Shown here piece by piece: positions 1-64,000 of a DNA stretch of 64,000 nt. The position numbers and the translations under genes were made by a program. Every line of letters begins with the position of its first letter. Positions within the stretch are counted from its first letter, which is position 1. A model generated the notes under the pieces. It saw only the letters and a program-made list of their open reading frames with translations, was not told the origin of the DNA and made no database searches. The stretch is from Spirirestis rafaelensis WJT71-NPBG6 (lineage in GTDB: Bacteria > Cyanobacteriota > Cyanobacteriia > Cyanobacteriales > Nostocaceae): positions 1-64,000 of the forward strand of contig JAHHID010000028.1 in assembly GCA_019359015.1 (NCBI GenBank). The letters run 5' to 3'.

Positions 1-117
1 GAACTCGTCGCTTGGAACGTGACTAGAGACCTTGCCGCCACAAAAATCAACTGGCAATTCACTACCAATGACGCACGCTTAAAGCTCAAACGCCTATATC
101 CGGTTATCGACGATTAG
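1..117 (+). pseudogene. IS630-type transposase, C-terminal end (cut by window edge)
   Basis: The first 38 codons read in frame to a TAG and end in KLKRLYPVIDD. The preceding INWQFTTNDARLKLKRLYP segment is the characteristic C-terminus of cyanobacterial IS630-family DDE transposases. Only the tail is inside the window, so it cannot be said whether the element is intact. The palindromic DNA just downstream could include its terminal inverted repeat, but no match to the other end can be checked here. Confidence 0.75.
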
Positions 118-490
118 GAGCTACTAGCCTGTGCTGGATGAATTGGTAAGAGTGGTCTTTTTTCTGAATCAATTACAAATACTTTGGACACAAGTCCCTC
201 CTTGCGGGTAATGTTAGCCTGGACAATGATTTAAAGGCTTTTTACGCTAACAGCACTGACTCAAACCCAATGACTCTATTTAACTGTTAACCTCAGAGCT
301 ACAAACTGGCTTGTCTAACGACACGCTTGCGCGAACGTATTCGCAGGTGAGATGACCTAAAAATCGTAGTACTCATAGTACTTAGTCGGGTAAACTCTGG
401 GCTTTTAAAGCCCCCACTGAACCTGTACTCAGGCGGCACGTTTTGGGGGGAAGCTTCCCCCCAAAAGCTGCCTTGTCAGTGGTGGGTAGT
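118..490. other. Intergenic, palindrome-rich, no gene
   Basis: No credible coding region. From about 367 to 482 the stretch contains a series of inverted repeats: AGTACT twice around CAT, GGGCTTT-T-AAAGCCC (399-413), and the large palindrome listed separately. This lies between the IS630 tail and the 3' end of the dnaJ-like gene. Confidence 0.6.
414..482. repeat. Large nested palindrome / cruciform-capable hairpin
   Basis: Positions 441-466 form a perfect 26-bp palindrome (TTTTGGGGGG, AAGCTT, CCCCCCAAAA). It is enclosed by GGCA (435-438)/TGCC (469-472) and by CCACTGA (414-420)/TCAGTGG (476-482). On the minus strand it follows the dnaJ-like stop codon closely, so it may act in 3'-end formation, but no U-run follows the stem. 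Confidence 0.75.
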
Positions 491-1495
491 TTACAGCTTG
501 ACTTGCTGCAAATGACTGCGGGGATTGTAAGTACGGATAGCGCGGAGTTTTTCATAATATTCGCGCTCTTGTTGGCTAAGGTCTTTTGGCGGAGCGATCG
601 CCACTTTCACCAACTGATCCCCACGTCCACCCTTGGCTAGATGCCAGCCTTTGCCGCGCAAACGTAAAGATTGACCAGAACGCACTCCAGCCGGAAGCTT
701 GACATTAACCATGCCATCGGGTGTCGGGACATCAATTGAGGCTCCCAAAGTGGCTTCATCTGGCGTAATTGGCACTTCGCACACCAAATTATCGCCTTCA
801 AATTGATAGAACGAGTGCGGTTGAAGTTCTACGCGCAAGTACAAATCGCCTCGTTGTTGAGTCAAAGGATTAACTTGACCTTTGCCGCGCAAACGCAGAC
901 GAGTACCGGATTTAGCACCTGCGGGAATGCGGACATCAATTGTTTCGTTACCTAAACTGAAGCGTTTTTGAACACCGTGAAAAGCTTCGCCAAAACTTAA
1001 AGTGATGGCTGCTTCGCTATCCTGTGCCGTAGCACCCGCACTCCCATCTTGAAAGCCAAAATCGCCAAAGTTACCAAAACCAGTTGGTCCATTGCTCGAA
1101 GTACTGTACGAATAGCTTTGTTGTCTAGTGCTACTGCCTGTAGTGCCTCCGAAGCGTCCTAGTAACTCATTGATAAAGTCGTCAAAACTGCCGTATTGAC
1201 CGAAGTCAAAACCGCCCATATCGACACCAGCACCACCACCAGAGGCAAAGCCTTGACCAACCTTATTCCAGTATTGACCGAATTGGTCATATTTTTTACG
1301 TTTGTCTACATCTGACAAAACTTCGTAAGCTTCGTTAACTTCTTTAAAAGTTGCTTCCGCTTGTTTATTGCCTGGATTGACATCAGGGTGGTACTTACGG
1401 GCTAGTTTACGAAAAGCTTGTTTAATTTCTTCTGGAGTGGCAGTTTTATTAACTCCCAAAATTGCATAATAGTCTTTAAAATCGGTTGCAGCCAT
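491..1495 (-). CDS. DnaJ/CbpA-type co-chaperone (type II Hsp40)
   Basis: Hsp40 co-chaperone expected to stimulate DnaK ATPase and deliver substrates in the cytoplasm. The N-terminal J domain (about residues 6-72) carries HPD at 36-38. A Gly/Phe-rich linker (about 75-150) is followed by two beta-rich C-terminal substrate-binding subdomains (about 160-315), with [14 protein letters not shown]-like and [14 protein letters not shown]-like motifs. There are no CxxCxGxG zinc-finger repeats, so this is a type II/CbpA-like protein rather than canonical DnaJ. The ATG is preceded by AGGAGG at 7 nt. It stands alone, with no dnaK or grpE beside it. Confidence 0.92.
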
Positions 1496-1688
1496 CTATC
1501 AGCCTCCTATAGAAATTCCCGTTATGTTTTTATGTAAGATGTGAGATAAGTTGTTTACCAGGTATAATGCCAAGCAAACAAACCATGATTTTAAATTAAC
1601 AAACATTACCAAAAATCAAGTGGGGTTGTCGCTGACTGTATGAGGGCAATTCCCGTACTTTCCTGATGGGGAAACATTCCAATTTTGT

Positions 1689-1759
1689 CGCAATACCCTA
1701 CAAGGCTATTGCTATACGGACAAAGCCTGCCTTCGCAGGCTTGAATACTCATAGCCTGC
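1689..1759. repeat. Two-hairpin dispersed repeat, copy 1
   Basis: A 71-bp element starting CGCAATACCCT and ending ACTCATAGCCTGC. It contains an imperfect CAATA..TATTG hairpin and a perfect AAGCCTGC/GCAGGCTT hairpin. A second 71-bp copy lies at 61210-61280 with the same ends but a different second stem. Another AGCCTGC..GCAGGCT hairpin follows directly at about 1753-1771. Confidence 0.75.
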
Positions 1760-1792
1760 CTTCGCAGGCTTCGTTAGTATAGCCCCAGGCTT

Positions 1793-2341
1793 CTAGCCTG
1801 CGGGCATATATTGACCATTGGAATACTCCCGCGCTAGGGAAAAGCAAATCAGCTCGTCTAATCCTTCTTCCAAGCTTGGGGGTGCATCCCGGAGCTGACG
1901 ATGCATCCGAAAAATTACTTCTTCCGGAACTGGGTTTAGGCGCTTTTTATTGCGTGCCAAACACAGCCAAATCGGTGTATCCAGCCACATCCCGGTAATG
2001 TGAGTAAAGCCTAACTCGCGGGCTGTATAAATGACTTCACGCCGATTGCGGCGTTGGGCATTAGTAGCATCATAAATTGCCGTGCTATGCGTCGTAATTG
2101 CCTGCTGAAATTGTCGCTGAATCTCTCGCCAAACTCGCATCCACGCTCCTTGAATTGCCTCATCGCCAAAAAGTTGTCCCCGGATGGCATCGCTAGAAAT
2201 CAGCTGCCTCTGGGGACACTCTAACAGTAATCGTTTCGCCAAAGTGGACTTACCACTACCAGGAAGACCAATTAGCAAAATTAGTGCTGAGTGGGGGAGT
2301 GGAGGAGTGGAGGAGTGGGGGAGATGGGGAACAATTCTCAT
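1793..2341 (-). CDS. P-loop ATP-binding protein, AAA_33/zeta-toxin-like kinase
   Basis: Small nucleotide-binding protein with a Walker A motif, GLPGSGKST, at residues 25-33, then a QLISSDAIRGQLFGD segment and DATNAQRRNRREVI. This pattern is typical of the AAA_33 polynucleotide-kinase/gluconate-kinase-like family. The substrate cannot be deduced. The first 18 residues are Pro/Ser/His-rich and are encoded by short tandem-repeat DNA, so translation may begin later or the repeat may have extended the gene. It lies 55 bp downstream of glgC in the same direction; the gap is repeat DNA. Confidence 0.75.
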   Translation of the reverse strand: MRIVPHLPHSSTPPLPHSALILLIGLPGSGKSTLAKRLLLECPQRQLISSDAIRGQLFGDEAIQGAWMRVWREIQRQFQQAITTHSTAIYDATNAQRRNRREVIYTARELGFTHITGMWLDTPIWLCLARNKKRLNPVPEEVIFRMHRQLRDAPPSLEEGLDELICFSLAREYSNGQYMPAG

Positions 2342-2344
2342 AAA

Positions 2345-2395
2345 TCTTGACTCCTGACTCCTAACTCCTGACTCCTGACTCCCTGCCTCCTAACT
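2345..2395. repeat. Heptamer short tandem repeat (STRR)
   Basis: Imperfect repeats of a seven-base unit such as GACTCCT/AACTCCT fill the gap between glgC and the P-loop gene. Related purine/pyrimidine-biased repeats continue into the first codons of that gene (about 2285-2341). Confidence 0.7.
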
Positions 2396-2396
2396 T

Positions 2397-3686
2397 TTAA
2401 ATTATCGTTCCATCAGCAATCACAGCATTTTTCAGCACAACGACGATTCCGCTGCGGATGAAAAAGCCTTGACTTTCGCGTTCAGCTTCTTGCACGTTAT
2501 CTTTATTGATAATTTGCACATCGCAACCTATGCTGGCGTTTTTGTCAATGATGGCGCGGCGAATTGTGGTGTTAGCACCGATACCCAAGGGAATTTCACC
2601 ATTTTCACAGTTTGTATGTCGTTCGGCGAATGCTTGATAGTAATCGGCTCCCATGATTAGAGTATCTTCAATTACGGAACCAGATTCAATACGCGATCGC
2701 ACTCCCAACACCGAATGATCGATCCGGCAATTTTTCAGAATGCAACCTTCTCCTATCATTGATTGTGAAATCTTGCAATCTAATAGTTTGCTCGGAGGTA
2801 AGTAACGAGCGCGGGTATAAATTGGAGATTTTTCATCGTAGAAGCTAAAAGGAGGTAAGGGTTGCTGAGTCAGTGCCAAATTAGCATCATAAAATGATTC
2901 AATTGTTCCAATATCTTCCCAGTAGCCATCAAATAAATAAGCTTGAACGTTGTGATCCTTAGCTGCATCTGGAATAATTTCTTTGCCAAAATCAGTTTTT
3001 TCTAAAGATTCTTTCAACAACTTGATCAAAACATCTTTTTTAAAGATATAAATTCCCATCGAAGCGATGTATGGTTGCTGTTGAGCCTGTTCTGGTGTTA
3101 AACCGAGCAGACTTGTATCAACGCGCATCTGATACAAATCATCGCCTTTGGGTTTTTCGCTAAAATCGATTACTCTACCAGACTGATCGATTTTCATCAA
3201 GCCAAAATCAGAAGCGCGGCGATCATCCATAGGGATAACTGAGAGAGTAATATCAGCCCCGGTATCCCGATGACGCTGCACAAACTGGCGATAATCCATC
3301 CGGTACAGGTGATCACCGGAGAGGATGAGCAATTCCTCTGCATCCCATTCTTGCAACAGCCAAATATACTGACGCACAGCATCCGCAGTCCCTTGGAACC
3401 AGTTGGGATTTTCTGGCGTTTGCTGTGCAGCTAAGACTTCTACAAATCCTTCATTAAAACCAGTGAAGTTGTATGTACGGGCAATGTGGCGGTTTAGAGA
3501 AGCTGAGTTGAATTGAGTCAGAACATAAATTTTAAAAATTTCTGAATTTATGCAGTTACTGACAGGAATATCTATTAAGCGATACTTTCCTGCTACAGGT
3601 ACCGCCGGTTTAGCGCGTAATTTGGTAAGCGGATAAAGACGAGTACCCGCACCACCACCGAGAATGATTGCTAATACTTTTTTCAC
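2397..3686 (-). CDS. glgC: Glucose-1-phosphate adenylyltransferase (ADP-glucose pyrophosphorylase)
   Basis: Makes ADP-glucose from ATP and glucose-1-phosphate, the committed step of glycogen synthesis. The N-terminus has the nucleotidyltransferase signature [20 protein letters not shown], followed by [18 protein letters not shown] and the SMGIYIF substrate region. The C-terminal left-handed beta-helix includes [20 protein letters not shown]. The 429-residue length is normal for cyanobacterial GlgC, which is regulated by 3-phosphoglycerate. The start is GTG with GGGAG at 7 nt. Confidence 0.97.
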
Positions 3687-3858
3687 AAAATTTCTCCCAA
3701 CTGCCTTTCAACTCTCACATACAGTTTAGGACTGTCTGAGACTGCTGGTAAGGGGGGATCGTATATTGTTCTGAGTTAAGTTTGCGGTATGTTTTTATTA
3801 AGGATGGGACAGGTTATCGCGGCAAAAGGCGATCGCGTGTATCAATTTGCCTTAAAAA

Positions 3859-4158
3859 TTATAAAACGCTCACACGTTTCATACCATAGCGCTGATTAGC
3901 CAGATGCAATGTTTGCGACAGTTTCACATGCTCTACCCACGGCTGCTCAGACAATTGGGAAATAGCACTTGGAGACAGTGTTGCAGTGAATACATCTTTG
4001 CCACTAGCAACTCCACTGACACCTAAATTTTCTAAAGCGGCAGTTTCCGCATTTGAAACTGGCTTGGTATGAATGAAAACCTGCAAGCTAGGTTCATCTG
4101 TATTTTGAACGTCTTTGAGTGCCATAGACAGGGGGGCATCTAATTTTTGATAATTCAT
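3859..4158 (-). CDS. Stand-alone subtilisin-prodomain (I9)-like small protein
   Basis: A 99-residue protein with no catalytic residues. Its order of elements matches the N-terminal prodomain-like region of the S8 peptidase at 7410-9140. Both begin with KL.P.....A..D.Q, then a beta strand (LQVFIHT here, SIVFIYC there), then a hydrophobic/polar segment ending in LSE....H.K.S...HL. The segment SAISQLSEQPWVEHVKL is typical of inhibitor I9/prodomain folds. Inferred role: peptidase inhibitor or folding chaperone for the neighbouring protease. GGGAG lies 10 nt before the ATG. A terminator separates it from the pentapeptide gene upstream. Confidence 0.6.
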   Translation of the reverse strand: MNYQKLDAPLSMALKDVQNTDEPSLQVFIHTKPVSNAETAALENLGVSGVASGKDVFTATLSPSAISQLSEQPWVEHVKLSQTLHLANQRYGMKRVSVL

Positions 4159-4180
4159 ATTGCGACGACTCCCAGATAAA

Positions 4181-4209
4181 AAGGTAAAAAGGGTAGGCTT
4201 TTCCTACCC
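4181..4209 (-). terminator. Intrinsic terminator of the HTH/pentapeptide operon
   Basis: On the minus strand GGGTAGG-AAAAG-CCTACCC forms a 7-bp GC-rich stem followed by TTTTT. It sits between the pentapeptide gene stop (4313) and the start of the prodomain-like gene (4158), so the latter probably has its own promoter. Confidence 0.75.
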
Positions 4210-4244
4210 TATAACCAAGCTATCAAATTTATCGGTCTTTAGCC

Positions 4245-4300
4245 CCTACCCTTATACAGACGTAATGTCATGTGTTTCTACGTCTGATTGCAGATTTAAG
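4245..4300. repeat. 3'-flank direct repeat, copy B
   Basis: This segment (TACCCTTATACAGACGTAAT...CTGATTGCAGATTTAAG) is clearly related to 7364-7420 just downstream of, and overlapping, the S8 peptidase 3' end. It contains CAGACGTA/TACGTCTG as an inverted repeat. The two copies flank the HTH plus pentapeptide genes in direct orientation. Confidence 0.6.
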
Positions 4301-4312
4301 GTATTGTTCGGT

Positions 4313-6355
4313 TTACATACCCAATATTTTAGTTAGAGTCGGCAAATAAGTTTTGAGTGCTTCCGCTAGCTTGCTGGCATCAGTGACAGCGGATGTAACA
4401 CCACTGAGGGCATTTAAAGCCATCTTGCAAAATTTGGGAGTACGTTTTTCTTCTGGCTTTTTCCCTTCTTCCGCTATGGTTTCTACTGCTTCCAGCGCTT
4501 CTTGCTTTTGACTGTCAGAAAGTGCAGCATCATCAGCAATAGATTTTTGCAGGATGGTTAGAATCTTCGCTAGTTCGTCGCTACTGTCAGTTTTAACATC
4601 GCTCAACTGCTGAATCGTATTAGTAACATTGTTAAGAGCGCCTGTCAAACTTGAAGCAGTGAGGTTCATATCTCCACCTGCGGATATTTTGTCACCAGTA
4701 TCTAAATTTCCTCCGACATTTCCACGAATGTTGATACCTTCATTTTTACTTTCCATAATTTCTCCTTGATTAAGCATATATACGCGATTACCTTCACCCT
4801 GAATTAATACTTGTCTACCCGTACCTGCGACAACAGAAGCTAATTCTTTAATAATTTGGTAATTTGATGCAATTATTTCTCTTAACCTTTGTATTTCTCC
4901 ATCTTTAGCTTGTAGAACTAATGGAATATTTGCTTCAATCAGGTTGAGTGTATTTGCATAACAAGTTGTAAATGCTTGGTGAATAGCGCTATGATTAGCA
5001 TCTGGAAATACACCTATTTTGGCAAAAACCAGACTCTCATCTTTTCTTGTAATGCTATATCGCGATAAATCCAATCCATCATGATTGATAGCTGTTTGCG
5101 CTAAAGAAAAAATAAAAGCTCGCCAATTTAATCCTTGTCTGAAAATTAAATCAACTGTATTTTGAATTTCTCCAATCCACTTTTCAAATTCCCCTGGTTT
5201 AAATTCACCACTATCTGGCTTACGTTCCTCAAGTCGAATAATATTATTATCTCTTGTGCATTTTAAAAAAATATGTGTACATTTCACATCAAGAAAACGT
5301 GTATTTTTATTAATATTCAATCCTTGGATACAAGCACCCGTCAAAGTAGCACCAGAAAAATCTGCATCTAAAGCATTAACTTCATTTAAATATGCTTTTG
5401 TTAAATCAGCATTTTTTAAATTAGCACCGGAGAAATTTGCTCCAGTATAATCTTGTTCATCACCTTCTTTTTTTATCAATAATTTTCTCACTTTCGGATT
5501 TTCCAGAATTGTTCCTTGTAACCGAGAAGATTCTAATCCTCTTACATTTTCAAAACTTGTACGAGTTAAATTAGCTTTTCTAAAATCTGTGTGCGGTAAA
5601 TGTGCGTTATCAAAGCAAGCATCTGTTAAATCGGCTTCGTAAAATGATGTCCCACCCGTCGCAGATAAAAAAACCGCGATTTTTTTCAACCAAACAAATT
5701 TAGGTGAATCTTTCATTGCTTGTTGAGCAATCGTAGCACCTGTAAAAAGAATTAATAGTGAGATAACTGTAATGATAGTATTTTTAAATTGCTCATTTTC
5801 GCTGGCAGTGTTTTTGACAATAATAGGTAAAAATATAGCAGTTATAGCTGAAATTAGTATTGATGTAATATTTCCAAAAAAACCAAAAAACGTATAAGAT
5901 ATGGTAATAGAAAAGGCTGTAACTATCACTCCTAGCCAATTACAAAGTATACTAAAACTTAAGAATAGAGCATCACCCCATATTTTATTATCATCAGGAT
6001 GGTAGAAAAAAATAAAAAATACGGTAGTAATAATTATTAACGTTGTAATAAAACAAGTAGTTATCAGCTCAAAACCGCTAATTATAGGTAAAACTAGAGT
6101 AATAGCATATACAAGAAAACTAAACAATATAAAAATTAATGGATAGCCTTGTTTTAAACCATGAGAGATAATAATTCCTGATACAGCCGCTGAGAAAACA
6201 GGTATAATACTTAACAGTTCGACTACAATAATCACCAAAGCCCCTATCCACAAATTGTGGACAAATTTTCTACCAGCTTTTGCTGTCTGAAAACTTTCAT
6301 TCTTTAACGTTTCTTTTCGGAAACACGCGCTGCGAATATCTTTGATGTTTGACAT
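4313..6355 (-). CDS. Membrane protein with pentapeptide repeats and glycine-rich/helical tail
   Basis: About 680 residues from the ATG at 6355; a TTG at 6376 overlaps the upstream stop codon but is less likely. The N-terminal third (about 30-230) has six or more hydrophobic membrane segments. About 240-350 holds pentapeptide repeats (A(D/N)L/F pattern, e.g. ANFSGANLKNADLTKAYL), expected to fold as a right-handed quadrilateral beta-helix. The middle is globular and unassigned. Near residue 560 a glycine-rich stretch (NIRGNVGGNLDTGDKISAGG) leads into an amphipathic helical tail seen in other cyanobacterial accessory proteins. The substrate or partner is unknown. It is cotranscribed with the triple-HTH gene. 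Low GC and AT-rich codons suggest acquired DNA. Confidence 0.75.
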   Translation of the reverse strand: MSNIKDIRSACFRKETLKNESFQTAKAGRKFVHNLWIGALVIIVVELLSIIPVFSAAVSGIIISHGLKQGYPLIFILFSFLVYAITLVLPIISGFELITTCFITTLIIITTVFFIFFYHPDDNKIWGDALFLSFSILCNWLGVIVTAFSITISYTFFGFFGNITSILISAITAIFLPIIVKNTASENEQFKNTIITVISLLILFTGATIAQQAMKDSPKFVWLKKIAVFLSATGGTSFYEADLTDACFDNAHLPHTDFRKANLTRTSFENVRGLESSRLQGTILENPKVRKLLIKKEGDEQDYTGANFSGANLKNADLTKAYLNEVNALDADFSGATLTGACIQGLNINKNTRFLDVKCTHIFLKCTRDNNIIRLEERKPDSGEFKPGEFEKWIGEIQNTVDLIFRQGLNWRAFIFSLAQTAINHDGLDLSRYSITRKDESLVFAKIGVFPDANHSAIHQAFTTCYANTLNLIEANIPLVLQAKDGEIQRLREIIASNYQIIKELASVVAGTGRQVLIQGEGNRVYMLNQGEIMESKNEGINIRGNVGGNLDTGDKISAGGDMNLTASSLTGALNNVTNTIQQLSDVKTDSSDELAKILTILQKSIADDAALSDSQKQEALEAVETIAEEGKKPEEKRTPKFCKMALNALSGVTSAVTDASKLAEALKTYLPTLTKILGM

Positions 6356-6369
6356 TTTGCTTAATCTTT

Positions 6370-7128
6370 CTAACAAAACGATAAAGCATTATTAGTAATT
6401 TCACAAACAGTGTCTTTCAAATCTAATGGTATCCGTAAATCAATGTCTTCCAGATTAATTTTTAGTAAAGAATGATTTTTCTCTCTCAATTCTGATACTG
6501 TTTGATTTTTGTCTCTGTCTAAGAAAACTTTTGAATCTTCTAAATCAAGATTAATTAATGAATCAATATCAACTGGTTGTGTAGCTAATAAACTAATAAA
6601 TTCTAAATTTATTCCTGTTAGAATACTATACTCCTCCAGAAGTATGCCTCTATCTTGTATCATTTTATGAATACAAAGCTTAGTTATTGGCAAATCTGCT
6701 GTTACTAGCAAATCTTCAATACAACAATTTAAAACTTTAGTAATGTCATTAAGGTGTTTTTGACATTGAGATTCTGCAAGTTTTTGCTGAGAAATAGGCT
6801 GCGTACTATAGAATGCTAGTACTGCAAAGTTTACGCCGGAAAGCTTGCTTAACTCTGCAAGCGATAACTTATTCTCTTTAGCTAGTTCAAGTATCTTCAG
6901 TCTGAAAGCTTCTTGCTTGGCAACAGGTTTGACTAACTCAATCACAGGTACATTAAGTTGTTCGGCAATTTTTCTAAGATGTTCAGCTATTATCTTTGTG
7001 ATAGCTTCAATAGTTGGAGATGTTATATATGCTTGAATAGCCTTCAACGGAACGTTTGAATCGTTGCTAAGTGTCTCTGGGGATAAATTTATATCTTCGA
7101 TAATTTCTTTTATACGTAAAGTAATCAT
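6370..7128 (-). CDS. Protein with three tandem XRE/HTH-like units
   Basis: 252 residues containing three diverged copies of one unit, near residues 8-65, 75-145 and 150-190. Each has an L(S/L)xExxSxx(S/T)G(V/I)N-like helix-turn-helix core; compare LSPETLSNDSNV, LSLAELSKLSGVN and LLEEYSILTGIN. Two units are followed by a (S/A)TQP(I/V) turn. The fold resembles lambda-repressor-type HTH domains but the copies are degenerate, so DNA binding is uncertain. It precedes the pentapeptide gene by 14 bp and probably shares its transcript. AAGGA precedes the ATG by 8 nt. A regulator or adaptor for the downstream membrane protein is plausible. Confidence 0.65.
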   Translation of the reverse strand: MITLRIKEIIEDINLSPETLSNDSNVPLKAIQAYITSPTIEAITKIIAEHLRKIAEQLNVPVIELVKPVAKQEAFRLKILELAKENKLSLAELSKLSGVNFAVLAFYSTQPISQQKLAESQCQKHLNDITKVLNCCIEDLLVTADLPITKLCIHKMIQDRGILLEEYSILTGINLEFISLLATQPVDIDSLINLDLEDSKVFLDRDKNQTVSELREKNHSLLKINLEDIDLRIPLDLKDTVCEITNNALSFC

Positions 7129-7348
7129 TAGTACGTTCCTTTTGAAACTGTTATATTTAAATTCACTTACACTAACAAAAATTACTGAAAACAGTTAAAA
7201 GATTTACTATAATTTTATGTTATACCCAAAAATATACGTGTTTATACTAAAAAAAAGTTAGCAAATGTGTTCCCAGTCTGTTGTGCCTTTAAAAGCGCGA
7301 TCGCCTAAATTAACTTGGCTAAATAATCACGTTCCTTTCCTAAGCAAC

Positions 7349-7375
7349 AAGGGCAAGCTTTTTTTGCTTACCCTT
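7349..7375 (-). terminator. Probable terminator of the S8 peptidase gene
   Basis: AAGGGCAAGC (7349-7358) and GCTTACCCTT (7366-7375) form a ten-position stem with one mismatch around a T7 loop, just after the peptidase stop codon. The downstream U-run is weak. Confidence 0.5.
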
Positions 7376-7420
7376 GTACAGACCTGATTTACTGTGCTTC
7401 TATGCCTGATTAAAGATTTT
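7364..7420. repeat. 3'-flank direct repeat, copy A
   Basis: Related to 4245-4300. Shared core: TACCCTT(G/A)TACAGAC...TGTG(C/T)TTCTA(T/C)G(C/T)CTGATT..AGATTT. Copy A overlaps the last codons of the S8 peptidase. This suggests copy B derives from a duplicated peptidase 3' end or from a shared 3' regulatory structure. Confidence 0.6.
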
Positions 7421-9140
7421 TAGCATCAATCAATCCAAAGCCCCACTTACTATCAAACGTTCCCGCTGCTTTTTGCGGGATCAAACTATTTTTGCGTAAC
7501 AATTCTTTAACACCAGCTGGGTCAAGTTTGGGGTTACGTTGCAACAACAGTGCCACCAAACCAGTAACGAAAGGTGTTGCCATACTAGTGCCAGCGGAAA
7601 CCACAAACTTAGAATTAATCATCGACGATCGCCCAAAACCTTGAGCAGTAGATGAAAGCGTAGAAACAATCATCGCTCCTGGTGCTGCGACATCCGGCTT
7701 GTGGGCATCATTCCGCAGCGGACCTTCACTGCTAAAATCAGAGATATCATGCAATTCCAAGCCCACTTCTTGAGGTTTGGCATCAATATCTGTATATTTC
7801 ACTTTCGTAGTGTAGGAAGCCACCGTAACTGCACTCTTGCAAGCTCCTGGGGAACCAATTTTCACAGCATCTTGCACGCTTTTGCCGGTGAAAAATACTG
7901 CCGAGCGATCGTCTAACGTCCACACATCCAAACGTGTTTCACTCGAACCTGTGTTGCGTATCCGCAATTGCCAAATGCCGCCCATAACTGGCATTGTACC
8001 ATTACCGCGAACTTGCACAAAGAAATTATGGTCGCCATTCATCGGATCGGGTCCTGGTGTGGCTATTTGCACCTGTGCATCTGGCAATTGGTAATCTTGG
8101 GTGGGATTGCCTTTTGTAATGATTTTTTGGAAGGGGGTAACAAAACCGTTAGGACTCCGCACAGATACTTCTAACTGACCTTTGCCAGAATACCAACCGT
8201 TTAACCAGGCAATGCCTACTTGGTTTTGAGGAACATTAAAACGCATATTACACATGCGACTGGTAGAGACTTTCGATTGAGCATGAATGTTGTCGTTACC
8301 CTCATTACCTGCGGCACAGCATACAATTCTTCCAGGACCAGTTTCAGCATCAATAATTTTTGATAAGGAATCGCTGCCATCATGAGCATCAGCGTGTCCG
8401 CCCAAGCTCAAATTTACCACTGCTGGGCGTTTTAGTTCACTGGCAACGCGGAAAATGTAACGAACTGCATCGGCAATGTGAGCATCTTGTAAATCACTTT
8501 TGACGATGACTAATTCGGCTTTTGGTGCGACACCGCTATAAGTGCTGTCAGCAGCGGAGGCAATGCCGGCAACGTGGGTGCCGTGTCCTTCTATATCCTG
8601 AGAAATTGTCAGTTGCTCTTTGCTTAATTCTGCTCCGTAAGCACCTTCTTTAACACCGGGACCGGGTAGAGTTTGATCCCAAATGCGTAAAATTCGATCT
8701 TTAAAAGCAGGGTGCTTCGCATCGATACCGGTGTCTACAATGCCAATAACGACTTTCTCCCCTGTCAGTCCGCTTTTGTTTTGAAACTCTGGCACATACA
8801 CTGCTTTTTTGGCATCATCCATCCGCAGGTGCATTTTGCGTGAAGGCTTGATGCGATGGACAACAGCTTCTTCAGATAAGGGGTCTAAACTATTTATGGG
8901 TAAGTAAGCTGTCCGCACACTTCCGGTGTTTTGGTTGACTTCGATACCTTGTTGTAATAGATGTCTTAAGTCAGCGTCTTCGTCGCAGTAAATAAAAACG
9001 ATGCTCTTGGTTTGCTGCATAGCGTTTCTGGATGCCATGATACCAAGCGATCGCTTCTGTGTAGTTAAACCTTGCGCTCCTTCGCGTTGGTAGTCTTCAT
9101 AAGCTAATAGCAGACCAGGTGAAAGTTTTTCGTGTCTCAT
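7410..9140 (-). CDS. Subtilisin-like S8 family serine peptidase
   Basis: 576 residues with an intact catalytic triad: Asp136 in GIVDTGID, His186 in GHGTHVAG and Ser519 in GTSMATP. The oxyanion Asn279 lies in CCAAGNEGND. There is no secretion signal, so it is probably cytoplasmic. Residues 1-110 form a prodomain-like region matching the small protein at 3859-4158. Residues about 295-430 are a beta-sandwich insertion (RFNVPQNQVGIAWLNGWY...) as in large S8 enzymes, and may recognise substrate. GAGGT precedes the ATG by 6 nt. Probably monocistronic given the hairpin downstream. Confidence 0.92.
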   Translation of the reverse strand: MRHEKLSPGLLLAYEDYQREGAQGLTTQKRSLGIMASRNAMQQTKSIVFIYCDEDADLRHLLQQGIEVNQNTGSVRTAYLPINSLDPLSEEAVVHRIKPSRKMHLRMDDAKKAVYVPEFQNKSGLTGEKVVIGIVDTGIDAKHPAFKDRILRIWDQTLPGPGVKEGAYGAELSKEQLTISQDIEGHGTHVAGIASAADSTYSGVAPKAELVIVKSDLQDAHIADAVRYIFRVASELKRPAVVNLSLGGHADAHDGSDSLSKIIDAETGPGRIVCCAAGNEGNDNIHAQSKVSTSRMCNMRFNVPQNQVGIAWLNGWYSGKGQLEVSVRSPNGFVTPFQKIITKGNPTQDYQLPDAQVQIATPGPDPMNGDHNFFVQVRGNGTMPVMGGIWQLRIRNTGSSETRLDVWTLDDRSAVFFTGKSVQDAVKIGSPGACKSAVTVASYTTKVKYTDIDAKPQEVGLELHDISDFSSEGPLRNDAHKPDVAAPGAMIVSTLSSTAQGFGRSSMINSKFVVSAGTSMATPFVTGLVALLLQRNPKLDPAGVKELLRKNSLIPQKAAGTFDSKWGFGLIDAKNL

Positions 9141-9782
9141 TTTTACCTCAAATTGTATTCAATTCCTGTAAGCAAAGTATTGATTTTAGCAGCATCAGCA
9201 CCAAGCGCATTAATTCACACAAGCTTATTTTTGGCGCTTTAATTCCTAATTGCCACTATAGCCATCTATAGTTTTTATAGACAACATTAAAAAAGTTACA
9301 AGTTGCAAAACTTATAACTCTGCGCTTGATAATTACTAGCTGCCAATACATACTGTGCTTCATGAATAATCCCTCTATACAAGTCTTTTGGCGCGGGTTG
9401 GCTAAAATTTTTCAGCAGTTATCTACCATAATTACCAAACTCTTATAGCACTAATAATTGTAATGAGCAAAAAAATGCTGCTTATTGATTCACCCCCAGC
9501 ATCACAGATTACGGAAAAACTTGAGTAGAGAAAAATAAAAAATTATTAAGGAAGAAATAAAAAAACATTTTAGTAAAAATTAATACCTTAATTTCAAATG
9601 ATTCAGAAAACTAAAGTTTTATAATATACTAATAAAATTCCGTAGTCGCGATTGATTTTTGACTTGTGACTTTTAACTCATAACTCCCGACTTATAACTT
9701 TTGACTGATTTTCTATCATAAGTGTGAGTCACAAATATGTAAGTATTTGTAACGATGTCTGTGAAGGTATACAGAGCGATTC
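9141..9782. other. Divergent intergenic region, about 640 bp, AT-rich
   Basis: No credible ORF. It must contain the promoters for the S8 peptidase (minus) and the amylase (plus), but no promoter stands out. A heptamer tandem repeat of TTTTGAC/ATAACTC type occupies about 9650-9712. Confidence 0.5.
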
Positions 9783-11243
9783 ATGGATATACAAACGCCA
9801 GACTGGGTTAAACATGCAGTTTTCTACCAAATCTTTCCAGATCGCTTTGCTAGAAGCAAACAGCCGCACAAACGGCTTTTGCATGAAGCACGTTGGGAAG
9901 ATTGGGAAGCAATGCCTACACTCCAAGGTTACAAAGGTGGAGACTTGTGGGGTATTCTAGAGCAGCTGGACTACATACAGGATTTAGGCATTAACGCTAT
10001 TTACTTTACGCCTATATTTCAATCGGCTAGCAATCACCGCTATCATACCCACGATTATTATCAGGTAGATCCGATGCTGGGTGGCAATGTAGCTTTTAAG
10101 GAATTGCTAGACGCAGCGCACGATCGCAATATTAAAGTTGTTTTGGATGGAGTTTTCAATCACTCCAGTCGCGGCTTTTTCTTTTTCCACGACGTTTTAG
10201 AAAATGGTCCTCATTCGCCTTGGGTAAATTGGTTTAAAATTGAAGACTGGCCCCTTTCGCCTTACAACGGTGAGTATCCTGCTAACTATGAAGGTTGGGA
10301 CGGAAATCGAGCTTTGCCAGTATTTAACCACGATAAGCCTGAAGTTCGGGAATATATCATGGAAATTGCCGAATATTGGATTAAATTAGGCGTTGACGGA
10401 TGGCGGTTAGATGTGCCGTTTGAAATAAAAACTCCTGGTTTTTGGCAAGAATTTCGCGTTCGCGTTAAAGCCATCAATCCTGATGCATACATTGTTGGCG
10501 AAGTTTGGGGAGATTCCCGCGAGTGGTTGGATGGTACTCAATTCGACGGGGTGATGAATTACTTGTTTGCAGGACCAACGATCGCTTTTGCCGCAGGCGA
10601 TCGCGTAGACTTAGAACAAGTGCAAAGTCGCGACTATAAACCCTATCCACCCTTATTTGCTGCCGAGTACGCTGAAAAAATCCAGGAACTATTGCAATTT
10701 TATCCTTGGGAAATTCAGCTAACTCAACTAAATTTACTTGCAAGTCACGATACAGCCAGATTGATGTCGATTGCTGGTGGTGATGTTGCGAGTGTAGATT
10801 TAGCAACTTTATTAGTATTAACCTATCCCGGTGCGCCCAGCATTTACTATGGTGATGAAGTTGGTTTACCTGGTGCGATCGATCCCGACTCGCGTCGTGG
10901 CTTTCCTTTAGAAGCTAACTGGAATCGAGAAATCCTTAATACTCACCGTGAATTAATTGCTTTACGTCACTCTTACCCATGTTTGCGTATAGGGGATTAC
11001 CGAGTCCTCTATGCTCAAGGAGCACTTTACGTCTTTGCGCGAACTTTGGGAACCGAGGAATTAATAATTGCCGTTAACGTTGGTACTGCCGAAGCAAAAG
11101 CCAACTTAGAATCTGTAAATCTGCAATCTCAACCCGACAAACTTCTATTTGGCACCGCTGAAGTTGAGTGGAATGTTGAGAAAGAGAAGCAACTTTCTTT
11201 GACTCTTGCTCCACGCAGTGCCTGCATCTTGGGTGTAGGTTAA
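9783..11243 (+). CDS. GH13 alpha-amylase family glycoside hydrolase (neopullulanase/cyclomaltodextrinase-like)
   Basis: Cytoplasmic alpha-glucan hydrolase with no signal peptide. The (beta/alpha)8 barrel motifs are all present: DGVFNHSS (122-129), the nucleophile Asp210 in GWRLDVP, the acid/base Glu240 in IVGEVW and Asp323 in ASHDTARL. The short start directly at the barrel (VFYQIFPDRFA) and the GGDLWGI motif fit neopullulanase-type GH13 enzymes that lack the usual N-terminal domain. It may act on maltodextrins from glycogen; glgC is nearby but not in the same operon. It ends with a strong terminator. Confidence 0.92.
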   Translation: MDIQTPDWVKHAVFYQIFPDRFARSKQPHKRLLHEARWEDWEAMPTLQGYKGGDLWGILEQLDYIQDLGINAIYFTPIFQSASNHRYHTHDYYQVDPMLGGNVAFKELLDAAHDRNIKVVLDGVFNHSSRGFFFFHDVLENGPHSPWVNWFKIEDWPLSPYNGEYPANYEGWDGNRALPVFNHDKPEVREYIMEIAEYWIKLGVDGWRLDVPFEIKTPGFWQEFRVRVKAINPDAYIVGEVWGDSREWLDGTQFDGVMNYLFAGPTIAFAAGDRVDLEQVQSRDYKPYPPLFAAEYAEKIQELLQFYPWEIQLTQLNLLASHDTARLMSIAGGDVASVDLATLLVLTYPGAPSIYYGDEVGLPGAIDPDSRRGFPLEANWNREILNTHRELIALRHSYPCLRIGDYRVLYAQGALYVFARTLGTEELIIAVNVGTAEAKANLESVNLQSQPDKLLFGTAEVEWNVEKEKQLSLTLAPRSACILGVG

Positions 11244-11248
11244 ACAAT

Positions 11249-11285
11249 AAATAAAGATGGTAGGCAATGCCCACCATCTTTATTT
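11249..11285 (+). terminator. Strong bidirectional hairpin after the amylase gene
   Basis: AAATAAAGATGGT (11249-11261) and ACCATCTTTATTT (11273-11285) pair perfectly over 13 bp around AGGCAATGCCC. It follows the amylase TAA by 5 nt. The loop sequence recurs in the hairpin after tRNA-Pro. Confidence 0.8.
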
Positions 11286-11442
11286 AGTAATATCAAAGCA
11301 GAGAGCAAGCGATCGCTTGTTATGTGCTTTAATTACTTAGATACAGAAGATTGCAGGTTTATGAAGTACAGCATCTAAGGATAGAAAGCTAAATATAAAG
11401 CCTTTTCCACTTCTGACTTCTGAATTCTGAATTCTGCTGTAT

Positions 11443-11742
11443 CTAACCTAATGAACTACCTGCTTGTTTGAGCAGAGAACCTAACTCTTCAGCTTGCGCG
11501 TTACCAGCACCAGCAGATGAAGTCTTTTCACCAAGGCTGTTTAACAGCTGACTTAGTGAGTCAGGAGTAGCAGTACCATTTACTAGAGCTGCTTTGAGTT
11601 GACCTAAAGCACTAGCAATTTCAGGTGCAGCAGTCTTAAGTTCGTTTTCCCAGCTTTCGATGTTGCTTACCGCTGCATCAGCTGGAATAGAAGTTAAACC
11701 ACTCTTTAAGGCTGAGATAGTTGCATTTAAATCGGCTGCCAT
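11443..11742 (-). CDS. Small helical protein of unknown function
   Basis: 99 residues from the ATG at 11742, chosen over the codon at 11757 because GGAGA lies 8 nt upstream of it. Ala/Ser/Leu-rich and predicted largely helical (MAADLNATISALKSGLTSIP...). No signal peptide, membrane span or known motif. The low-complexity C-terminus (SSAGAGNAQAEELGSLLKQAG) is acidic-neutral. It lies between two terminators and looks monocistronic. Function not recognised. Confidence 0.7.
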   Translation of the reverse strand: MAADLNATISALKSGLTSIPADAAVSNIESWENELKTAAPEIASALGQLKAALVNGTATPDSLSQLLNSLGEKTSSAGAGNAQAEELGSLLKQAGSSLG

Positions 11743-11757
11743 GAGTAGATTCTCCAT

Positions 11758-12119
11758 TAGTTAATTGGCGGTATTTGCTTGTAAAAAAATGCACAGTAAT
11801 TGACAGCATCAATCACCGCTTTTTCAGCTGGTTTAATGTCTTCATTAGGAAGATGCCACGCAATATTGACAACCTTCACCTAAAGACCAAGCTTTATTAG
11901 CGGTATCTGCAATACCTACTATGAATTTTCGTAACAAACTTAATCGATAGTATTAATTTTTGCTAAGAAAATACATCTATCTTTGGGATAAGTTATGGTA
12001 TCCATCGATACAGTTTTCTTTTTAATTGTCGCAAAAAAACGCAAAAACCCGGTCTTAGATAAACCGGGTTTGTTAGGGCAAGTAATTTTTATAACTACGC
12101 TTTCTGCCAGAGCAAATAT
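11758..12119. other. Intergenic between small protein and FAS1 gene
   Basis: No supported gene. It contains the terminator of the FAS1 gene on the minus strand (12040-12071). A plus-strand reading frame across 11995-12330 is the antisense of that terminator and gene. Confidence 0.5.
12040..12071 (-). terminator. Terminator of the FAS1 gene
   Basis: On the minus strand AAACCCGGT..ACCGGGTTT forms a 9-bp stem (12045-12053 with 12063-12071) followed by TTT GCG TTTTTTT. It starts about 49 bp after the FAS1 stop codon. Confidence 0.8.
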
Positions 12120-12542
12120 TTACCCACCAGCAACCATAGCAGGCATCAACACTTGGTCAATAACATGGATTACGCCATTATCGGTGAGAATATCAGTTTT
12201 GAGGACATTGGCATCATTGACTTTTATTTTGCCGTCAGCAGACTCGATCGCTAAAACTGAACCCTCGACGGTCTCTGCTTCTTCAAGTTGCGCTAAGTCA
12301 TCGGATCTGACATCGCCAAAGGCAAGATGATACGCCACAATCTTTTTTAGCTTGGGGATATCTTGCAGCAACGCATCTAAAGTTCCTTCGGGTAGCTTGG
12401 CAAAAGCTTCATCAGTCGGTGCAAACACTGTATAAGAACCAGGAGTGTTGAGAATTTCCTCATCGAGTTTGGTAGCTTTAACAGCTTTAATGAGGGTGTT
12501 GAAGTTTCCGGCTTTGACAGCGGTTTCCAGAAGGTTAGCCAT
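12120..12542 (-). CDS. Fasciclin (FAS1) domain protein
   Basis: 140 residues forming one FAS1 domain, with hallmark TVFAPTDEAFAKLP (FAS1 H1), YHLAFGD and the C-terminal GVIHVIDQVLMP (H2). FAS1 domains act in adhesion or extracellular matrix. This copy has no obvious signal peptide, as in many single-domain cyanobacterial FAS1 proteins, so its location is unclear. It is divergent from rpoZ across a 134-bp region. Confidence 0.93.
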   Translation of the reverse strand: MANLLETAVKAGNFNTLIKAVKATKLDEEILNTPGSYTVFAPTDEAFAKLPEGTLDALLQDIPKLKKIVAYHLAFGDVRSDDLAQLEEAETVEGSVLAIESADGKIKVNDANVLKTDILTDNGVIHVIDQVLMPAMVAGG

Positions 12543-12676
12543 GCGATCGCTTTAATTAATTAATTTGGTGTTACAAGTTACTTATAAATAGACAATCATC
12601 CTATTAACCTCTATCAACAGAGCAGTATATCTATCTGTGCTGCTAAACTGGGGAATGACCCCAAGAACCACCGACT

Positions 12677-12913
12677 ATGCTAAAGCGTTCTAAATTCGAG
12701 ACAACTCAGTCCCAAATTATGCACCGTTCTGAGGATCTGATTAGTGCAGCCTCAAATCGCTACCGCATTACGGTTCAGGTGGCAAATCGTGCCAAACGTC
12801 GGCGTTATGAAGACTTTGAAAATAATGAAGATGTAATGATGAAGCCAGTACTCCGGGCAATTATCGAGATGTCTGATGAACTTACTCAACCCGAAATTAT
12901 TGGCGAATTATAA
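12677..12913 (+). CDS. rpoZ: RNA polymerase omega subunit
   Basis: 78 residues matching cyanobacterial omega: the N-terminus has the [20 protein letters not shown] and [14 protein letters not shown] helices that contact beta-prime, then [14 protein letters not shown]. It assists assembly and stability of RNA polymerase. The following gene begins 23 bp after its stop, so the two probably share a transcript. Confidence 0.93.
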
Positions 12914-12935
12914 AAAATCGCTCCACAAAGGTAGA

Positions 12936-13439
12936 ATGAGCAAAAAATCATCGTTCATTCAACCGTACTTGCAAGCACTCACTGCCTTAATGGTAGTGAG
13001 TTTGCTTGTTTTCGGTTCAGGAGTGGGCGAATTAATTCACACAAATTTCTTTGGTATCCAACCTGCGGTAGCCCAAAGAATTAGTCCCGGTGAAGTTTGG
13101 CAGCAAGTATATCAACAATTACCCGACTTCCCACGGGAAAATAAGTACATCAACAAAGAATCTGGCAAAGTTGCTGAAAATAATACCCTAGCAAGTCGCT
13201 TGCTCAGATATCATGTTTATGTAAAAGAACGTGCGCCAAATTACCGATTAGATTGGAAGTTAACTTTGGCTGATTACCTGGGTGCAAATGAAGTTATGTA
13301 TGTGACGACCTATCCAGGTAACGACACTTTACGCCAAAATCCTCTCGAAGGCGATCGCGCAGCCATTTCTCGTCTTAACATTAGCCAGCGAAACGCCTTA
13401 GTGCAAGTTTTAGTCAATATCTTTACCCCCAAAAGCTAG
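12936..13439 (+). CDS. Secreted/periplasmic protein of unknown function, conserved next to rpoZ
   Basis: 167 residues from the ATG at 12936, which has AAAGGTAG just upstream; earlier in-frame codons overlap rpoZ and are less likely. A basic N-terminus and hydrophobic core (ALTALMVVSLLVFGSG) end in AVAQ, a likely signal-peptidase site. The mature part (about 130 residues) contains PDFPRENKYINKESGK and a YHVYVKERAPNYRLDWKLTLADYLG stretch. No catalytic motif is recognised. Function unknown. Confidence 0.75.
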   Translation: MSKKSSFIQPYLQALTALMVVSLLVFGSGVGELIHTNFFGIQPAVAQRISPGEVWQQVYQQLPDFPRENKYINKESGKVAENNTLASRLLRYHVYVKERAPNYRLDWKLTLADYLGANEVMYVTTYPGNDTLRQNPLEGDRAAISRLNISQRNALVQVLVNIFTPKS

Positions 13440-13509
13440 GGATTAGGGATTAGGGACTAGAAACTAAAAAAGAATTATTATATTATCTATACCCAATGCC
13501 CCATCCCCT

Positions 13510-13881
13510 ATGCCCCATGCCCAATTAATAAAAAGTGGATCTGGTTGGCGTATTGGCTGGAATCCTAACGCACCTGAATTTAAAGGTTTAGTGGGTACAG
13601 ATGATTGGGCGATCGAATTAACCGAAGCCGAGTTAAATGACTTTTGTCGGCTCCTAGCGCAGCTAGCAGACACCATGAAGCAACTCAAAGACGAATTGAT
13701 GGATGAAGAGAAAATCGCCTGCGAAGCCGAAAGCGATTTATTATGGATGGAAGTTGAAGGCTATCCCCACGCCTACAGCTTGCGGTTTATCCTCAATACA
13801 GGGCGTTGTGTAGAAGGTAAATGGAATGCTGATGCTGTTGCTGGTTTGCTGCAAGCCGCTGCAACGCTCAAAGTATTTTGA
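13510..13881 (+). CDS. DUF1818 family protein
   Basis: 123 residues. The core SGSGWRIGWNPNAPEFKGLVG, followed by DDWAIELTEAELNDFCRLL and a C-terminal RCVEGKWNADAVAGLLQA, is the cyanobacterial/plastid DUF1818 family, structurally similar to the plant PurA/Whirly-like fold. Molecular role unknown. The first codons arise from an ATGCCCC-type tandem repeat, so the exact start is uncertain. Confidence 0.8.
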   Translation: MPHAQLIKSGSGWRIGWNPNAPEFKGLVGTDDWAIELTEAELNDFCRLLAQLADTMKQLKDELMDEEKIACEAESDLLWMEVEGYPHAYSLRFILNTGRCVEGKWNADAVAGLLQAAATLKVF

Positions 13882-13989
13882 ATCAATCAAAGTTATTGTT
13901 TTTCTTTAACCTTGTGCTAATATAGTCAAGTTGACTCGATTGATTTTAGATTCAAAACTGAAAAAGTTCCAAATCTATAATCTAATGAA

Positions 13990-14063
13990 CGGGGCGTAGC
14001 GCAGCTTGGTAGCGCGCCACTTTGGGGTAGTGGAGGTCGTGGGTTCGAATCCCGCCGCTCCGA
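13990..14063 (+). tRNA. tRNA-Pro (anticodon GGG)
   Basis: A 74-nt cloverleaf. Acceptor arms CGGGGCG (13990-13996) and CGCTCCG (14056-14062) pair, with discriminator A14063. The D stem is GCGC/GCGC. The anticodon stem CCACT/AGTGG encloses TTGGGGT, giving anticodon GGG at 14024-14026. The T arm is GTGGG-TTCGAAT-CCCGC. The CCA end is not encoded. Confidence 0.96.
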
Positions 14064-14091
14064 TTGAAAAAGTAATATTTCGTAAAAGTGT

Positions 14092-14129
14092 AAACTGTAG
14101 TGTGGGCAATGCCCAAGCTACGGTTTTTT
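14092..14129 (+). terminator. Terminator after tRNA-Pro
   Basis: AAACTGTAG (14092-14100) pairs with CTACGGTTT (14118-14126) with one G-T, enclosing a GGGCAATGCCC mini-palindrome, and is followed by a T-run. Confidence 0.7.
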
Positions 14130-14153
14130 AGTAATTACTAATCTAAAATCGGT

Positions 14154-15767
14154 ATGACATCCGCACCCCAGCTACTAACCGATCCATTTCTGCAACTACC
14201 CACAGAAACATCAATACGAGTTGTTTGGTTTACCGAGTTTGTTGGTGAACACACAGTAACTTATGGCGAAAATCTCGATAAAACAGTTGTTGCTACTACA
14301 ACTAAACTTAGTCGCACACGAGAAGACCAAAACTCCCAAGTAGCAAATCAAACCCAATATCAACAACCAGTCAAACGCGATATTTGGCGACACGAAGCTG
14401 AGATTACTGGTTTAACCTTGGGTGTGCGGGTCAACTATCGCGTCACCAGCGTGCGCGAAGATGGCGAGAGTGTTAGCAGCGATGTGTTTACCCTTGCACC
14501 TTTGCCAAAACCAGGTACACCGCTGAAAATTTTGCTTACTTCTGACCATCAAATCAAGCCGATGGTAGCAGCAAATCTGCAATCATGTGTGGAAACAGTT
14601 GGACGAGTGGACGCAGTTTTGTTTGCGGGTGATTTGGTTAATGTAAGCGATCGCGCTAGCGAATGGTTTGATGATAATTGTGGCGGTGCTTTTTTTCCGT
14701 GTTTGCAAGGTCGCGCCAATTATAAAATAGATAATACATATTACACTGGCGGGCAAATAATTCAACATGCACCAATGTTTACTTGCATCGGTAATCATGA
14801 AATTATGGGGCGTTTTGCCAGAACAAAAAGTTTAAATGATGAATTTGATGATACGATTCCTCGTACAATAGCCCAAAAGTTCTATGGAAAAGAATCCCTA
14901 AAAGATAATTCTTTTAATACTGATACTTACGAAGAGATTTTCACGCTCCCCGAAAGTAAAGAAGGCGGTAAAACTTATTATGCAACTAGCTTTGGTGATG
15001 TGCGTTTAGTAGTACTTTACGCGACGAATATGTGGCGAACTCCTAACATGGATGCAGACGCAAAAGGTAGGTATCGAGAACGAGATGCTGATTTAAAAAC
15101 AAGTGAAAATTGGGGTTACGGACAGCATATTTATGAGGCGATCGCTAAAGGTAGTAAGCAATATAATTGGTTAGTGCAAGAACTCAACAGCCCAGAGTTT
15201 AAACAAGCAAAATACAAAGTTGTCATGTTACATCATCCGCCCCATTCTTTGGGTGGTAACATTGTTCCTGCATATACCGATCCAGTGCAGATAATTGAAC
15301 GAGATGAAGATGGTAATATTAAAGCAGTGCGTTATGAATATCCGAAAAATGCAGATTATATTATTCAGGATATTATACCATTACTAGAAGCCGCTAAAGT
15401 ACAATTTGTATTTTATGGGCATTCGCATTTGTGGAACCGCTTTTGTAGTCAGTCGGGAATCCACTTTTTGGAAACATCTAATGTTGGTAATTCTTACGGC
15501 GCTCACTGGGGTGAAAACAAGCGAGAAGTGCCAATTGGATATCAAGAAGATTATGCGGAACTTGGCAATCCAAATGCTTTAGAGCCAATTTTACCATCAA
15601 TTGCCCCACTGCTAGGTGAAGATGGTAAACCTTTACCTTATATTGCCAGTAATGACATCACTGTTTTCAGCATCTTCGACACAGAAACGGGTACAATTAG
15701 CAGCTATCGTTTTGATACTCGCAAACCAGATTCAAAAGTTGTTAAGTTTGATGAATTGAGTTTATAA
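14154..15767 (+). CDS. Metallophosphoesterase (purple-acid-phosphatase-like, N-terminal FN3-like domain)
   Basis: 537 residues. About 1-120 is a beta-sandwich resembling the FN3-like domain of purple acid phosphatases (SIRVVWFTEF...ITGLTLGVRVNYRV). The calcineurin-like domain follows, with SDHQ near 130, GDLVN near 159, GNHE near 213, HHPPH near 365 and GHSH near 422, supplying the dimetal ligands. No clear signal peptide, which is unusual for this group. Likely substrate is a phosphomonoester or diester, not determinable here. Confidence 0.88.
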   Translation: MTSAPQLLTDPFLQLPTETSIRVVWFTEFVGEHTVTYGENLDKTVVATTTKLSRTREDQNSQVANQTQYQQPVKRDIWRHEAEITGLTLGVRVNYRVTSVREDGESVSSDVFTLAPLPKPGTPLKILLTSDHQIKPMVAANLQSCVETVGRVDAVLFAGDLVNVSDRASEWFDDNCGGAFFPCLQGRANYKIDNTYYTGGQIIQHAPMFTCIGNHEIMGRFARTKSLNDEFDDTIPRTIAQKFYGKESLKDNSFNTDTYEEIFTLPESKEGGKTYYATSFGDVRLVVLYATNMWRTPNMDADAKGRYRERDADLKTSENWGYGQHIYEAIAKGSKQYNWLVQELNSPEFKQAKYKVVMLHHPPHSLGGNIVPAYTDPVQIIERDEDGNIKAVRYEYPKNADYIIQDIIPLLEAAKVQFVFYGHSHLWNRFCSQSGIHFLETSNVGNSYGAHWGENKREVPIGYQEDYAELGNPNALEPILPSIAPLLGEDGKPLPYIASNDITVFSIFDTETGTISSYRFDTRKPDSKVVKFDELSL

Positions 15768-16272
15768 GGCGCTTTTGATTATTAAGCGATATCTAATCCC
15801 TCTTTTGTTACTCTAGGAGGAGAAAAATGACCTCTAATTCTGAACCCCAAGCAGAATCATAGATTAGGCGATCGCATTCTGGTATTTGTAATTTTGATAC
15901 CCTTGTTGCGAAAGTACCTAAAAACAAGGTTTATGGATTATTCTCTACCAAAGGTGACAAAATCAGGATAAGGTTTGCGTACCGTGTCGCAGACAAGGCT
16001 ACGCAAACATTAACGCTTGACGATCGCCTCAAGGCAATTGTAATTATCGAGTTATTAAATTTTATGAATAATTAAAATTACTAAAAATAATTAAAAGGAA
16101 TTTGCTCATTAACGCTTTATCAGTTAATCAACTTTCAGTAATCTATCCTTAGATAAGGAAAACAATGATAATTGTAAAGTCATATTACAAAGCTTTCAAA
16201 AATATTTAGAAATCGTCAAGAATCCAAACAAGGCTTTAACCTAGAACCTAGTAGGAGAGACTGGAGGCAACT
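15768..16272. other. Intergenic, 505 bp, with gene debris and one hairpin repeat
   Basis: AGGAGGAGAAAA precedes an ATG at 15827 that opens a frame of only eleven residues (MTSNSEPQAES, stop at 15862). This could be the 5' stump of a lost gene or a leader peptide. A hairpin repeat GTTTGCGTA..TACGCAAAC lies at 15973-16008. The rest is AT-rich and holds nothing recognisable. Confidence 0.45.
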
Positions 16273-16593
16273 ATGGTAAACATAAATAATATTCAAAAGT
16301 ATCGCTTTGTCTGTACGCTGACCTTTGGCGATATCTACGGGCAAATAATTGTTTGGTTAATCACGATCACTATTAGTTTAGCTGCTGCCTTGGCGCTGAT
16401 GGGTGCTAGACGACCCGTTTATGCTTTAGCTACAGTTGGACTTGTTGTTTTGCTATCGTTGCCTTTCTTGCTTTTCGCTTTCGTGACTACATTGTTAAAT
16501 CATATTGAATTGTCTCCTGTAGATGCGTCAACAAAAATGGAACCAATGCCCGGTAATGTTTCTCAGCAACAACCTGTAGAAGCAAGCAGCTGA
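16273..16593 (+). CDS. Small membrane protein of unknown function
   Basis: 106 residues with two strongly hydrophobic segments (about 22-45 and 50-75: IIVWLITITISLAAALALMG and ALATVGLVVLLSLPFLLF). A short polar C-terminal tail is rich in Pro, Gln and Ser. GGAGG precedes the ATG by about 6 nt. No family is recognised. A terminator follows at 16688. Confidence 0.65.
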   Translation: MVNINNIQKYRFVCTLTFGDIYGQIIVWLITITISLAAALALMGARRPVYALATVGLVVLLSLPFLLFAFVTTLLNHIELSPVDASTKMEPMPGNVSQQQPVEASS

Positions 16594-16687
16594 ATAAATT
16601 TGAGATTTTGGATTGCGGCTGCATAAGAAGCTTATTCTCAATCACCAATCCAAAATCCCAAAATCCAAATCCAAAATTGACGAAACC

Positions 16688-16716
16688 TCCCTGTCTTTGA
16701 GCAGGGAATTTTTTTT
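16688..16716 (+). terminator. Intrinsic terminator downstream of the small membrane protein
   Basis: TCCCTG (16688-16693) and CAGGGA (16702-16707) form a 6-bp stem followed by T8. Confidence 0.7.
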
Positions 16717-16742
16717 GATACCTTTATAGTCGTACTGAGCCG

Positions 16743-16915
16743 GAATTTCAAGTATTACCCAAGTGCTGGATTGTTGAGCGGACTTTTGCCTGGTGGAATC
16801 AATACCGTCGCTTTAGCAATAATTTTGAACTTCTTCCTACCAATGCACGAGCGAGTCTATGATCTACATATTCATGATTCGTTTAATATTTAAATGTCAA
16901 CAATTGATTGACTGA
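16743..16915 (+). pseudogene. IS5-type transposase C-terminal relic, frameshifted
   Basis: One frame reads PEFQVLPKCWIVERTFAWWN then QYRRFSNNFELLPTNARASL and meets TGA at 16860. The continuation MIYIFMIRLIFKC is in another frame from 16859. Together they match the C-terminus of IS5/IS1031-group DDE transposases, including the catalytic Glu in WIVERTFAW. The rest of the element is absent, so it is dead. Confidence 0.75.
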
Positions 16916-17741
16916 CTAATTAATTTTTCTTACTTAATTCATTGGGTAATGCTTTATTAGCTTGTACTTGCAAAAATTTATTTTTTGACTCATCCAATAC
17001 TGTTTGTTTTACTGAAAAGTAACCCAAACTATAAATTTCTTAGTTTACAGTGATGGACTTCCTGCTTGGCAAACTCTATGGCGTGGATGGTGTCGATTGA
17101 TGGATATGTGCTGGGCTGCTGATTTTGCAACCCAATCGATAAAAATATGTTGGTAATGACAAGCCCTTAAAAGAGTGCGATTGAAGCAATAAACTTTTAT
17201 ACCTCGCTGCAAGCTGTCTCGGTATAATTATGGTTTTTACTAAGCTTTAAACCCAGAACTAAAGTTTTTATTTATACTTTTTCTATCCTTCTGCCCTCTG
17301 CCCTCTGCCTTTCTTTGTAATCACTTCAACATAAGCATTTGCTGCAAATTAGTACCCATTTATAACAAATGCTTAATTTGCTAGATAAAATTTTAAGCAT
17401 TAATTATGAATGAGACAGCAATTGCAGCAAATGAGTACCCATTTATAAATAATGCTTAATTTGTTAGATAAAATTTTAAGCATTAATTATAAATGAGACA
17501 GCAATTGCTATAAATGAGTACGCAATTGCAGCAAATGAGTATCCATTTGTTATTAATGCTTAAGCTGTTGTTGCTAACAGACAAACATTCGTAACGTCCG
17601 CGTCTGTCTTTGTAACGAGTGGACAAGCTGTTGTGACTACTGCAACTTCATTTGGTAACGTCGCTGCTGCAAAAGTACTTAAATTATTCTTGTGAAGAGG
17701 ATTTTTTTTAAGCTTCGCAGCGCACGAGTAGCAAAATTATA
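16916..17741. other. AT-rich intergenic DNA with tandem hairpin repeats
   Basis: No credible gene. About 17286-17312 is a CTGCCCT short tandem repeat and 17341-17563 an 83-bp tandem repeat (listed separately). The remainder is noncoding and lies 3' of the NACHT-HEAT gene. Confidence 0.5.
17341..17563. repeat. 83-bp tandem repeat containing a perfect hairpin
   Basis: Two full units and one partial one. GTACCC occurs at 17352 and 17435, and a diverged GTATCC at 17539. Each full unit contains AATGCTTAA..TTAAGCATT, a 9-bp inverted repeat (17368-17376/17393-17401 and 17451-17459/17476-17484). The third unit keeps only the left arm (17555-17563). Confidence 0.75.
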
Positions 17742-20222
17742 CTAATGCCAAGCTTGATAGAATTTGGGGTAAGGCATATTCTGAGCGCATTTCCAGGCTA
17801 AATCGTAGTATTGACCATCCAATAGCCAATAACTACTTAAAGCTTTGACTACCTTAGAGCGATACTGATTATTTTGTAGAATTTGCCCTAAGCTATAGGG
17901 TATCAGCCTACGGGTGTCGTCATCCAGATTATTTGATTGCAGCAGTTGCACCAAGGCAGCGATCGCATTTTTATTGCCTGTGCCGATTTTCCCTAAGCTT
18001 GATGCTACCTTCCCACGGGTGTAGTTATCCAGATTATTTGATTGCAGCAGTTGCACCAAAGCAGCGATCGCAATTTTATTGCCTGTGCCGATTTTCCCTA
18101 AGCTATATGCTACCTGCCTACGGGTGGAGCCAGACAGATTATTTGATTGCAGCAGTTGCACCAAAGCAGCGATCGCTTTTTCATTGCCAGTGCCGATTTC
18201 CCCTAAGCTTCTTGCTACCTGCCAAGGGATGTAGTAATCCAGATTATTTGATTGCAGCAGTTGCACCAAAGCAGCGATCGCTTTTTCATTACCTGTGCCG
18301 ATTTTCCCTAAGCTTGATGCTACCTGCCAACGGGTGTTGTCATCCAGATTATTTGATTGCAGCAGTTGCACCAAAGCAGCGATCACTTTTTCATTGCCAA
18401 TGCCGATTTTCCCTAAGCTTTCTGCTACCTGCCTACGGGTGTAGTCATCCAGATTATTTGATTGCAGCAGTTGCACCAAAGCAGCGATCGCTTTTGTCCG
18501 GTCTGTTTGTTGCAGTGCTAAATTGGCTTCCTCGGCAATAGGATAGTTAAATCGTAAATATACTTTTTTATTAAAAAAAATAATTTTTAAATAACCAATT
18601 GCCCACTTGACAATTTGTTCTACTATTTCATTGGCTCTAGAATAATCTCTAAACTCAGCAATACCTGCGGCAGCTAAAAAGTAAGCTTGATATTGATAAA
18701 AACCTTTGTCTTTAAGAAGTATTATCAATTTCCCACATCCATCTTCAAAGTTGACCAAGGCTTCAATAAACTCTTGCTTTTGCTGTTTGAGGTTTTCTTC
18801 TTCTCGCCCTAACCAAAGTAATATTGTTTGTTTCCATTGCGGTTCAAAGATCCGATAAGTTCCTTGACTAGGATTTTTGGGAACGTGGTTGAGAAAGAAA
18901 TGCCAGTCATCAATTGCTTTAGCAGCAAAGTACTCTTGAAAAGAAGCATGAAAGAAAGCGTAAACAGGTTTTCTATTTGTATCTATTCCTACACAGTTTA
19001 GCCAGCCCCGATTTAGTGCCAATTTCAGCAGCGACTTTTCATCATCAGCATCCCCTAAAAACTGACTAACAAAATCTTGCCGCAAGCGAAAACGGGTTGC
19101 TTCTTTGTCTATTGCTTCTTTAGCTAATTCCCCCAATTTGGTATTGAGTTGCTTACGCTGGTTAGAGTTTGTAGCAAATTCCTCTTTTTTCCACTTGTCG
19201 AAGTCATCCACAAATTGCTTATAGAGTCCCGCTTGCGTCTCTGGTAATTTGCCATCTCCTGATTGCCAATTTAAACATAGCAGCGTCAACCGCAAAGGAT
19301 TTTTTACTAAATCTTGAATCCGTTCTTTACCAGATTCTTTCAACGCAGTGCATAACTGCTCCCCCTTTTCAGCATTAGTAGCGAACCAATTGCCAATAAA
19401 TCTGTCTACCTGTTCTGGATAAGAAAAATCTAAACTGCGATAGGTATCAAAATCATCAAGTGCATTAATGCTGCCATCCCACAGATTAACTCGACAAGTT
19501 AGCACAATTCGCGCTTGAGAAATTAACCCTGCTTCACGGAATTGCCGCGCAATTTCTGTGAGAGGATTACCTGAAGATGCGGACATTTCATCTAACCCAT
19601 CTAGCAGCAGCCACACATTATTTTGATTAAACAGAGCAACAAAATCATCCTTCAGTTGCTTAGTGGCTTCAGCTTTACCTATTTTCTCAGCAACCTGAGT
19701 CAACCAACTCTCCAACAGATAAGATTTTAGTTCCTTGCCTCGCAAATCTGCTAAAGATACCCAAATGACAATCGATTGGTCAATCTCACGAGATACCCAA
19801 TCAGCAATCTGCTGTAACAGTGTTGTCTTTCCTGCACCAGGTTCGCCAATAATCGCAATTCGTTTACCTTTACTTTTAGGGGTATTCTTTTGTTTGAGAA
19901 CTTCTTCCAGAAAAGCATCATGCTCAAATGTTTTGGTGATTTCTGTCTCCTTATACAGTTCTGACCCCTGTTTTGAAGAAATATCGTCTTGAAGCTTGCC
20001 TGACTTCTGTTCTGGAGAAACATTATTTTTAAGCTTGGATGGTTTTTTACGCTCAACTAATCCCAATGGCACGTAAACATCATCAACTTGCAGGGCTACC
20101 CCTTCAGTTGATGTCAGAAGATTTGTAGTCAGCTTTCGCCGTTCTGCCAACAATTCACAGCAGATTTCACGCCAGCGATCGGGAGTTAACTTTGTCCCAT
20201 CCTCCCCTTGGGACGACTGTAG
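17742..20222 (-). CDS. NACHT NTPase with C-terminal HEAT repeats (STAND protein), 3' part of an interrupted ORF
   Basis: From the first available start, TTG at 20153, it is 803 residues; the open frame runs back to a TGA at 20223-20225. Walker A is GEPGAGKT (103-110) and Walker B LLLDGLDE (182-189), followed by NACHT winged-helix-like regions. About 545-765 is six HEAT units of exactly 35 residues (IAALVQLLQSNNL...). An imperfect 13-residue duplication lies at about 40-66. STAND NTPases sense a ligand through the repeats and oligomerise; many act in antiphage defence. The conserved LTPDRWREICCELLAERR segment precedes the TTG in frame, so the native start is probably at 20669 (see finding). 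No SD suits the TTG. Confidence 0.85.
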   Translation of the reverse strand, partial: LQSSQGEDGTKLTPDRWREICCELLAERRKLTTNLLTSTEGVALQVDDVYVPLGLVERKKPSKLKNNVSPEQKSGKLQDDISSKQGSELYKETEITKTFEHDAFLEEVLKQKNTPKSKGKRIAIIGEPGAGKTTLLQQIADWVSREIDQSIVIWVSLADLRGKELKSYLLESWLTQVAEKIGKAEATKQLKDDFVALFNQNNVWLLLDGLDEMSASSGNPLTEIARQFREAGLISQARIVLTCRVNLWDGSINALDDFDTYRSLDFSYPEQVDRFIGNWFATNAEKGEQLCTALKESGKERIQDLVKNPLRLTLLCLNWQSGDGKLPETQAGLYKQFVDDFDKWKKEEFATNSNQRKQLNTKLGELAKEAIDKEATRFRLRQDFVSQFLGDADDEKSLLKLALNRGWLNCVGIDTNRKPVYAFFHASFQEYFAAKAIDDWHFFLNHVPKNPSQGTYRIFEPQWKQTILLWLGREEENLKQQKQEFIEALVNFEDGCGKLIILLKDKGFYQYQAYFLAAAGIAEFRDYSRANEIVEQIVKWAIGYLKIIFFNKKVYLRFNYPIAEEANLALQQTDRTKAIAALVQLLQSNNLDDYTRRQVAESLGKIGIGNEKVIAALVQLLQSNNLDDNTRWQVASSLGKIGTGNEKAIAALVQLLQSNNLDYYIPWQVARSLGEIGTGNEKAIAALVQLLQSNNLSGSTRRQVAYSLGKIGTGNKIAIAALVQLLQSNNLDNYTRGKVASSLGKIGTGNKNAIAALVQLLQSNNLDDDTRRLIPYSLGQILQNNQYRSKVVKALSSYWLLDGQYYDLAWKCAQNMPYPKFYQAWH
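17930..18510 (-). repeat. Six 105-bp in-frame tandem repeats encoding HEAT units
   Basis: Near-identical 105-bp units share AGATTATTTGATTGCAGCAG and GCAGCGATCGC on the plus strand. They differ mainly at codons for the turn/second helix (e.g. DDYTRRQ, DDNTRWQ, DYYIPWQ, SGSTRRQ, DNYTRGK). High nucleotide identity implies recent unit expansion or gene conversion. Confidence 0.9.
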
Positions 20223-20669
20223 TCAGTTGTTATATGTCCCAATATTGATTGATTGACCAGCTATTCCACCTTCCTTTACAGTAAGCTCATCTGCTAACTT
20301 GGCAAAGTTGTTGACAACTGACGGTTGAGACTTAATTTCTGCTGCTAATTTTTGAATTTCTTTAGCAGTCTCAGACTGGTCATTATTAACTGCTGCTTCC
20401 ACATCCACAACAGCTTGAGCAATTTCTGGGTCTTGTGCTGCTGCTGCTTGAAGTTCCAGCACTGCTTGACCATAATCTAATCGCTGCGGTTCATTTGCTT
20501 CTACAGCACTGGTGAGTAATGGCGACTTATTCTTTTGGCGGAGCTTGTCTATTAACTTCCATAAAGCGTCACCAATGTTTTCGCCTGTTTTCTCCAAAGC
20601 TTTGGTCGAGAGTGTAGTAGCGATGGTAGCGATCGCAGTTACAACAGCCGCCAGTGTTACAGGTTCCAT
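20223..20669 (-). CDS. N-terminal effector-associated-like module of the NACHT protein (separated by in-frame TGA)
   Basis: 148 residues: a hydrophobic/helical N-terminus (MEPVTLAAVVTAIATIATTL), a basic IGDALWKLIDKLRQKNKS segment, Ala/Gln-rich helices and a C-terminal GGIAGQSINIGTYNN beta-type tail. The last part resembles the Gly/Asn linkers before NACHT domains in cyanobacterial STAND proteins. Its TGA is in the same frame as the downstream NACHT ORF, with no other start between. It is either the first part of one 975-residue protein broken by a nonsense codon or a separate partner. No SD is visible before the ATG. Confidence 0.75.
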   Translation of the reverse strand: MEPVTLAAVVTAIATIATTLSTKALEKTGENIGDALWKLIDKLRQKNKSPLLTSAVEANEPQRLDYGQAVLELQAAAAQDPEIAQAVVDVEAAVNNDQSETAKEIQKLAAEIKSQPSVVNNFAKLADELTVKEGGIAGQSINIGTYNN

Positions 20670-20871
20670 AAATTCACTGTTAGTTAGTGTATGTGAATAT
20701 TACTTCAATTTTCACACATATCATTTCACAAAGGCTTGAGGTAGCGATTGCCCAAGTCATACTACAACAGAGACAGAAGGATATCTGTATTTTTTATTCT
20801 TTCAGAATTCCAAGGCTGGCAGCCGTGTAAGTGTCAAAATATTAAGTGTAAAGTTTATTCACAAAACCACT

Positions 20872-21156
20872 ATGCCGAAAGCAACTTGGAATGGCGCTGT
20901 TTTAGCCGAAAGCGATAAAACCGTAGTTGTAGAAAACAACCATTACTTTCCAAAAGACGCAATTAACCAGCAATACTTTAAGGAAAGTAACACTCACAGT
21001 ACTTGTCCTTGGAAAGGTGTCGCTAGTTACTACAGCATCGAAGTTGATGGACAAGTCAACAAAGACGCTGCTTGGTACTATCCCACCGCTAAGGATAGAG
21101 CGAAAAACATTGAGGGTTATATCGCTTTCTGGAAAGGGGTAAAAGTCGAAGCTTAA
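20872..21156 (+). CDS. DUF427 family protein
   Basis: 94 residues. The pattern WNGAVLAESDKTVVVENNHYFP, then TCPWKGVASYYSIEVDG and DAAWYYPTAKDRAKNIEGYIAFW, is the DUF427 beta-tent fold. Molecular function unknown. It starts about 200 bp from the divergent NACHT operon and is followed by a long hairpin repeat. Confidence 0.93.
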   Translation: MPKATWNGAVLAESDKTVVVENNHYFPKDAINQQYFKESNTHSTCPWKGVASYYSIEVDGQVNKDAAWYYPTAKDRAKNIEGYIAFWKGVKVEA

Positions 21157-21513
21157 GACCTGCGTTGTAGTCAGTGCTTCAGCGCTGTAGACGCGAAGCG
21201 CTGACTACAACCCTACAACCCTACACCCCTGCACCCCTGCACCCCTCATAGTTATTGTTATTGAACCTGCTATGTTAAATTGAAGGTAGGCAGTACAAAC
21301 GACTAAGAAGCCCAATTAATAAATCAAAAATTCAGCTTCTCGTAAACAACACGCCGCGAAGCGTGCAAGTAAATATTAGTTGTTTGCGTTGTTCCTAATT
21401 TTTAGCACATATCAACAAAACCATCTAAAGCAAGCTATTTGCCTAGTTAATCATTTTGTTTTAAACAAAGCAATAGCTTAATTCAGGGAGCATTTACATA
21501 ATAGGAGGTTAAG
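21157..21513. other. Intergenic with a 17-bp-stem hairpin repeat
   Basis: No gene. GTTGTAGTCAGTGCTTC (21164-21180) pairs with GAAGCGCTGACTACAAC (21195-21211) with one G-T. It is followed by CCCTACA/CCCCTGC short tandem repeats to about 21247. The hairpin may end DUF427 transcription. Confidence 0.6.
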
Positions 21514-21954
21514 ATGAGCCGTCTTCTTTATGAAAGTTCAGTTTCATTTGAAGGGTATCTCATCATCCCCTTTGTTTTTGGCAAAGTGGATAATTACGAG
21601 ATTTATTCTTACAAACTTTTGTCACAAGTTGGGCAGAAAAGCAAATTTCACAAAGCAGAGAATCCAGCCGAAATCTATGGCAATAGCTTGAGTAACATCA
21701 TTGATATTGCCAAAGAGCATATTGAAAAACATTCAGATTTTGTTAGTCATGGCGATAGTTTTAAACGTCGCTACACGTTCCACCAAAATTTGATTATTGT
21801 CTTTCAAGAAGGTGATAAATATTTCTACGATCATTATCCACCCGAATTACTGAATAATATTGCCGCGCCCAAATTATTCAAGTCAGAATATGAATGCTTG
21901 ACCTGGATTAAGCAAGGACTTGATATGCGACATACGCGGCAGAGGGTCAGATAA
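21514..21954 (+). CDS. Hypothetical protein
   Basis: 146 residues, soluble, no signal peptide. An N-terminal beta-rich part (SVSFEGYLIIPFVFGKVDNYEIYSYK) is followed by a helical SNIIDIAKEHIEKH segment and a C-terminal FKSEYECLTWIKQGLD. AGGAGG precedes the ATG by 5 nt, so it is probably translated. The family is not recognised. Repeats surround it on both sides, and there is no obvious operon partner. Confidence 0.6.
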   Translation: MSRLLYESSVSFEGYLIIPFVFGKVDNYEIYSYKLLSQVGQKSKFHKAENPAEIYGNSLSNIIDIAKEHIEKHSDFVSHGDSFKRRYTFHQNLIIVFQEGDKYFYDHYPPELLNNIAAPKLFKSEYECLTWIKQGLDMRHTRQRVR

Positions 21955-22367
21955 GCACTTATCCTTACAGCGTAAGGCTATATATACGAAGTCCACCTTT
22001 ACAGGCTAAAAAAACCTTAATTTTTTGTAGTCCACGTAGGTGGACTTCGTTGTTTAGCCGCACCCTTTTAGGGTAAAGCTGACTAGTGCATTAGACTTCT
22101 TGCAGAAGTAGGGGAAAGGGGAAAGGGTATGAAAAAACATGCATTTATAGAATGAGTCTTGAGGTCTATTCTTGCAAGTCTATTAAATATTGACTATTAA
22201 AAATGTTTTATCAAAGCGATAATGCGTCATATCGCAAATGGATGACGCGTTATCTGAAATTAAAATATTCTCGCTAGACAACAGTAGCAAGGTAGGTTAC
22301 TTTACATAAATAATCTCTGCTGAAAGATGGAAAAATTAACTTCGTAATTTTGCCTGCATTACTACTT
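21955..22367. other. Intergenic with dispersed repeats
   Basis: No gene. A 12-bp inverted repeat CGAAGTCCACCT (21986-21997)/AGGTGGACTTCG (22037-22048) encloses a loop with T and A runs. A 22-nt repeat lies at 22149-22170. The remainder is AT-rich. Confidence 0.6.
22149..22170 (+). repeat. 22-nt dispersed repeat, copy 1
   Basis: AGAATGAGTCTTGAGGTCTA plus TT, identical to 48804-48825 on the same strand. Both lie in intergenic DNA. Confidence 0.7.
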
Positions 22368-24173
22368 TCATCTACAGTGATAAAGTTTGTATTCATATCC
22401 GTTTACAGCTGGCAAAGATTGCATATCAGTAGCACATTTTTTCACTTCTTCTGGTTGAGGTGCATAAAAGTTTACTAACCATAAATCGAGAGGTCGTGGT
22501 AGTTCTTTTAAAGTCTTTTGCAAAGCATCAGAAGAAGTATTGGGATTTTGGTCTTGATGCGCGAGGAGGAATAACGGAGTGGGGGAAGATGGGGAAGTTA
22601 AATTTTGAATTTTAAATTCCCTAGCTACCCCCATCATTTCCCCAATATGTACATGAGTTCTTTGAGTAGTTGCAATCAACACTGGCACCTGAGATGTTTT
22701 TTGAATTAGTTGGACAAACAGTTCAGGACGGTAGTATTTTTGATAACCTAGATTGCTCAAAACTGTCACAGCGCTGAAAAATCCCATTAGCAAAATTATG
22801 CCTACAGCCTTTTTTCCAGAACTTCTTGGGCGTCCAACTAGAGGATGCCACGAAACTGCGAAACTTGCACCTAGTAAAACTATGACAGCAGGAAAGTAAA
22901 CAAAGTTATAGCGGGCGCCGCGTGTTAAGTCAATACCGAGAAAATAGGTGAAGATAAAAAATAAAGCGATCGCACTTACAACCAGAACAACAAACACCTG
23001 AGTCATCAAACGAGTTTCTGGTTGCTTTAGCTGAACCTTCAAACCACGAAACAAAATTGGTAATAGCCAAATAAAATAAATCAGCATCACTAGCCCAGAA
23101 ACAAGCACAATCCATAATTGTGGTGATTCAACTGGTAGCAAAAACTGCATTGTCACCCAAGCAGCAAAAGCTTGAAAAAGTGGGCTGACCCAAGCAAATC
23201 CCACACGCGGAGTTTGAATCCAATCAGTTAATTTATCACCATAGCTATTCTGTAAAAATACTGGCAACCAAACTACACCCGCGACAAAAGTGCCAGCAGC
23301 AACAGCATAGATGCGCCACCAGGGGGAGTGGAGGAGTGGGGGAGAGGGGGGGATGGGGAGTGGGGGAGAGGGGGGGAAAGAATTATTCTCATTGTCTCCT
23401 TGTCCCCCTTGTCCCCTTGTCCCCCTTGTCCCCTTGTCCCCTTGTCCCTTGCCCCCCTTGCTCCACTGTTGCCAAGCCAGAAAAATCAAAACTACGGCTT
23501 CAGTGCAGAGGGTAAGGCTGAAGAAGTAATGAGTCGCAATACCCAAAGCGTTAACTACCACCCAGGAAAGTGCTATTGAGATCGGTAGTTGGGTGCGGTT
23601 TTGGATATGACGTGTGGCAATTACCAAACAGGCTAAGGAAGCAATTACCCACAAGATTGCTAAAGTGTAGTGACGCGCTTCTTGTGCTAGAAAAATGCCG
23701 TAGGGTGATACTGCCATTATCGCTGCTGCTATATGAGCAACCAAGCGGGAGCGAAAAGTCAACCAACTTAAGGCATAGATAGCTGGGATGGATAATGCAC
23801 CGAAAACAGCCGAAAGCGATCGCGCTCCCCACAACGACACTAAACCATTTTGTGTAGGAAATAACCGCATCCACCAGTGAGCTAGCACAAAGTAAAGTGG
23901 TGGGTGGTTACTTTCAGTGCTTAAGTGTGCCCATACGTCGTTCATGCTAGCACCCGCTTGTGGTTGTAGTGGTTGCAACAGGACATCAGGAGCGATCGCT
24001 TGATCTAAAGGTACTGGCAAAAAACTATTCCCTAAGCTAAACACCAGGGTAGAAAATTCATCAGTCCAAGGAGGCTTTGCAGTTAAATTGGTTAGGCGTA
24101 AGGCAATACCGATGATTAACCACATCAAAAGCAGCAAGGGGTGAAACCAGCGTTTATAAAGGGAAAATTTCAT
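22368..24173 (-). CDS. GT39/ArnT-like membrane glycosyltransferase
   Basis: 601 residues, about ten membrane segments, with an N-terminal first loop bearing PPWTDEF. This matches the acidic motif of lipid-phosphate-sugar-dependent (PMT/ArnT-type, GT-C) transferases. ESNHPPLYFVLAHWW is also typical. It probably transfers sugars to envelope glycolipids or glycans outside the membrane. Residues about 235-286 are a Gly/Lys then Pro/Ser low-complexity insert encoded by heptamer repeats at 23318-23470, in a loop between membrane spans. A GtrA relic lies upstream. Confidence 0.82.
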   Translation of the reverse strand: MKFSLYKRWFHPLLLLMWLIIGIALRLTNLTAKPPWTDEFSTLVFSLGNSFLPVPLDQAIAPDVLLQPLQPQAGASMNDVWAHLSTESNHPPLYFVLAHWWMRLFPTQNGLVSLWGARSLSAVFGALSIPAIYALSWLTFRSRLVAHIAAAIMAVSPYGIFLAQEARHYTLAILWVIASLACLVIATRHIQNRTQLPISIALSWVVVNALGIATHYFFSLTLCTEAVVLIFLAWQQWSKGGKGQGDKGTRGTRGQGGQGDNENNSFPPSPPLPIPPSPPLLHSPWWRIYAVAAGTFVAGVVWLPVFLQNSYGDKLTDWIQTPRVGFAWVSPLFQAFAAWVTMQFLLPVESPQLWIVLVSGLVMLIYFIWLLPILFRGLKVQLKQPETRLMTQVFVVLVVSAIALFFIFTYFLGIDLTRGARYNFVYFPAVIVLLGASFAVSWHPLVGRPRSSGKKAVGIILLMGFFSAVTVLSNLGYQKYYRPELFVQLIQKTSQVPVLIATTQRTHVHIGEMMGVAREFKIQNLTSPSSPTPLFLLAHQDQNPNTSSDALQKTLKELPRPLDLWLVNFYAPQPEEVKKCATDMQSLPAVNGYEYKLYHCR

Positions 24174-24345
24174 TTTGGTGGTAGCAAACAGTCAATTTGT
24201 AGATATAGACTTCCGGTTTGAGATTTGTGTTCAATCTAAAATCCCAAGTTTATATCTAACAACGAATTGCTTCAAATGTATAATCTAATAACAGAGGATT
24301 CCCCATCCCCTTGCTATTTATCCCAGTACCCAGTTCCCATTGGCG

Positions 24346-24477
24346 TTATTTTACTTGCGTCAAGCCCCAGGTAAATTCTAAGTTAACCCAGAAGTTCCAG
24401 ACAGTTGTAAAAGCGATCGCAATCAGGTTGGCGATGTAACGGTTATGCATGAGGAAATTGAACATCAAATTCACACC
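24346..24477 (-). pseudogene. GtrA-like membrane protein, C-terminal relic
   Basis: A minus-strand frame reads MFNFLMHNRYIANLIAIAFT then TVWNFWVNLEFTWGLTQVK and stops. This is the last transmembrane segment and tail of GtrA-family flippase-like proteins. A TGA sits just upstream in frame (24478-24480), so only about 43 residues remain. GtrA proteins often accompany membrane glycosyltransferases like the one downstream. Confidence 0.65.
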
Positions 24478-24686
24478 TCAACACCTTCAACAGCAATTCT
24501 GCAAGACAAATAATGTTGAACTTTAAAACCTGCTTCAACTAAATCGGCTCATAAGCTCTACCAAGTATACCAGGTAGGATAATTAATGCTAACAACTGAG
24601 CATCACAAAACAAGAAACGCCTTATAAAACTCTAGCTACTTATACCCATGCTTACCAAATGAAGGCTAGCTACTGCCAAATATGCT

Positions 24687-24908
24687 TTATTTTAGAGGTA
24701 TTTGATCGTGTTTTTCACCCAAGCGATGAAGCGTTTCAGCCTCACGAGGAAATAATTTTCTTCCAACCTCTAAAAAAGCCCATTGTTCGAGTTGCAGTTG
24801 AAGGCTTTTAACTACACATAAAGAGTTTAAAGGCTCTAAATAGTCTGCCTTATAAGTCTCGCCAAATCCACCATTAGCCAAATACTCAATAATTTTGTAA
24901 CGTCTGCG
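24687..24908 (-). pseudogene. Ser/Thr protein kinase N-lobe relic
   Basis: In frame: YKIIEYLANGGFGETYKAD, a glycine-rich loop, then VVKSLQ with the ATP-anchoring Lys, then KLFPREAETLHRLGEKHDQI and a stop. This is the first about 70 residues of a cyanobacterial Pkn2-type kinase domain. The frame is closed upstream (TGA, 24909-24911), and the catalytic loop is missing. Confidence 0.75.
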
Positions 24909-25112
24909 TCAAATAGTTATAAGCATCAGATTTAAGTATTAAAAGAAAGAGATTAAATACAGTTGTATATTATTAATGAAAATTTTATTAATCAAACCGA
25001 AAAATATCTTAACTAGGTTTTAACTAAGGTGAGGCGAAAATGCCCGTAGTTAGAGGTCGGCGAGTGTCAATGCCTGCCACAATAAAAGATGTGCTGTGTT
25101 TATTAAATTACT

Positions 25113-26246
25113 GTGACTACTATAACTATTGATGCTATTCTTGAGCGTGCCGTCAGGGGGTACGATTTGTCTTTTGAAGAAGGAGTACTATTGTTAAAAC
25201 AAAAAGACTCAAACGCGATCGCCTCTATCCGCTCTACAGCTGATAAACTCCGCTATGTTCAAGCTGGCGATACTGTCACCTACATAATTAATCGCAATAT
25301 TAACTTTACTAATATCTGTGAACAGCACTGTAGTTTTTGCGCTTTCCGGCGGGATGATGGTGAAGCGGGTGCTTATTGGTTAGATTGGGCGCAAATTTTG
25401 CCAAAATTGACAGATGGGGTGCGTCGAGGTGCAACGGAAATTTGTATACAAGGGGGATTAAACCTACAAGCAAAGGTGAATGGCAAGTCTTTGCCTTATT
25501 ACCTCAAACTAGTAGAAACGATTAAGCAAGAATTTCCTCATTTGCATCTACATGCTTTCTCTCCCCAGGAAGTGCAATTTATTGCGAGGGAAGACGGACT
25601 GAAGTATGTTGATGTAATTGCTGCTTTCCGAGATGCTGGTGTTGGTTCAATGCCAGGAACAGCAGCCGAAGTCTTGAATGATGATGTGCGACGGATATTG
25701 TGTCCAGAAAAGATTGACACAGCTACTTGGCTAGAAATTGTCAGTACAGCGCACAAATTAGGTTTGCCTACCACTTGTACCATGCTGTCAGGGCATATTG
25801 AAACGCCAGAACAGCAAATAGAGCATTTAGAAAAATTGCGCGAACTTCAAAAAACCGCCATCAACCAAGGCTACCCAGCTAGCATTACTGAATTTATTTT
25901 ACTACCCTTTGTCGGACAAGAAGCGCCCAAACCTCTACGCCGCCGTGTCGGACGCGATCAACCAGTTTTAGCTGATGCACTGCTGCTTACCGCTGTAGCG
26001 CGGATTTACTTAGGAAATTGGATTCCTAACCATCAACCAAGCTGGGTAAAACTGGGGCTAGCGGGTGCGATGGAAGCTTTAGTTTCAGGTTGCAACGATA
26101 TCGGCGGCACATTAATGGAAGAACATATTACTACAATGGCAGGTGCTGTGGGTGGTACCTGTATGGAAGTTGATACCTTGCAAGCTGCCGTTACTTCTTT
26201 AGGAAGACCTTACCAACAAAGGGATACCCTGTATCATAAAGTATGA
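25113..26246 (+). CDS. cofH: FO synthase subunit 2 (radical SAM)
   Basis: 377 residues from GTG. Radical SAM cluster C69-x3-C73-x2-C76 (CEQHCSFC) and the CofH pattern [19 protein letters not shown] and [15 protein letters not shown]. CofH with CofG makes 7,8-didemethyl-8-hydroxy-5-deazariboflavin, the antenna chromophore of cyanobacterial photolyases and the head of F420. cofG is not in the window. Probably monocistronic. Confidence 0.94.
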
Positions 26247-26390
26247 AGTATAAAAGGTTGGCTTACTTCATCCTTTAGCCTTCTCCTTTGGAGACGCTAT
26301 GCGAACATACTTCATCCTTCCTATGATCCCCACGATACCAATACAGGATAGGATGGACGTTGATTTATGCGTTATTTCACTCTTTGACTT

Positions 26391-26786
26391 ATGAAGCGCT
26401 ATTGGTCACGTCTGCTTGCCCTGGTTTTGGTTTTAGCGATCGGCTTGATGGGCTGTGGAAGTCCGGATAGTTTGACAGGAAATTATAGCCAAGACACTTT
26501 GGCTGTAGTCAATATCATGAAAACTGTGTTAGAGCTTCCCAACGATGCGCCAGATAAAGCAGCAATTCAAGCAGAAGCGCGTCAAAAAATTAATGACTTT
26601 TCGGCTCGCTATCAGCGGGTTAACTCTGTTTCTAGTTTGAATTCCTTTACAACTATGCGAACAGCTCTAAATTCTCTAGCCGGACACTACAGTTCATACC
26701 CAAATCGTCCTGTGCCAGAAAAGTTGAAAAAACGCCTAAACCTTGAATTTCAACAGGTAGAGGCGGCATTAAAACGTGGCGGTTAA
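26391..26786 (+). CDS. psb27: Photosystem II assembly lipoprotein Psb27
   Basis: 131 residues. A signal peptide ends in a lipobox, LMGC with Cys22, so it is a thylakoid-lumenal lipoprotein. The mature four-helix bundle (DTLAVVNIMKTVLELPNDAP, ARQKINDFSARYQR, LEFQQVEAALKRGG) is diagnostic. Psb27 binds CP43 in immature PSII and guards the Mn site during assembly and repair. A likely stem AGTCAAAA/TTTTGACT follows at about 26812-26846. Confidence 0.94.
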   Translation: MKRYWSRLLALVLVLAIGLMGCGSPDSLTGNYSQDTLAVVNIMKTVLELPNDAPDKAAIQAEARQKINDFSARYQRVNSVSSLNSFTTMRTALNSLAGHYSSYPNRPVPEKLKKRLNLEFQQVEAALKRGG

Positions 26787-27164
26787 CTATCTGCTGCTTT
26801 TACCAGTTGAGAGTCAAAAGTAAAAAAATTGAAAATTTTGACTTTTGAACGAACACTTGATTACGGTGAAAACCATTTTTCTGAGTGTTCTACTTTTGGC
26901 TCTTGACTGCATTGTTACTTTATGGTAAATATTGAAATTTTAAATAGACTTAGTGCTATAAATACGTGTGGATATCACGGAATTTTTATTGGCAAAAAAA
27001 CCAACTATGGACTTATATAAACGCGGCAAAAATTATTGTAAATTAACTTAAATACAAAATGCGGCAACAGAAATATGGCTTAGAGAGTCTTTAAAACGTA
27101 GGCTTTAAAACCCGGTATAAATTAACCATAAAATTCAGATACATACCGCCCCAAGCAATCTCAG
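26787..27164. other. Intergenic, psb27 3' hairpin then AT-rich DNA
   Basis: The psb27 terminator-like hairpin lies at its start (about 26812-26846). Nothing else is recognised before the GH10-like gene, whose promoter should be here. Confidence 0.45.
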
Positions 27165-27269
27165 TTGGGGTTGATAATTGTTTGCCCTTCGATGAGTAGC
27201 ACTGCGCGAACTACTTACACGAGTTCTCATAAAAATGTTTCTTATCTAGTCCCTAGTCCCCAGTCAGGT

Positions 27270-28775
27270 ATGTCTAACCGTCCGTTAAATGCAAAACCAA
27301 TATTATTTTGGCGTCGCCTGTTCGCTGTTATGTTCAGCAGCAGTCTGCTGGTTCCCTCAGTACTTGTCAGTCAACCAGCACAAGCGCAAGTAAACGAGTA
27401 TTGCCAGTTATCAGCAACGGCAACACAAGAAAAAGAAAATTTACGCACCTCAGCGCAAAAAGGCAATCAAGATGCCCAAAGCAAGTATCGGCAGTTGTTG
27501 CAAAAACATGCAGATGCTTTGCGAGAATGCCGCAGTCGCACTTGGCCACAAACACAAGCAATTTGGTTGCGCTTGTATCCTTGTGACATTCAACCGGGAG
27601 CAATCGATGAAATTATGGATCGAATTGTTAGCCGGGGCTATAACCAAGTTTTTTTAGAAGCGTTTTACGATGGGCAAGTGCTATTGCCATCAGGATCTAA
27701 CCCGACAGTTTGGCCCTCTGTGATCCGCACACCTGGGTCAGAAAAAGTTGATTTGTTAGCCCAAGCAATTCAAAAAGGACGGGAACGCGGTTTGAAGGTT
27801 TACGCTTGGATGTTTACAACCAATTTTGGTTATACTTATGCCCAGCGTCAAGATAGGCAACAAGCGATCGCTCGCAATGGCAAAGGTCAAACTAGCTTAT
27901 ATGTTGTAGACAACGGTAGTCAAGTGTTTATTGACCCCTACAACTTGCAAGCCAAACGCGACTACTACCAACTGCAACAAGAAGTGATACGTCGTCGCCC
28001 AGATGGAGTATTGTTTGACTATATACGCTATCCGCGACAAGCGGGAAGTGATTCTATCGCTACTAAAGTCACAGATTTATGGCTATTTACAGAAGCCACT
28101 CAACAAGCTTTATTTCAACGCGCACAGAATTCTAAAGGGCTGGACTTGATTCGGCGCTTTTTGAGGAAAGGATATGTCACAGCCGGAGATATCGCTGATG
28201 TCGATAAAGTGTATCCTACTGAAGCTGAACCACTTTGGCAAGGTCGCACTCCCCCGGAAGTAACCGCAGAAAAATCGCTGATGACTGCAACTGAAAGGCA
28301 ACCGCTGATGCAAGTTGAATTGTGGCAGCTTGCAGTTGCCCATGCCATGCAAGGTATCCTAGATTTTGTCACTTTAGCTAGTTATCCCGCACAGCAGCTA
28401 GGTATTCCCGCAGGGGTAGTGTTTTTCCCTGAAGGAAATCAATCACTAGGACAAGGTTATGATTCTCGCTTGCAACCTTGGGATAGATTTCCTAGTAACC
28501 TAGAATGGCATCCGATGTTGTATGCTAACTGCGCTGATAGTGCTTGTATTGTGTCTCAAGCACAACGGGTTTTGAGTATGGCAAAACCAGGAACGCAGGT
28601 GATTCCCGCTTTAGCCGGCAAGTGGGGTGAATCGATTAGTAATCGTCCGTCATTAGAAGTGCAAATGCAAGGACTGCGCCAATTAGCCCCACAACTTAAA
28701 GGTGTAAGCCATTTTGCTTATTCTTGGCAATATCCTGAAAATGATAATGAGCGCAAGTTCTGTCGTGTTCGCTAA
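27270..28775 (+). CDS. Secreted family-10-like glycosylhydrolase (GHL10)
   Basis: 501 residues from the ATG at 27270, preferred because it gives a clean signal peptide (FWRRLFAVMFSSSLLVPSVL, ending PAQAQ). A frame open from 27165 has other possible starts. The TIM-barrel domain includes AIWLRLYP, YNQVFLEAFYDGQVL, GLKVYAWMFTTNFGY, RRPDGVLFDYIRYPR and SHFAYSWQYPE. Family-10-like glycosylhydrolases act on unknown glycans, perhaps peptidoglycan or exopolysaccharide. Its location is periplasmic or outer surface. Confidence 0.85.
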   Translation: MSNRPLNAKPILFWRRLFAVMFSSSLLVPSVLVSQPAQAQVNEYCQLSATATQEKENLRTSAQKGNQDAQSKYRQLLQKHADALRECRSRTWPQTQAIWLRLYPCDIQPGAIDEIMDRIVSRGYNQVFLEAFYDGQVLLPSGSNPTVWPSVIRTPGSEKVDLLAQAIQKGRERGLKVYAWMFTTNFGYTYAQRQDRQQAIARNGKGQTSLYVVDNGSQVFIDPYNLQAKRDYYQLQQEVIRRRPDGVLFDYIRYPRQAGSDSIATKVTDLWLFTEATQQALFQRAQNSKGLDLIRRFLRKGYVTAGDIADVDKVYPTEAEPLWQGRTPPEVTAEKSLMTATERQPLMQVELWQLAVAHAMQGILDFVTLASYPAQQLGIPAGVVFFPEGNQSLGQGYDSRLQPWDRFPSNLEWHPMLYANCADSACIVSQAQRVLSMAKPGTQVIPALAGKWGESISNRPSLEVQMQGLRQLAPQLKGVSHFAYSWQYPENDNERKFCRVR

Positions 28776-28879
28776 TCAGACAGGCAGACAGGGGGACAGG
28801 GGGCAGGCAGCAGGGGTATAAACAGGAATGTTCTTCCTTGTCCCCTTGTCCCCCCTCTCCCCATATCGCCCTGTCCCAC

Positions 28880-29578
28880 TTACACCCTTGGTTGCAGCTT
28901 GAGGTAATCAATGAAATCTAGAAGTTCTGCATCTGTTAATTGAGTACGCGATCGCTTACCATACCTTTGATCCAAAAATTGCCGTCCTACTTCCTGCGTC
29001 CAATTTAATTGTGCTAAATATGTTTCGGTTTGAGCTATCAAACTGTCATGCAACTTTGCCGTTGTCACACTCCCCGGAATTTTTACATGTCCGTGAAGAT
29101 AATGATTACTTTGGTTAACTTTTTTACAGACTTTTTGCCCTAAAGCTTGCCAGTTAAGTTCTTTATGTCCATCCCAACTAACACCTATAGACTTATAACT
29201 TACTGGATTGTAAATTTCACAAAATACTACTTTTTTATCTCCCGGTCTGACGGTAATGGTAAGCGATTGGCTAACTTCTTCAAAAGTCAAGATATCTAAA
29301 CCTAACAACAAACTTTTAGAGAAGTAAGAATCACTTCCCGATCTGATAATATATGGTTTGTCTGCCAAAATAAACAAGTCAGTTTTGAAAGTTTGTTTGA
29401 AAGAAGTTCCCACCCTTTTATCAACTTCTAACCCTGTAATCACCCCAGTCAAGGCTTTGTCATAAATTGCAATCTTTTTGTCATCTTCGGAAAGCATATA
29501 CCAACAGTAATCGGATTCTCTACTGACGAAGACATATTGTGGTTTTGGGATTGCTCCAAATCCTAATTTAACTTTCAT
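28880..29578 (-). CDS. Hypothetical protein with C-terminal YGKRSR...LTDAELLDFI motif
   Basis: 232 residues, beta-rich and soluble, no signal peptide. The C-terminal stretch GKRSRTQLTDAELLDFIDYL resembles a short basic/helical tail that I recall on several unrelated cyanobacterial proteins; that recollection is not verified here. The N-terminal part (PQYVFVSRESDYCWYMLSED) is unassigned. A clear short SD is absent. Function not recognised. Confidence 0.6.
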   Translation of the reverse strand: MKVKLGFGAIPKPQYVFVSRESDYCWYMLSEDDKKIAIYDKALTGVITGLEVDKRVGTSFKQTFKTDLFILADKPYIIRSGSDSYFSKSLLLGLDILTFEEVSQSLTITVRPGDKKVVFCEIYNPVSYKSIGVSWDGHKELNWQALGQKVCKKVNQSNHYLHGHVKIPGSVTTAKLHDSLIAQTETYLAQLNWTQEVGRQFLDQRYGKRSRTQLTDAELLDFIDYLKLQPRV

Positions 29579-29777
29579 ATTCTCGCATTCAGGATTTTGT
29601 AAACTTATTGATTGGCTAAATCGCCTTCTACATATATTTCCCAGATAAAATCAATAATCACCCTTTCATCAAGATAAATAATTTAAAACTTTAATTAACT
29701 TATATGAAACTTTGATGAAAAAAATGTTGTCCAAACATTGAGAAAGTGTAATTAGTTAGCAAAAAGAATTCTAAGTT

Positions 29778-31067
29778 ATGAATATGCTATTCAATCAAAA
29801 AGTCCGTATGACAGTTGGTTTTGCCGTTTTATTAATTACCAGTTTGGCTACTAACTATCTATATACTCAGTCAAAAAGTAAACAGCTAGCTCAACAAAAT
29901 CCGGCTACAGAGAATTTAGCCTTTACTCAACAGCAGATTTCCCTAGCTTCAAATATTGAAAATAATTTTAATGAAAATATAGGCAAGGGAAATACTTCTT
30001 CATCTAAACAAGAATTAGCACAAGCATCAAAAGCATATTCTGTTATTGATGAAGCAAAAAAACCTAAATTTAGCGTTAATAGCAGTCAAGTTTTTAGTTC
30101 AGGAAAGCTACCAACCACTAAAGTTAATTTCAATCAAGCCGACTTATTAGCAACTCTCTCCAACACCAGAAAATATTTCCAAGAGTATGGTTCGTTAGAT
30201 CCAGATGTTCAACGTACAGGATTGCTTGGCGCTCAAGGAGTTACAGTAGAAGATATCCTCAAGACTTTGGATTTTATGATTGCCGTCTTGCAAGAGGATA
30301 TTGCCAATCGTCGCACTACACGTTTACAAAATCCTAATTTTATTAACTCAAATTTCCGAGTTATCAAATGGTCGGCTTATAACCCACAGAAATCTCAGAA
30401 AGAACGACTGCGAATTACAAAATATGCTGTATTTACTCATCCAGGATCACGTAAAAAAACCTCTACATTTAATATCCCAATATACAGCTTAAAAGATGAT
30501 TTAGCGGCTAATAAGTTCTACACTAGATATACAAAACAGGATGTTTTATCAGGTATTTACGAACCAGGTGGTAGAGAGTATGGAAAAGTTGAACCTTTGG
30601 CTTATCTAACGCGAAAAGGCTTAGAAGAAGCTTTAATGGAAGGGACAATTTTGGTTAATTTTCCTGATGGTTCCCAGACCTATTTTAATGTCGATAGAAA
30701 CAATGAAATAGCTTATGTGCGAGGATTAGCCGCAACAGCACAAAAGCGTTATTGGTATTTTAGGGAGGTTGATGCTATCAAAGGTTACGGATATAAAATA
30801 GATGCAAAAATTTCTATCAAACCAGGGGTGACTTTTGCTGGCGATGTGCTGAATATTGGTTTAGGGAAAATTATTGTACTTGAGTATAATAAAGGCGGGC
30901 AAAAAACCCTAAAAATGGGAGTTATAGCGGATACTGGTGGAGCGTTTTTACCGAATTTGCATCAACTTGATTTTTTAGCAGGTATTTTTAAGAATTACAA
31001 AGATTTTGGGCAGCATGTGCAGCAATTGCCAGAATATGCTCAGGCATATATTTTAGTGAAGAAGTAA
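29778..31067 (+). CDS. Exported protein with a possible 3D/MltA-like C-terminal domain
   Basis: 429 residues with an N-terminal membrane anchor or signal (VRMTVGFAVLLITSLATNYL) and a low-complexity linker to about 110. The C-terminus has GVIADTGGAF then HQLDFLAGIF, spacing that resembles the DxGG...D.F core of 3D/MltA double-psi barrels of peptidoglycan-acting proteins. The substrate is uncertain and a full MltA domain is not evident. It ends at a good terminator. Confidence 0.6.
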   Translation: MNMLFNQKVRMTVGFAVLLITSLATNYLYTQSKSKQLAQQNPATENLAFTQQQISLASNIENNFNENIGKGNTSSSKQELAQASKAYSVIDEAKKPKFSVNSSQVFSSGKLPTTKVNFNQADLLATLSNTRKYFQEYGSLDPDVQRTGLLGAQGVTVEDILKTLDFMIAVLQEDIANRRTTRLQNPNFINSNFRVIKWSAYNPQKSQKERLRITKYAVFTHPGSRKKTSTFNIPIYSLKDDLAANKFYTRYTKQDVLSGIYEPGGREYGKVEPLAYLTRKGLEEALMEGTILVNFPDGSQTYFNVDRNNEIAYVRGLAATAQKRYWYFREVDAIKGYGYKIDAKISIKPGVTFAGDVLNIGLGKIIVLEYNKGGQKTLKMGVIADTGGAFLPNLHQLDFLAGIFKNYKDFGQHVQQLPEYAQAYILVKK

Positions 31068-31094
31068 AAAGAATTATTTCACACGAAGTCCCAG

Positions 31095-31123
31095 AGGCGC
31101 AAATAAAGAAGAATTTTGCGCCT
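31095..31123 (+). terminator. Terminator after the exported 3D-like protein
   Basis: AGGCGCAAA (31095-31103) pairs with TTTGCGCCT (31115-31123), a 9-bp perfect stem 27 bp after the stop. Confidence 0.65.
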
Positions 31124-31139
31124 TTAGGTGATTATGAAA

Positions 31140-31358
31140 TCAAAATGTCCATTCGTGGTCTGGGTCGTCAAGGGCAGCGCGGACAGAAGCCAAATTTGCA
31201 AGCTCTTTGAATGGGTTTGATTTGGCTATTTCTGTGATTGAATTTAATGCTATGGCTAGCTGGTCGTTATTGCCGGATGACATAGCCTTATCAACTACAC
31301 TAAACAAAGCGCGAAAGTTTTTTGCACGTTCATCAAAAGAGCGATCAAGATACGCCAT
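31140..31358 (-). CDS. Small hypothetical protein
   Basis: 72 residues from the ATG at 31358; a longer frame to 31430 would run through the ndhD1 terminator and is unlikely. The acidic/helical sequence ends ANLASVRAALDDPDHEWTF. It may be a stand-alone copy or relic of a C-terminal module found in larger proteins. Function unknown. Confidence 0.5.
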   Translation of the reverse strand: MAYLDRSFDERAKNFRALFSVVDKAMSSGNNDQLAIALNSITEIAKSNPFKELANLASVRAALDDPDHEWTF

Positions 31359-31399
31359 GAGTAAGTATTGTTGGGCGTTTATTTTGGCGATGGCACAAC

Positions 31400-31426
31400 A
31401 AAAAAGGGCAGGTTCAAAACCCACCC
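31400..31426 (-). terminator. Terminator of ndhD1
   Basis: On the minus strand GGGTGGGTT-TTG-AACCTGCCC forms a stem with two internal mismatches, followed by T6, about 30 bp after the ndhD1 stop. Confidence 0.65.
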
Positions 31427-31457
31427 TCAAAGCAATATTTAAACTATCAATTGCAAC

Positions 31458-33032
31458 TCAATTACCAATTGCCGGCGCACTCAAAGACAGCGTTGGTGCT
31501 TCTTTACGCTGTACCAAAGTCGGCACTGAATCGCGTAACCTTGCTGTTAACTGCACAGTTGTTGAATCATACACCTGAGTCAGTAACTTAGGATACAAAC
31601 CAATCCCAATAATTGGTATTAACAAACAAGCGATGATAAACACTTCGCGGGGTTCAGCATCAATCAAAGCTTGGTGAGAAACTAATTCTTCGTTTTCTTC
31701 TCCGTAGAAAATTTCTCGCAGCATTGATAGCAGATAAATCGGAGTTAAAATCACTCCAACTGCCATCAAGAAGACCACGATAACTTTAAAGGTAGAGCTA
31801 TAAGCATCGCTGGTGGCAAAGCCCACAAACACCATTAATTCTGCCACGAAACCGCTCATTCCTGGCAATGCCAAAGATGCCATCGAACAAGTGGTGAACA
31901 TGGCGAAAATCTTCTTCATCCTTTTGCCGACACCACCCATTTCATCCAACATCAGGGTGTGGGTGCGGTCATAAGTTGCCCCTACTAAGAAGAACAAACT
32001 TGCCCCAATTAAGCCGTGGGAAACCATTTGCAAAACTGCCCCACTTAATCCCAAATCGGTGAAGGAGGCAAAACCAATGAGCACAAATCCCATGTGAGAA
32101 ATTGAGGAGTAGGCAATTTTCCGCTTCAGGTTGCGCTGGGCAAAGGATGTTAAGGCAGCGTAGATGATGTTAACTACCCCCAAAACCACTAACGCAGGTG
32201 CAAAATAAGCGTGGGCATCGGGTAGCATTTGGGCATTCATGCGAATTAAGGCGTAACCGCCCATTTTCAGCAAAATACCTGCCAGCAACATGTGTACGGG
32301 GGCTGTAGCTTCACCGTGGGCATCTGGTAGCCAGGTGTGCAAGGGAATAATCGGCAATTTGACAGCGTAGGCAATCAAAAAGCCGCCATAAAGTAAAAGT
32401 TGGAAATTTAGTGCGTAATCTTTTAAGGCAAGCGATCGCATATCGAACGTCACCGTATCGCCATAAAATCCCATCGTTAAGGCAGCTAACAAAATAAACA
32501 GCGACCCACCAGCAGTGTATAAAATAAACTTGGTCGCTGCGTATTGCCGCTTTTTACCTCCCCATATGGACAGCAAAAAGTAAATCGGTACTAGTTCAAG
32601 TTCCCACACCAGGAAAAACAGCAGCATATCCTGAACGGCAAATACGGCAATCTGACCGCCATACATCGCCAGAATCAGAAAGTAAAATAGCCTGGGCTTG
32701 AGCGTCACGGGCCAAGCTGCTAAAATCGCCAGGGTAGTTATGAATCCAGTCAAAATAATTAGGGGCATTGCCAAACCATCTGCCCCTACTGACCAATTCA
32801 AATCGAGTTGCGGTACCCACGGGTAACTCTCCACCAGTTGCAAATCCGGATTGGCGAAGTCGTACTGGGTATAAAAAGCGTAAACTATCAGCGCGAAATC
32901 AATCAATCCGACAATCAGGGCGTACCAGCGCACTGTTTTGCCGTCTTTATCGGGAATTAGAGGTATCAGTAGTGAAGCTGCTATCGGAAACAGAATAATC
33001 GTCGTCAGCCAGGGGAAATTAGCTATATTCAT
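31458..33032 (-). CDS. ndhD1: NAD(P)H-quinone oxidoreductase chain 4 (NDH-1 subunit D1)
   Basis: 524 residues from the ATG at 33032; the frame extends three codons to a TTG. Multi-spanning antiporter-like subunit with the conserved Glu in [30 protein letters not shown] and [12 protein letters not shown]. NdhD1 belongs to the NDH-1L proton-pumping module that accepts electrons from ferredoxin for respiration and cyclic electron flow. It normally follows ndhF1 directly; here about 2 kb of accessory DNA intervenes. Confidence 0.95.
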
Positions 33033-33041
33033 CACAATCAA

Positions 33042-33368
33042 TCTGCTATCAAAATCATGTTTGGCAAAAAGTCACTAGTTATTAACTAACAGCTTTTTGG
33101 GGATTTAGTCTTCCTCGTTAGGTTGATTTAATTAAATTGGTAATCCCCCGTTTTTTCTCTGGGGAGTCTCTTTTGACACTTGGGGATGCGGAATGTGGGT
33201 TGTGATACTCCCAGTCAAGTCAAAAATTTACCCGAAAAAAGCCGCTAAACTAGAATTCTAGCGATGCGATCGCGTAGCCCAACCCATCGCTAAAAATACA
33301 CGATGCTGTTTGGTGGTTGTTGAAAAAAGCGATTTGGTGCAAAAAAGCATGACAGGAGAACTAACCCT
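33042..33368. other. Intergenic upstream of ndhD1 and of the toxin-antitoxin pair
   Basis: 327 bp without a gene. It must contain the separate promoter for ndhD1 (minus) and that of the antitoxin (plus). No clear box is recognised. Confidence 0.45.
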
Positions 33369-33626
33369 ATGATAATTGCACAAATTGAAAATCAGATTCG
33401 TTATGTCACCAACGCAGATGGAGAAACAACAGATGTACTCGTCCCTGTAGAACTTTGGCAACAGCTTATCAGTTCCATAAATTCTGATAATGTTAGTGGT
33501 TTAGCTTGGATTGATGAACAAGAGCCTAAAGCACAAATACTAGCCGACCTGCAAGAATCCGTCGGACAAGCAGCAGCAGGACAAACTTTCCCAGTTTCAG
33601 AGCTTTGGGACGATATCGAAGCCTAG
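33369..33626 (+). CDS. Antitoxin-like small protein of a RelE-type pair
   Basis: 85 acidic residues. The N-terminal beta hairpin (MIIAQIENQIRYVTNADGET) plus a helix (VLVPVELWQQLISSI) and the acidic tail (FPVSELWDDIEA) are typical of antitoxins placed before RelE/ParE toxins. GGAG precedes the ATG. Its stop is 4 nt from the toxin ATG, which supports cotranslation. Confidence 0.75.
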   Translation: MIIAQIENQIRYVTNADGETTDVLVPVELWQQLISSINSDNVSGLAWIDEQEPKAQILADLQESVGQAAAGQTFPVSELWDDIEA

Positions 33627-33630
33627 ATTT

Positions 33631-33984
33631 ATGGCAGAAGTTCGCTTTACACCTCCCTTCAAACGCCGTGTCAAAGCTCTGAGTAAACGTTATCGCCAAA
33701 TTCAAATTGACATTCAACCCATTATTGATCAGCTACAGGCTGGGAATTTTATCGGCGATCAAATTTCTAGGATAGACTTGACTGTTTTTAAAGTTAGAGC
33801 AAAAAACAGTGATATCCCGACGGGCAAAAGTGGTGGATATCGGTTGATTTATCAGGTTGTCTCACCTGAATGTGTCTTACTTCTACTCATTTATGCGAAA
33901 TCGGATCAGGCAGATGTGAGTTTAGAGGAGATTGAAGATGCATTGAATCATCCGAATTTATTGAAAATTTGCAAATTTTTCTAA
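33631..33984 (+). CDS. RelE/ParE-superfamily toxin-like protein
   Basis: 117 residues, basic N-terminus (RFTPPFKRRVKALSKRYRQI), then ISRIDLTVFKVRAKNSDIPTGKSGGYRLIYQVV and the CVLLLLIYAKSDQADVS strands of the RelE fold. This is the 'type II toxin-antitoxin RelE/ParE' pattern found in many cyanobacteria. The expected action is ribosome-dependent mRNA cleavage or gyrase poisoning; which one cannot be told. The 3' end overlaps the next frame by 16 nt. Confidence 0.8.
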   Translation: MAEVRFTPPFKRRVKALSKRYRQIQIDIQPIIDQLQAGNFIGDQISRIDLTVFKVRAKNSDIPTGKSGGYRLIYQVVSPECVLLLLIYAKSDQADVSLEEIEDALNHPNLLKICKFF

Positions 33985-35039
33985 CACATAAAGAAGAATG
34001 GAATGAAGCAGAGAAAGATATTATAGATTCGAGAGATAAATTAGAACAATTTAAACTTCCAGGCATAGATAAATTACAGGCATCTGTTGCTCATGAAGTT
34101 AGATATCAAGAGGCACTTTGGAGCGGCAATTTTGAAAAGGCAGTTGAAGAATGTCATTCTGTATTAAGTTCGCTTAGTGGAGATGATGTTAAAGGATATA
34201 GAGCCTTTTGGTACTACCTTGCTGGAAGTGCAGCCTGGATAGCAGCAAAACGTGGTATTGCTTCTATGGAGGGAGTAGCCCGTGAATTGTTTAAGCGTGC
34301 TGCTTCTACTACTGAAGGAGTTAGTTGGCTCTATCAACTCTCTAAGTTGAATTTAGAAGAAAATCAAGAAAATCAAGCTGATAAATTAAGACTGACTTCT
34401 GTAATTGAAGGACTAGAATCACAATTGTCACTATATGGCAATTTCAATGATAAAAAGTTTGAAGCAGAGGTAAAAGCAATTCTTGTGAATCTCCAAAGAG
34501 TGAAAGATACTAACGAAGACTCCAAAGCCTTTGAAAATGGTCATGAAAGATTAGGGCGTTTATTGGGTTATCAAGCTGGAAATTCAAACGGAGATGCTGA
34601 CCCAGATCCCTGGTGGATTGCTTATGATGACTTTTGTATTGTATTTGAAGACCATTCAACTAATAATCATGGAAATTCACTAGGAGCAGGCAAAGTTAGA
34701 CAAGCAACTTCACACCCTAACTGGATTAAACAGAATATTTCATCACTTCGCCAAGATTCAGAAATCATACCTGTTGTGGTTACACCTTGTAAAAGTATTA
34801 CGAATGGTGCAAAGCCTCATACACAAGATTTGTGTTATTGGAATCAGCAGGATTTTCAAACCTGGGCTGAAAAAGCAATTACTGTAGTACGTGAGCTAAA
34901 ACGTAGTTTTCCTGGTGAAGCTAACTTGGAATGGAGAAAACGTGCTATGCAAGCTTATCAAGATAATGGTCTTGACCCAGCATCCTTAGCAAAAAATTTA
35001 CGCGATCATAAATTAGCCAATCTCCCAATTAGTGGATAG
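33969..35039 (+). CDS. Helicase-type C-terminal protein or fragment (defence-island type)
   Basis: 356 residues from TTG; the frame is closed by TGA about 50 nt upstream. The N-terminal half (HEVRYQEALWSGNFEKAVEE then YRAFWYYLAGSAAW) resembles the region after the helicase core in large DEAD/DEAH proteins. The C-terminal half has DPWWIAYDDFCIVFEDHS and KVRQATSHPNW, resembling a nuclease-like domain attached to such helicases. There are no helicase motifs here, so this is probably the 3' remnant of a larger gene, possibly still translated by coupling to the toxin. Confidence 0.5.
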   Translation: MQIFLTHKEEWNEAEKDIIDSRDKLEQFKLPGIDKLQASVAHEVRYQEALWSGNFEKAVEECHSVLSSLSGDDVKGYRAFWYYLAGSAAWIAAKRGIASMEGVARELFKRAASTTEGVSWLYQLSKLNLEENQENQADKLRLTSVIEGLESQLSLYGNFNDKKFEAEVKAILVNLQRVKDTNEDSKAFENGHERLGRLLGYQAGNSNGDADPDPWWIAYDDFCIVFEDHSTNNHGNSLGAGKVRQATSHPNWIKQNISSLRQDSEIIPVVVTPCKSITNGAKPHTQDLCYWNQQDFQTWAEKAITVVRELKRSFPGEANLEWRKRAMQAYQDNGLDPASLAKNLRDHKLANLPISG

Positions 35040-35079
35040 TTAAGAGGTAGGGGCGGACATTCGTCCACCCCTATTAAAA

Positions 35080-37164
35080 TCAGGTAACACCAAAAACAAT
35101 CACTAAGCCCAAAACAGCCCCAAAGACGATCAAGGCATAGAATTGCACCCGACCGTTTTCTAGGTATTTCAAACCTTCACCACTAACCAAGGTGAAAAAG
35201 CCTGTGAGGTTAACAGCACCATCGACTACACGGAAGTCAACTTCCATCACTTGTCTGGCTAGGCGACGCAAGCCGAGGACAAAGACACGATGGTAAATAT
35301 CATCAAAGTACCACTTGTTAAGTGATAGTTCGTAAAGGGGTTTGATTTTTTCGGCGATTGCACTAGGATCAATCTTGCGCCACAGATACATCAGGGAAGC
35401 CAATGTAATCCCGATCAAAGCGATTCCTACTGAATTTCCCGCCATAATGTAAAATTCCGTCGGGTTGAACTCGGCGGTTTTTTCCATTACTTCTGCGAGG
35501 GTTTCGCTGGGAGGAAAGATAAATTCTTCAAAGTAGTTGGCGTAAGGTGTCCCCACCAAACCAATCAACATTGAAGGAATCGCCAGCACTACCAAAGGCA
35601 AAGTCATTGTCCACGGCGATTCATGAGGAGAATCACTATGATGCCCATGAGAGTCATGTGCTTGTAATTCGCCATGCTTCATCGCCCCAGGACCAAAAGC
35701 AGGTGCGGCTGCTTCTTCTGTCTCTAATTCCAAGACGATTGTGGCTGCTTTCTTGAGTTTCTGCTTAATTTTCTGGTCATTGCCCCGGAAACTGCCTTCA
35801 AATGTGGAGAAATACATTCTAAACATGTAAAAAGCAGTAATGCCAGCAGTTAACCAACCGACAAACCAGAGAAATGGGCTAGCTTGAAAAGCTTCTCCCA
35901 AAATTTCATCTTTTGACCAGAAACCTGCAAAAGGCGGGATACCGGAAATTGCCAAGCAACCGATAAAGAAGGTACTCGCGGTTACTGGCATATACTTTCG
36001 CAGTCCTCCCATCAAGCGCATATCCTGCGCTAAAACCGGATCGTGCCCAACGACGCCTTCCATCCCGTGAATTACTGAACCAGAACCTAAGAACAGCATC
36101 GCCTTGAAGTAGGCGTGAGTCATTAGGTGAAAAAGTCCAGCAGAGTAAGCGCCTACTCCCATCGCCATCACCATGTAACCGAGTTGGGAGATGGTGGAGT
36201 AAGCCAAACCCTTTTTGATGTCGTTTTGGGTAATGGCTATCGTCGCCCCTAAAAACGCGGTCAATGCCCCAGTGTAGGCAATTACATTCATTGCCGCTGG
36301 GACGTGTTCAAAGACTGGGTACATCCGAGCGATGAGGAAAACACCCGCCGCTACCATTGTTGCCGCGTGAATTAAGGCAGAAATGGGGGTGGGACCTTCC
36401 ATCGCATCTGGTAGCCACACATGCAGAGGGAATTGCGCTGATTTGGCTACCGGACCCAGAAATACTAAAATCGCAAACAGAATGGCGAGGGCATTGCTTA
36501 TGGAACCTGATTGCACAAGTTGTGTAAGGCGATCGCCCATCACCTGAAAATCAAAGCTTCCTGTCGCCCAGTAAAGCCCTAAAATACCCAACAGCAAACC
36601 AAAGTCACCTACGCGGTTGGTGACAAATGCTTTTTGTGCTGCATCTGCTGCTGACTTGCGATCGTACCAAAACCCGACCAGCAAGTAAGAACACATCCCA
36701 ACTAGCTCCCAGAATATATAAATCTGTACTAAGTTGGGGCTGACCACCAAACCCAGCATTGAAGAGCCAAACAAGCTGAGATAAGCGTAAAACCTTACAT
36801 ATCCTGGGTCATGAGCCATGTAGCCATCGGTGTACACCATGACCAAGAAGGCTACCGTTGTCACAATCACCAGCATCAGGGCTGTTAAATGGTCAATAGT
36901 GTAGCCCATGTTCAGGTGAAAGTTGCCTGCCGCCGCCCATTCTATGGTGCGGATATAAGGCGGGTGTCCTTGAATTTGACTCCAAAGCAAGGCAAACGAC
37001 AGCCCCATTGCTACTCCCACCAGGGAAATAATAAAGACTGCGTTTAGCTTTCGCAGGCGGTTTGTCACCTGATTCATCGAGATTAACCCTAGACCGACCA
37101 GCATTGCCCCTAAAAGAGGTAATACCGGAATCAGCCAGGCATACTGATAGATTACTTCCATCAC
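35080..37164 (-). CDS. ndhF1: NAD(P)H-quinone oxidoreductase chain 5 (NDH-1 subunit F1)
   Basis: 694 residues. The antiporter-like core includes FFWELVGMCSYLLVGFW-type sequence (IFWELVGMCSYLLVGFWYDR), FPLHVWLPDAMEGPTPISAL, and KGLAYSTISQLGYMVMAMG. The C-terminal lateral-helix part follows a variable acidic/His-rich loop (about 500-530). NdhF1 is the distal proton-pumping subunit of NDH-1L. It starts GTG-ATG. It is the usual neighbour of ndhD1. Confidence 0.96.
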   Translation of the reverse strand: MMEVIYQYAWLIPVLPLLGAMLVGLGLISMNQVTNRLRKLNAVFIISLVGVAMGLSFALLWSQIQGHPPYIRTIEWAAAGNFHLNMGYTIDHLTALMLVIVTTVAFLVMVYTDGYMAHDPGYVRFYAYLSLFGSSMLGLVVSPNLVQIYIFWELVGMCSYLLVGFWYDRKSAADAAQKAFVTNRVGDFGLLLGILGLYWATGSFDFQVMGDRLTQLVQSGSISNALAILFAILVFLGPVAKSAQFPLHVWLPDAMEGPTPISALIHAATMVAAGVFLIARMYPVFEHVPAAMNVIAYTGALTAFLGATIAITQNDIKKGLAYSTISQLGYMVMAMGVGAYSAGLFHLMTHAYFKAMLFLGSGSVIHGMEGVVGHDPVLAQDMRLMGGLRKYMPVTASTFFIGCLAISGIPPFAGFWSKDEILGEAFQASPFLWFVGWLTAGITAFYMFRMYFSTFEGSFRGNDQKIKQKLKKAATIVLELETEEAAAPAFGPGAMKHGELQAHDSHGHHSDSPHESPWTMTLPLVVLAIPSMLIGLVGTPYANYFEEFIFPPSETLAEVMEKTAEFNPTEFYIMAGNSVGIALIGITLASLMYLWRKIDPSAIAEKIKPLYELSLNKWYFDDIYHRVFVLGLRRLARQVMEVDFRVVDGAVNLTGFFTLVSGEGLKYLENGRVQFYALIVFGAVLGLVIVFGVT

Positions 37165-37463
37165 TGACGCCTACATTTATAATTCTTCACTAACTAGACT
37201 TCTTTGGTGAAGTGAGGGTAAAGGCTAAAGGCTAAAGGGAAAAGGTTTGTTTTTCTTTCCCCTTTAACATGAACCCCTTTCCTCACCTCTTAAGAGGTCT
37301 ACTGAGGACAGTCCTGCCCGCAGGCAACTGTCCACGTCGCAACTGTTAATAATTGTGACACACACCTTTTAGCATAAAATACCCCACCCGACGGTTGTTA
37401 GGTGAGGTAATTAAGCATGGTTTTAGATTTGGGGGCTGGGGACTAGGAACTACGGACTAGTTT

Positions 37464-37850
37464 TTATGCCGTCCGACATCCTAAGTCGGCTGTTTTTGAG
37501 GTGCTGTAGGTTTTAGGGCGATTAGTATAGTTGACTTTAATTTCTTCTAGAGCTTGGCGTAAATCCTCTCGTCCACGAAAACAGTCTAGACGTTCCCGGA
37601 CAATGCCATTTTCTATCAACAGTAAAGTTGGCAGTGATTTTAGTCGATAAGTGGTAGAAAGTTTAAAATTTTGGTCGGCGTTAACTCCAACCAATTTTAT
37701 TTCTTCGCCACATTGAGTTTTAAACTGCAACAAAAGCGGCTGGATTACACGACATAAGCCGCACCAAGGCGCTTCAAAATTCACTAAAACAGGAATTGGA
37801 GATTCTAAAACTTCTTGATTAAATGTCCGCTCACTGACCAACAACACCAT
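37464..37850 (-). CDS. trxC: Atypical cyanobacterial thioredoxin (TrxC type)
   Basis: 128 residues with a thioredoxin fold. The active site is WCGLC (Cys30, Cys33) instead of WCGPC, the feature described for the cyanobacteria-specific TrxC. The cis-Pro segment LKSLPTLLLIENG is intact. A C-terminal 20-residue tail (TNRPKTYSTSKTADLGCRTA) is extra. Expected role: redox regulation or a specialised disulfide exchange. It lies upstream of ndhF1 in the same direction but is separated from it by about 300 bp and a weak hairpin. Confidence 0.8.
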   Translation of the reverse strand: MVLLVSERTFNQEVLESPIPVLVNFEAPWCGLCRVIQPLLLQFKTQCGEEIKLVGVNADQNFKLSTTYRLKSLPTLLLIENGIVRERLDCFRGREDLRQALEEIKVNYTNRPKTYSTSKTADLGCRTA

Positions 37851-38257
37851 GATGCCTCTACAATTACAGGGTTTTTATATCAAACTAGCCATCGACAGAA
37901 GGATTTGACGCTTCAATACAGTTCTGTAAATAGACTGTTCCAGGGCACAAATAATTATGCGAAAAACAAGCGCGTTTATTGTGGCGCTGATAAAAAAGCC
38001 AGCGCGAAGCTCTCACGGTGGCTTTTTTAGATTTTCAACTCCTGACTGCCTCTGGGGAGAGATTTTAAACTGTTTTATCATCTAGTTTCTACTTTGGTAA
38101 TTGACTGGCAATTACCAATCTTAAATCTCGTTTTCGACGATAGCGTCCCCCACTGACAGCTGTTTTAACCAATCCTATAGGGAATTGGGTAGCAATTGAG
38201 AAGACGAAATCTTCATCTGTTTACTTTCAATTGCTGGCTATTGCTATTGGGGTCTAC
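37851..38257. other. Intergenic upstream of trxC
   Basis: Holds the terminator of the NnrU-like gene (37992-38028) and presumably the trxC promoter. No gene. Confidence 0.5.
37992..38028 (-). terminator. Terminator of the NnrU-like gene
   Basis: AAAAAAGCCA (37992-38001) and TGGCTTTTTT (38019-38028) form a perfect 10-bp stem with flanking A/T runs. It can work in both directions. Confidence 0.8.
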
Positions 38258-38986
38258 CTAAAATAACCATTGTACCTTACTACTTGACTGAATCAACAGG
38301 GGGTGTGACCACCAAAGTAGACCGATAAAAATAGCGACTCCTAGGTAAGCGGGGCGAAGAAATTCTTGCCATTTAAGAGATTGACGACGATCAACAACAG
38401 CTAAAAAAGGAATAATTGAAGTGCGCTGTTTGACCATTTCAAAGGCTTCGCCGTAACGCGATGCTAAACGGCGATCGCCATGCCAAACTCCAAATAAGTG
38501 ATGCAGCACTAACCCCACCGAGGTAACAAGAGTAAAGCTCGTACCGAGCCAGAGGGTATGAGCAACACACCAAATTATCTGCCCGACCATCTGCGGATGA
38601 CGGCTTACCCGAATAATGCCCGTTTCGTAGAGGTGGACAGAGGGCTTTTGAATGGCAGCAATTTCTAGTAGATTGAATGTAGCCGGATACAAAAAGAAAA
38701 ACGAAATCGCTGAAAGCACCCAAACTACTGCCTTTACTCCCGGCAAGCCTTGGACTTGCCAAAGTTGCCAGCCATCATAACGATGGTTAATAAAGTAAAC
38801 GATTAAGATTACGGCTAAAGGCAGGCTGAGTAACGCGAAGAAGACCCGATAGAGCCTTGGTCCAATTTGTTTTTCTGCCCACGGACGCAAGGCTGCTCCT
38901 CCACTGTGGGCGATCACAAAAACTAGTTGTAACCCCAGCATGACAAAATGACTGTTGGTTAACCAAGTGCTCAACATCATATACAC
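38258..38986 (-). CDS. NnrU-family membrane protein, Z-ISO-like
   Basis: 242 residues with six or so hydrophobic segments and the NnrU signatures IAHSGGAALRPWAE, YETGIIRVSRHPQMVGQIIWC and HHLFGVWHGDRRLASRYGE. The family includes the heme-containing 15-cis-zeta-carotene isomerase of plants and its cyanobacterial equivalent, so carotenoid isomerisation is the most attractive role. Conserved His residues in IAHSGG and SRHPQ could ligate heme. Enzyme identity is inferred, not proven. Confidence 0.75.
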   Translation of the reverse strand: MYMMLSTWLTNSHFVMLGLQLVFVIAHSGGAALRPWAEKQIGPRLYRVFFALLSLPLAVILIVYFINHRYDGWQLWQVQGLPGVKAVVWVLSAISFFFLYPATFNLLEIAAIQKPSVHLYETGIIRVSRHPQMVGQIIWCVAHTLWLGTSFTLVTSVGLVLHHLFGVWHGDRRLASRYGEAFEMVKQRTSIIPFLAVVDRRQSLKWQEFLRPAYLGVAIFIGLLWWSHPLLIQSSSKVQWLF

Positions 38987-39201
38987 AGGTGAAGTAATTT
39001 AAAGAAAACGCCCATTAAGTACAACCAATACCACAAAGTATTCAAAAGGGGACTTTCGTCAAGATGTTGTGCTACTGTCTTTTTCGATTAACGCTCCAAG
39101 TTTAAGATGCAATAAATTGCAATCTTCGCCATCTAAATGGCGAAGTGCTAGTTTTTTGCTACATAGCTGCTCATGCTCATGCGTTTTGTGGGTTTAGCCT
39201 T

Positions 39202-40206
39202 ATGTCTGACCTTCCTTTCACTTTAGATCAATTGCGTATTCTCAAAGCGATCGCCGTAGAAGGAAGCTTTAAGCGTGCCGCTGATAGCCTCTACGTCTCT
39301 CAGCCCGCTGTGAGTTTACAAGTTCAAAACCTAGAACGGCAACTAGATGTACCTTTATTCGACCGTGGAGGACGTCGCGCACAATTAACGGAAGCGGGGC
39401 ACTTACTCCTGAGTTACGGTGAAAAAATTCTCACCCTATGTCAGGAAACTTGCCGCGCTATTGAAGATTTACAAAATCTCCAAGGCGGAACTTTAATTGT
39501 CGGTGCTTCTCAAACTACTGGCACTTATCTGTTGCCGAAAATGATTGGCATGTTTCGACAAAAATATTCAGATGTGGCGGTGCAATTGCATGTCCACTCT
39601 ACCCGTCGGACAGCCTGGAGTGTCGCTAACGGACAGGTAGATCTGGCAATCATCGGCGGCGAGATTCCGGGCGAACTGGCAGAATCTTTGGAAATACTTC
39701 CTTACGCCGAGGATGAGCTAGCGCTGATTTTACCTGTTTTTCATCCTTTTGCCAAACTAGAAACAATTCAAAAAGAAGACCTGTATAAATTACAATTCAT
39801 TGCTCTCGATTCTCAATCTACTATTCGCAAGGTAATCGACCAAGTGCTAGCACGCTGCGATATTGATGCAAGGCGTTTTAAATTTGAAATGGAACTCAAT
39901 TCCATAGAAGCAATTAAAAATGCCGTGCAATCTGGCTTGGGGGCTGCCTTTGTTTCTACTAGTGCGATCGCTAAAGAATTACAAATGGGTGTGCTACACC
40001 GTGCCCCAATTGAAGGCGTTGTTGTCAAGCGGACATTGTGGCTAATTTTTAATCCCAATAGGTATAGATCAAAGGCGGCAGAAGCTTTTAGCCGAGAAAT
40101 TTTGCCTCAGTTCGCTACCCCTGGATGGAATCAAGATGTGTTAAAATCATCACCAAAAAACCTAGTCGTAAGTACATTGGATGTAGCGATGCCAAATTCT
40201 GATTAA
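39202..40206 (+). CDS. rbcR: LysR-type regulator RbcR
   Basis: 334 residues from the ATG at 39202 ([18 protein letters not shown]), chosen because this N-terminus is the strongly conserved start of RbcR; a frame open from 39145 adds a non-conserved tail. The N-terminal winged HTH contains [20 protein letters not shown]; the C-terminal PBP-like effector domain binds a metabolite. RbcR controls rubisco/carboxysome genes. It lies near ndhF1 and ndhD1, an arrangement seen in related cyanobacteria. Confidence 0.92.
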
Positions 40207-40518
40207 AGCTAAGATTTTGTCAAGAGTCAAAAGTCAAGCTTGTGCCACTTGCATAGGAAGGCAATGCCCTCCTTGAGCGCATGAGCGTTCAACAGTCAAT
40301 GGTCAACAGTAAAATACGCTCTTTAAGATGTGTTCGCGTCCCAAAGGCAAGCGGGGCTATTGGTTAAAAGATTTGTGGACGAGACTGTAAAGGCGATTTT
40401 TGCGCTCGATCAACTATTCGTCCGCAATTAAACTTAAAAAATCAATATTCACTAATAAAAAACTTTTGACTTTTGACTTTGGACTATTGTCTTGGACCTC
40501 GGACAACAAACCAAAAAA

Positions 40519-41922
40519 ATGGAAGTTTACTGCACTCGTCCACGCTGCCCTCGCCCACAAAATTATTTTACGGATTTAGACGATAATATAACTTTGAAAA
40601 CAGTACAGCAAAAATACTGCACTACTTGTGGGATGCCACTGTTACTAGATGGACGATATGTCCCACTAAAGTTGCTGGGTAGAGGGGGGTTTGGAGCCGC
40701 TTTTTTGGCACGCGATCGCCGAATTCCCGGAATGCGCCAATGTGTAGTAAAGCAATTCCAACCTGCGGGCAATTTAACTTCAACTCAACTGCAACTGGCG
40801 CAACAGTTGTTTGAACGAGAAGCAGATGTTTTAGCGCAAATAGGCAACCAAAATGAGCAAATTCCTGACTTATTTGCTTATTTTGAAATAACAGTTAAAA
40901 GCTGGCAAGCAGAACAGCAAGAGCAATTCTTTTATCTGGTACAAGAATATATTGATGGACAAAATTTAGAGGAAGAATTAGCTCAAAGAGGTAAATTCAC
41001 TCAAGAAGAAGCCTTAGAAGTGCTGCGAGAAATTCTCAAGGTGCTAAAGTTTGTCCATAATGAAGGCATTATCCACAGGGACATCAAACCCTCTAACATT
41101 ATGCGCGATCGCGTCGGCAAATTATATTTGCTCGATTTTGGCGCAGTTAAGCTAGTAACAAATGCTTTATCTGGGTTTGGTGGTTCTTCTACCGGAATAT
41201 ATTCTATGGGATTTGCACCTCCTGAGCAAATGTCTGGGGGTCAAGTATATCCATCTACAGATTTATATGCTTTAGCTGTAACAATTCTGACCTTACTGAC
41301 AAAGAAGGAAGCAACTCAGCTATTTGATGGTTATAGCAACCAGTGGAAATGGCGATCGCTTGTATCTATCAATTCAGGCGTTGCTGATATTTTAGACCGA
41401 ATGCTATTGCCAGCTGCCAATCAACGCTTTCAGTCGGCTCAAGAGGTTATTTCAGCGCTAGATTCAATTTCTATACCCCCAACACTACTGCATCCCCCTA
41501 AAGCATCTGTAGCAAAGTCATCGTCACAAACACAGCTACCACAAGCACCTATCGTCCCACCACCAGCAAAACCAGCATTTTCGACAATCGAGTTGTTAAG
41601 TGGTGCAGCGTTTAGTGGGTTTGAGGGTGCATTGATAGCGATCGCTCTTTTAAGTGTAATAAAATCACCAATAATCACTTTAGCTGTTTCCGCCGTGATT
41701 TTAGGGTTACTGATTTTTGCCCAAACACGGCGATGGATTGAAAAACTTGATTTGTTAATTATTGGCGGAATTAGTTTTTTAGCTACCTATTTTCTACCCT
41801 TTTTACATGCTCCTCTAAGTTCTCAGCAAGTCGCAATTTTAGCACTTGCAGCCGGGTTAATAGCCATTGCCCTCACAGCACTATTTCGTCTGATATATAA
41901 ATTATTATCTTTGATATTTTAA
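40519..41922 (+). CDS. Ser/Thr protein kinase with N-terminal Cys motif and C-terminal membrane segments
   Basis: 467 residues from the ATG at 40519; a TTG nine codons earlier is possible. The N-terminus carries CTRPRCPRPQ and YCTTCGMP, a zinc-ribbon-like set of four Cys. The kinase domain has GRGGFGAAF, Lys in VVKQF, HRDIKPSNI and DFGAVK, with an APPEQ segment. The last about 110 residues hold four hydrophobic spans, so it is membrane-bound with its kinase in the cytoplasm. It starts a run of three solute-binding proteins, 24 bp upstream of the first. Confidence 0.9.
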   Translation: MEVYCTRPRCPRPQNYFTDLDDNITLKTVQQKYCTTCGMPLLLDGRYVPLKLLGRGGFGAAFLARDRRIPGMRQCVVKQFQPAGNLTSTQLQLAQQLFEREADVLAQIGNQNEQIPDLFAYFEITVKSWQAEQQEQFFYLVQEYIDGQNLEEELAQRGKFTQEEALEVLREILKVLKFVHNEGIIHRDIKPSNIMRDRVGKLYLLDFGAVKLVTNALSGFGGSSTGIYSMGFAPPEQMSGGQVYPSTDLYALAVTILTLLTKKEATQLFDGYSNQWKWRSLVSINSGVADILDRMLLPAANQRFQSAQEVISALDSISIPPTLLHPPKASVAKSSSQTQLPQAPIVPPPAKPAFSTIELLSGAAFSGFEGALIAIALLSVIKSPIITLAVSAVILGLLIFAQTRRWIEKLDLLIIGGISFLATYFLPFLHAPLSSQQVAILALAAGLIAIALTALFRLIYKLLSLIF

Positions 41923-41946
41923 ATACACTTAATTAGTTAAAAAAAT

Positions 41947-43365
41947 ATGTCTCAAAAGAACGAAACTATTGTTCTTGTTTTATCTTTATTAATTACATTG
42001 GGAGTAGCAGGCGGTGGTTTGTGGCTATTTAAAGATAATGTTATACCATCGACAAATCAACTTAATCCTATTTCCGGGCAAACAAATAATCAAGAATCAA
42101 TTAAAGACCGGATTAGTTTTGGTGAAAAAAGTTTAATTACAGGAGAAATAGCTTCAGCTAAAAAAGAAGGCATAGAAGCGATCGCTGCGGGGAAGTATGA
42201 GAAAGCGATCGCCAATTTAACAGCAGCTATAAAACAAAAACCTAACGATCCAGAGGCGTTGATATTTCTTAATAATGCCCGAATTCGCTCTGCAAAAAGC
42301 TACACCATAGTTACCTCTTTGCCCATTGGTAACGATGCAAATACTTCTTTAGAAATTTTACGTGGTATAGCTCAAGCTCAAAATGAAATAAATGCCTCTG
42401 GAGGCATCAAGAAAGTATTTTTGAAGGTAGGAATTGCCAACGATGATGATAATCCGGAAATATCCAAGCGAATCGCCACAACGTTAGTCAAAAATTCCGA
42501 AATATTAGGTGTAATTGGTCCTAATACCAGCGATGCAACTATAGCCGCAAACACTGTCTATACTTCCGGAAAACTTGTAGCTATCACTCCCACCAGTACC
42601 TCAGTTAAGATTTCCAACTTAAGCCCTTATGTTTTTCGCACGGTTCCCAGCGATTTTATCGCAGCTAGAAGTCTAGCCAACTACATGGTGAACAAGTTGC
42701 AGAAAAAAAATGCAGCGGTTTTTTTCAATTCTGGGAGTAACTACAGCCAGTCTCTCAAGTCCGAATTTGTTTCATCTGTGTCTTTAGAAGGTGGACAAGT
42801 ATCGAATGAATTTGACTTGTCCCAAGCAAATTTTAGTGCGGTTAGAAGTGTAGAACAAGCAACTAAGCAAGGCGCAGAAGTGTTGATGTTAGCTTCTAAC
42901 ACTGAGACTCTTGATAAAGCATTGCAAGTAGTTAACGTTAACGATAAACGGTTAGCTTTGCTGGGGGGAGATGATGTTTACACGCTGAAAACTTTAGAAC
43001 TTGGGCGTGAAAAAGCTGTAGGAATGGTAGTAGCAGTTCCCTGGCATATTGATGGCAATTTTTCTTCAGACTTTCCTCAAAAGTCTCGGCAATTGTGGGG
43101 TGCTGATGTGAATTGGCGAACTGCTCTATCATACGACGCTACAAAAGCGTTGATTGCCGCGTTAGAAATTAATCCTACGCGTCCGGGGGTACAACAAGCA
43201 CTTACCTCATCTAACTTTTTTGCAACAGGTGCTTCTGGGGCAATTCGGTTTTTACGATCAGGCGATCGCAATGCTCCAGTTCAACTTGTAAAAATTGCTC
43301 CCGGTACTCGTTCTCGTTCTGGCTATGATTTTGTCCGAGTACCACAATCAGCAACAAAAAATTAA
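41947..43365 (+). CDS. Membrane-anchored solute-binding protein, type-1 (Peripla_BP_6) with TPR-like linker
   Basis: 472 residues. N-terminal anchor ETIVLVLSLLITLGVAGGGL with no clear cleavage site. About 60-115 is a TPR-like helical pair (AIAAGKYEKAIANLTAAIKQ KPNDPEA...). From about 120 it is a Leu/Ile/Val-type binding fold (IGNDANTSLEILRGIAQAQNEIN, VIGPNTSDATIAAN, SNLSPYVFRTVPSD, ALSYDATKALIAAL). There are no permease or ATPase genes nearby. Probably a sensor domain for the kinase immediately upstream. Confidence 0.85.
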   Translation: MSQKNETIVLVLSLLITLGVAGGGLWLFKDNVIPSTNQLNPISGQTNNQESIKDRISFGEKSLITGEIASAKKEGIEAIAAGKYEKAIANLTAAIKQKPNDPEALIFLNNARIRSAKSYTIVTSLPIGNDANTSLEILRGIAQAQNEINASGGIKKVFLKVGIANDDDNPEISKRIATTLVKNSEILGVIGPNTSDATIAANTVYTSGKLVAITPTSTSVKISNLSPYVFRTVPSDFIAARSLANYMVNKLQKKNAAVFFNSGSNYSQSLKSEFVSSVSLEGGQVSNEFDLSQANFSAVRSVEQATKQGAEVLMLASNTETLDKALQVVNVNDKRLALLGGDDVYTLKTLELGREKAVGMVVAVPWHIDGNFSSDFPQKSRQLWGADVNWRTALSYDATKALIAALEINPTRPGVQQALTSSNFFATGASGAIRFLRSGDRNAPVQLVKIAPGTRSRSGYDFVRVPQSATKN

Positions 43366-43439
43366 AAATTAACCAATCGTTAACCTATAACCATCAGCAA
43401 AATGTCACATTGCGCTTATGGACAATTAAAAAAAATATT

Positions 43440-44477
43440 ATGTCCCAAAAACATCAAGCTAATGAAACAGCAGTTTTAGTTTTAGCTTTAACGATCACAC
43501 TCGGATTGGTGGGGGGTGTGTTTTGGTGGTTGGCTAACAATGGTATGGTCAGCAATTTTATTAAGAATCCATCCTCGCAGGCGGTATCAAAAGGCGACAC
43601 TTTTGCTCAAGTGTCAAACGTTCCCTCTGGATTATTTAGCTATGGAGGTAGTACCACTTGGGCACCCATCCGCAGAGAAGTTGACTCACTAATTCAAACT
43701 ACAGCGCCTCAATTTCGACTACGCTACACTGATCCCACCACAGGTGCCCCGGGTTCTAAAACTGGGATTAAGATGCTGTTGAGTAACCAATTAGCTTTTT
43801 CTCAGTCATCTCGCCCAATTAAAGATGAGGAATACCAGCAAGCGCAACAGCGGGGCTTTAGCGTGAAAGAAATCCCGGTAGCGATAGATGGTATTGCGAT
43901 CGCAGTTAATCCCAATCTTAATATTCCTGGTTTAACCCTCGCCCAGCTAAAAGACATTTACACTGGCAAAATTACCAACTGGAGACAGGTAGGAGGTCCA
44001 GAATTAGCAATTTTACCCTACTCTCGGCGTCTGTCTGAGGGAGGCACCATCGAATTTTTTGAAGAGAATGTCTTGGGTGGTGAAAAATTTGCCGAGAACG
44101 TGCAATTCATCTCCACAACAACTCAAGCTTTACAAGAACTAGCTAAAAATCGAGGCGGCATTTACTATGCATCTGCCCCAGAAGTAGTTGGGCAATGTGG
44201 TGTTAAACCCTTGCCACTAGGACGTCGTAAATCAAATCAACTGATTCCCCCTTATCAGCAGCCTTTCGTTGCCCTTGAACAATGTCCGCAACAGCGTAAT
44301 CAAATAAATGCAGCCGCTTTTCAAAGTGGTGAATACCCGATTACCAGGCGGTTATTTGTGATTATTAAGCAAAATGGTCAAAACGACCAACAAGCTGGAG
44401 AAGCTTACGCCAAGTTGCTACAGACCAATCAAGGTCAGGAATTAATTACAAAAGCTGGATTTGTCAGGATTCGCTAA
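43440..44477 (+). CDS. Membrane-anchored PstS-like solute-binding protein, copy 1
   Basis: 345 residues from the ATG at 43440, where the sequence MSQKHQANETAVLVLALTIT matches the anchors of the two neighbouring proteins. The binding domain has YGGSTTWAPIRR, SSRPIKDEE, AIDGIAIAVNPNLNIPGLTL, YTGKITNWRQVGG and SRRLSEGGTIEFF. This is the PstS/PBP-like type-2 fold for an anion, phosphate being plausible. It lies 74 bp after the previous gene. About half its residues match the next protein, so the pair arose by duplication. Confidence 0.85.
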   Translation: MSQKHQANETAVLVLALTITLGLVGGVFWWLANNGMVSNFIKNPSSQAVSKGDTFAQVSNVPSGLFSYGGSTTWAPIRREVDSLIQTTAPQFRLRYTDPTTGAPGSKTGIKMLLSNQLAFSQSSRPIKDEEYQQAQQRGFSVKEIPVAIDGIAIAVNPNLNIPGLTLAQLKDIYTGKITNWRQVGGPELAILPYSRRLSEGGTIEFFEENVLGGEKFAENVQFISTTTQALQELAKNRGGIYYASAPEVVGQCGVKPLPLGRRKSNQLIPPYQQPFVALEQCPQQRNQINAAAFQSGEYPITRRLFVIIKQNGQNDQQAGEAYAKLLQTNQGQELITKAGFVRIR

Positions 44478-44543
44478 CGAAACTCTCAAGTAGCAAGCAT
44501 TTATCAAGCACTTATATTTAACCGATATGGGCGGTAATTTATT

Positions 44544-45614
44544 ATGTCCCAAAAAAATGAAACACCAGTTCTTGTATTATCCCTGCTGATTACAGTTGGG
44601 CTGATAGCTGGTGGCTTATGGTGGTTTATGAAAAAATCTGGTTTTGACTTGAGTAAAACTACAAGTTCTCAATCTAAAAATTCTGCTTCTGATAATAGCA
44701 AAATGCCGCAAATTTCTTCAGAACAACCGAGCGGCAGTACTTTTGCTTCTGTGCAGAATGTCCCTACAGGATTATTCAGATACGGAGGCAGCACCTCATG
44801 GGCACCGATTCGACTGGCAGTTGATTCCGCGATTCAAGCAGCGCGACCAGAGTTTAGGCTGCGTTATCTCGAACCAAGCAGTGGCAATCGCGGTTCTGGC
44901 AGTGGTCTAAAATCTTTAATCGACGGTCAACTGACATTTGCCCAGTCTTCTCGACCAATTGAGGATCAAGAGCTAGCTCGTGCCAAGCAGCGCGGATTCG
45001 ATTTAAAACAAATTCCCGTTGCAATTGATGGTTTGGCGGTAGCAGTCAATCCCAACCTAAATATCCCAGGATTGACTGTAGAACAGTTACGGTCAATTTA
45101 CAAAGGGGAGATAAGCAATTGGAAGCAAATTGGTGGTTCTGATATTCCAATTAAGGCATATTCGCGCCGCATCAATGATGGTGGCACGGTAGAGATTTTT
45201 GTCCAAGACATCTTGAGTGGTCAAGGTTTCGGTTCTAATGTAGAATTCGTTTCCACCACCACCCAAGCACTAGAAAAAGTCGCTAATAGTCTTGGTGGCA
45301 TTTATTACGCTTCTGCTCCAGAGGTAGTTCCCCAATGTTCAATCAAGCCTTTACCCTTAGGGCGGACACAAAAAGAGTATATTGCTCCCTACCAAGAACC
45401 ATTTGTAACCGCCAAAGAATGTCCTGGGAAACGGAACAAGCTGAACATTGAGGCTTTCCAGTCAGGAACTTACCCAATTACTCGCAATCTGTTTGTGGTA
45501 GTCAAACAGAATGGTCAAATTGACCAGCAAGCAGCTGTTGCTTACGCCAACTTCCTGTTGACCGAGCAGGGACAGGAACTGATTACCCAGGCTGGGTTTG
45601 TCAAAATTCGCTGA
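44544..45614 (+). CDS. Membrane-anchored PstS-like solute-binding protein, copy 2
   Basis: 356 residues. Anchor VLVLSLLITVGLIAGGLWWF, then a Ser/Asn-rich linker. The binding domain repeats the copy 1 motifs: YGGSTSWAPIRL, AIDGLAVAVNPNLNIPGLTV, YKGEISNWKQIGG, SRRINDGGTVEIF and ASAPEVVPQCSIKPLPLG. The linker before the domain is longer than in copy 1. No PstA/B/C genes accompany it. A short inverted repeat CACCT..AGGTG follows the stop. Confidence 0.85.
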   Translation: MSQKNETPVLVLSLLITVGLIAGGLWWFMKKSGFDLSKTTSSQSKNSASDNSKMPQISSEQPSGSTFASVQNVPTGLFRYGGSTSWAPIRLAVDSAIQAARPEFRLRYLEPSSGNRGSGSGLKSLIDGQLTFAQSSRPIEDQELARAKQRGFDLKQIPVAIDGLAVAVNPNLNIPGLTVEQLRSIYKGEISNWKQIGGSDIPIKAYSRRINDGGTVEIFVQDILSGQGFGSNVEFVSTTTQALEKVANSLGGIYYASAPEVVPQCSIKPLPLGRTQKEYIAPYQEPFVTAKECPGKRNKLNIEAFQSGTYPITRNLFVVVKQNGQIDQQAAVAYANFLLTEQGQELITQAGFVKIR

Positions 45615-45647
45615 CACCTGCTATTGGTAATAGGTGCTTACCGCATT

Positions 45648-46406
45648 TTAGCCGACTCTATTAATAGACTCTGCTGGCAAGCAAATCAGATTATCCCCTT
45701 GGGTGAGGATTAAACCGCGTTGACGCAACTTACCCATCAAGCGGGTGACGGTAACACGAGTCGAACCGATCGCGCTGCCAATTTGAGCATGGGTGAGGGG
45801 GAAGGGCAGACAATAACCGCGAATTACATCGGGGTCTGTTTCGCTCATTGACGGCTCGCCATATTCCTCAATCAATAATGTGAGGAATCCTAAGAGTCGG
45901 TCAATTGTACGCCGTTGTCCCAAGGCACTCAGCCACAGCAGCTTGCGCTGGTGCTGATACCTAAAGGCATCCATAACTTCGCGGCGGAAGTGGGGCCAGT
46001 TGTCTAGGTCGTGCCAGTACATCCAAAGCACCGCAGTTTGGTCAACATGGGCGTAGGACTGGAGTGTGAAAGGTGATTGGGCAACAATTTCAAATGGTTG
46101 TCCCGCCCCTACAAAACCCAAGAAAGCTTCTTCAGGAGTTCTGTTGATTCGTCGAGACGTTAGCTGACTTGCAGTAGCGCTAACCTGGGCGGTTCCTACC
46201 ATGCGGATTGCACCCCTTTGCACCAAATATAGCAATCCAGGTCTAGCTGGAATGCGCTCATCTTTGCTAAAGGTGCGGCAGCGATAGTGTTCTTGAGCCC
46301 AATCAATAATTCGTTGCCAAGTCAGAAAAGGGCGTGATGCCTCAGAGAAGGAGGATGGAGATTGCATAGGTAACAAAGAGCGTTCGGCTGAAGACAAAGA
46401 CGTCAT
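45648..46406 (-). CDS. Crp/Fnr-family transcriptional regulator
   Basis: About 252 residues from ATG at 46406 (a TTG lies at 46418). The C-terminal winged helix includes PLTHAQIGSAIGSTRVTVTR then MGKLRQRGLI, the Crp recognition-helix pattern. The N-terminal part is a cyclic-nucleotide-binding-like beta-barrel (GLLYLVQRGAIRMVG), but without a clear cAMP-binding RxAT signature, so the effector is unknown. It is not NtcA by sequence. It is convergent with the solute-binding protein operon. Confidence 0.85.
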   Translation of the reverse strand: MTSLSSAERSLLPMQSPSSFSEASRPFLTWQRIIDWAQEHYRCRTFSKDERIPARPGLLYLVQRGAIRMVGTAQVSATASQLTSRRINRTPEEAFLGFVGAGQPFEIVAQSPFTLQSYAHVDQTAVLWMYWHDLDNWPHFRREVMDAFRYQHQRKLLWLSALGQRRTIDRLLGFLTLLIEEYGEPSMSETDPDVIRGYCLPFPLTHAQIGSAIGSTRVTVTRLMGKLRQRGLILTQGDNLICLPAESINRVG

Positions 46407-46667
46407 AAAAAGGTGCAAGGAGTGTCTTTGTGTTGGTGATGTAGGCTTAACGCCTAACAGCGCCAGCCATCTTTAAAGATAGAAAGCAATTTGCTCTCTA
46501 CACTTTTGTTATAACTCTTACTGTACTATGATGGTAGTAAAGTTTACTTACTATTCATCAAATTTTGCACAATTCTCATTTTTCTCTCTCAACAATAAAG
46601 TTATCTCTAAAGATAGATGACAGAACAGCAATAATCTGAAGTCTTAAGGGTTCAATGGTAGTCATCT

Positions 46668-47549
46668 GTGCATCAAAAGCTACAAGTAAGTAATAATACA
46701 GCAATTAAACGCTTAATTTACAGCCATTTATTATCAATGCTGAGTATTTATGCTTATAAAGATAATATACCAAGTATAGATAATGATAAAATTAACCTAT
46801 ATAAAAGTAGAGATATTAATAGAATTTTATATATATCTGGGGTGGCTTTACAGCTATCAAAATCTCAGAATCGGAAAGGAATTGAGATTGCTTGTGCGAT
46901 CGCCTCTCATATTTCGGCGAACTATGGCGACGAATTGATCATCGAAATTGTTCCGCCAGGTTACATTTATTTAGTATTAACCGATCCTATTTTAGCTGCT
47001 TGGTTACAATGCCTTACTGAGGGAATATGGAGAGAGGAAAAGAGGGGGGGAGCAGGAAAAGTGGGCAGAGGAGAAACCCAAATCGAAAATTCTTCACGTT
47101 TATTTGCAGTTCAATACGCTCATGCTCGCTGCTGTTCGTTACTGCGACTAGCTCAACAAGAGGGATTAATTAAATTTGGTGACAAGAATGTAAATACTAG
47201 TTCAGCTATGGGGAGCGTAATTTCTCCCAACCCGATACCTTGGCTCAACTGCGATCGCAAATTTCGCTTTTCGCATTCAGCAACAAAGAGGCTAATTTCT
47301 GAGTTAGTACAAGTGGTAGATGATTTAGAATGTGCTTATGAAGCAGGTTCGGTTAACTGGGAAAAAGCAGCGATCAATTTGAGCCAAGCTTTTGAACTTT
47401 TTTGGTGTAACTGTAGAATTTGGGGTGAGGTGAAAATTACATCACCAGAACTTTCCCAAGCCAGATTAGGATTAGTTATCGCTACTCAGTCTGTATTAAA
47501 ATTTTTGTTAGAAGAAAAATTAGGCATATTTGCTCTGGTTGAATTATGA
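46668..47549 (+). CDS. Arginyl-tRNA-synthetase-like protein lacking the catalytic core
   Basis: 293 residues. The N-terminal part (NRKGIEIACAIASHISANYG then VPPGYIYLVLTDPILAAWL) resembles the ArgRS additional domain. The C-terminal part (FAVQYAHARCCSLLRLAQQE and the last helices) is the DALR anticodon-binding domain. No HIGH or KMSKS motifs are present. It probably binds tRNA or RNA, or serves a regulatory role. A Gly/Lys/Arg insert at about 123-140 is encoded by repeat-like DNA. It stands alone. Confidence 0.7.
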   Translation: MHQKLQVSNNTAIKRLIYSHLLSMLSIYAYKDNIPSIDNDKINLYKSRDINRILYISGVALQLSKSQNRKGIEIACAIASHISANYGDELIIEIVPPGYIYLVLTDPILAAWLQCLTEGIWREEKRGGAGKVGRGETQIENSSRLFAVQYAHARCCSLLRLAQQEGLIKFGDKNVNTSSAMGSVISPNPIPWLNCDRKFRFSHSATKRLISELVQVVDDLECAYEAGSVNWEKAAINLSQAFELFWCNCRIWGEVKITSPELSQARLGLVIATQSVLKFLLEEKLGIFALVEL

Positions 47550-47608
47550 GTGTGAATGCCAAATTGCAAAGTATTGTAACAAATATTGATTACTAGAATA
47601 TCTCAGGC

Positions 47609-47692
47609 TATATTATCTGGTGTGTGAGGAGCGAACCAGCAAGGGCACCGAGACGAAACACGGCCAGTCGTCGGTGTCCTTTCTGATTTTTT
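47609..47692 (+). ncRNA. Probable small RNA with GAAACA loop, Yfr2-family-like
   Basis: A TATATTATC minus-10-like box at 47609-47617 would give a start near 47620-47622. A long hairpin follows: GGGCACCGA (47643-47651) pairs with TCGGTGTCC (47671-47679), with a GAC/GTC extension, and the apical loop contains GAAACA. A T-rich tract (47681-47692) completes an intrinsic terminator. Yfr2 sRNAs of cyanobacteria carry a GGAAACA loop motif; here the base before GAAACA is C, so the assignment is tentative. No ORF explains the stretch. Confidence 0.55.
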
Positions 47693-47743
47693 GGTTAGTT
47701 ATTCGTTATTAGTTATTGATAATAACGAATGATAACTAACTAA

Positions 47744-48616
47744 TTACAGCAAAAACTTTTCAATTGCTGTGGCGGCTCCATCTTTTTCGACGCTAGGAGC
47801 TACCCAAGTCGCGATCGCCTGAACTTCTTCTGGTGCATTGCCCATCGCTACACCAATGCCAGCGTATTCGAGCATTTCCAAATCATTGAAGTTATCGCCA
47901 ATAGTCATAACGTTACTTCTTTGTAATCCTAGCATTTCTTCAGCTATGTAACGTACAGCAGTTCCTTTATTGACTAAAGGATTAGTCGCTTCAAAAAATG
48001 TGGCTACAGATGTGGTGAGATACAATTCAGCCGGGGTGTATTGGCGGCGCAAATTCCCCAGCAAATCTTTGATAATATCTATGTCATCACATAAAGCCAA
48101 AATCTTTGTCGGTTCATTGCTTAAAGAAGAACGCAAGTCACCCACAACGATGGGGACAATACCAGAACGTTCAGCATAAACTTCAGTTTCTCTAGTTAAT
48201 TCGCGGACATACAGTTCATCGTTAATGTAGAAGTGAACAGATAAAAGCGATCGCAAATTTGGTTGTTCAAAATAATCTAGTAGTTTTTCTGCCATTTCTC
48301 TAGAAACAGCCAAATGACGATGAATTTTTTGGGTCGTTGGATCTTGAATCCAAGCTCCCTGATAAGCTAATAACGGCAGGGTAGAATTAATTTCTTGATG
48401 GAAACGCAAGGCTGAACGATACATTCTACCAGTAGCGATCGCCACTTGAATTCCCTTTGCTTTTACCGCAGCGATCGCTTGAAGAACTTTTTGACTTAGG
48501 TTGTTAGATTCGCCGGCGATCGTACCATCTATATCTAAAACCAATAGTTTAATGTTTGTTGATGCTATAGCTTGATTGTCGGTTGATGCTAAGTCATCAG
48601 TAGATGCTTTATGCAT
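47744..48616 (-). CDS. Cof-type HAD-superfamily phosphatase
   Basis: 290 residues. Motif I LLVLDIDGTIAGESN, motif II VAIATGRMYRSA and motif IV MTIGDNFNDLEMLEYAGIGVAMGNA identify the Cof/YbiV class IIB HAD family. These cytoplasmic enzymes dephosphorylate sugar phosphates, flavin or other metabolites; the substrate cannot be chosen. It stands alone, about 50 bp from the sRNA terminator on the other strand. Confidence 0.92.
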   Translation of the reverse strand: MHKASTDDLASTDNQAIASTNIKLLVLDIDGTIAGESNNLSQKVLQAIAAVKAKGIQVAIATGRMYRSALRFHQEINSTLPLLAYQGAWIQDPTTQKIHRHLAVSREMAEKLLDYFEQPNLRSLLSVHFYINDELYVRELTRETEVYAERSGIVPIVVGDLRSSLSNEPTKILALCDDIDIIKDLLGNLRRQYTPAELYLTTSVATFFEATNPLVNKGTAVRYIAEEMLGLQRSNVMTIGDNFNDLEMLEYAGIGVAMGNAPEEVQAIATWVAPSVEKDGAATAIEKFLL

Positions 48617-48963
48617 AAATTTTTCAAGTTATGAAGTCTAGTTAGAGATTAGCAGGGTTTAGGAGAAAGCACCTACCCTAGAAGGGCTAGGGCGTGTTTT
48701 CGCTTTTGCCGACACTAAGAGCGTTGGGTGCGGCTATACATCTTGCACCAAAGTATCAACGCCCTATAAGGGTGTCGCTACGCAGAATTTTGGCTATATT
48801 TACAGAATGAGTCTTGAGGTCTATTGCTGATTTGGCACAGTTGCTTACATTGGGTAGGCGTAGCTCATCGCAGACATCGCCCATTTGACACAATTGCTCA
48901 GAGTGCGAATCGCATTTACGAATTTCTTTTTTTGTGCCTTCTTGTACTAGCTAAAATAGGGCT
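48617..48963. other. Intergenic between the HAD gene and polA
   Basis: 347 bp, no gene. Contains a 22-nt repeat (48804-48825) shared with 22149-22170 and an AT-rich polA upstream region. Confidence 0.5.
48804..48825 (+). repeat. 22-nt dispersed repeat, copy 2
   Basis: Identical to 22149-22170. Flanking bases differ, so similarity appears confined to this core with some loose similarity to the left (TTTAnAG). Confidence 0.7.
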
Positions 48964-51903
48964 ATGTCTCAAACATCTTCAAATCCGTTGACTTCCGATT
49001 CTGCAAGCCCAACACGTCCCACATTCATCTTAGTAGATGGACACTCGCTCGCTTTTCGTTCTTACTTCGCTTTCGCTAAAGGACGAGATGGGGGACTGCG
49101 TACAAAAACGGGGATTCCCACCAGTGTATGTTTTGGCTTTCTCAAGTCCTTGCTGGAGGTAATGGGAACCGAACACCCACAAGCGATGGCTGTTGCTTTT
49201 GATTTGGGTTTACCAACCTTCCGTCACGAAGCTGACGATACTTATAAAGCCGATCGCCCAGGAACACCAGAAGACTTTGTTCCTGACTTAAAAAATCTGC
49301 ACGAGTTGCTTGATGGCTTCAATTTGCCAATTTTTACAGCTCCAGGTTTTGAGGCAGATGATGTGTTGGGTACTTTAGCACAAAAAGCAACTGCCGCTGG
49401 GTATAAAGTGAAAATTCTCACAGGCGATCGCGATTTATTTCAACTCGTTGACCCAGATAAAGAAATTAGTGTTCTCTACTTTAGTCCAGACGCGATGAAG
49501 CGTTCTACAAGTAGTATCACCGAATTTGAACTAGAACAAGTTAAACAAAAACTAGGCATTTTACCGTCGCAAGTTGTCGATTATAAAGCTCTTTGTGGCG
49601 ATAAATCAGATAATATTCCTGGAGTTAAGGGAATCGGAGAAAAAACAGCAGTGCAGCTGCTAAACACCTACGGTACTCTTGAAAATATTTATGCTGCTTT
49701 GGGTGAAATTAAAGAAGGGATTCAAAAAAAGCTGGAAGCTGGTAAACAAGATGCCGAACATTCTCACTTCTTGGCAAGTATAAAACTTGATGTCCCCATA
49801 GAAGTTAATTTAGAAGATTGCATTTTAAAAGGATTTGATACCAGCATCCTTGCACCACTATTAGAAAACTTAGAGTTTAAAACTTTTTTAGGCAAAATAA
49901 ACGAACTTCAGCAGCAATTTGGTGGGACAAGTGAAGAAACACCAAAAACTGAAACATCAAAACAAATTCACGCAAATGAAGATAATGATTTGTGGTTTTT
50001 CACTGCGGAGGATACAGCAGCAGTGCAACGGCAATCTGCTTCACCAATTCAACCACGCATCATCGATACAGAAGCCAAACTAAATGAGTTAGTCAAACTT
50101 TTAGAAAATTTTACCAACTCAGAAACACCCGTTGCTTGGGACACTGAAACCACTGATTTAGAACCACGTGACGCTGAGTTAGTAGGAATTGGCTGTTGCT
50201 GGGGAAGCAAACTTGATGAAATAGCTTATATTCCTCTTAATCATAAAATTGGCAATAATCTGAATCAAGAAATTGCTCTAGAAGCATTACGTCCGATTTT
50301 AGAAAGTGCCAATTATCCGAAAGCTTTGCAAAATGCTAAATTTGACCGCTTAGTTCTCCGGTGTCAAGGAATTAAATTGGCTGGAGTAGTATTTGACTCA
50401 ATGTTGGCAAGTTATGTGTTGAATCCAGATGGTAGCCATAATTTGACTGATTTGGCGAAAAAATATTTGGATTTGACAGCAAAAAGTTACTTAGAATTAG
50501 TTCCTAAAGGTCAAACTATCGCTGATATTGATATTCCCGCAGTAGCAAGTTATTGCGGGATGGATGTGTATTCTACATTTGGGTTAGTACCAAAATTGCG
50601 CGAGGAATTAGATAAAATTCCTACATTACATAAGCTTTTGCTGTCAGTTGAACAGCCACTAGAACCAGTTTTAGCGGAGATGGAATACACAGGTTTCCGC
50701 ATTAATACAGATTATTTAAAAGAACTTTCGCAGCAGTTAGAAATAGATTTAGCCAAGTTGGAACAGCAAGCTATTGAAATAGCTGGAGAAAAATTTAACT
50801 TGGGTTCTCCGAAAAAATTAAGCGAGATTTTGTTTGAAAAATTGGGGTTAAGCACCAAGTATTCCCGGAAAATTCAAACGGGTTACTCTACTGATGCAGC
50901 GACGCTAGAAAAACTGCAAGAAGTCGATGAAACGGGCTTTGTTGATGCGATTATGGAGTATCGAACTTTATCTAAACTAAAGTCTACTTATGTAGATGCA
51001 CTACCAGCATTAGTGCGTCCAGATACTCAGCGGGTGCATACTGATTTTAACCAAACAGTGACATCTACAGGACGATTATCTTCTTCTAATCCAAATTTGC
51101 AAAATATCCCCATTCGTACTGCTTTTAGTCGCCAGATTCGTAAGGCTTTTGTGCCAGAATCAGGTTGGTTAATGGTAGCTGCTGATTACTCACAAATTGA
51201 GTTAAGAATTTTGGCTCATTTGAGTCAAGAACCAGTTTTGGTGGAAGCATACCAAAAGAATGAGGATATTCACACAGTTACAGCGCGGTTGGTATTTGAA
51301 AAAGAAGATATAACATCAGATGAGCGACGATTGGCGAAAACGATTAACTTTGGCGTGATTTATGGGATGGGTTCGTTAAGGTTTTCGCGTTCAACAGGTG
51401 TAGATAAAACGCTGGCTAACGAGTTTATTCAACGTTTTTACAGTCGCTATCCCAAAGTTTTTGAATATTTGGAGAAAGTTAAGAAGCAAGCGATCGCTCA
51501 AGGATATGTTGAAACTATTCTCGGTCGTCGTCGCTATGTTGATTTCACCAGCAACAGCATCCGCAAATATAAAGGCAATAAATTAGAAGATATTGACTTG
51601 AAAAAACTGGGTAATTTAGGTGCTTACGATGCAGGATTATTACGTGCTGCTGCTAACGCCCCAATTCAAGGTTCTAGTGCTGATATTATCAAAATTGCGA
51701 TGGTGAAAATGCATGAGGTTTTGCAGAGTTATCAGTCGCGGTTATTGTTACAAGTTCACGATGAATTAGTTTTTGAAGTTCTCCCAAGTGAGTGGGAAGA
51801 ATTAGAACCGCAAATTAAGTCAGCAATGGAAAATGCCGTACAGTTGAGTGTACCGTTACTGGTCGATGTTCGTGCGGGTGAAAATTGGATGGAAACGAAG
51901 TAG
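48964..51903 (+). CDS. polA: DNA polymerase I
   Basis: 979 residues. The 5'-3' exonuclease domain (about 15-300) has LVDGHSLAFRSYFAF, FEADDVLGTLA and GDKSDNIPGVKGIGEKTA. The 3'-5' proofreading domain starts near 385 with VAWDTETTDLE (intact DxE). The polymerase domain (about 600-979) has VAADYSQIELRILAHLS, KTINFGVIYGMG and VHDELVFEV. It replaces RNA primers and fills repair gaps. It ends with a clear terminator. Confidence 0.97.
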   Translation: MSQTSSNPLTSDSASPTRPTFILVDGHSLAFRSYFAFAKGRDGGLRTKTGIPTSVCFGFLKSLLEVMGTEHPQAMAVAFDLGLPTFRHEADDTYKADRPGTPEDFVPDLKNLHELLDGFNLPIFTAPGFEADDVLGTLAQKATAAGYKVKILTGDRDLFQLVDPDKEISVLYFSPDAMKRSTSSITEFELEQVKQKLGILPSQVVDYKALCGDKSDNIPGVKGIGEKTAVQLLNTYGTLENIYAALGEIKEGIQKKLEAGKQDAEHSHFLASIKLDVPIEVNLEDCILKGFDTSILAPLLENLEFKTFLGKINELQQQFGGTSEETPKTETSKQIHANEDNDLWFFTAEDTAAVQRQSASPIQPRIIDTEAKLNELVKLLENFTNSETPVAWDTETTDLEPRDAELVGIGCCWGSKLDEIAYIPLNHKIGNNLNQEIALEALRPILESANYPKALQNAKFDRLVLRCQGIKLAGVVFDSMLASYVLNPDGSHNLTDLAKKYLDLTAKSYLELVPKGQTIADIDIPAVASYCGMDVYSTFGLVPKLREELDKIPTLHKLLLSVEQPLEPVLAEMEYTGFRINTDYLKELSQQLEIDLAKLEQQAIEIAGEKFNLGSPKKLSEILFEKLGLSTKYSRKIQTGYSTDAATLEKLQEVDETGFVDAIMEYRTLSKLKSTYVDALPALVRPDTQRVHTDFNQTVTSTGRLSSSNPNLQNIPIRTAFSRQIRKAFVPESGWLMVAADYSQIELRILAHLSQEPVLVEAYQKNEDIHTVTARLVFEKEDITSDERRLAKTINFGVIYGMGSLRFSRSTGVDKTLANEFIQRFYSRYPKVFEYLEKVKKQAIAQGYVETILGRRRYVDFTSNSIRKYKGNKLEDIDLKKLGNLGAYDAGLLRAAANAPIQGSSADIIKIAMVKMHEVLQSYQSRLLLQVHDELVFEVLPSEWEELEPQIKSAMENAVQLSVPLLVDVRAGENWMETK

Positions 51904-51938
51904 AAATAGCCTGAAAACGCTGTAGCAATATCACTTTC

Positions 51939-51967
51939 AACCTTGTCTTGACTGGCAAGGTTTTTTT
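51939..51967 (+). terminator. polA terminator
   Basis: AACCTTG (51939-51945)/CAAGGTT (51956-51962) forms a stem, followed by a T-run to 51967. Confidence 0.8.
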
Positions 51968-51980
51968 ATTGCTTGACATA

Positions 51981-51996
51981 ACCCAAGCGCTTGGGT
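51981..51996. promoter_or_regulatory. 16-bp perfect palindrome upstream of the DUF4160/DUF2442 pair (candidate operator)
   Basis: ACCCAAGCGCTTGGGT is fully symmetric. It lies directly after TTGACA (51973-51978) and before TATATA-rich DNA (52008-52013), 41 bp before the DUF4160 ATG. A dimeric repressor site, perhaps autoregulatory, is plausible. Confidence 0.5.
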
Positions 51997-52036
51997 CAAT
52001 TTAGAAATATATAAGAAAAGTTATTAGTATTTTTTA

Positions 52037-52309
52037 ATGTCAACTGTATTTAATAAAGATGGCTTTAGTGTTCGTATTTACCCCAACGATCATCTTCCAT
52101 CCTACGTACATGTTCTTAGATCTGAGGGAGAAGCCAAGATTAACCTCGGTAGTGAAACTGAGCGTCCTACATTTCTCGCTGTCTAGAACATGAGCAATAG
52201 AGATGCAACCAAAGCCCTAAACTTGGTGATCGAACACCAAACGGAACTATTAGAAAAATGGAGAGAAATTCATGAAGAACCTAGATTTGACGGAGGAAAC
52301 TTTAAATAA
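52037..52309 (+). pseudogene. DUF4160 protein gene interrupted by TAG
   Basis: The frame reads MSTVFNKDGFSVRIYPNDHL then YVHVLRSEGEAKINLGSETE, and hits TAG at 52184-52186. After that codon the same frame continues with NMSNRDATKALNLVIEHQTE and LLEKWREIHEEP to a TAA. DUF4160 proteins normally have a Trp at this point (LxVWN(M)), so TGG to TAG is the simplest explanation. The 5' part could still give a 49-residue peptide. It overlaps the next gene by 38 nt, as in DUF4160/DUF2442 pairs. Confidence 0.75.
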
Positions 52310-52715
52310 TGAGATAGCCCAAGCAAGAACCGCTGCTGCAATGTCAGATGCCTCTGAACCACGGGCTGAAGCTGCCCATTATGATTTAAATTTAAATCGC
52401 ATCGTCGTTGACCTGCGAAATGGGGCTACTTTTTTGTTTCCCCCTGAATTGGTTCAGGGATTGGCGGGTGCATCTCCAGATAAACTTATGCAAGTGAAAG
52501 TCACTCCTTCTGGCGAGGGGCTGCACTGCGAACAGCTAGATGTAGATATGAGTATTCCAGCTTTGATGGTGGGGATATTCGGTACTAAGGCTTGGATGGC
52601 TGAATTAGGAAGCCGAGGAGGTTCCGTAAGTTCAACTACAAAAGCAAGGGCAGCGCGTGAGAACGGCAAGCGAGGAGGACGACCGCGAAAAACATTACAC
52701 TCATCCGAAAATTAA
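52272..52715 (+). CDS. DUF2442 family protein (antitoxin-like partner of DUF4160)
   Basis: 147 residues. The core AHYDLNLNRIVVDLRNGATF then FPPELVQGLAGASPDKLMQV and LHCEQLDVDMSIPALM is the DUF2442 fold, commonly found after DUF4160 and proposed as part of a toxin-antitoxin-like module. A basic C-terminal tail (ARAARENGKRGGRPRK) looks like an AT-hook-type nucleic-acid-binding end. It is intact although its partner carries a stop. Confidence 0.85.
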   Translation: MKNLDLTEETLNNEIAQARTAAAMSDASEPRAEAAHYDLNLNRIVVDLRNGATFLFPPELVQGLAGASPDKLMQVKVTPSGEGLHCEQLDVDMSIPALMVGIFGTKAWMAELGSRGGSVSSTTKARAARENGKRGGRPRKTLHSSEN

Positions 52716-52748
52716 CCTAAATTAGTTTAAAGTTCTGCTATTTACCTA

Positions 52749-53705
52749 ATGCCCATCTACGGACCTGATGCGATTACTTTTGACGGTGTGAGTGGTCATC
52801 GCTATTGGTTTGACGAGCCATTTGCTTATACTGGGGTCGCTGATATTGATGAAAGACTCAGTGGCTTTCCGGTTGCCGTCTTTTTGCCGTACAATCGACC
52901 TGCACACCAAACGCCTCTGGTGATTGGTCTGCAAGGGATGTCTGCGCCTTATGGCTGGAATGCCTTCATAGTGCCGACGCTGACACAGATGGGCATAGCT
53001 GTAGCTCTTTTCGATACACCTCTTGCTGGCGAGCGCAGCTTGGTGCGTACCTTCACGGCTTTGGTAGAAAATGAGATTAAGCCCTTAGTTGAGCGAGGTA
53101 TCTCATTTGACACTAAGCTACTATTGCAAATTTTTCGTAGCAGTGCTATTGACATTGCTAGAGTCCGTAATTTTTGCTGCGATCGCTACGGTTTAAGCGA
53201 TAGTCGGTTAGCCTTGTTTGGGGTCAGCATGGGAGTTTTGCAAGCCGCCTATGCCTTTACTGCTGATGGTCTTGGGGACACACTGCTGGGGGCTATCGGT
53301 CATGCAAACCTTCAGTCCTTTGCCAAAAGCTGGGGCTACCAGGTCTTGCCAGACTTAGCAGCTTCACCATTAGGGGGATTGCTTTCACTAGTGCTACCGG
53401 ATCTTAAACCTGTAGTTAAGGTTCTGCAAGTAGCCAAAAATCTCAAATACCCTGATGAGTATGGTTATGCGTGCAACCCTATGACCTATATTGAACAAGT
53501 GAAGCCTCCCCGTAGGATTCGCTTCCTCGTTGGCGAATGCGATCGCATTGTCAACATTCGAGATGCCCGTGACTGCGCTAATAAATTCCCCGATAATGCT
53601 TGTTACGTCGTTCCGGGGATGGGACATGGGCAAATTAATTACGGGCGATCGTTCGTCGATCATGTGCGCTATTTCTTAGCTACCCAATTGGGCGATTGGC
53701 TTTAG
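52749..53705 (+). CDS. Alpha/beta-hydrolase family protein
   Basis: 318 residues. The nucleophile elbow is GVSMG (Ser near residue 158). Late in the sequence EC(D)RIVNIRDA and GMGHGQINYG supply the likely acid and His of a triad. The N-terminal TPLVIGLQGMSAPYGWNAF supplies the oxyanion region. The family resembles bacterial esterases or dienelactone-hydrolase-like proteins; substrate unknown. No signal peptide. It follows the DUF2442 gene by 33 bp. Confidence 0.75.
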   Translation: MPIYGPDAITFDGVSGHRYWFDEPFAYTGVADIDERLSGFPVAVFLPYNRPAHQTPLVIGLQGMSAPYGWNAFIVPTLTQMGIAVALFDTPLAGERSLVRTFTALVENEIKPLVERGISFDTKLLLQIFRSSAIDIARVRNFCCDRYGLSDSRLALFGVSMGVLQAAYAFTADGLGDTLLGAIGHANLQSFAKSWGYQVLPDLAASPLGGLLSLVLPDLKPVVKVLQVAKNLKYPDEYGYACNPMTYIEQVKPPRRIRFLVGECDRIVNIRDARDCANKFPDNACYVVPGMGHGQINYGRSFVDHVRYFLATQLGDWL

Positions 53706-53710
53706 TGAGT

Positions 53711-53986
53711 TCAAAAATCTTCGTCGTCTACAAAAAATTCGGCATCGTCTTGCGATCTAGAATTACGCTGTGGAGCAGAAAGACCCCACAAAGGTTGCAA
53801 CAGTGCAACGCCAATTATCCCCACACCAGCACTAAAAGCCAGCACTAAACCGACTGGAACTTGAATTGACTGGAAAGTAAAGAATTTTAAAGATACTGGG
53901 GTGGCGTTTTGAACTGAAATAATAGCGATCGCCACAACCCAAATAGCTACAACTAACGATATGACCAGATTAGCTAGAGTTTTCAT
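53711..53986 (-). CDS. LapA/DUF1049-family membrane protein
   Basis: 91 residues from the ATG at 53986; codons upstream of it are repeat DNA and are not conserved. Two membrane segments (LVISLVVAIWVVAIAIISV and VPVGLVLAFSAGVGIIGVAL), the linker QNATPVSLKFF and an acidic C-terminal tail fit the LapA (DUF1049) family, involved in envelope lipid or LPS assembly in other bacteria. Its role in cyanobacteria is uncertain. Confidence 0.82.
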   Translation of the reverse strand: MKTLANLVISLVVAIWVVAIAIISVQNATPVSLKFFTFQSIQVPVGLVLAFSAGVGIIGVALLQPLWGLSAPQRNSRSQDDAEFFVDDEDF

Positions 53987-54087
53987 AGTTAGGACTGGGG
54001 ACTGGGGATTTGAAGAGGGGAAAAGGTTAAAGGGCAAAGGGGAAAAGTCCAATGCCCAATGCCCAATGCCCCATGCCCCAATCTTGA

Positions 54088-55527
54088 TTAAACTTTTACT
54101 GGCTCTAGTTTACCAATTACGCTTTCCATTTCTTGCGCGATTTTGGCTAGCTTTTCTGGGGAGTTAGTTTCCAGATAAACGCGCATCAGAGGTTCTGTAC
54201 CGGAAGGACGGAGCAATACCCAGCTACCATCTTCTAAGTAAAGTTTAATGCCGTCTTTGCGCCCGACTTCTTTGACTTTAATGCCTGCAACTTCTGCGGG
54301 TGGGTTTTTGGTAAAGGAGTCGATGACGGCAGCTTTGTGGGCATCGTCGAGGTGCAAGTCAAGACGTTTGTTGTCAAGGGGACCATTTGCTTCGGCGATC
54401 GCTTCAGTTACCATTTGACTCAGCGGTTTGCCTTCGTAAGCGATCGCTTCTGCCACTAGCATATCGGCTAATACGCCGTCTTTTTCCGGGATATGTCCGA
54501 TGATGCTCAAACCTCCTGATTCTTCTCCACCAATCAAAACGGTGGTTTCGCGCATTTTTTCGCCGATGTACTTAAATCCGACTGCTGTTTCATAAAGTTC
54601 TACACCATACTTAGCTGCGAGATTGTCTAGCAGGTGAGTTGTCGCCACAGTGCGGACGATCGCGCCCTTTTTACCTTTATTCTTAATTAAATGGCGTGCT
54701 AGTAGTAGTAGCACGTTATTGGGGGTGAGAACATTGCCTTGTTCATCAACAATGCCAAAGCGATCGCCATCTCCATCCGTCGCCAAACCTAAATCTGCTT
54801 TACCGCTGCGTACTGCTTCTACTAACTCTACCAGTTGTTCGCCTTTTGGTTCTGGCATTCCGCCACCAAAAAGAACATCGCGGTAGGTGTGAAAACTTTC
54901 TAACTCACAGCCACAATGTTGCAAAACTTCATCTAAATAGCCGCGAGAGGTGGAATATAAGGCATCGTACTTTACCTTTAACTGAGCACTCTTGATTTTA
55001 TCTACATCCAATAAAGTGTAGATAAACTTCATATACTCCGGTTTTGGGTCGAAAGTCGAAATTTTATCAGTTGAATTGGTTTTGGGCAATTCATCCGATG
55101 CTCCTTCAATATTTGCCACAATAGTATCAGTAATCTCTGGAGTGGCAGGACCTGCATAGTCAGGGATGTATTTAATCCCACAATAAGGTGCAGGATTATG
55201 ACTGGCAGTAAACATCAGTGCCCCTGCTGAATTTAAGTGACGGGCATTGTAAGCGATTACTGGTGTGGGACAATCTCGATCAGTAATTTTTACTGTCCAA
55301 CCCAAATCTGCCAATACTTGGGCTGCTGTCTGGGCAAACTGGTCAGCTAAAAAGCGAGTATCGTAGGCTACCAGAACTGGTCGGTCTTTAGTATAAGCTG
55401 TTTCCAGGTAACTGGCGATCGCCCTTGTTACTTTCCGTACATTCGGGAAAGTAAAGTCATCGGCGATAATTCCTCGCCATCCATCAGTACCAAACTTGAT
55501 TTTGCCGGAATTGCTACTCGCGCTCAT
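54088..55527 (-). CDS. Phosphoglucomutase/phosphomannomutase family protein
   Basis: 479 residues from the ATG at 55527 (an SD-like GAGGAAG lies upstream; a longer frame to 55578 is not conserved). The phosphoserine loop TASHNP near residue 100, the metal loop DGDGDRFG, the sugar loop GGEESGG and RPSGTEPL near the C-terminus place it in the alpha-D-phosphohexomutase family. It interconverts hexose-1- and -6-phosphates for glycogen and polysaccharide synthesis; the exact sugar cannot be set from sequence alone. Confidence 0.93.
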   Translation of the reverse strand: MSASSNSGKIKFGTDGWRGIIADDFTFPNVRKVTRAIASYLETAYTKDRPVLVAYDTRFLADQFAQTAAQVLADLGWTVKITDRDCPTPVIAYNARHLNSAGALMFTASHNPAPYCGIKYIPDYAGPATPEITDTIVANIEGASDELPKTNSTDKISTFDPKPEYMKFIYTLLDVDKIKSAQLKVKYDALYSTSRGYLDEVLQHCGCELESFHTYRDVLFGGGMPEPKGEQLVELVEAVRSGKADLGLATDGDGDRFGIVDEQGNVLTPNNVLLLLARHLIKNKGKKGAIVRTVATTHLLDNLAAKYGVELYETAVGFKYIGEKMRETTVLIGGEESGGLSIIGHIPEKDGVLADMLVAEAIAYEGKPLSQMVTEAIAEANGPLDNKRLDLHLDDAHKAAVIDSFTKNPPAEVAGIKVKEVGRKDGIKLYLEDGSWVLLRPSGTEPLMRVYLETNSPEKLAKIAQEMESVIGKLEPVKV

Positions 55528-55674
55528 TTTTGCTACTTCCTCTCGTCGATGATGATTACTATATGAAGCTTCCCGCAAAGCGTGTGTAGCTGCAACTATC
55601 TACCGAAGTTATGAGCGCCGATTTTCGCGGTTCATACTTCTCCCCACCGTATTTTTTCTCACTGTTCCTGAGCA

Positions 55675-56511
55675 ATGTCAACCCCCGATCAACCTTTTGC
55701 CAGTTACCACCTTTGGTCTTTAATTGCCCCAGCTTCCGGGCAAGAACGCTGGCATTGCCAGATGAGACGGGGGTTTATCAAAGCGCGTCAACACGATCCA
55801 CTAGTTAAAGCACTGTTAAAAACAGCTACTGCACCCCAGCGCATTGGGCTACTCGCCCAAAAAGGCGTTTATGAGTTTCATCACAATATACACTTGTTGA
55901 ACTCTTCAGACGGTGTAGAAAAAGTTGCACAGCTACTGAAATTAAATCACTCAAGTGACGAAGTTCAGCAGCGCGTATTGCAAATTTTAAGTAAATATCA
56001 TGAAGAACCATTACTTTCGGGTAAACGCATCATTCAGTTAACTCGTGGTGATGAAGGCTTTCCGAAACCAATTTTCATTGAACAGGAAAATTATTCCTTC
56101 CGCTTATATGCAACGATGGACTGTGTTTTTTCTGATTCTTCTGACACTTTACATATTTTAGATTTCAAAACTGGTAAATCCGCTTTTGATAGAAGACAGG
56201 CATTAGTTTATTTGTTAGCTGCTCGTTATCTTTATCCGGAATATCAAGCGGTTGCTTCATTTTATAATTTAGAGTTTAGTAAAAAATCTGATTTAATTAC
56301 CATCACAAAAAGCGAATTAGAATCTTTAGAACTTGAGCTAGCTAGTATTGCTGAAAAACATCAGCAAGATTTACAAACGTATCAGCAAACCAATAGTAGC
56401 TTTAGTAAAATTTTCCCCCCAAATCCGGGATATCATTGTCGATTTTGTCCGTTTAATTCAATCTGTGATTTTTCCGCTTTGAAGCCAGTTAAGGTGCATT
56501 TGCCACGTTGA
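55675..56511 (+). CDS. PD-(D/E)XK nuclease with Cas4/RecB-like cysteine cluster
   Basis: 278 residues. HILDFKTGKS near residue 160 is the active-site D..(E/D)xK strand, followed by QALVYLLAARYLYP, the RecB motif III. Four cysteines are placed as in Fe-S-containing AddB/Cas4-like nucleases: one near residue 29 (RWHCQMRR) and three at the C-terminus (YHCRFCPFNSIC). It is not in a cas locus, so a DNA-repair or end-processing role is likelier. It has its own start codon 97 bp from the divergent mutase. Confidence 0.88.
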   Translation: MSTPDQPFASYHLWSLIAPASGQERWHCQMRRGFIKARQHDPLVKALLKTATAPQRIGLLAQKGVYEFHHNIHLLNSSDGVEKVAQLLKLNHSSDEVQQRVLQILSKYHEEPLLSGKRIIQLTRGDEGFPKPIFIEQENYSFRLYATMDCVFSDSSDTLHILDFKTGKSAFDRRQALVYLLAARYLYPEYQAVASFYNLEFSKKSDLITITKSELESLELELASIAEKHQQDLQTYQQTNSSFSKIFPPNPGYHCRFCPFNSICDFSALKPVKVHLPR

Positions 56512-56532
56512 AGGAGAGAGGGGGACAGGGGG

Positions 56533-56572
56533 ACAAGCAGACAAGCAGACAAGCAGACAAGCAGACAAGCAG
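56533..56572. repeat. Perfect 8-bp tandem repeat (5 copies)
   Basis: ACAAGCAG occurs five times without error, within a longer G-rich tandem-repeat tract (56515-56532) between the nuclease stop and the hybrid kinase stop. Confidence 0.9.
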
Positions 56573-56621
56573 AATAATTCTTCTTTCTCCCCATCCCCCT
56601 ATCCCCCCTCTCCCTATTTTT

Positions 56622-59600
56622 CTATATCTTCCTGCGTACTAGGGTGGCGATCGCCTGAACTAATTCATCGATTTCAACGGGTTTGGCTAAATGTCGTTGA
56701 AAGCCGGCTGCGAGTGCTTGCTGTTGATTTAATTCTCCGGCATAAGCCGTCAGAGCGATCGCTTTGATGCCTCCAATTGATGCTGTACGCATTTGAAGTT
56801 GACGCATAAGCATATATCCGTTCATTTCTGCCATTCCAATATCGCTGAGGACTATATCAGGAGTCGCTTGCTCAATTACTTGTAGCGCATCAAACCCTGA
56901 TGCTACGGTTGTGACGATCGCCTTTTCTTGCTCTAAAATAAAGCTGATAAAGTCCCGCGAATCAGCATCATCATCAACTACTAAAATCTTAACGCCGTTT
57001 AAATCAGGCGTTGATTTTGGTAATTCTAAAGTCTTCATTTCCTCAGCCGAGCGAAATAAAGGAATTTGTACTGTAAAAGTAGCTCCCTGTCCTTCACCTG
57101 GGCTGTCTGCCATTACCGTACCACCGTGCATTTCCACGATTTGACGCACGATCGCCAATCCTAATCCTAAGCCACCAAACTGGCGCGTTGTTGCACCATC
57201 TTCTTGCCGGAAATGCTCAAATACATACGGCACAAACTTGGGATTAATTCCTTTGCCTGTGTCTTTGACTTGGATTTGTACGTATGTGCCCACTTGCGCT
57301 AAGTTAACTGTAATCTGTCCGCCTGCTGGTGTAAATTTCACCGCATTCGATAACAGATTCCAGACAACTTGCTGCAATCGCCCTGGATCGCCGTTGACTT
57401 TGCCGACAAAGGGTGATATATAACTTTGAATTTGCAAAGATTTGGCTTCTGCGGCTAATCGTACTGTTTCCAATGCGGCTGCAATCACTCTAGCCATATC
57501 GACAGGCATCACCGTTAAGCTCATTTTGCCGCTTAAAATGCGGGAAATGTCAAGCAAATCTTCTATCAGTTGCACTTGTAGTCTGGCGTTGCGTTCGATG
57601 ATGGCGATCGCTTCGGTAGATTTTGCGGCGTTTAGCCTACCCATTTGTAGCAATTTCGACCAACCGAGTATCGGGTTTAGCGGAGTGCGTAACTCGTGGG
57701 AGAGAACCGCGAGAAATTCATCTTTGACGCGGTTGGCGTTTTCAGCGGCTTCTCGTGCGGCTTGTTCGCGCACTAGTAATTGTTCTCGCGCTTGTTCTGC
57801 AAGTTTGCGATCGGTAATATCATGAGCTGCGGCGTAAAGAACATTCTGTTCTGGGAAGGACGCAACATTCCAGGAAATCCATCGGTAAGAACCGTCTTTT
57901 GTACGGTAACGATTTTCAAACCCAATCGTTTCATATCCTTGTGCTAATTTTTCCGCTTCCAAGAGCGTTACGGCTCGGTCATCCGGATGCACAAAATCAA
58001 TATAAGGCTTTGCTTTCAGTTCGGTTTCGCTAAATCCCAGCGTTCGTTCCCAAGCTGGATTTAGTTGTATAAAATAGCCGTCGATGTTTGCGATCGCTAG
58101 CATATCTAGAGATAAGCTGAAAAAGCGATCGCGTTCTTCCGTTACCCGCTGCAATTCGGTAAGATCCAAAATGAAGGCAACGACTTCCTGATTTTCGTTA
58201 AACGGTTCCTGAAGCAACGCAGCAGCAATTAAAATCGGAATCCGCTGACCGTTTTTGTGGAGGTACACCTTTTCATAAGGGGCACAAACTCCCTGCGTGC
58301 TTAATTGCTCAACCGCTTTGGCATCTAAGGAAGCAAATTCTTTAGGGGTGAGTTGATGCCATTGCGCTTGCCCAGACTGCATTTCTTCTAAGGTGTAGCC
58401 TACCAAATTTAACAGATACTCATTGGCGTAGTGCAGTCCACCAAAACAATCGCCGAAGACGACACCAAATAAGTTAGATTCTACCAATCGCCGGAACCGC
58501 CGCTGACTTTCTTTTAGAGCTGCTTCGGAGTGTTTGCGATGGCTAATATCAGTACAAATAATCGCCAAACCATCCGCTGTCGGATAAACTCGATTGTCAA
58601 ACCAGCGATTTGAATTGGCGTCGCGATGCTCAAACTGCATAGGAGTTTGTTCGCGCATGACTTGATGTAATCGGCTGTCAAGTTCACCGCCAACGAGATC
58701 GGGCAATAATTCCCAAATGTTTTTGCCGATCGCCTCTTCACCCCGTATTCCCCAAATTTCCGCTTTGCGATCGTTGATATAGGTGAAACACCAATTGCGA
58801 TTGAGAGTGACAAATCCATCTTCAAGGTTTGCTAAAACGCTTTCTAGATTTGCTTTAGCGGTTTCGGCTTCGGTATGTAACGTTTGTGTGGTTTGTCGCA
58901 GTTTAGCTAACTTTAAATTTGATTCGACTCGTGCAAGTAATTCGCGTGCGGAAAATGGTTTAATTAAATAATCATCCGCTCCGGCTGTAAGTCCTTCAAT
59001 GCGCGATTCTTCCCCCGCTCGCGCTGATAAGAGAATAATCGGGATTTCTTGAGTTTGAGGATTGCCTCGCAGCGATCGCAATAATTCAAAGCCATCCATT
59101 TTCGGCATCATCACATCGCTTAATACCAAATCCGGTGGATTTTCTCGAATTGTATTTAACGCCGCCATTCCATCGGCGACAGCCTCAACTATATAATGCT
59201 CACTCAACAGCCGCTGAACATAATCGCGCATATCCGCATTATCATCAGCCAACAAAATGCGCGATCGCGAGGAAACACTCGACAAAGTAGAATTTGCTTC
59301 TTTATCTTCCCCCTCTTTTGCAAATAGCCAGCGCTGGGCTTCCTCCACATAAGGAATTGACGATTGGGCAATGGGCATTGGGCATAAGGCATTGGGAAGA
59401 ATCCCTGCCCCCTGCTTTCTGCTCCCTGCCCCCTGCTCCCTGCCCCCTGCTTTCTGCTCCCTGCTCCCTGCCCCCTGCCCCCTGCCCCCGCACAAGCGCT
59501 CCCCCTTAGGAATTGTTACTTTAAAACAACTGCCTTGCCCCAGTACACTCGTCGCGCTGACTGTGCCACTGTGTAATTTCACCAATTCCTGTACCAGCGC

Positions 59601-60746
59601 CAAACCAATGCCTGAGCCTTCAAAACTGCGTCCCTGTGCGCCTTTCACGCGATAAAATCGCTCAAATAAATGCGGCAATTCTTCTAGGGGAATGCCGATA
59701 CCAGTATCTTCAATTGTCAACTCTACATCAGTTTCTCTCTTTTGCAAGCGAACTGTAATTTTGCCTGCGAAGGTAAACTTAAAGGCGTTTGATAATAAAT
59801 TAAAAATAATTTTTTCCCACATTTGGCGATCGACATAAATCGCTTCTGGTAATGCAGAACACTCCACTACTAGTTGCATTCCGGCTTGTTCGATGAGCGA
59901 ACGAAACACACTGGCAAGTTCAGCTGTCAGCGCACTTAAATCTGTAGGTTCATAAGTTGCTTGAATGCGTCCTGCTTCAATGCGGGAAAAATCGAGCAAG
60001 GTGTTGACCAATTTCAGCAAGCGAAGTCCGTTGCGTTGTACTACTTCGAGTCGTTCTTTTTGCACAGCAGGTAACGGAGAAGAGGTATCAAATAACGCAT
60101 CCTCGATGGGACTTAACATCAGTGTTAAGGGCGTGCGAAACTCATGGGACACATTGCTAAAAAATTCGGTTTTCGCACGATCTAATTCTGAAAGTGCCTC
60201 ATTCGCGGTTTGTAGTTGTTTGTTGAGTTCTTGTAACTCCTGCGATCGCAGATAGATTTCCATTTCCATCTGCTGAGAACGAGTCTGTAGCGCTTGATTA
60301 ATTTGGCGTTGCTCATTTCTCTGCTGCTGCATCTGCACAAACTCTGTCACATCCTCGGTTCGATGGATAATGTGCGTGATCTCACCGTTTTCGCCGAAGA
60401 GAGGCGAATTTAATGCACTCCAGTAGCGCTCCTCAAATCCGCCACCTTGCGATTCGGGTCGAGGAATATCATATTTTTGCACAGCCATTGTATGAGGCTT
60501 TCGATACTTCAATACGCTCTCTATTGACGCACGCAAATTCCGCACCCCTGTCGCGTTCGGATCGTCGGGATTATCTGGAAAAACCTCGAACAACTTACGT
60601 CCGATAATCTCTTCTCGTTTTCTCTTGGTTGCCAGCAAGTAAGCATCGCTTGCCCCCACGATCGCATAATCCGGTGTCAAGACAAAATACAACCCTGGTA
60701 TCCCTTCAAACAACGTCTGAAAATTTAGCATATTTGGATAAGTCAC
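56622..60746 (-). CDS. Very large hybrid histidine kinase (PAS-HK-REC-PAS3-HK-REC)
   Basis: 1374 residues, no clear membrane segment. Order: PAS (about 10-135), coiled coil, first HisKA with His201 (FFSNVSHEFRTP) and HATPase (about 300-410), a repeat-encoded linker (about 415-470), receiver 1 (LLADDNADMRD, phosphorylatable Asp in LVLSDVMMPKMDG), three PAS/PAC (about 625-1005), second HisKA with His near 1017 (LSHELRTP) and HATPase (NLLSNAVKFTPAGG), and receiver 2 (about 1255-1370, DIVLSDIGMAEMNG). It could run an internal phosphorelay. It overlaps the upstream XRE gene by 4 nt. Confidence 0.93.
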   Translation of the reverse strand: MTYPNMLNFQTLFEGIPGLYFVLTPDYAIVGASDAYLLATKRKREEIIGRKLFEVFPDNPDDPNATGVRNLRASIESVLKYRKPHTMAVQKYDIPRPESQGGGFEERYWSALNSPLFGENGEITHIIHRTEDVTEFVQMQQQRNEQRQINQALQTRSQQMEMEIYLRSQELQELNKQLQTANEALSELDRAKTEFFSNVSHEFRTPLTLMLSPIEDALFDTSSPLPAVQKERLEVVQRNGLRLLKLVNTLLDFSRIEAGRIQATYEPTDLSALTAELASVFRSLIEQAGMQLVVECSALPEAIYVDRQMWEKIIFNLLSNAFKFTFAGKITVRLQKRETDVELTIEDTGIGIPLEELPHLFERFYRVKGAQGRSFEGSGIGLALVQELVKLHSGTVSATSVLGQGSCFKVTIPKGERLCGGRGQGAGSREQKAGGREQGAGSRKQGAGILPNALCPMPIAQSSIPYVEEAQRWLFAKEGEDKEANSTLSSVSSRSRILLADDNADMRDYVQRLLSEHYIVEAVADGMAALNTIRENPPDLVLSDVMMPKMDGFELLRSLRGNPQTQEIPIILLSARAGEESRIEGLTAGADDYLIKPFSARELLARVESNLKLAKLRQTTQTLHTEAETAKANLESVLANLEDGFVTLNRNWCFTYINDRKAEIWGIRGEEAIGKNIWELLPDLVGGELDSRLHQVMREQTPMQFEHRDANSNRWFDNRVYPTADGLAIICTDISHRKHSEAALKESQRRFRRLVESNLFGVVFGDCFGGLHYANEYLLNLVGYTLEEMQSGQAQWHQLTPKEFASLDAKAVEQLSTQGVCAPYEKVYLHKNGQRIPILIAAALLQEPFNENQEVVAFILDLTELQRVTEERDRFFSLSLDMLAIANIDGYFIQLNPAWERTLGFSETELKAKPYIDFVHPDDRAVTLLEAEKLAQGYETIGFENRYRTKDGSYRWISWNVASFPEQNVLYAAAHDITDRKLAEQAREQLLVREQAAREAAENANRVKDEFLAVLSHELRTPLNPILGWSKLLQMGRLNAAKSTEAIAIIERNARLQVQLIEDLLDISRILSGKMSLTVMPVDMARVIAAALETVRLAAEAKSLQIQSYISPFVGKVNGDPGRLQQVVWNLLSNAVKFTPAGGQITVNLAQVGTYVQIQVKDTGKGINPKFVPYVFEHFRQEDGATTRQFGGLGLGLAIVRQIVEMHGGTVMADSPGEGQGATFTVQIPLFRSAEEMKTLELPKSTPDLNGVKILVVDDDADSRDFISFILEQEKAIVTTVASGFDALQVIEQATPDIVLSDIGMAEMNGYMLMRQLQMRTASIGGIKAIALTAYAGELNQQQALAAGFQRHLAKPVEIDELVQAIATLVRRKI

Positions 60747-61024
60747 GCTCTCGGCTTCGCTGAGGCAAAATATTTAGTGAGCAGCTTTTTGCTATGTTCT
60801 TGTAAATTTGGTTCTGGTGAATTCCCCAAGTCTTCAAGCACCGCTTTAATTTGTTTGAGCGCTAATGGAGATGGTTGCATATGACCGTTTTCCCAACGGT
60901 TGATCGTACCGTAAGCGACACCTAATAATGTGGCAAATTCTTCTTGGGTCAATGTTGTTAATTGCCGCAGTTCACGAATCAGTTTGCTGACTTCTGGTTG
61001 TTTCAACGCCGTCTTAGATACCAT
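60743..61024 (-). CDS. XRE-type HTH regulator coupled to the hybrid kinase
   Basis: 93 residues from the ATG at 61024; the frame extends to 61048. The HTH is LTQEEFATLLGVAYGTINRW, followed by NGHMQPSPLALKQIKAVLEDL, a classic lambda-repressor-like DNA-binding domain, then a basic tail. It overlaps the kinase start by 4 nt (stop at 60743, ATG at 60746), so the two are translationally coupled; the kinase may receive input about the same regulon or control this regulator. Confidence 0.88.
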   Translation of the reverse strand: MVSKTALKQPEVSKLIRELRQLTTLTQEEFATLLGVAYGTINRWENGHMQPSPLALKQIKAVLEDLGNSPEPNLQEHSKKLLTKYFASAKPRA

Positions 61025-61127
61025 TGTTTGAAGCCAGATGTAACGCACGTTATATTTTATCTTCTATTAATTGGTACAAATACTTATCTATCTTGAGAGC
61101 GAATTTTTCTTATAATAACGAACCGTC

Positions 61128-61158
61128 GTAGAGACGTTCCGCGCAGAAGCGTCTCTAC
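61128..61158. repeat. Hairpin repeat, GTAGAGACG type
   Basis: GTAGAGACG (61128-61136) and CGTCTCTAC (61150-61158) form a 9-bp perfect stem. It is a frequent Nostocales intergenic hairpin pattern. Confidence 0.7.
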
Positions 61159-61209
61159 AATAGTTTAAAAATATTTCCTGGGAAAAAATGTGAGCTTCCC
61201 AATCAAAGC

Positions 61210-61280
61210 CGCAATACCCTGTAAGGGTATTGCTATAGGAACAAAGCCCACGCAGGTGGGCTGAAAAACTCATAGCCTGC
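61210..61280. repeat. Two-hairpin dispersed repeat, copy 2
   Basis: 71 bp, same ends as 1689-1759. The first hairpin CAATACCCT..AGGGTATTG is perfect here. The second stem is AGCCCAC..GTGGGCT, different from copy 1 but still complementary. Confidence 0.75.
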
Positions 61281-61299
61281 AAGCGTTTTGGGATGCTTT

Positions 61300-62970
61300 C
61301 TAAAAAGGCGGTAATTCTTCGAGAATGGTAAACTGGATATGATTAATCGCCAAATCACCAAGGGCGACTTCTTCTTTTGTCAATCGTGTCCCTTTACTGC
61401 TCAAACTTTCAAAGGTGATACCTTTGCCAATTTCGATGTGATACCAACATAAGCCCATAAAAAAGCGTGTCGGATAAGGACCGCGATCGCCAATATCATC
61501 AGGATTTGATTCCATTGGCAACCAGCCAAAATTCGGTACGTAGAATTCTAGCCAAACGTGATTAAAGTCAGGTTGTAGGGGGACACCTTTATGTTCGCCC
61601 AAGGGAGGGCATTTATAACGCCCGACGGTGCGACAGGGAATATCATTTAAACGGCATAAAGCAAGCAATACGCCGACATATTCGCCACAAGAACCAACAC
61701 CGCGCTCTAAAACTATATCTGGGGTGTCAATGTATGGTTTAATACCATACGACAATTCGTCGTAGACGTAATTGCGGATATTGTACATTTTCCGCAGCAA
61801 ATTGGTTTCCGAACCAACTGCATCATGGGCGGCGCGGCGGACTATGGTAGTATCCATTGCCAAGTCGTCATCATCAAGTAAGTAACGACCTTGAAATTGT
61901 ATTGGTACTTGGGGAATATCTTCTACATCCTTGGGTGTGATGCGATACTTAATGCCCCGAACTTCCAAAAGTGCTTTCCAGCCAAACAGATGTCGTTCAC
62001 CTGGGGTGAGAGTATCAAGTTTAAATACTGCTACACGTTGTCCATCTTTCTCTTCTTCTGTGAAAGGCAGACCAATCGGTTCAACGTGTCTTACCTTTTG
62101 ACGGTCAGTTTCTGAGGGTAAAGCGATTCGCCATTCTATATCTGATAAATACACCTCTTCTAAAGGAGAAATTTCTTCAGCATAAGACATTTCTATCAGA
62201 TAACCGTTAGAGAGGGCGTAGCGCTTATCTGGATCGTAATGATAATGTAACGGGTGAATAAAAGTGCGATCGCGATACGTCAATTCATAATTCGGGTCAG
62301 CATTTGGATTATCCCGAATATACGGCTCCTCTGAGGCATAAGCAACAAAAAGCGTTTCTTCCCCGGTTTCGCCATTTTTATGTAAACCGATGCCTGTAGG
62401 ACATGCAAACGGCGTTAGCAGGCTAAATTGAACTTCTCCGGTAGCTCTGTCGATGCAGTAAACTGTTTGCTCTATCGTGTCGCTAACCCAAAGAGTTTCC
62501 TCGGTTACTACCAAATTTTCAATGCCCACACCAGGAGCATAAAATCTAGTAATCTCTTTTCGCGTCTCTCGGTCAAAAATCACAATACAGCCTAACTTTT
62601 GGCAGCTGACATAAACGGTTGATTCCCAAACCGCAACGCCGTCAGCTGGATAGGGTAATGTAACAAAATGCTCTAAACCTAAAGAATCCAGCTTACACAG
62701 ATAAACACTATTATCCCGCGTCACCCACAGGGTATCTTCCCACACGGCAATACCTGTTACATCCCTAAATTCCCTGACTTGGTGAGAATTCAGAATTTTG
62801 GTATTGTCGGAGAGCGGATCGATTTGCAGCAGATGCCCTTTAACGCTGTCAATCGCGATGAGTGTATCTTGGATAAACGCTATGCCACATAAGGAGGCAG
62901 CACTAAGCGGTCGAATTGTTCTTTGCCTAAACATTTGATTCGCAGTTAAACTGGGGAGTGCAAAACTCAT
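61300..62970 (-). CDS. Beta-propeller-like plus transglutaminase-like protein
   Basis: 556 residues. About 1-240 has repeated strands with WxDTLWVT/DTIEQTVYCIDR-type blades, expected to be a beta-propeller. The C-terminal transglutaminase-like core has the nucleophile Cys near 425 (GSCGEYVGVLLALCR) and His near 470 (FNHVWLEFYV), with the acidic partner in SNPDD. These proteins act as peptidases or crosslinking enzymes; substrate unknown. No signal peptide. It is monocistronic between repeat regions. Confidence 0.85.
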   Translation of the reverse strand: MSFALPSLTANQMFRQRTIRPLSAASLCGIAFIQDTLIAIDSVKGHLLQIDPLSDNTKILNSHQVREFRDVTGIAVWEDTLWVTRDNSVYLCKLDSLGLEHFVTLPYPADGVAVWESTVYVSCQKLGCIVIFDRETRKEITRFYAPGVGIENLVVTEETLWVSDTIEQTVYCIDRATGEVQFSLLTPFACPTGIGLHKNGETGEETLFVAYASEEPYIRDNPNADPNYELTYRDRTFIHPLHYHYDPDKRYALSNGYLIEMSYAEEISPLEEVYLSDIEWRIALPSETDRQKVRHVEPIGLPFTEEEKDGQRVAVFKLDTLTPGERHLFGWKALLEVRGIKYRITPKDVEDIPQVPIQFQGRYLLDDDDLAMDTTIVRRAAHDAVGSETNLLRKMYNIRNYVYDELSYGIKPYIDTPDIVLERGVGSCGEYVGVLLALCRLNDIPCRTVGRYKCPPLGEHKGVPLQPDFNHVWLEFYVPNFGWLPMESNPDDIGDRGPYPTRFFMGLCWYHIEIGKGITFESLSSKGTRLTKEEVALGDLAINHIQFTILEELPPF

Positions 62971-63262
62971 ATAAGATAGAAGGGGGAAGGGGCAGGTGGG
63001 AAAGGTGTAAGAAAAAACCTTTTCCGTTTCTTCACTGACTAGTGCAAAAGTTTCTTTTGCATTTTTGTATAATGTTTTTAATTAAACTTTTTTATCAGCA
63101 ATAACACGCAATATATTTTCACAATAAAAATCACTAAATTTAACGAATTACATTTATAGCCTGACCACGGGGCAACAGCCTGAATGTAATTTTGGTTAAT
63201 GGTTTTCTAGCCATCACTAAGATTATGATCGAATTTTGTAACCATTTCCTGTGACCAACACG

Positions 63263-64000
63263 ATGTCTGCTAATTCTTTGCCCGAAGGTGCCCCCGTTTG
63301 GCATAGTTTAGATGTTAATAAAGCGTTAGACCTGCTCGATAGTAACGCAGACTCTGGCTTAACGCCCCAAGAAGTAGAACAGCGGTTGCACAAATACGGT
63401 TCCAATGAACTAGAGGAAACTGCTGGACGGAGTGCTTGGGATATTCTACTTGATCAGTTCAAGAACATCATGTTGTTGATGCTGATTGCTGTAGCCTTGA
63501 TTTCGGGTGGCTTAGACTTCGTGTCTTGGCAATCGGGCGGACTTAAGCCTGGTGAAGTACCGTTTAAAGACACGATCGCTATCTTAGCAATTGTCATCCT
63601 CAATGGCATACTCGGCTACGTTCAAGAAAGTCGTGCTGAAAAAGCCCTCGCGGCTCTGAAAAAACTTTCCTCTCCACATGTGCGAGTTATCCGCTCTGGT
63701 AGACTTTTAGATGTCGCCGGCAAAGATATTGTACCTGGAGATGTCATTTTCCTCGAAGCCGGGGTGCAAATAGCCGCAGATGGACGCTTAATCGAAGAGT
63801 CTAATTTGCAAATTCGAGAGTCGGCATTAACGGGCGAAGCAGAAGCTGTAAATAAACGAGCCATATTAACTTTACCCGAAGAAACATCATTAGGCGATCG
63901 CCTGAATTTAGTCTTTCAAGGTACAGAAGTCGTCCAAGGACGCGCTAAGGTTCTGGTAACGAATACCGGAATGACAACAGAACTTGGCAAAATTGCCGCT
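63263..64000 (+). CDS. P-type cation-transporting ATPase, N-terminal part (cut by window edge)
   Basis: 246 codons visible; ATG at 63263 (a GTG four codons earlier is in frame). An N-terminal cation-ATPase domain (ALDLLDSNADSGLTPQEVEQ, YGSNEL) leads into the first membrane pair and actuator domain (LNGILGYVQESRAEKALAAL, then VPGDVIFLEAGVQIAADGRL and ALTGEAEAV, close to the TGES actuator loop). The order matches Ca2+-type P2A ATPases; the catalytic DKTGT lies beyond the window. Confidence 0.9.
   Translation, partial: MSANSLPEGAPVWHSLDVNKALDLLDSNADSGLTPQEVEQRLHKYGSNELEETAGRSAWDILLDQFKNIMLLMLIAVALISGGLDFVSWQSGGLKPGEVPFKDTIAILAIVILNGILGYVQESRAEKALAALKKLSSPHVRVIRSGRLLDVAGKDIVPGDVIFLEAGVQIAADGRLIEESNLQIRESALTGEAEAVNKRAILTLPEETSLGDRLNLVFQGTEVVQGRAKVLVTNTGMTTELGKIAA

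What the first reader, a model, noticed from the sequence alone, without database searches (positions are those of the whole stretch)
3859..9140. Candidate new module: S8 peptidase, detached prodomain-like protein, triple-HTH protein and membrane pentapeptide protein
The 99-residue protein at 3859-4158 follows the same element order as the N-terminal 110 residues of the S8 peptidase at 7410-9140, so it looks like a paralogous prodomain that can act in trans. Between them lies a two-gene operon: a protein with three HTH-like units and a pentapeptide/membrane protein. Peptidase plus trans inhibitor plus membrane protein is an arrangement that could form a conflict or stress system, with the peptidase released when the inhibitor is lost. 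I know no described system with this set; the grouping is inference from proximity.
Basis: inference. Interest (0 to 1): 0.66.

Follow-up and report, generated by a model that had tools for sequence, protein, structure and literature searches.

The report
Bacterial protease paired with detached prodomain
A cyanobacterial cell-internal protease is inherited together with a small separate protein that is a copy of the protease's own built-in inhibitory front domain, and the same pair occurs in unrelated bacteria; the two genes lying between them here are a separate insert, not part of the system.

Summary
The 99-aa protein (3859-4158) is homologous, end to end, to the first 107 residues of the S8 peptidase (7410-9140): profile-profile score 63.5, against at most 18.8 for 100 column-permuted controls. 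The pairing also holds. In 386 cyanobacterial genomes the two genes co-occur in 16 of 17 genomes that have the peptidase. They are normally 45-540 bp apart on the same strand, peptidase first. They stay together in genomes where the genes have become unlinked. The same adjacent pair is in an actinomycete (Embleya), and a similar S8 plus 85-aa prodomain-like pair is on rhizobial plasmids.

The four-gene grouping does not hold. The HTH and membrane-pentapeptide genes are an independent pair. A close relative has an empty site, a repeat of the peptidase 3' end flanks the insert, and the pair occurs elsewhere without the peptidase. It does recur at this spot in five other Nostocales, but other loci hold unrelated cargo there.

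Best explanation: a Csp-like subtilase with a central jellyroll, plus a detached paralogue of its prodomain acting in trans, most likely as an inhibitor. Binding and inhibition are inferred. Stand-alone propeptide inhibitors are known in eukaryotes; I found no described bacterial case.

The parts
7410..9140 (-). S8 peptidase (576 aa, no signal peptide evident): N-terminal prodomain-like domain, subtilase domain with Asp136/His186/Asn279/Ser519, central jellyroll insertion
   Evidence: PF00082 E 1.8e-47; invariant catalytic residues; no hydrophobic segment; Foldseek best match CspB 4i0w E 1.2e-18
8820..9140 (-). N-terminal domain of the S8 peptidase (residues 1-107), the cis copy of the prodomain
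   Evidence: profile-profile match to the 99-aa family, score 63.5 against a permuted maximum of 18.8
7914..8279 (-). central jellyroll insertion of the peptidase (about residues 288-409), limits approximate
   Evidence: nine strands at block pLDDT mostly 64-87 in the model of the L086 homologue; CspB, CspA and CspC are the top fold matches
3859..4158 (-). 99-aa stand-alone prodomain paralogue, proposed trans inhibitor
   Evidence: homology to S8 residues 1-107; 114 relatives encoded in genome contigs; dN/dS below 1
4190..4210 (-). conserved stem-loop followed by a T-run in the leader of the 99-aa gene (terminator- or attenuator-like)
   Evidence: found by the scan; 9 pairs, 88.7% of cells paired, 35 cells with double changes against 13.9 shuffled, collapses when slid; kept when the S8 gene is unlinked (L071, L134)
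7369..7419 (-). upstream copy of a 51-bp imperfect direct repeat: the 3' end of the S8 gene and the sequence after it
   Evidence: score 58 against a shuffled maximum of 35 with the downstream copy
4247..4297 (-). downstream copy of the same repeat; aligns with the undivided S8-small intergenic region of relative G240
6370..7128 (-). HTH-repeat protein (252 aa): first gene of the insert, not part of the peptidase system
   Evidence: HTH_26 E 1.2e-4; next to the pentapeptide gene in six genomes without the S8
4313..6376 (-). membrane pentapeptide-repeat protein (687 aa): second gene of the insert, not part of the peptidase system
   Evidence: PF00805 E 6.3e-17; six hydrophobic segments; remnant of its 3' end in relative L072

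Best explanation
A two-gene system: a cell-internal, Csp-like subtilase with its own N-terminal prodomain, and a separately made paralogue of that prodomain. The stand-alone protein most likely docks on the catalytic domain as the cis prodomain does, with its C-terminal segment (LSQxLxL and the few residues after it) lying in the active site like a cleavage product, and so holds the processed peptidase inactive. Activity would then depend on the ratio of inhibitor to peptidase, and would be released when the small protein is titrated, degraded or not made; a stem-loop with a T-run before its gene could set that ratio. Shown: homology, linkage, co-occurrence across phyla, selection on the small gene, covarying stem-loop. 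Inferred: binding, inhibition, release, cellular role. The HTH and pentapeptide genes are a passenger pair in an insertion-prone spot.
For: Collinear homology of the small protein with S8 residues 1-107, including the N-terminal K-L-x3-L-x2-A motif. Co-occurrence 16 of 17 in 386 genomes, kept in 16 of 17 genomes checked by handle, most of them unlinked. Adjacent in 53 of 64 loci with both genes on the fetched stretch. Embleya: S8 46% identical and small protein 38% identical, 121 bp apart. Four rhizobial plasmids: S8 plus an 85-aa protein about 90-125 bp downstream, matching another rhizobial S8's cis prodomain beyond 1000 shuffles. The published CspB prodomain, that of the nearest solved relative, folds and blocks the enzyme when supplied in trans and stays bound (PMC3567191). 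The malaria SUB1-ProM gene, a stand-alone propeptide, lies beside subtilase genes and inhibits SUB1 (PMC6993865).
Against: No complex was resolved: both AlphaFold2 models of read-through fusions had mean pLDDT 51-52. The small protein is below the Pfam I9 cut-off (15.6 against 21.2 bits) and only weakly matches canonical I9 profiles. The peptidase already carries a cis prodomain, so a trans copy could serve as a chaperone instead. One complete genome (G229) has the S8 without a detectable small gene.
Confidence: 0.6

Rival explanations
1. Trans chaperone: the stand-alone prodomain helps the peptidase fold or be processed and is not mainly an inhibitor.
For: Subtilase prodomains are foldases, and the CspB prodomain restores folding when co-expressed in trans (PMC3567191). 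Peptidase and small protein are co-inherited.
Against: The peptidase keeps a conserved cis prodomain of its own in every homologue aligned, which makes a second foldase redundant.
Confidence: 0.2
2. The small protein is a regulated substrate, adaptor or activator that displaces the cis prodomain, so it switches the peptidase on.
For: It shares the docking surface by homology; CspB keeps its cis prodomain bound after cleavage (PMC3567191), so a competitor could help to remove it.
Against: A homologue with the same tail would occupy the same site and block it; no precedent was found for an activating propeptide paralogue.
Confidence: 0.1
3. One reading: peptidase, inhibitor, HTH regulator and membrane pentapeptide protein work together.
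For: The HTH and pentapeptide pair sits between the two genes in the window and in L093, L096, L104, L114 and L136, and left a remnant in L072. The C-terminus of the pentapeptide protein matches a PADLOC candidate family.
Against: 53 of 64 loci have nothing of that size between the genes. The pair occurs without S8 or small protein in six genomes (with 10, 11). Other loci hold CHAT, trypsin, Uma2, lectin or RHS cargo at the same spot. A duplicated S8 3' end flanks the insert.
Confidence: 0.05

Closest known systems
CspB / CspA / CspC germination subtilases of clostridia (PDB 4i0w, 6mw4, 9pr8, 9pr9)
   Same: Top structural and sequence matches: subtilase with a jellyroll inserted in the catalytic domain and an N-terminal prodomain
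   Different: In the Csps the prodomain is the cis one only; no separate prodomain gene is described in the paper read. NCBIfam Csp cut-offs are far from met. The cyanobacterial host has no spore germination system of that kind.
Stand-alone propeptide-like inhibitors: malaria SUB1-ProM, Toxoplasma MIC5, yeast proteinase B inhibitor, Pleurotus POIA1, Arabidopsis SPI-1
   Same: A small protein resembling a subtilase propeptide encoded by its own gene; SUB1-ProM also lies next to subtilase genes (PMC6993865)
   Different: All are eukaryotic. Here the sequence paralogy to the neighbouring peptidase's own prodomain is plain, and the pair is bacterial and co-inherited across phyla. Inhibition is untested here.
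PopC/PopD of Myxococcus xanthus
   Same: A subtilisin-like protease without a signal peptide, held by a small separate protein that forms a complex with it until PopD is degraded (PMC6434023)
MEROPS/Pfam Inhibitor_I9 (PF05922)
   Same: Position, predicted order of strands and helices, and a weak match over the C-terminal half
   Different: Below the curated cut-off, so not filed as a member

Membership tests
S8 subtilase family (PF00082) | score above the curated cut-off and intact catalytic Asp, His, Ser and oxyanion Asn | tested here: met
   162.5 bits against 21.8; D136, H186, N279, S519 invariant
Csp-like subtilases | jellyroll domain inserted in the middle of the catalytic domain | tested here: met
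   nine-strand region between the catalytic halves, block pLDDT mostly 64-87; CspB, CspA, CspC top matches. The subtilase part of the model is of low confidence.
Csp germination proteases proper (NCBIfam NF040809, NF040808) | curated family cut-off | tested here: not met
   116.5 bits against 1250 and 80.4 against 675
Inhibitor_I9 (PF05922) | curated cut-off | tested here: not met
   15.6 against 21.2 bits; 2 of 15 family members listed at all
Inhibitor_I9 (PF05922) | I9-like fold | tested here: inconclusive
   predicted helix-strand-helix-strand-helix-strand order; hhalign 20.2 against a permuted maximum of 15.1 for small plus cis profile, 14.0 against 15.6 for the small family alone; no PDB sequence match
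Stand-alone propeptide-like inhibitor | own gene, homologous to a subtilase prodomain | tested here: met
Stand-alone propeptide-like inhibitor | inhibits a subtilase | not testable with these tools
   needs an enzyme assay
PopC/PopD-like pair | cell-internal subtilase with a separate small partner protein | tested here: inconclusive
   no signal-like or hydrophobic segment in either protein and partner gene adjacent; homology of the small protein to PopD not tested
Known anti-phage defence system (PADLOC) | specific match of the components to a described system | tested here: not met
   only generic subtilase and partial IetS matches; no hit for the small protein

The most novel reading that the evidence does not exclude
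A widespread bacterial class of cell-internal subtilases that are controlled by a separately encoded, duplicated copy of their own prodomain, found in Cyanobacteria, Actinomycetota and Alphaproteobacteria, with inhibitor supply in the cyanobacteria set by an attenuator-like leader.
Probability: 0.45. Interest if true: 0.68.

Novelty: new variant of a known kind. Interest (0 to 1): 0.5.

Why it matters
How bacteria keep subtilases safe inside the cell is known for few cases. A conserved peptidase and prodomain-paralogue pair gives a simple, testable rule (ratio of free prodomain to enzyme), explains a small uncharacterised gene in many cyanobacteria and in an actinomycete, and suggests that stand-alone propeptide inhibitors, so far described in eukaryotes, have a bacterial counterpart whose origin by duplication can still be read from the sequence. 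It may also give a way to look at PopC/PopD.

Tried and rejected
Complex prediction: fusions of peptidase and small protein, read through the stop codons of a relative where the genes are in frame (L086; a modelling device, no claim of read-through), with and without the cis prodomain. Mean pLDDT 51.9 and 50.6, so no statement on the interface. PDB sequence searches with the small family and with small plus cis profiles gave only chance hits. Filing the small protein under I9 was rejected because it is below the cut-off. Small protein in phages: no match. G377's weak small-protein hit (E 4e-5) has no S8 and is taken as chance or unrelated. A plain terminator-like scan of leaders is uninformative, since 81% of shuffles also pass; only the covariation test is used. 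The VIA-align list covered model residues 111-581 only, so it says nothing on the prodomain-like parts. Sphingobium's 92-aa neighbour matches a rhizobial cis prodomain (59 against a null maximum of 51) but not its own S8 beyond chance (58 of 1000 shuffles), so it was left out of the count. The Agrobacterium 85-aa protein likewise does not match its own S8's N-terminal part beyond chance (178 of 1000); its prodomain nature rests on the match to another rhizobial S8 and to the cyanobacterial families.

Full report
What was checked. The window lies in a cyanobacterial genome; the nearest relatives are Hassallia, Tolypothrix and Plectonema, 89-94% identical in the small protein. All four ORFs exist at the stated places. 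The 7410-9140 product is a subtilase with an intact, invariant catalytic set.

Homology of the 99-aa protein to the peptidase's N-terminus. Pairwise BLASTP gives E 0.001 over 63 residues. Family profiles give hhalign E 3.8e-9. With 81 small proteins and 64 S8 N-termini the score is 63.5, aligned 1-87 to 1-106, against a maximum of 18.8 for 100 column permutations, 16.3 for the reversed profile, and 14 or less for the three other parts of the peptidase. Removing the N-terminal motif still leaves a score of about 50. Run as an HMM over 386 genomes, the small family finds its own gene, the S8 N-terminus in G380, G004, G495 and G490, and one weak unrelated hit. So the detached prodomain is a paralogue, not a look-alike.

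Association of the two genes. In 243 genomes of the order, 11 have the small gene and 13 the peptidase. In 386 genomes of the phylum, 16 have both, one has the peptidase alone (G229), and one has a weak small-protein hit alone; Fisher p is 3e-26, with the caution that genomes are related. A scan of named genomes gave 114 encoded relatives, 80 kept. Where the peptidase lies on the fetched stretch it is always upstream and on the same strand, and the gap is 45-537 bp in 53 of 64 loci. Of 17 genomes checked by handle, most of them cases where the peptidase was missing from the fetched stretch or far away, 16 have it; the exception is a 3-Mb metagenome bin. Outside Cyanobacteria, a plasmid record of the actinomycete Embleya sp. 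NBC_00896 encodes both, 46% and 38% identical, about 121 bp apart; the gene table held for that record lists nothing there, but that table is incomplete. On plasmids of Agrobacterium leguminum, Rhizobium leguminosarum WSM1325, R. etli Mim1 and Rhizobium sp. TH2, a related S8 is followed about 90-125 bp downstream by an 84- or 85-aa protein. The Agrobacterium protein matches the cis prodomain of another rhizobial S8 (score 80, null maximum 51), and the group matches the cyanobacterial small family by profile (28.0 against a permuted maximum of 14.0). The rhizobial link is remote, and I count it as the same arrangement, not proven orthology.

The genes between. The HTH and pentapeptide genes are not part of this. 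Hassallia (L069), whose peptidase is 94% identical, has an ordinary spacing of about 130 bp. In the window a 51-bp imperfect repeat of the S8 3' end and what follows flanks the two genes, and the downstream copy aligns with the undivided intergenic region of G240. Plectonema (L072) keeps a remnant of the pentapeptide gene's 3' end, so the insert was also lost. The pair stays together in six genomes that have neither peptidase nor small gene (with 10, 11). It also recurs at this very spot in five other loci, and other loci carry CHAT, trypsin-like, pentapeptide, Uma2, ricin-lectin, RHS/RTX or DUF2267 genes there. The spot is an insertion hotspot. Recurrence of the same pair could mean one old insertion with many losses or repeated insertion; I did not separate these.

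Nature of the peptidase. Sequence and fold searches put it nearest the clostridial Csp proteases and archaeal Tk-SP. The model of a homologue shows nine strands between the halves of the subtilase domain, as in CspB's inserted jellyroll, at block pLDDT mostly 64-87, although the subtilase part itself is poorly modelled. No signal peptide or hydrophobic segment is seen in peptidase or small protein, so both are probably cytoplasmic; this rests on a hydropathy scan only.

Mechanism. For the nearest solved relative, CspB, the prodomain stays bound, fits its last residues into the active site, and both folds and blocks the enzyme when supplied in trans (PMC3567191). A stand-alone paralogue that keeps the C-terminal segment equivalent to the prodomain tail is therefore best read as a trans inhibitor, with chaperone and activator readings as rivals. 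The predictions made here did not resolve the complex. Between the genes lies a stem-loop with a T-run, about 30 nt before the small gene, with 35 doubly changed cells against 13.9 in shuffles. It stays with the small gene when the peptidase is elsewhere (L071, L134), which suggests a leader element of the small gene rather than only a peptidase terminator. The shuffle control does not keep relatedness; the control that slides the partner columns does, and there the doubly changed cells drop from 35 to 10 or fewer.

Comparison. Stand-alone propeptide-like inhibitors are known from fungi, plants and apicomplexans, and SUB1-ProM lies beside subtilase genes (PMC6993865). PopC/PopD is a bacterial subtilase held by a separate small protein (PMC6434023). 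I found no paper on a bacterial prodomain paralogue of this kind in the library searched; that library lacks most subscription journals. I therefore rate it a new variant of a known kind.

Noticed in passing
window 208-494 (-): HEARO RNA (RF02033, 118 bits), next to a dnaJ-like gene at 491-1495.
   Followed up: no
window 4190-4210 (-); relatives in alignment A6: Covarying stem-loop plus T-run in the leader of the 99-aa gene; no Rfam family was reported there.
   Followed up: partly
L092, L093, L096, L097, L104, L107, L113, L114, L120, L136, L146 between the S8 and the small gene: The S8-small junction is an insertion hotspot with changing cargo (CHAT, trypsin-like, pentapeptide, Uma2, lectin, RHS/RTX). 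A copy of the S8 3' end follows the cargo in many loci.
   Followed up: partly
window 4313-6376 (-): The C-terminal ~100 residues of the pentapeptide protein match PADLOC PDC-M14B (E 7e-8), suggesting a domain shared with candidate defence proteins.
   Followed up: no
L205 4456-6057, L207 2967-4571, L209 2963-4567: In three rhizobial plasmids the S8 and 85-aa pair is followed by a phospholipase D-like gene; the WSM1325 one matches DrmC models, a possible three-gene unit.
   Followed up: no
L060 (G104): The S8 match is in two pieces in different frames in this genome, with a stop inside one, while the small gene is intact.
   Followed up: no
L210 (Leisingera sp. M658 plasmid): An 88-aa stand-alone prodomain-like protein with no S8 of this kind found in the fetched stretch.
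   Followed up: partly
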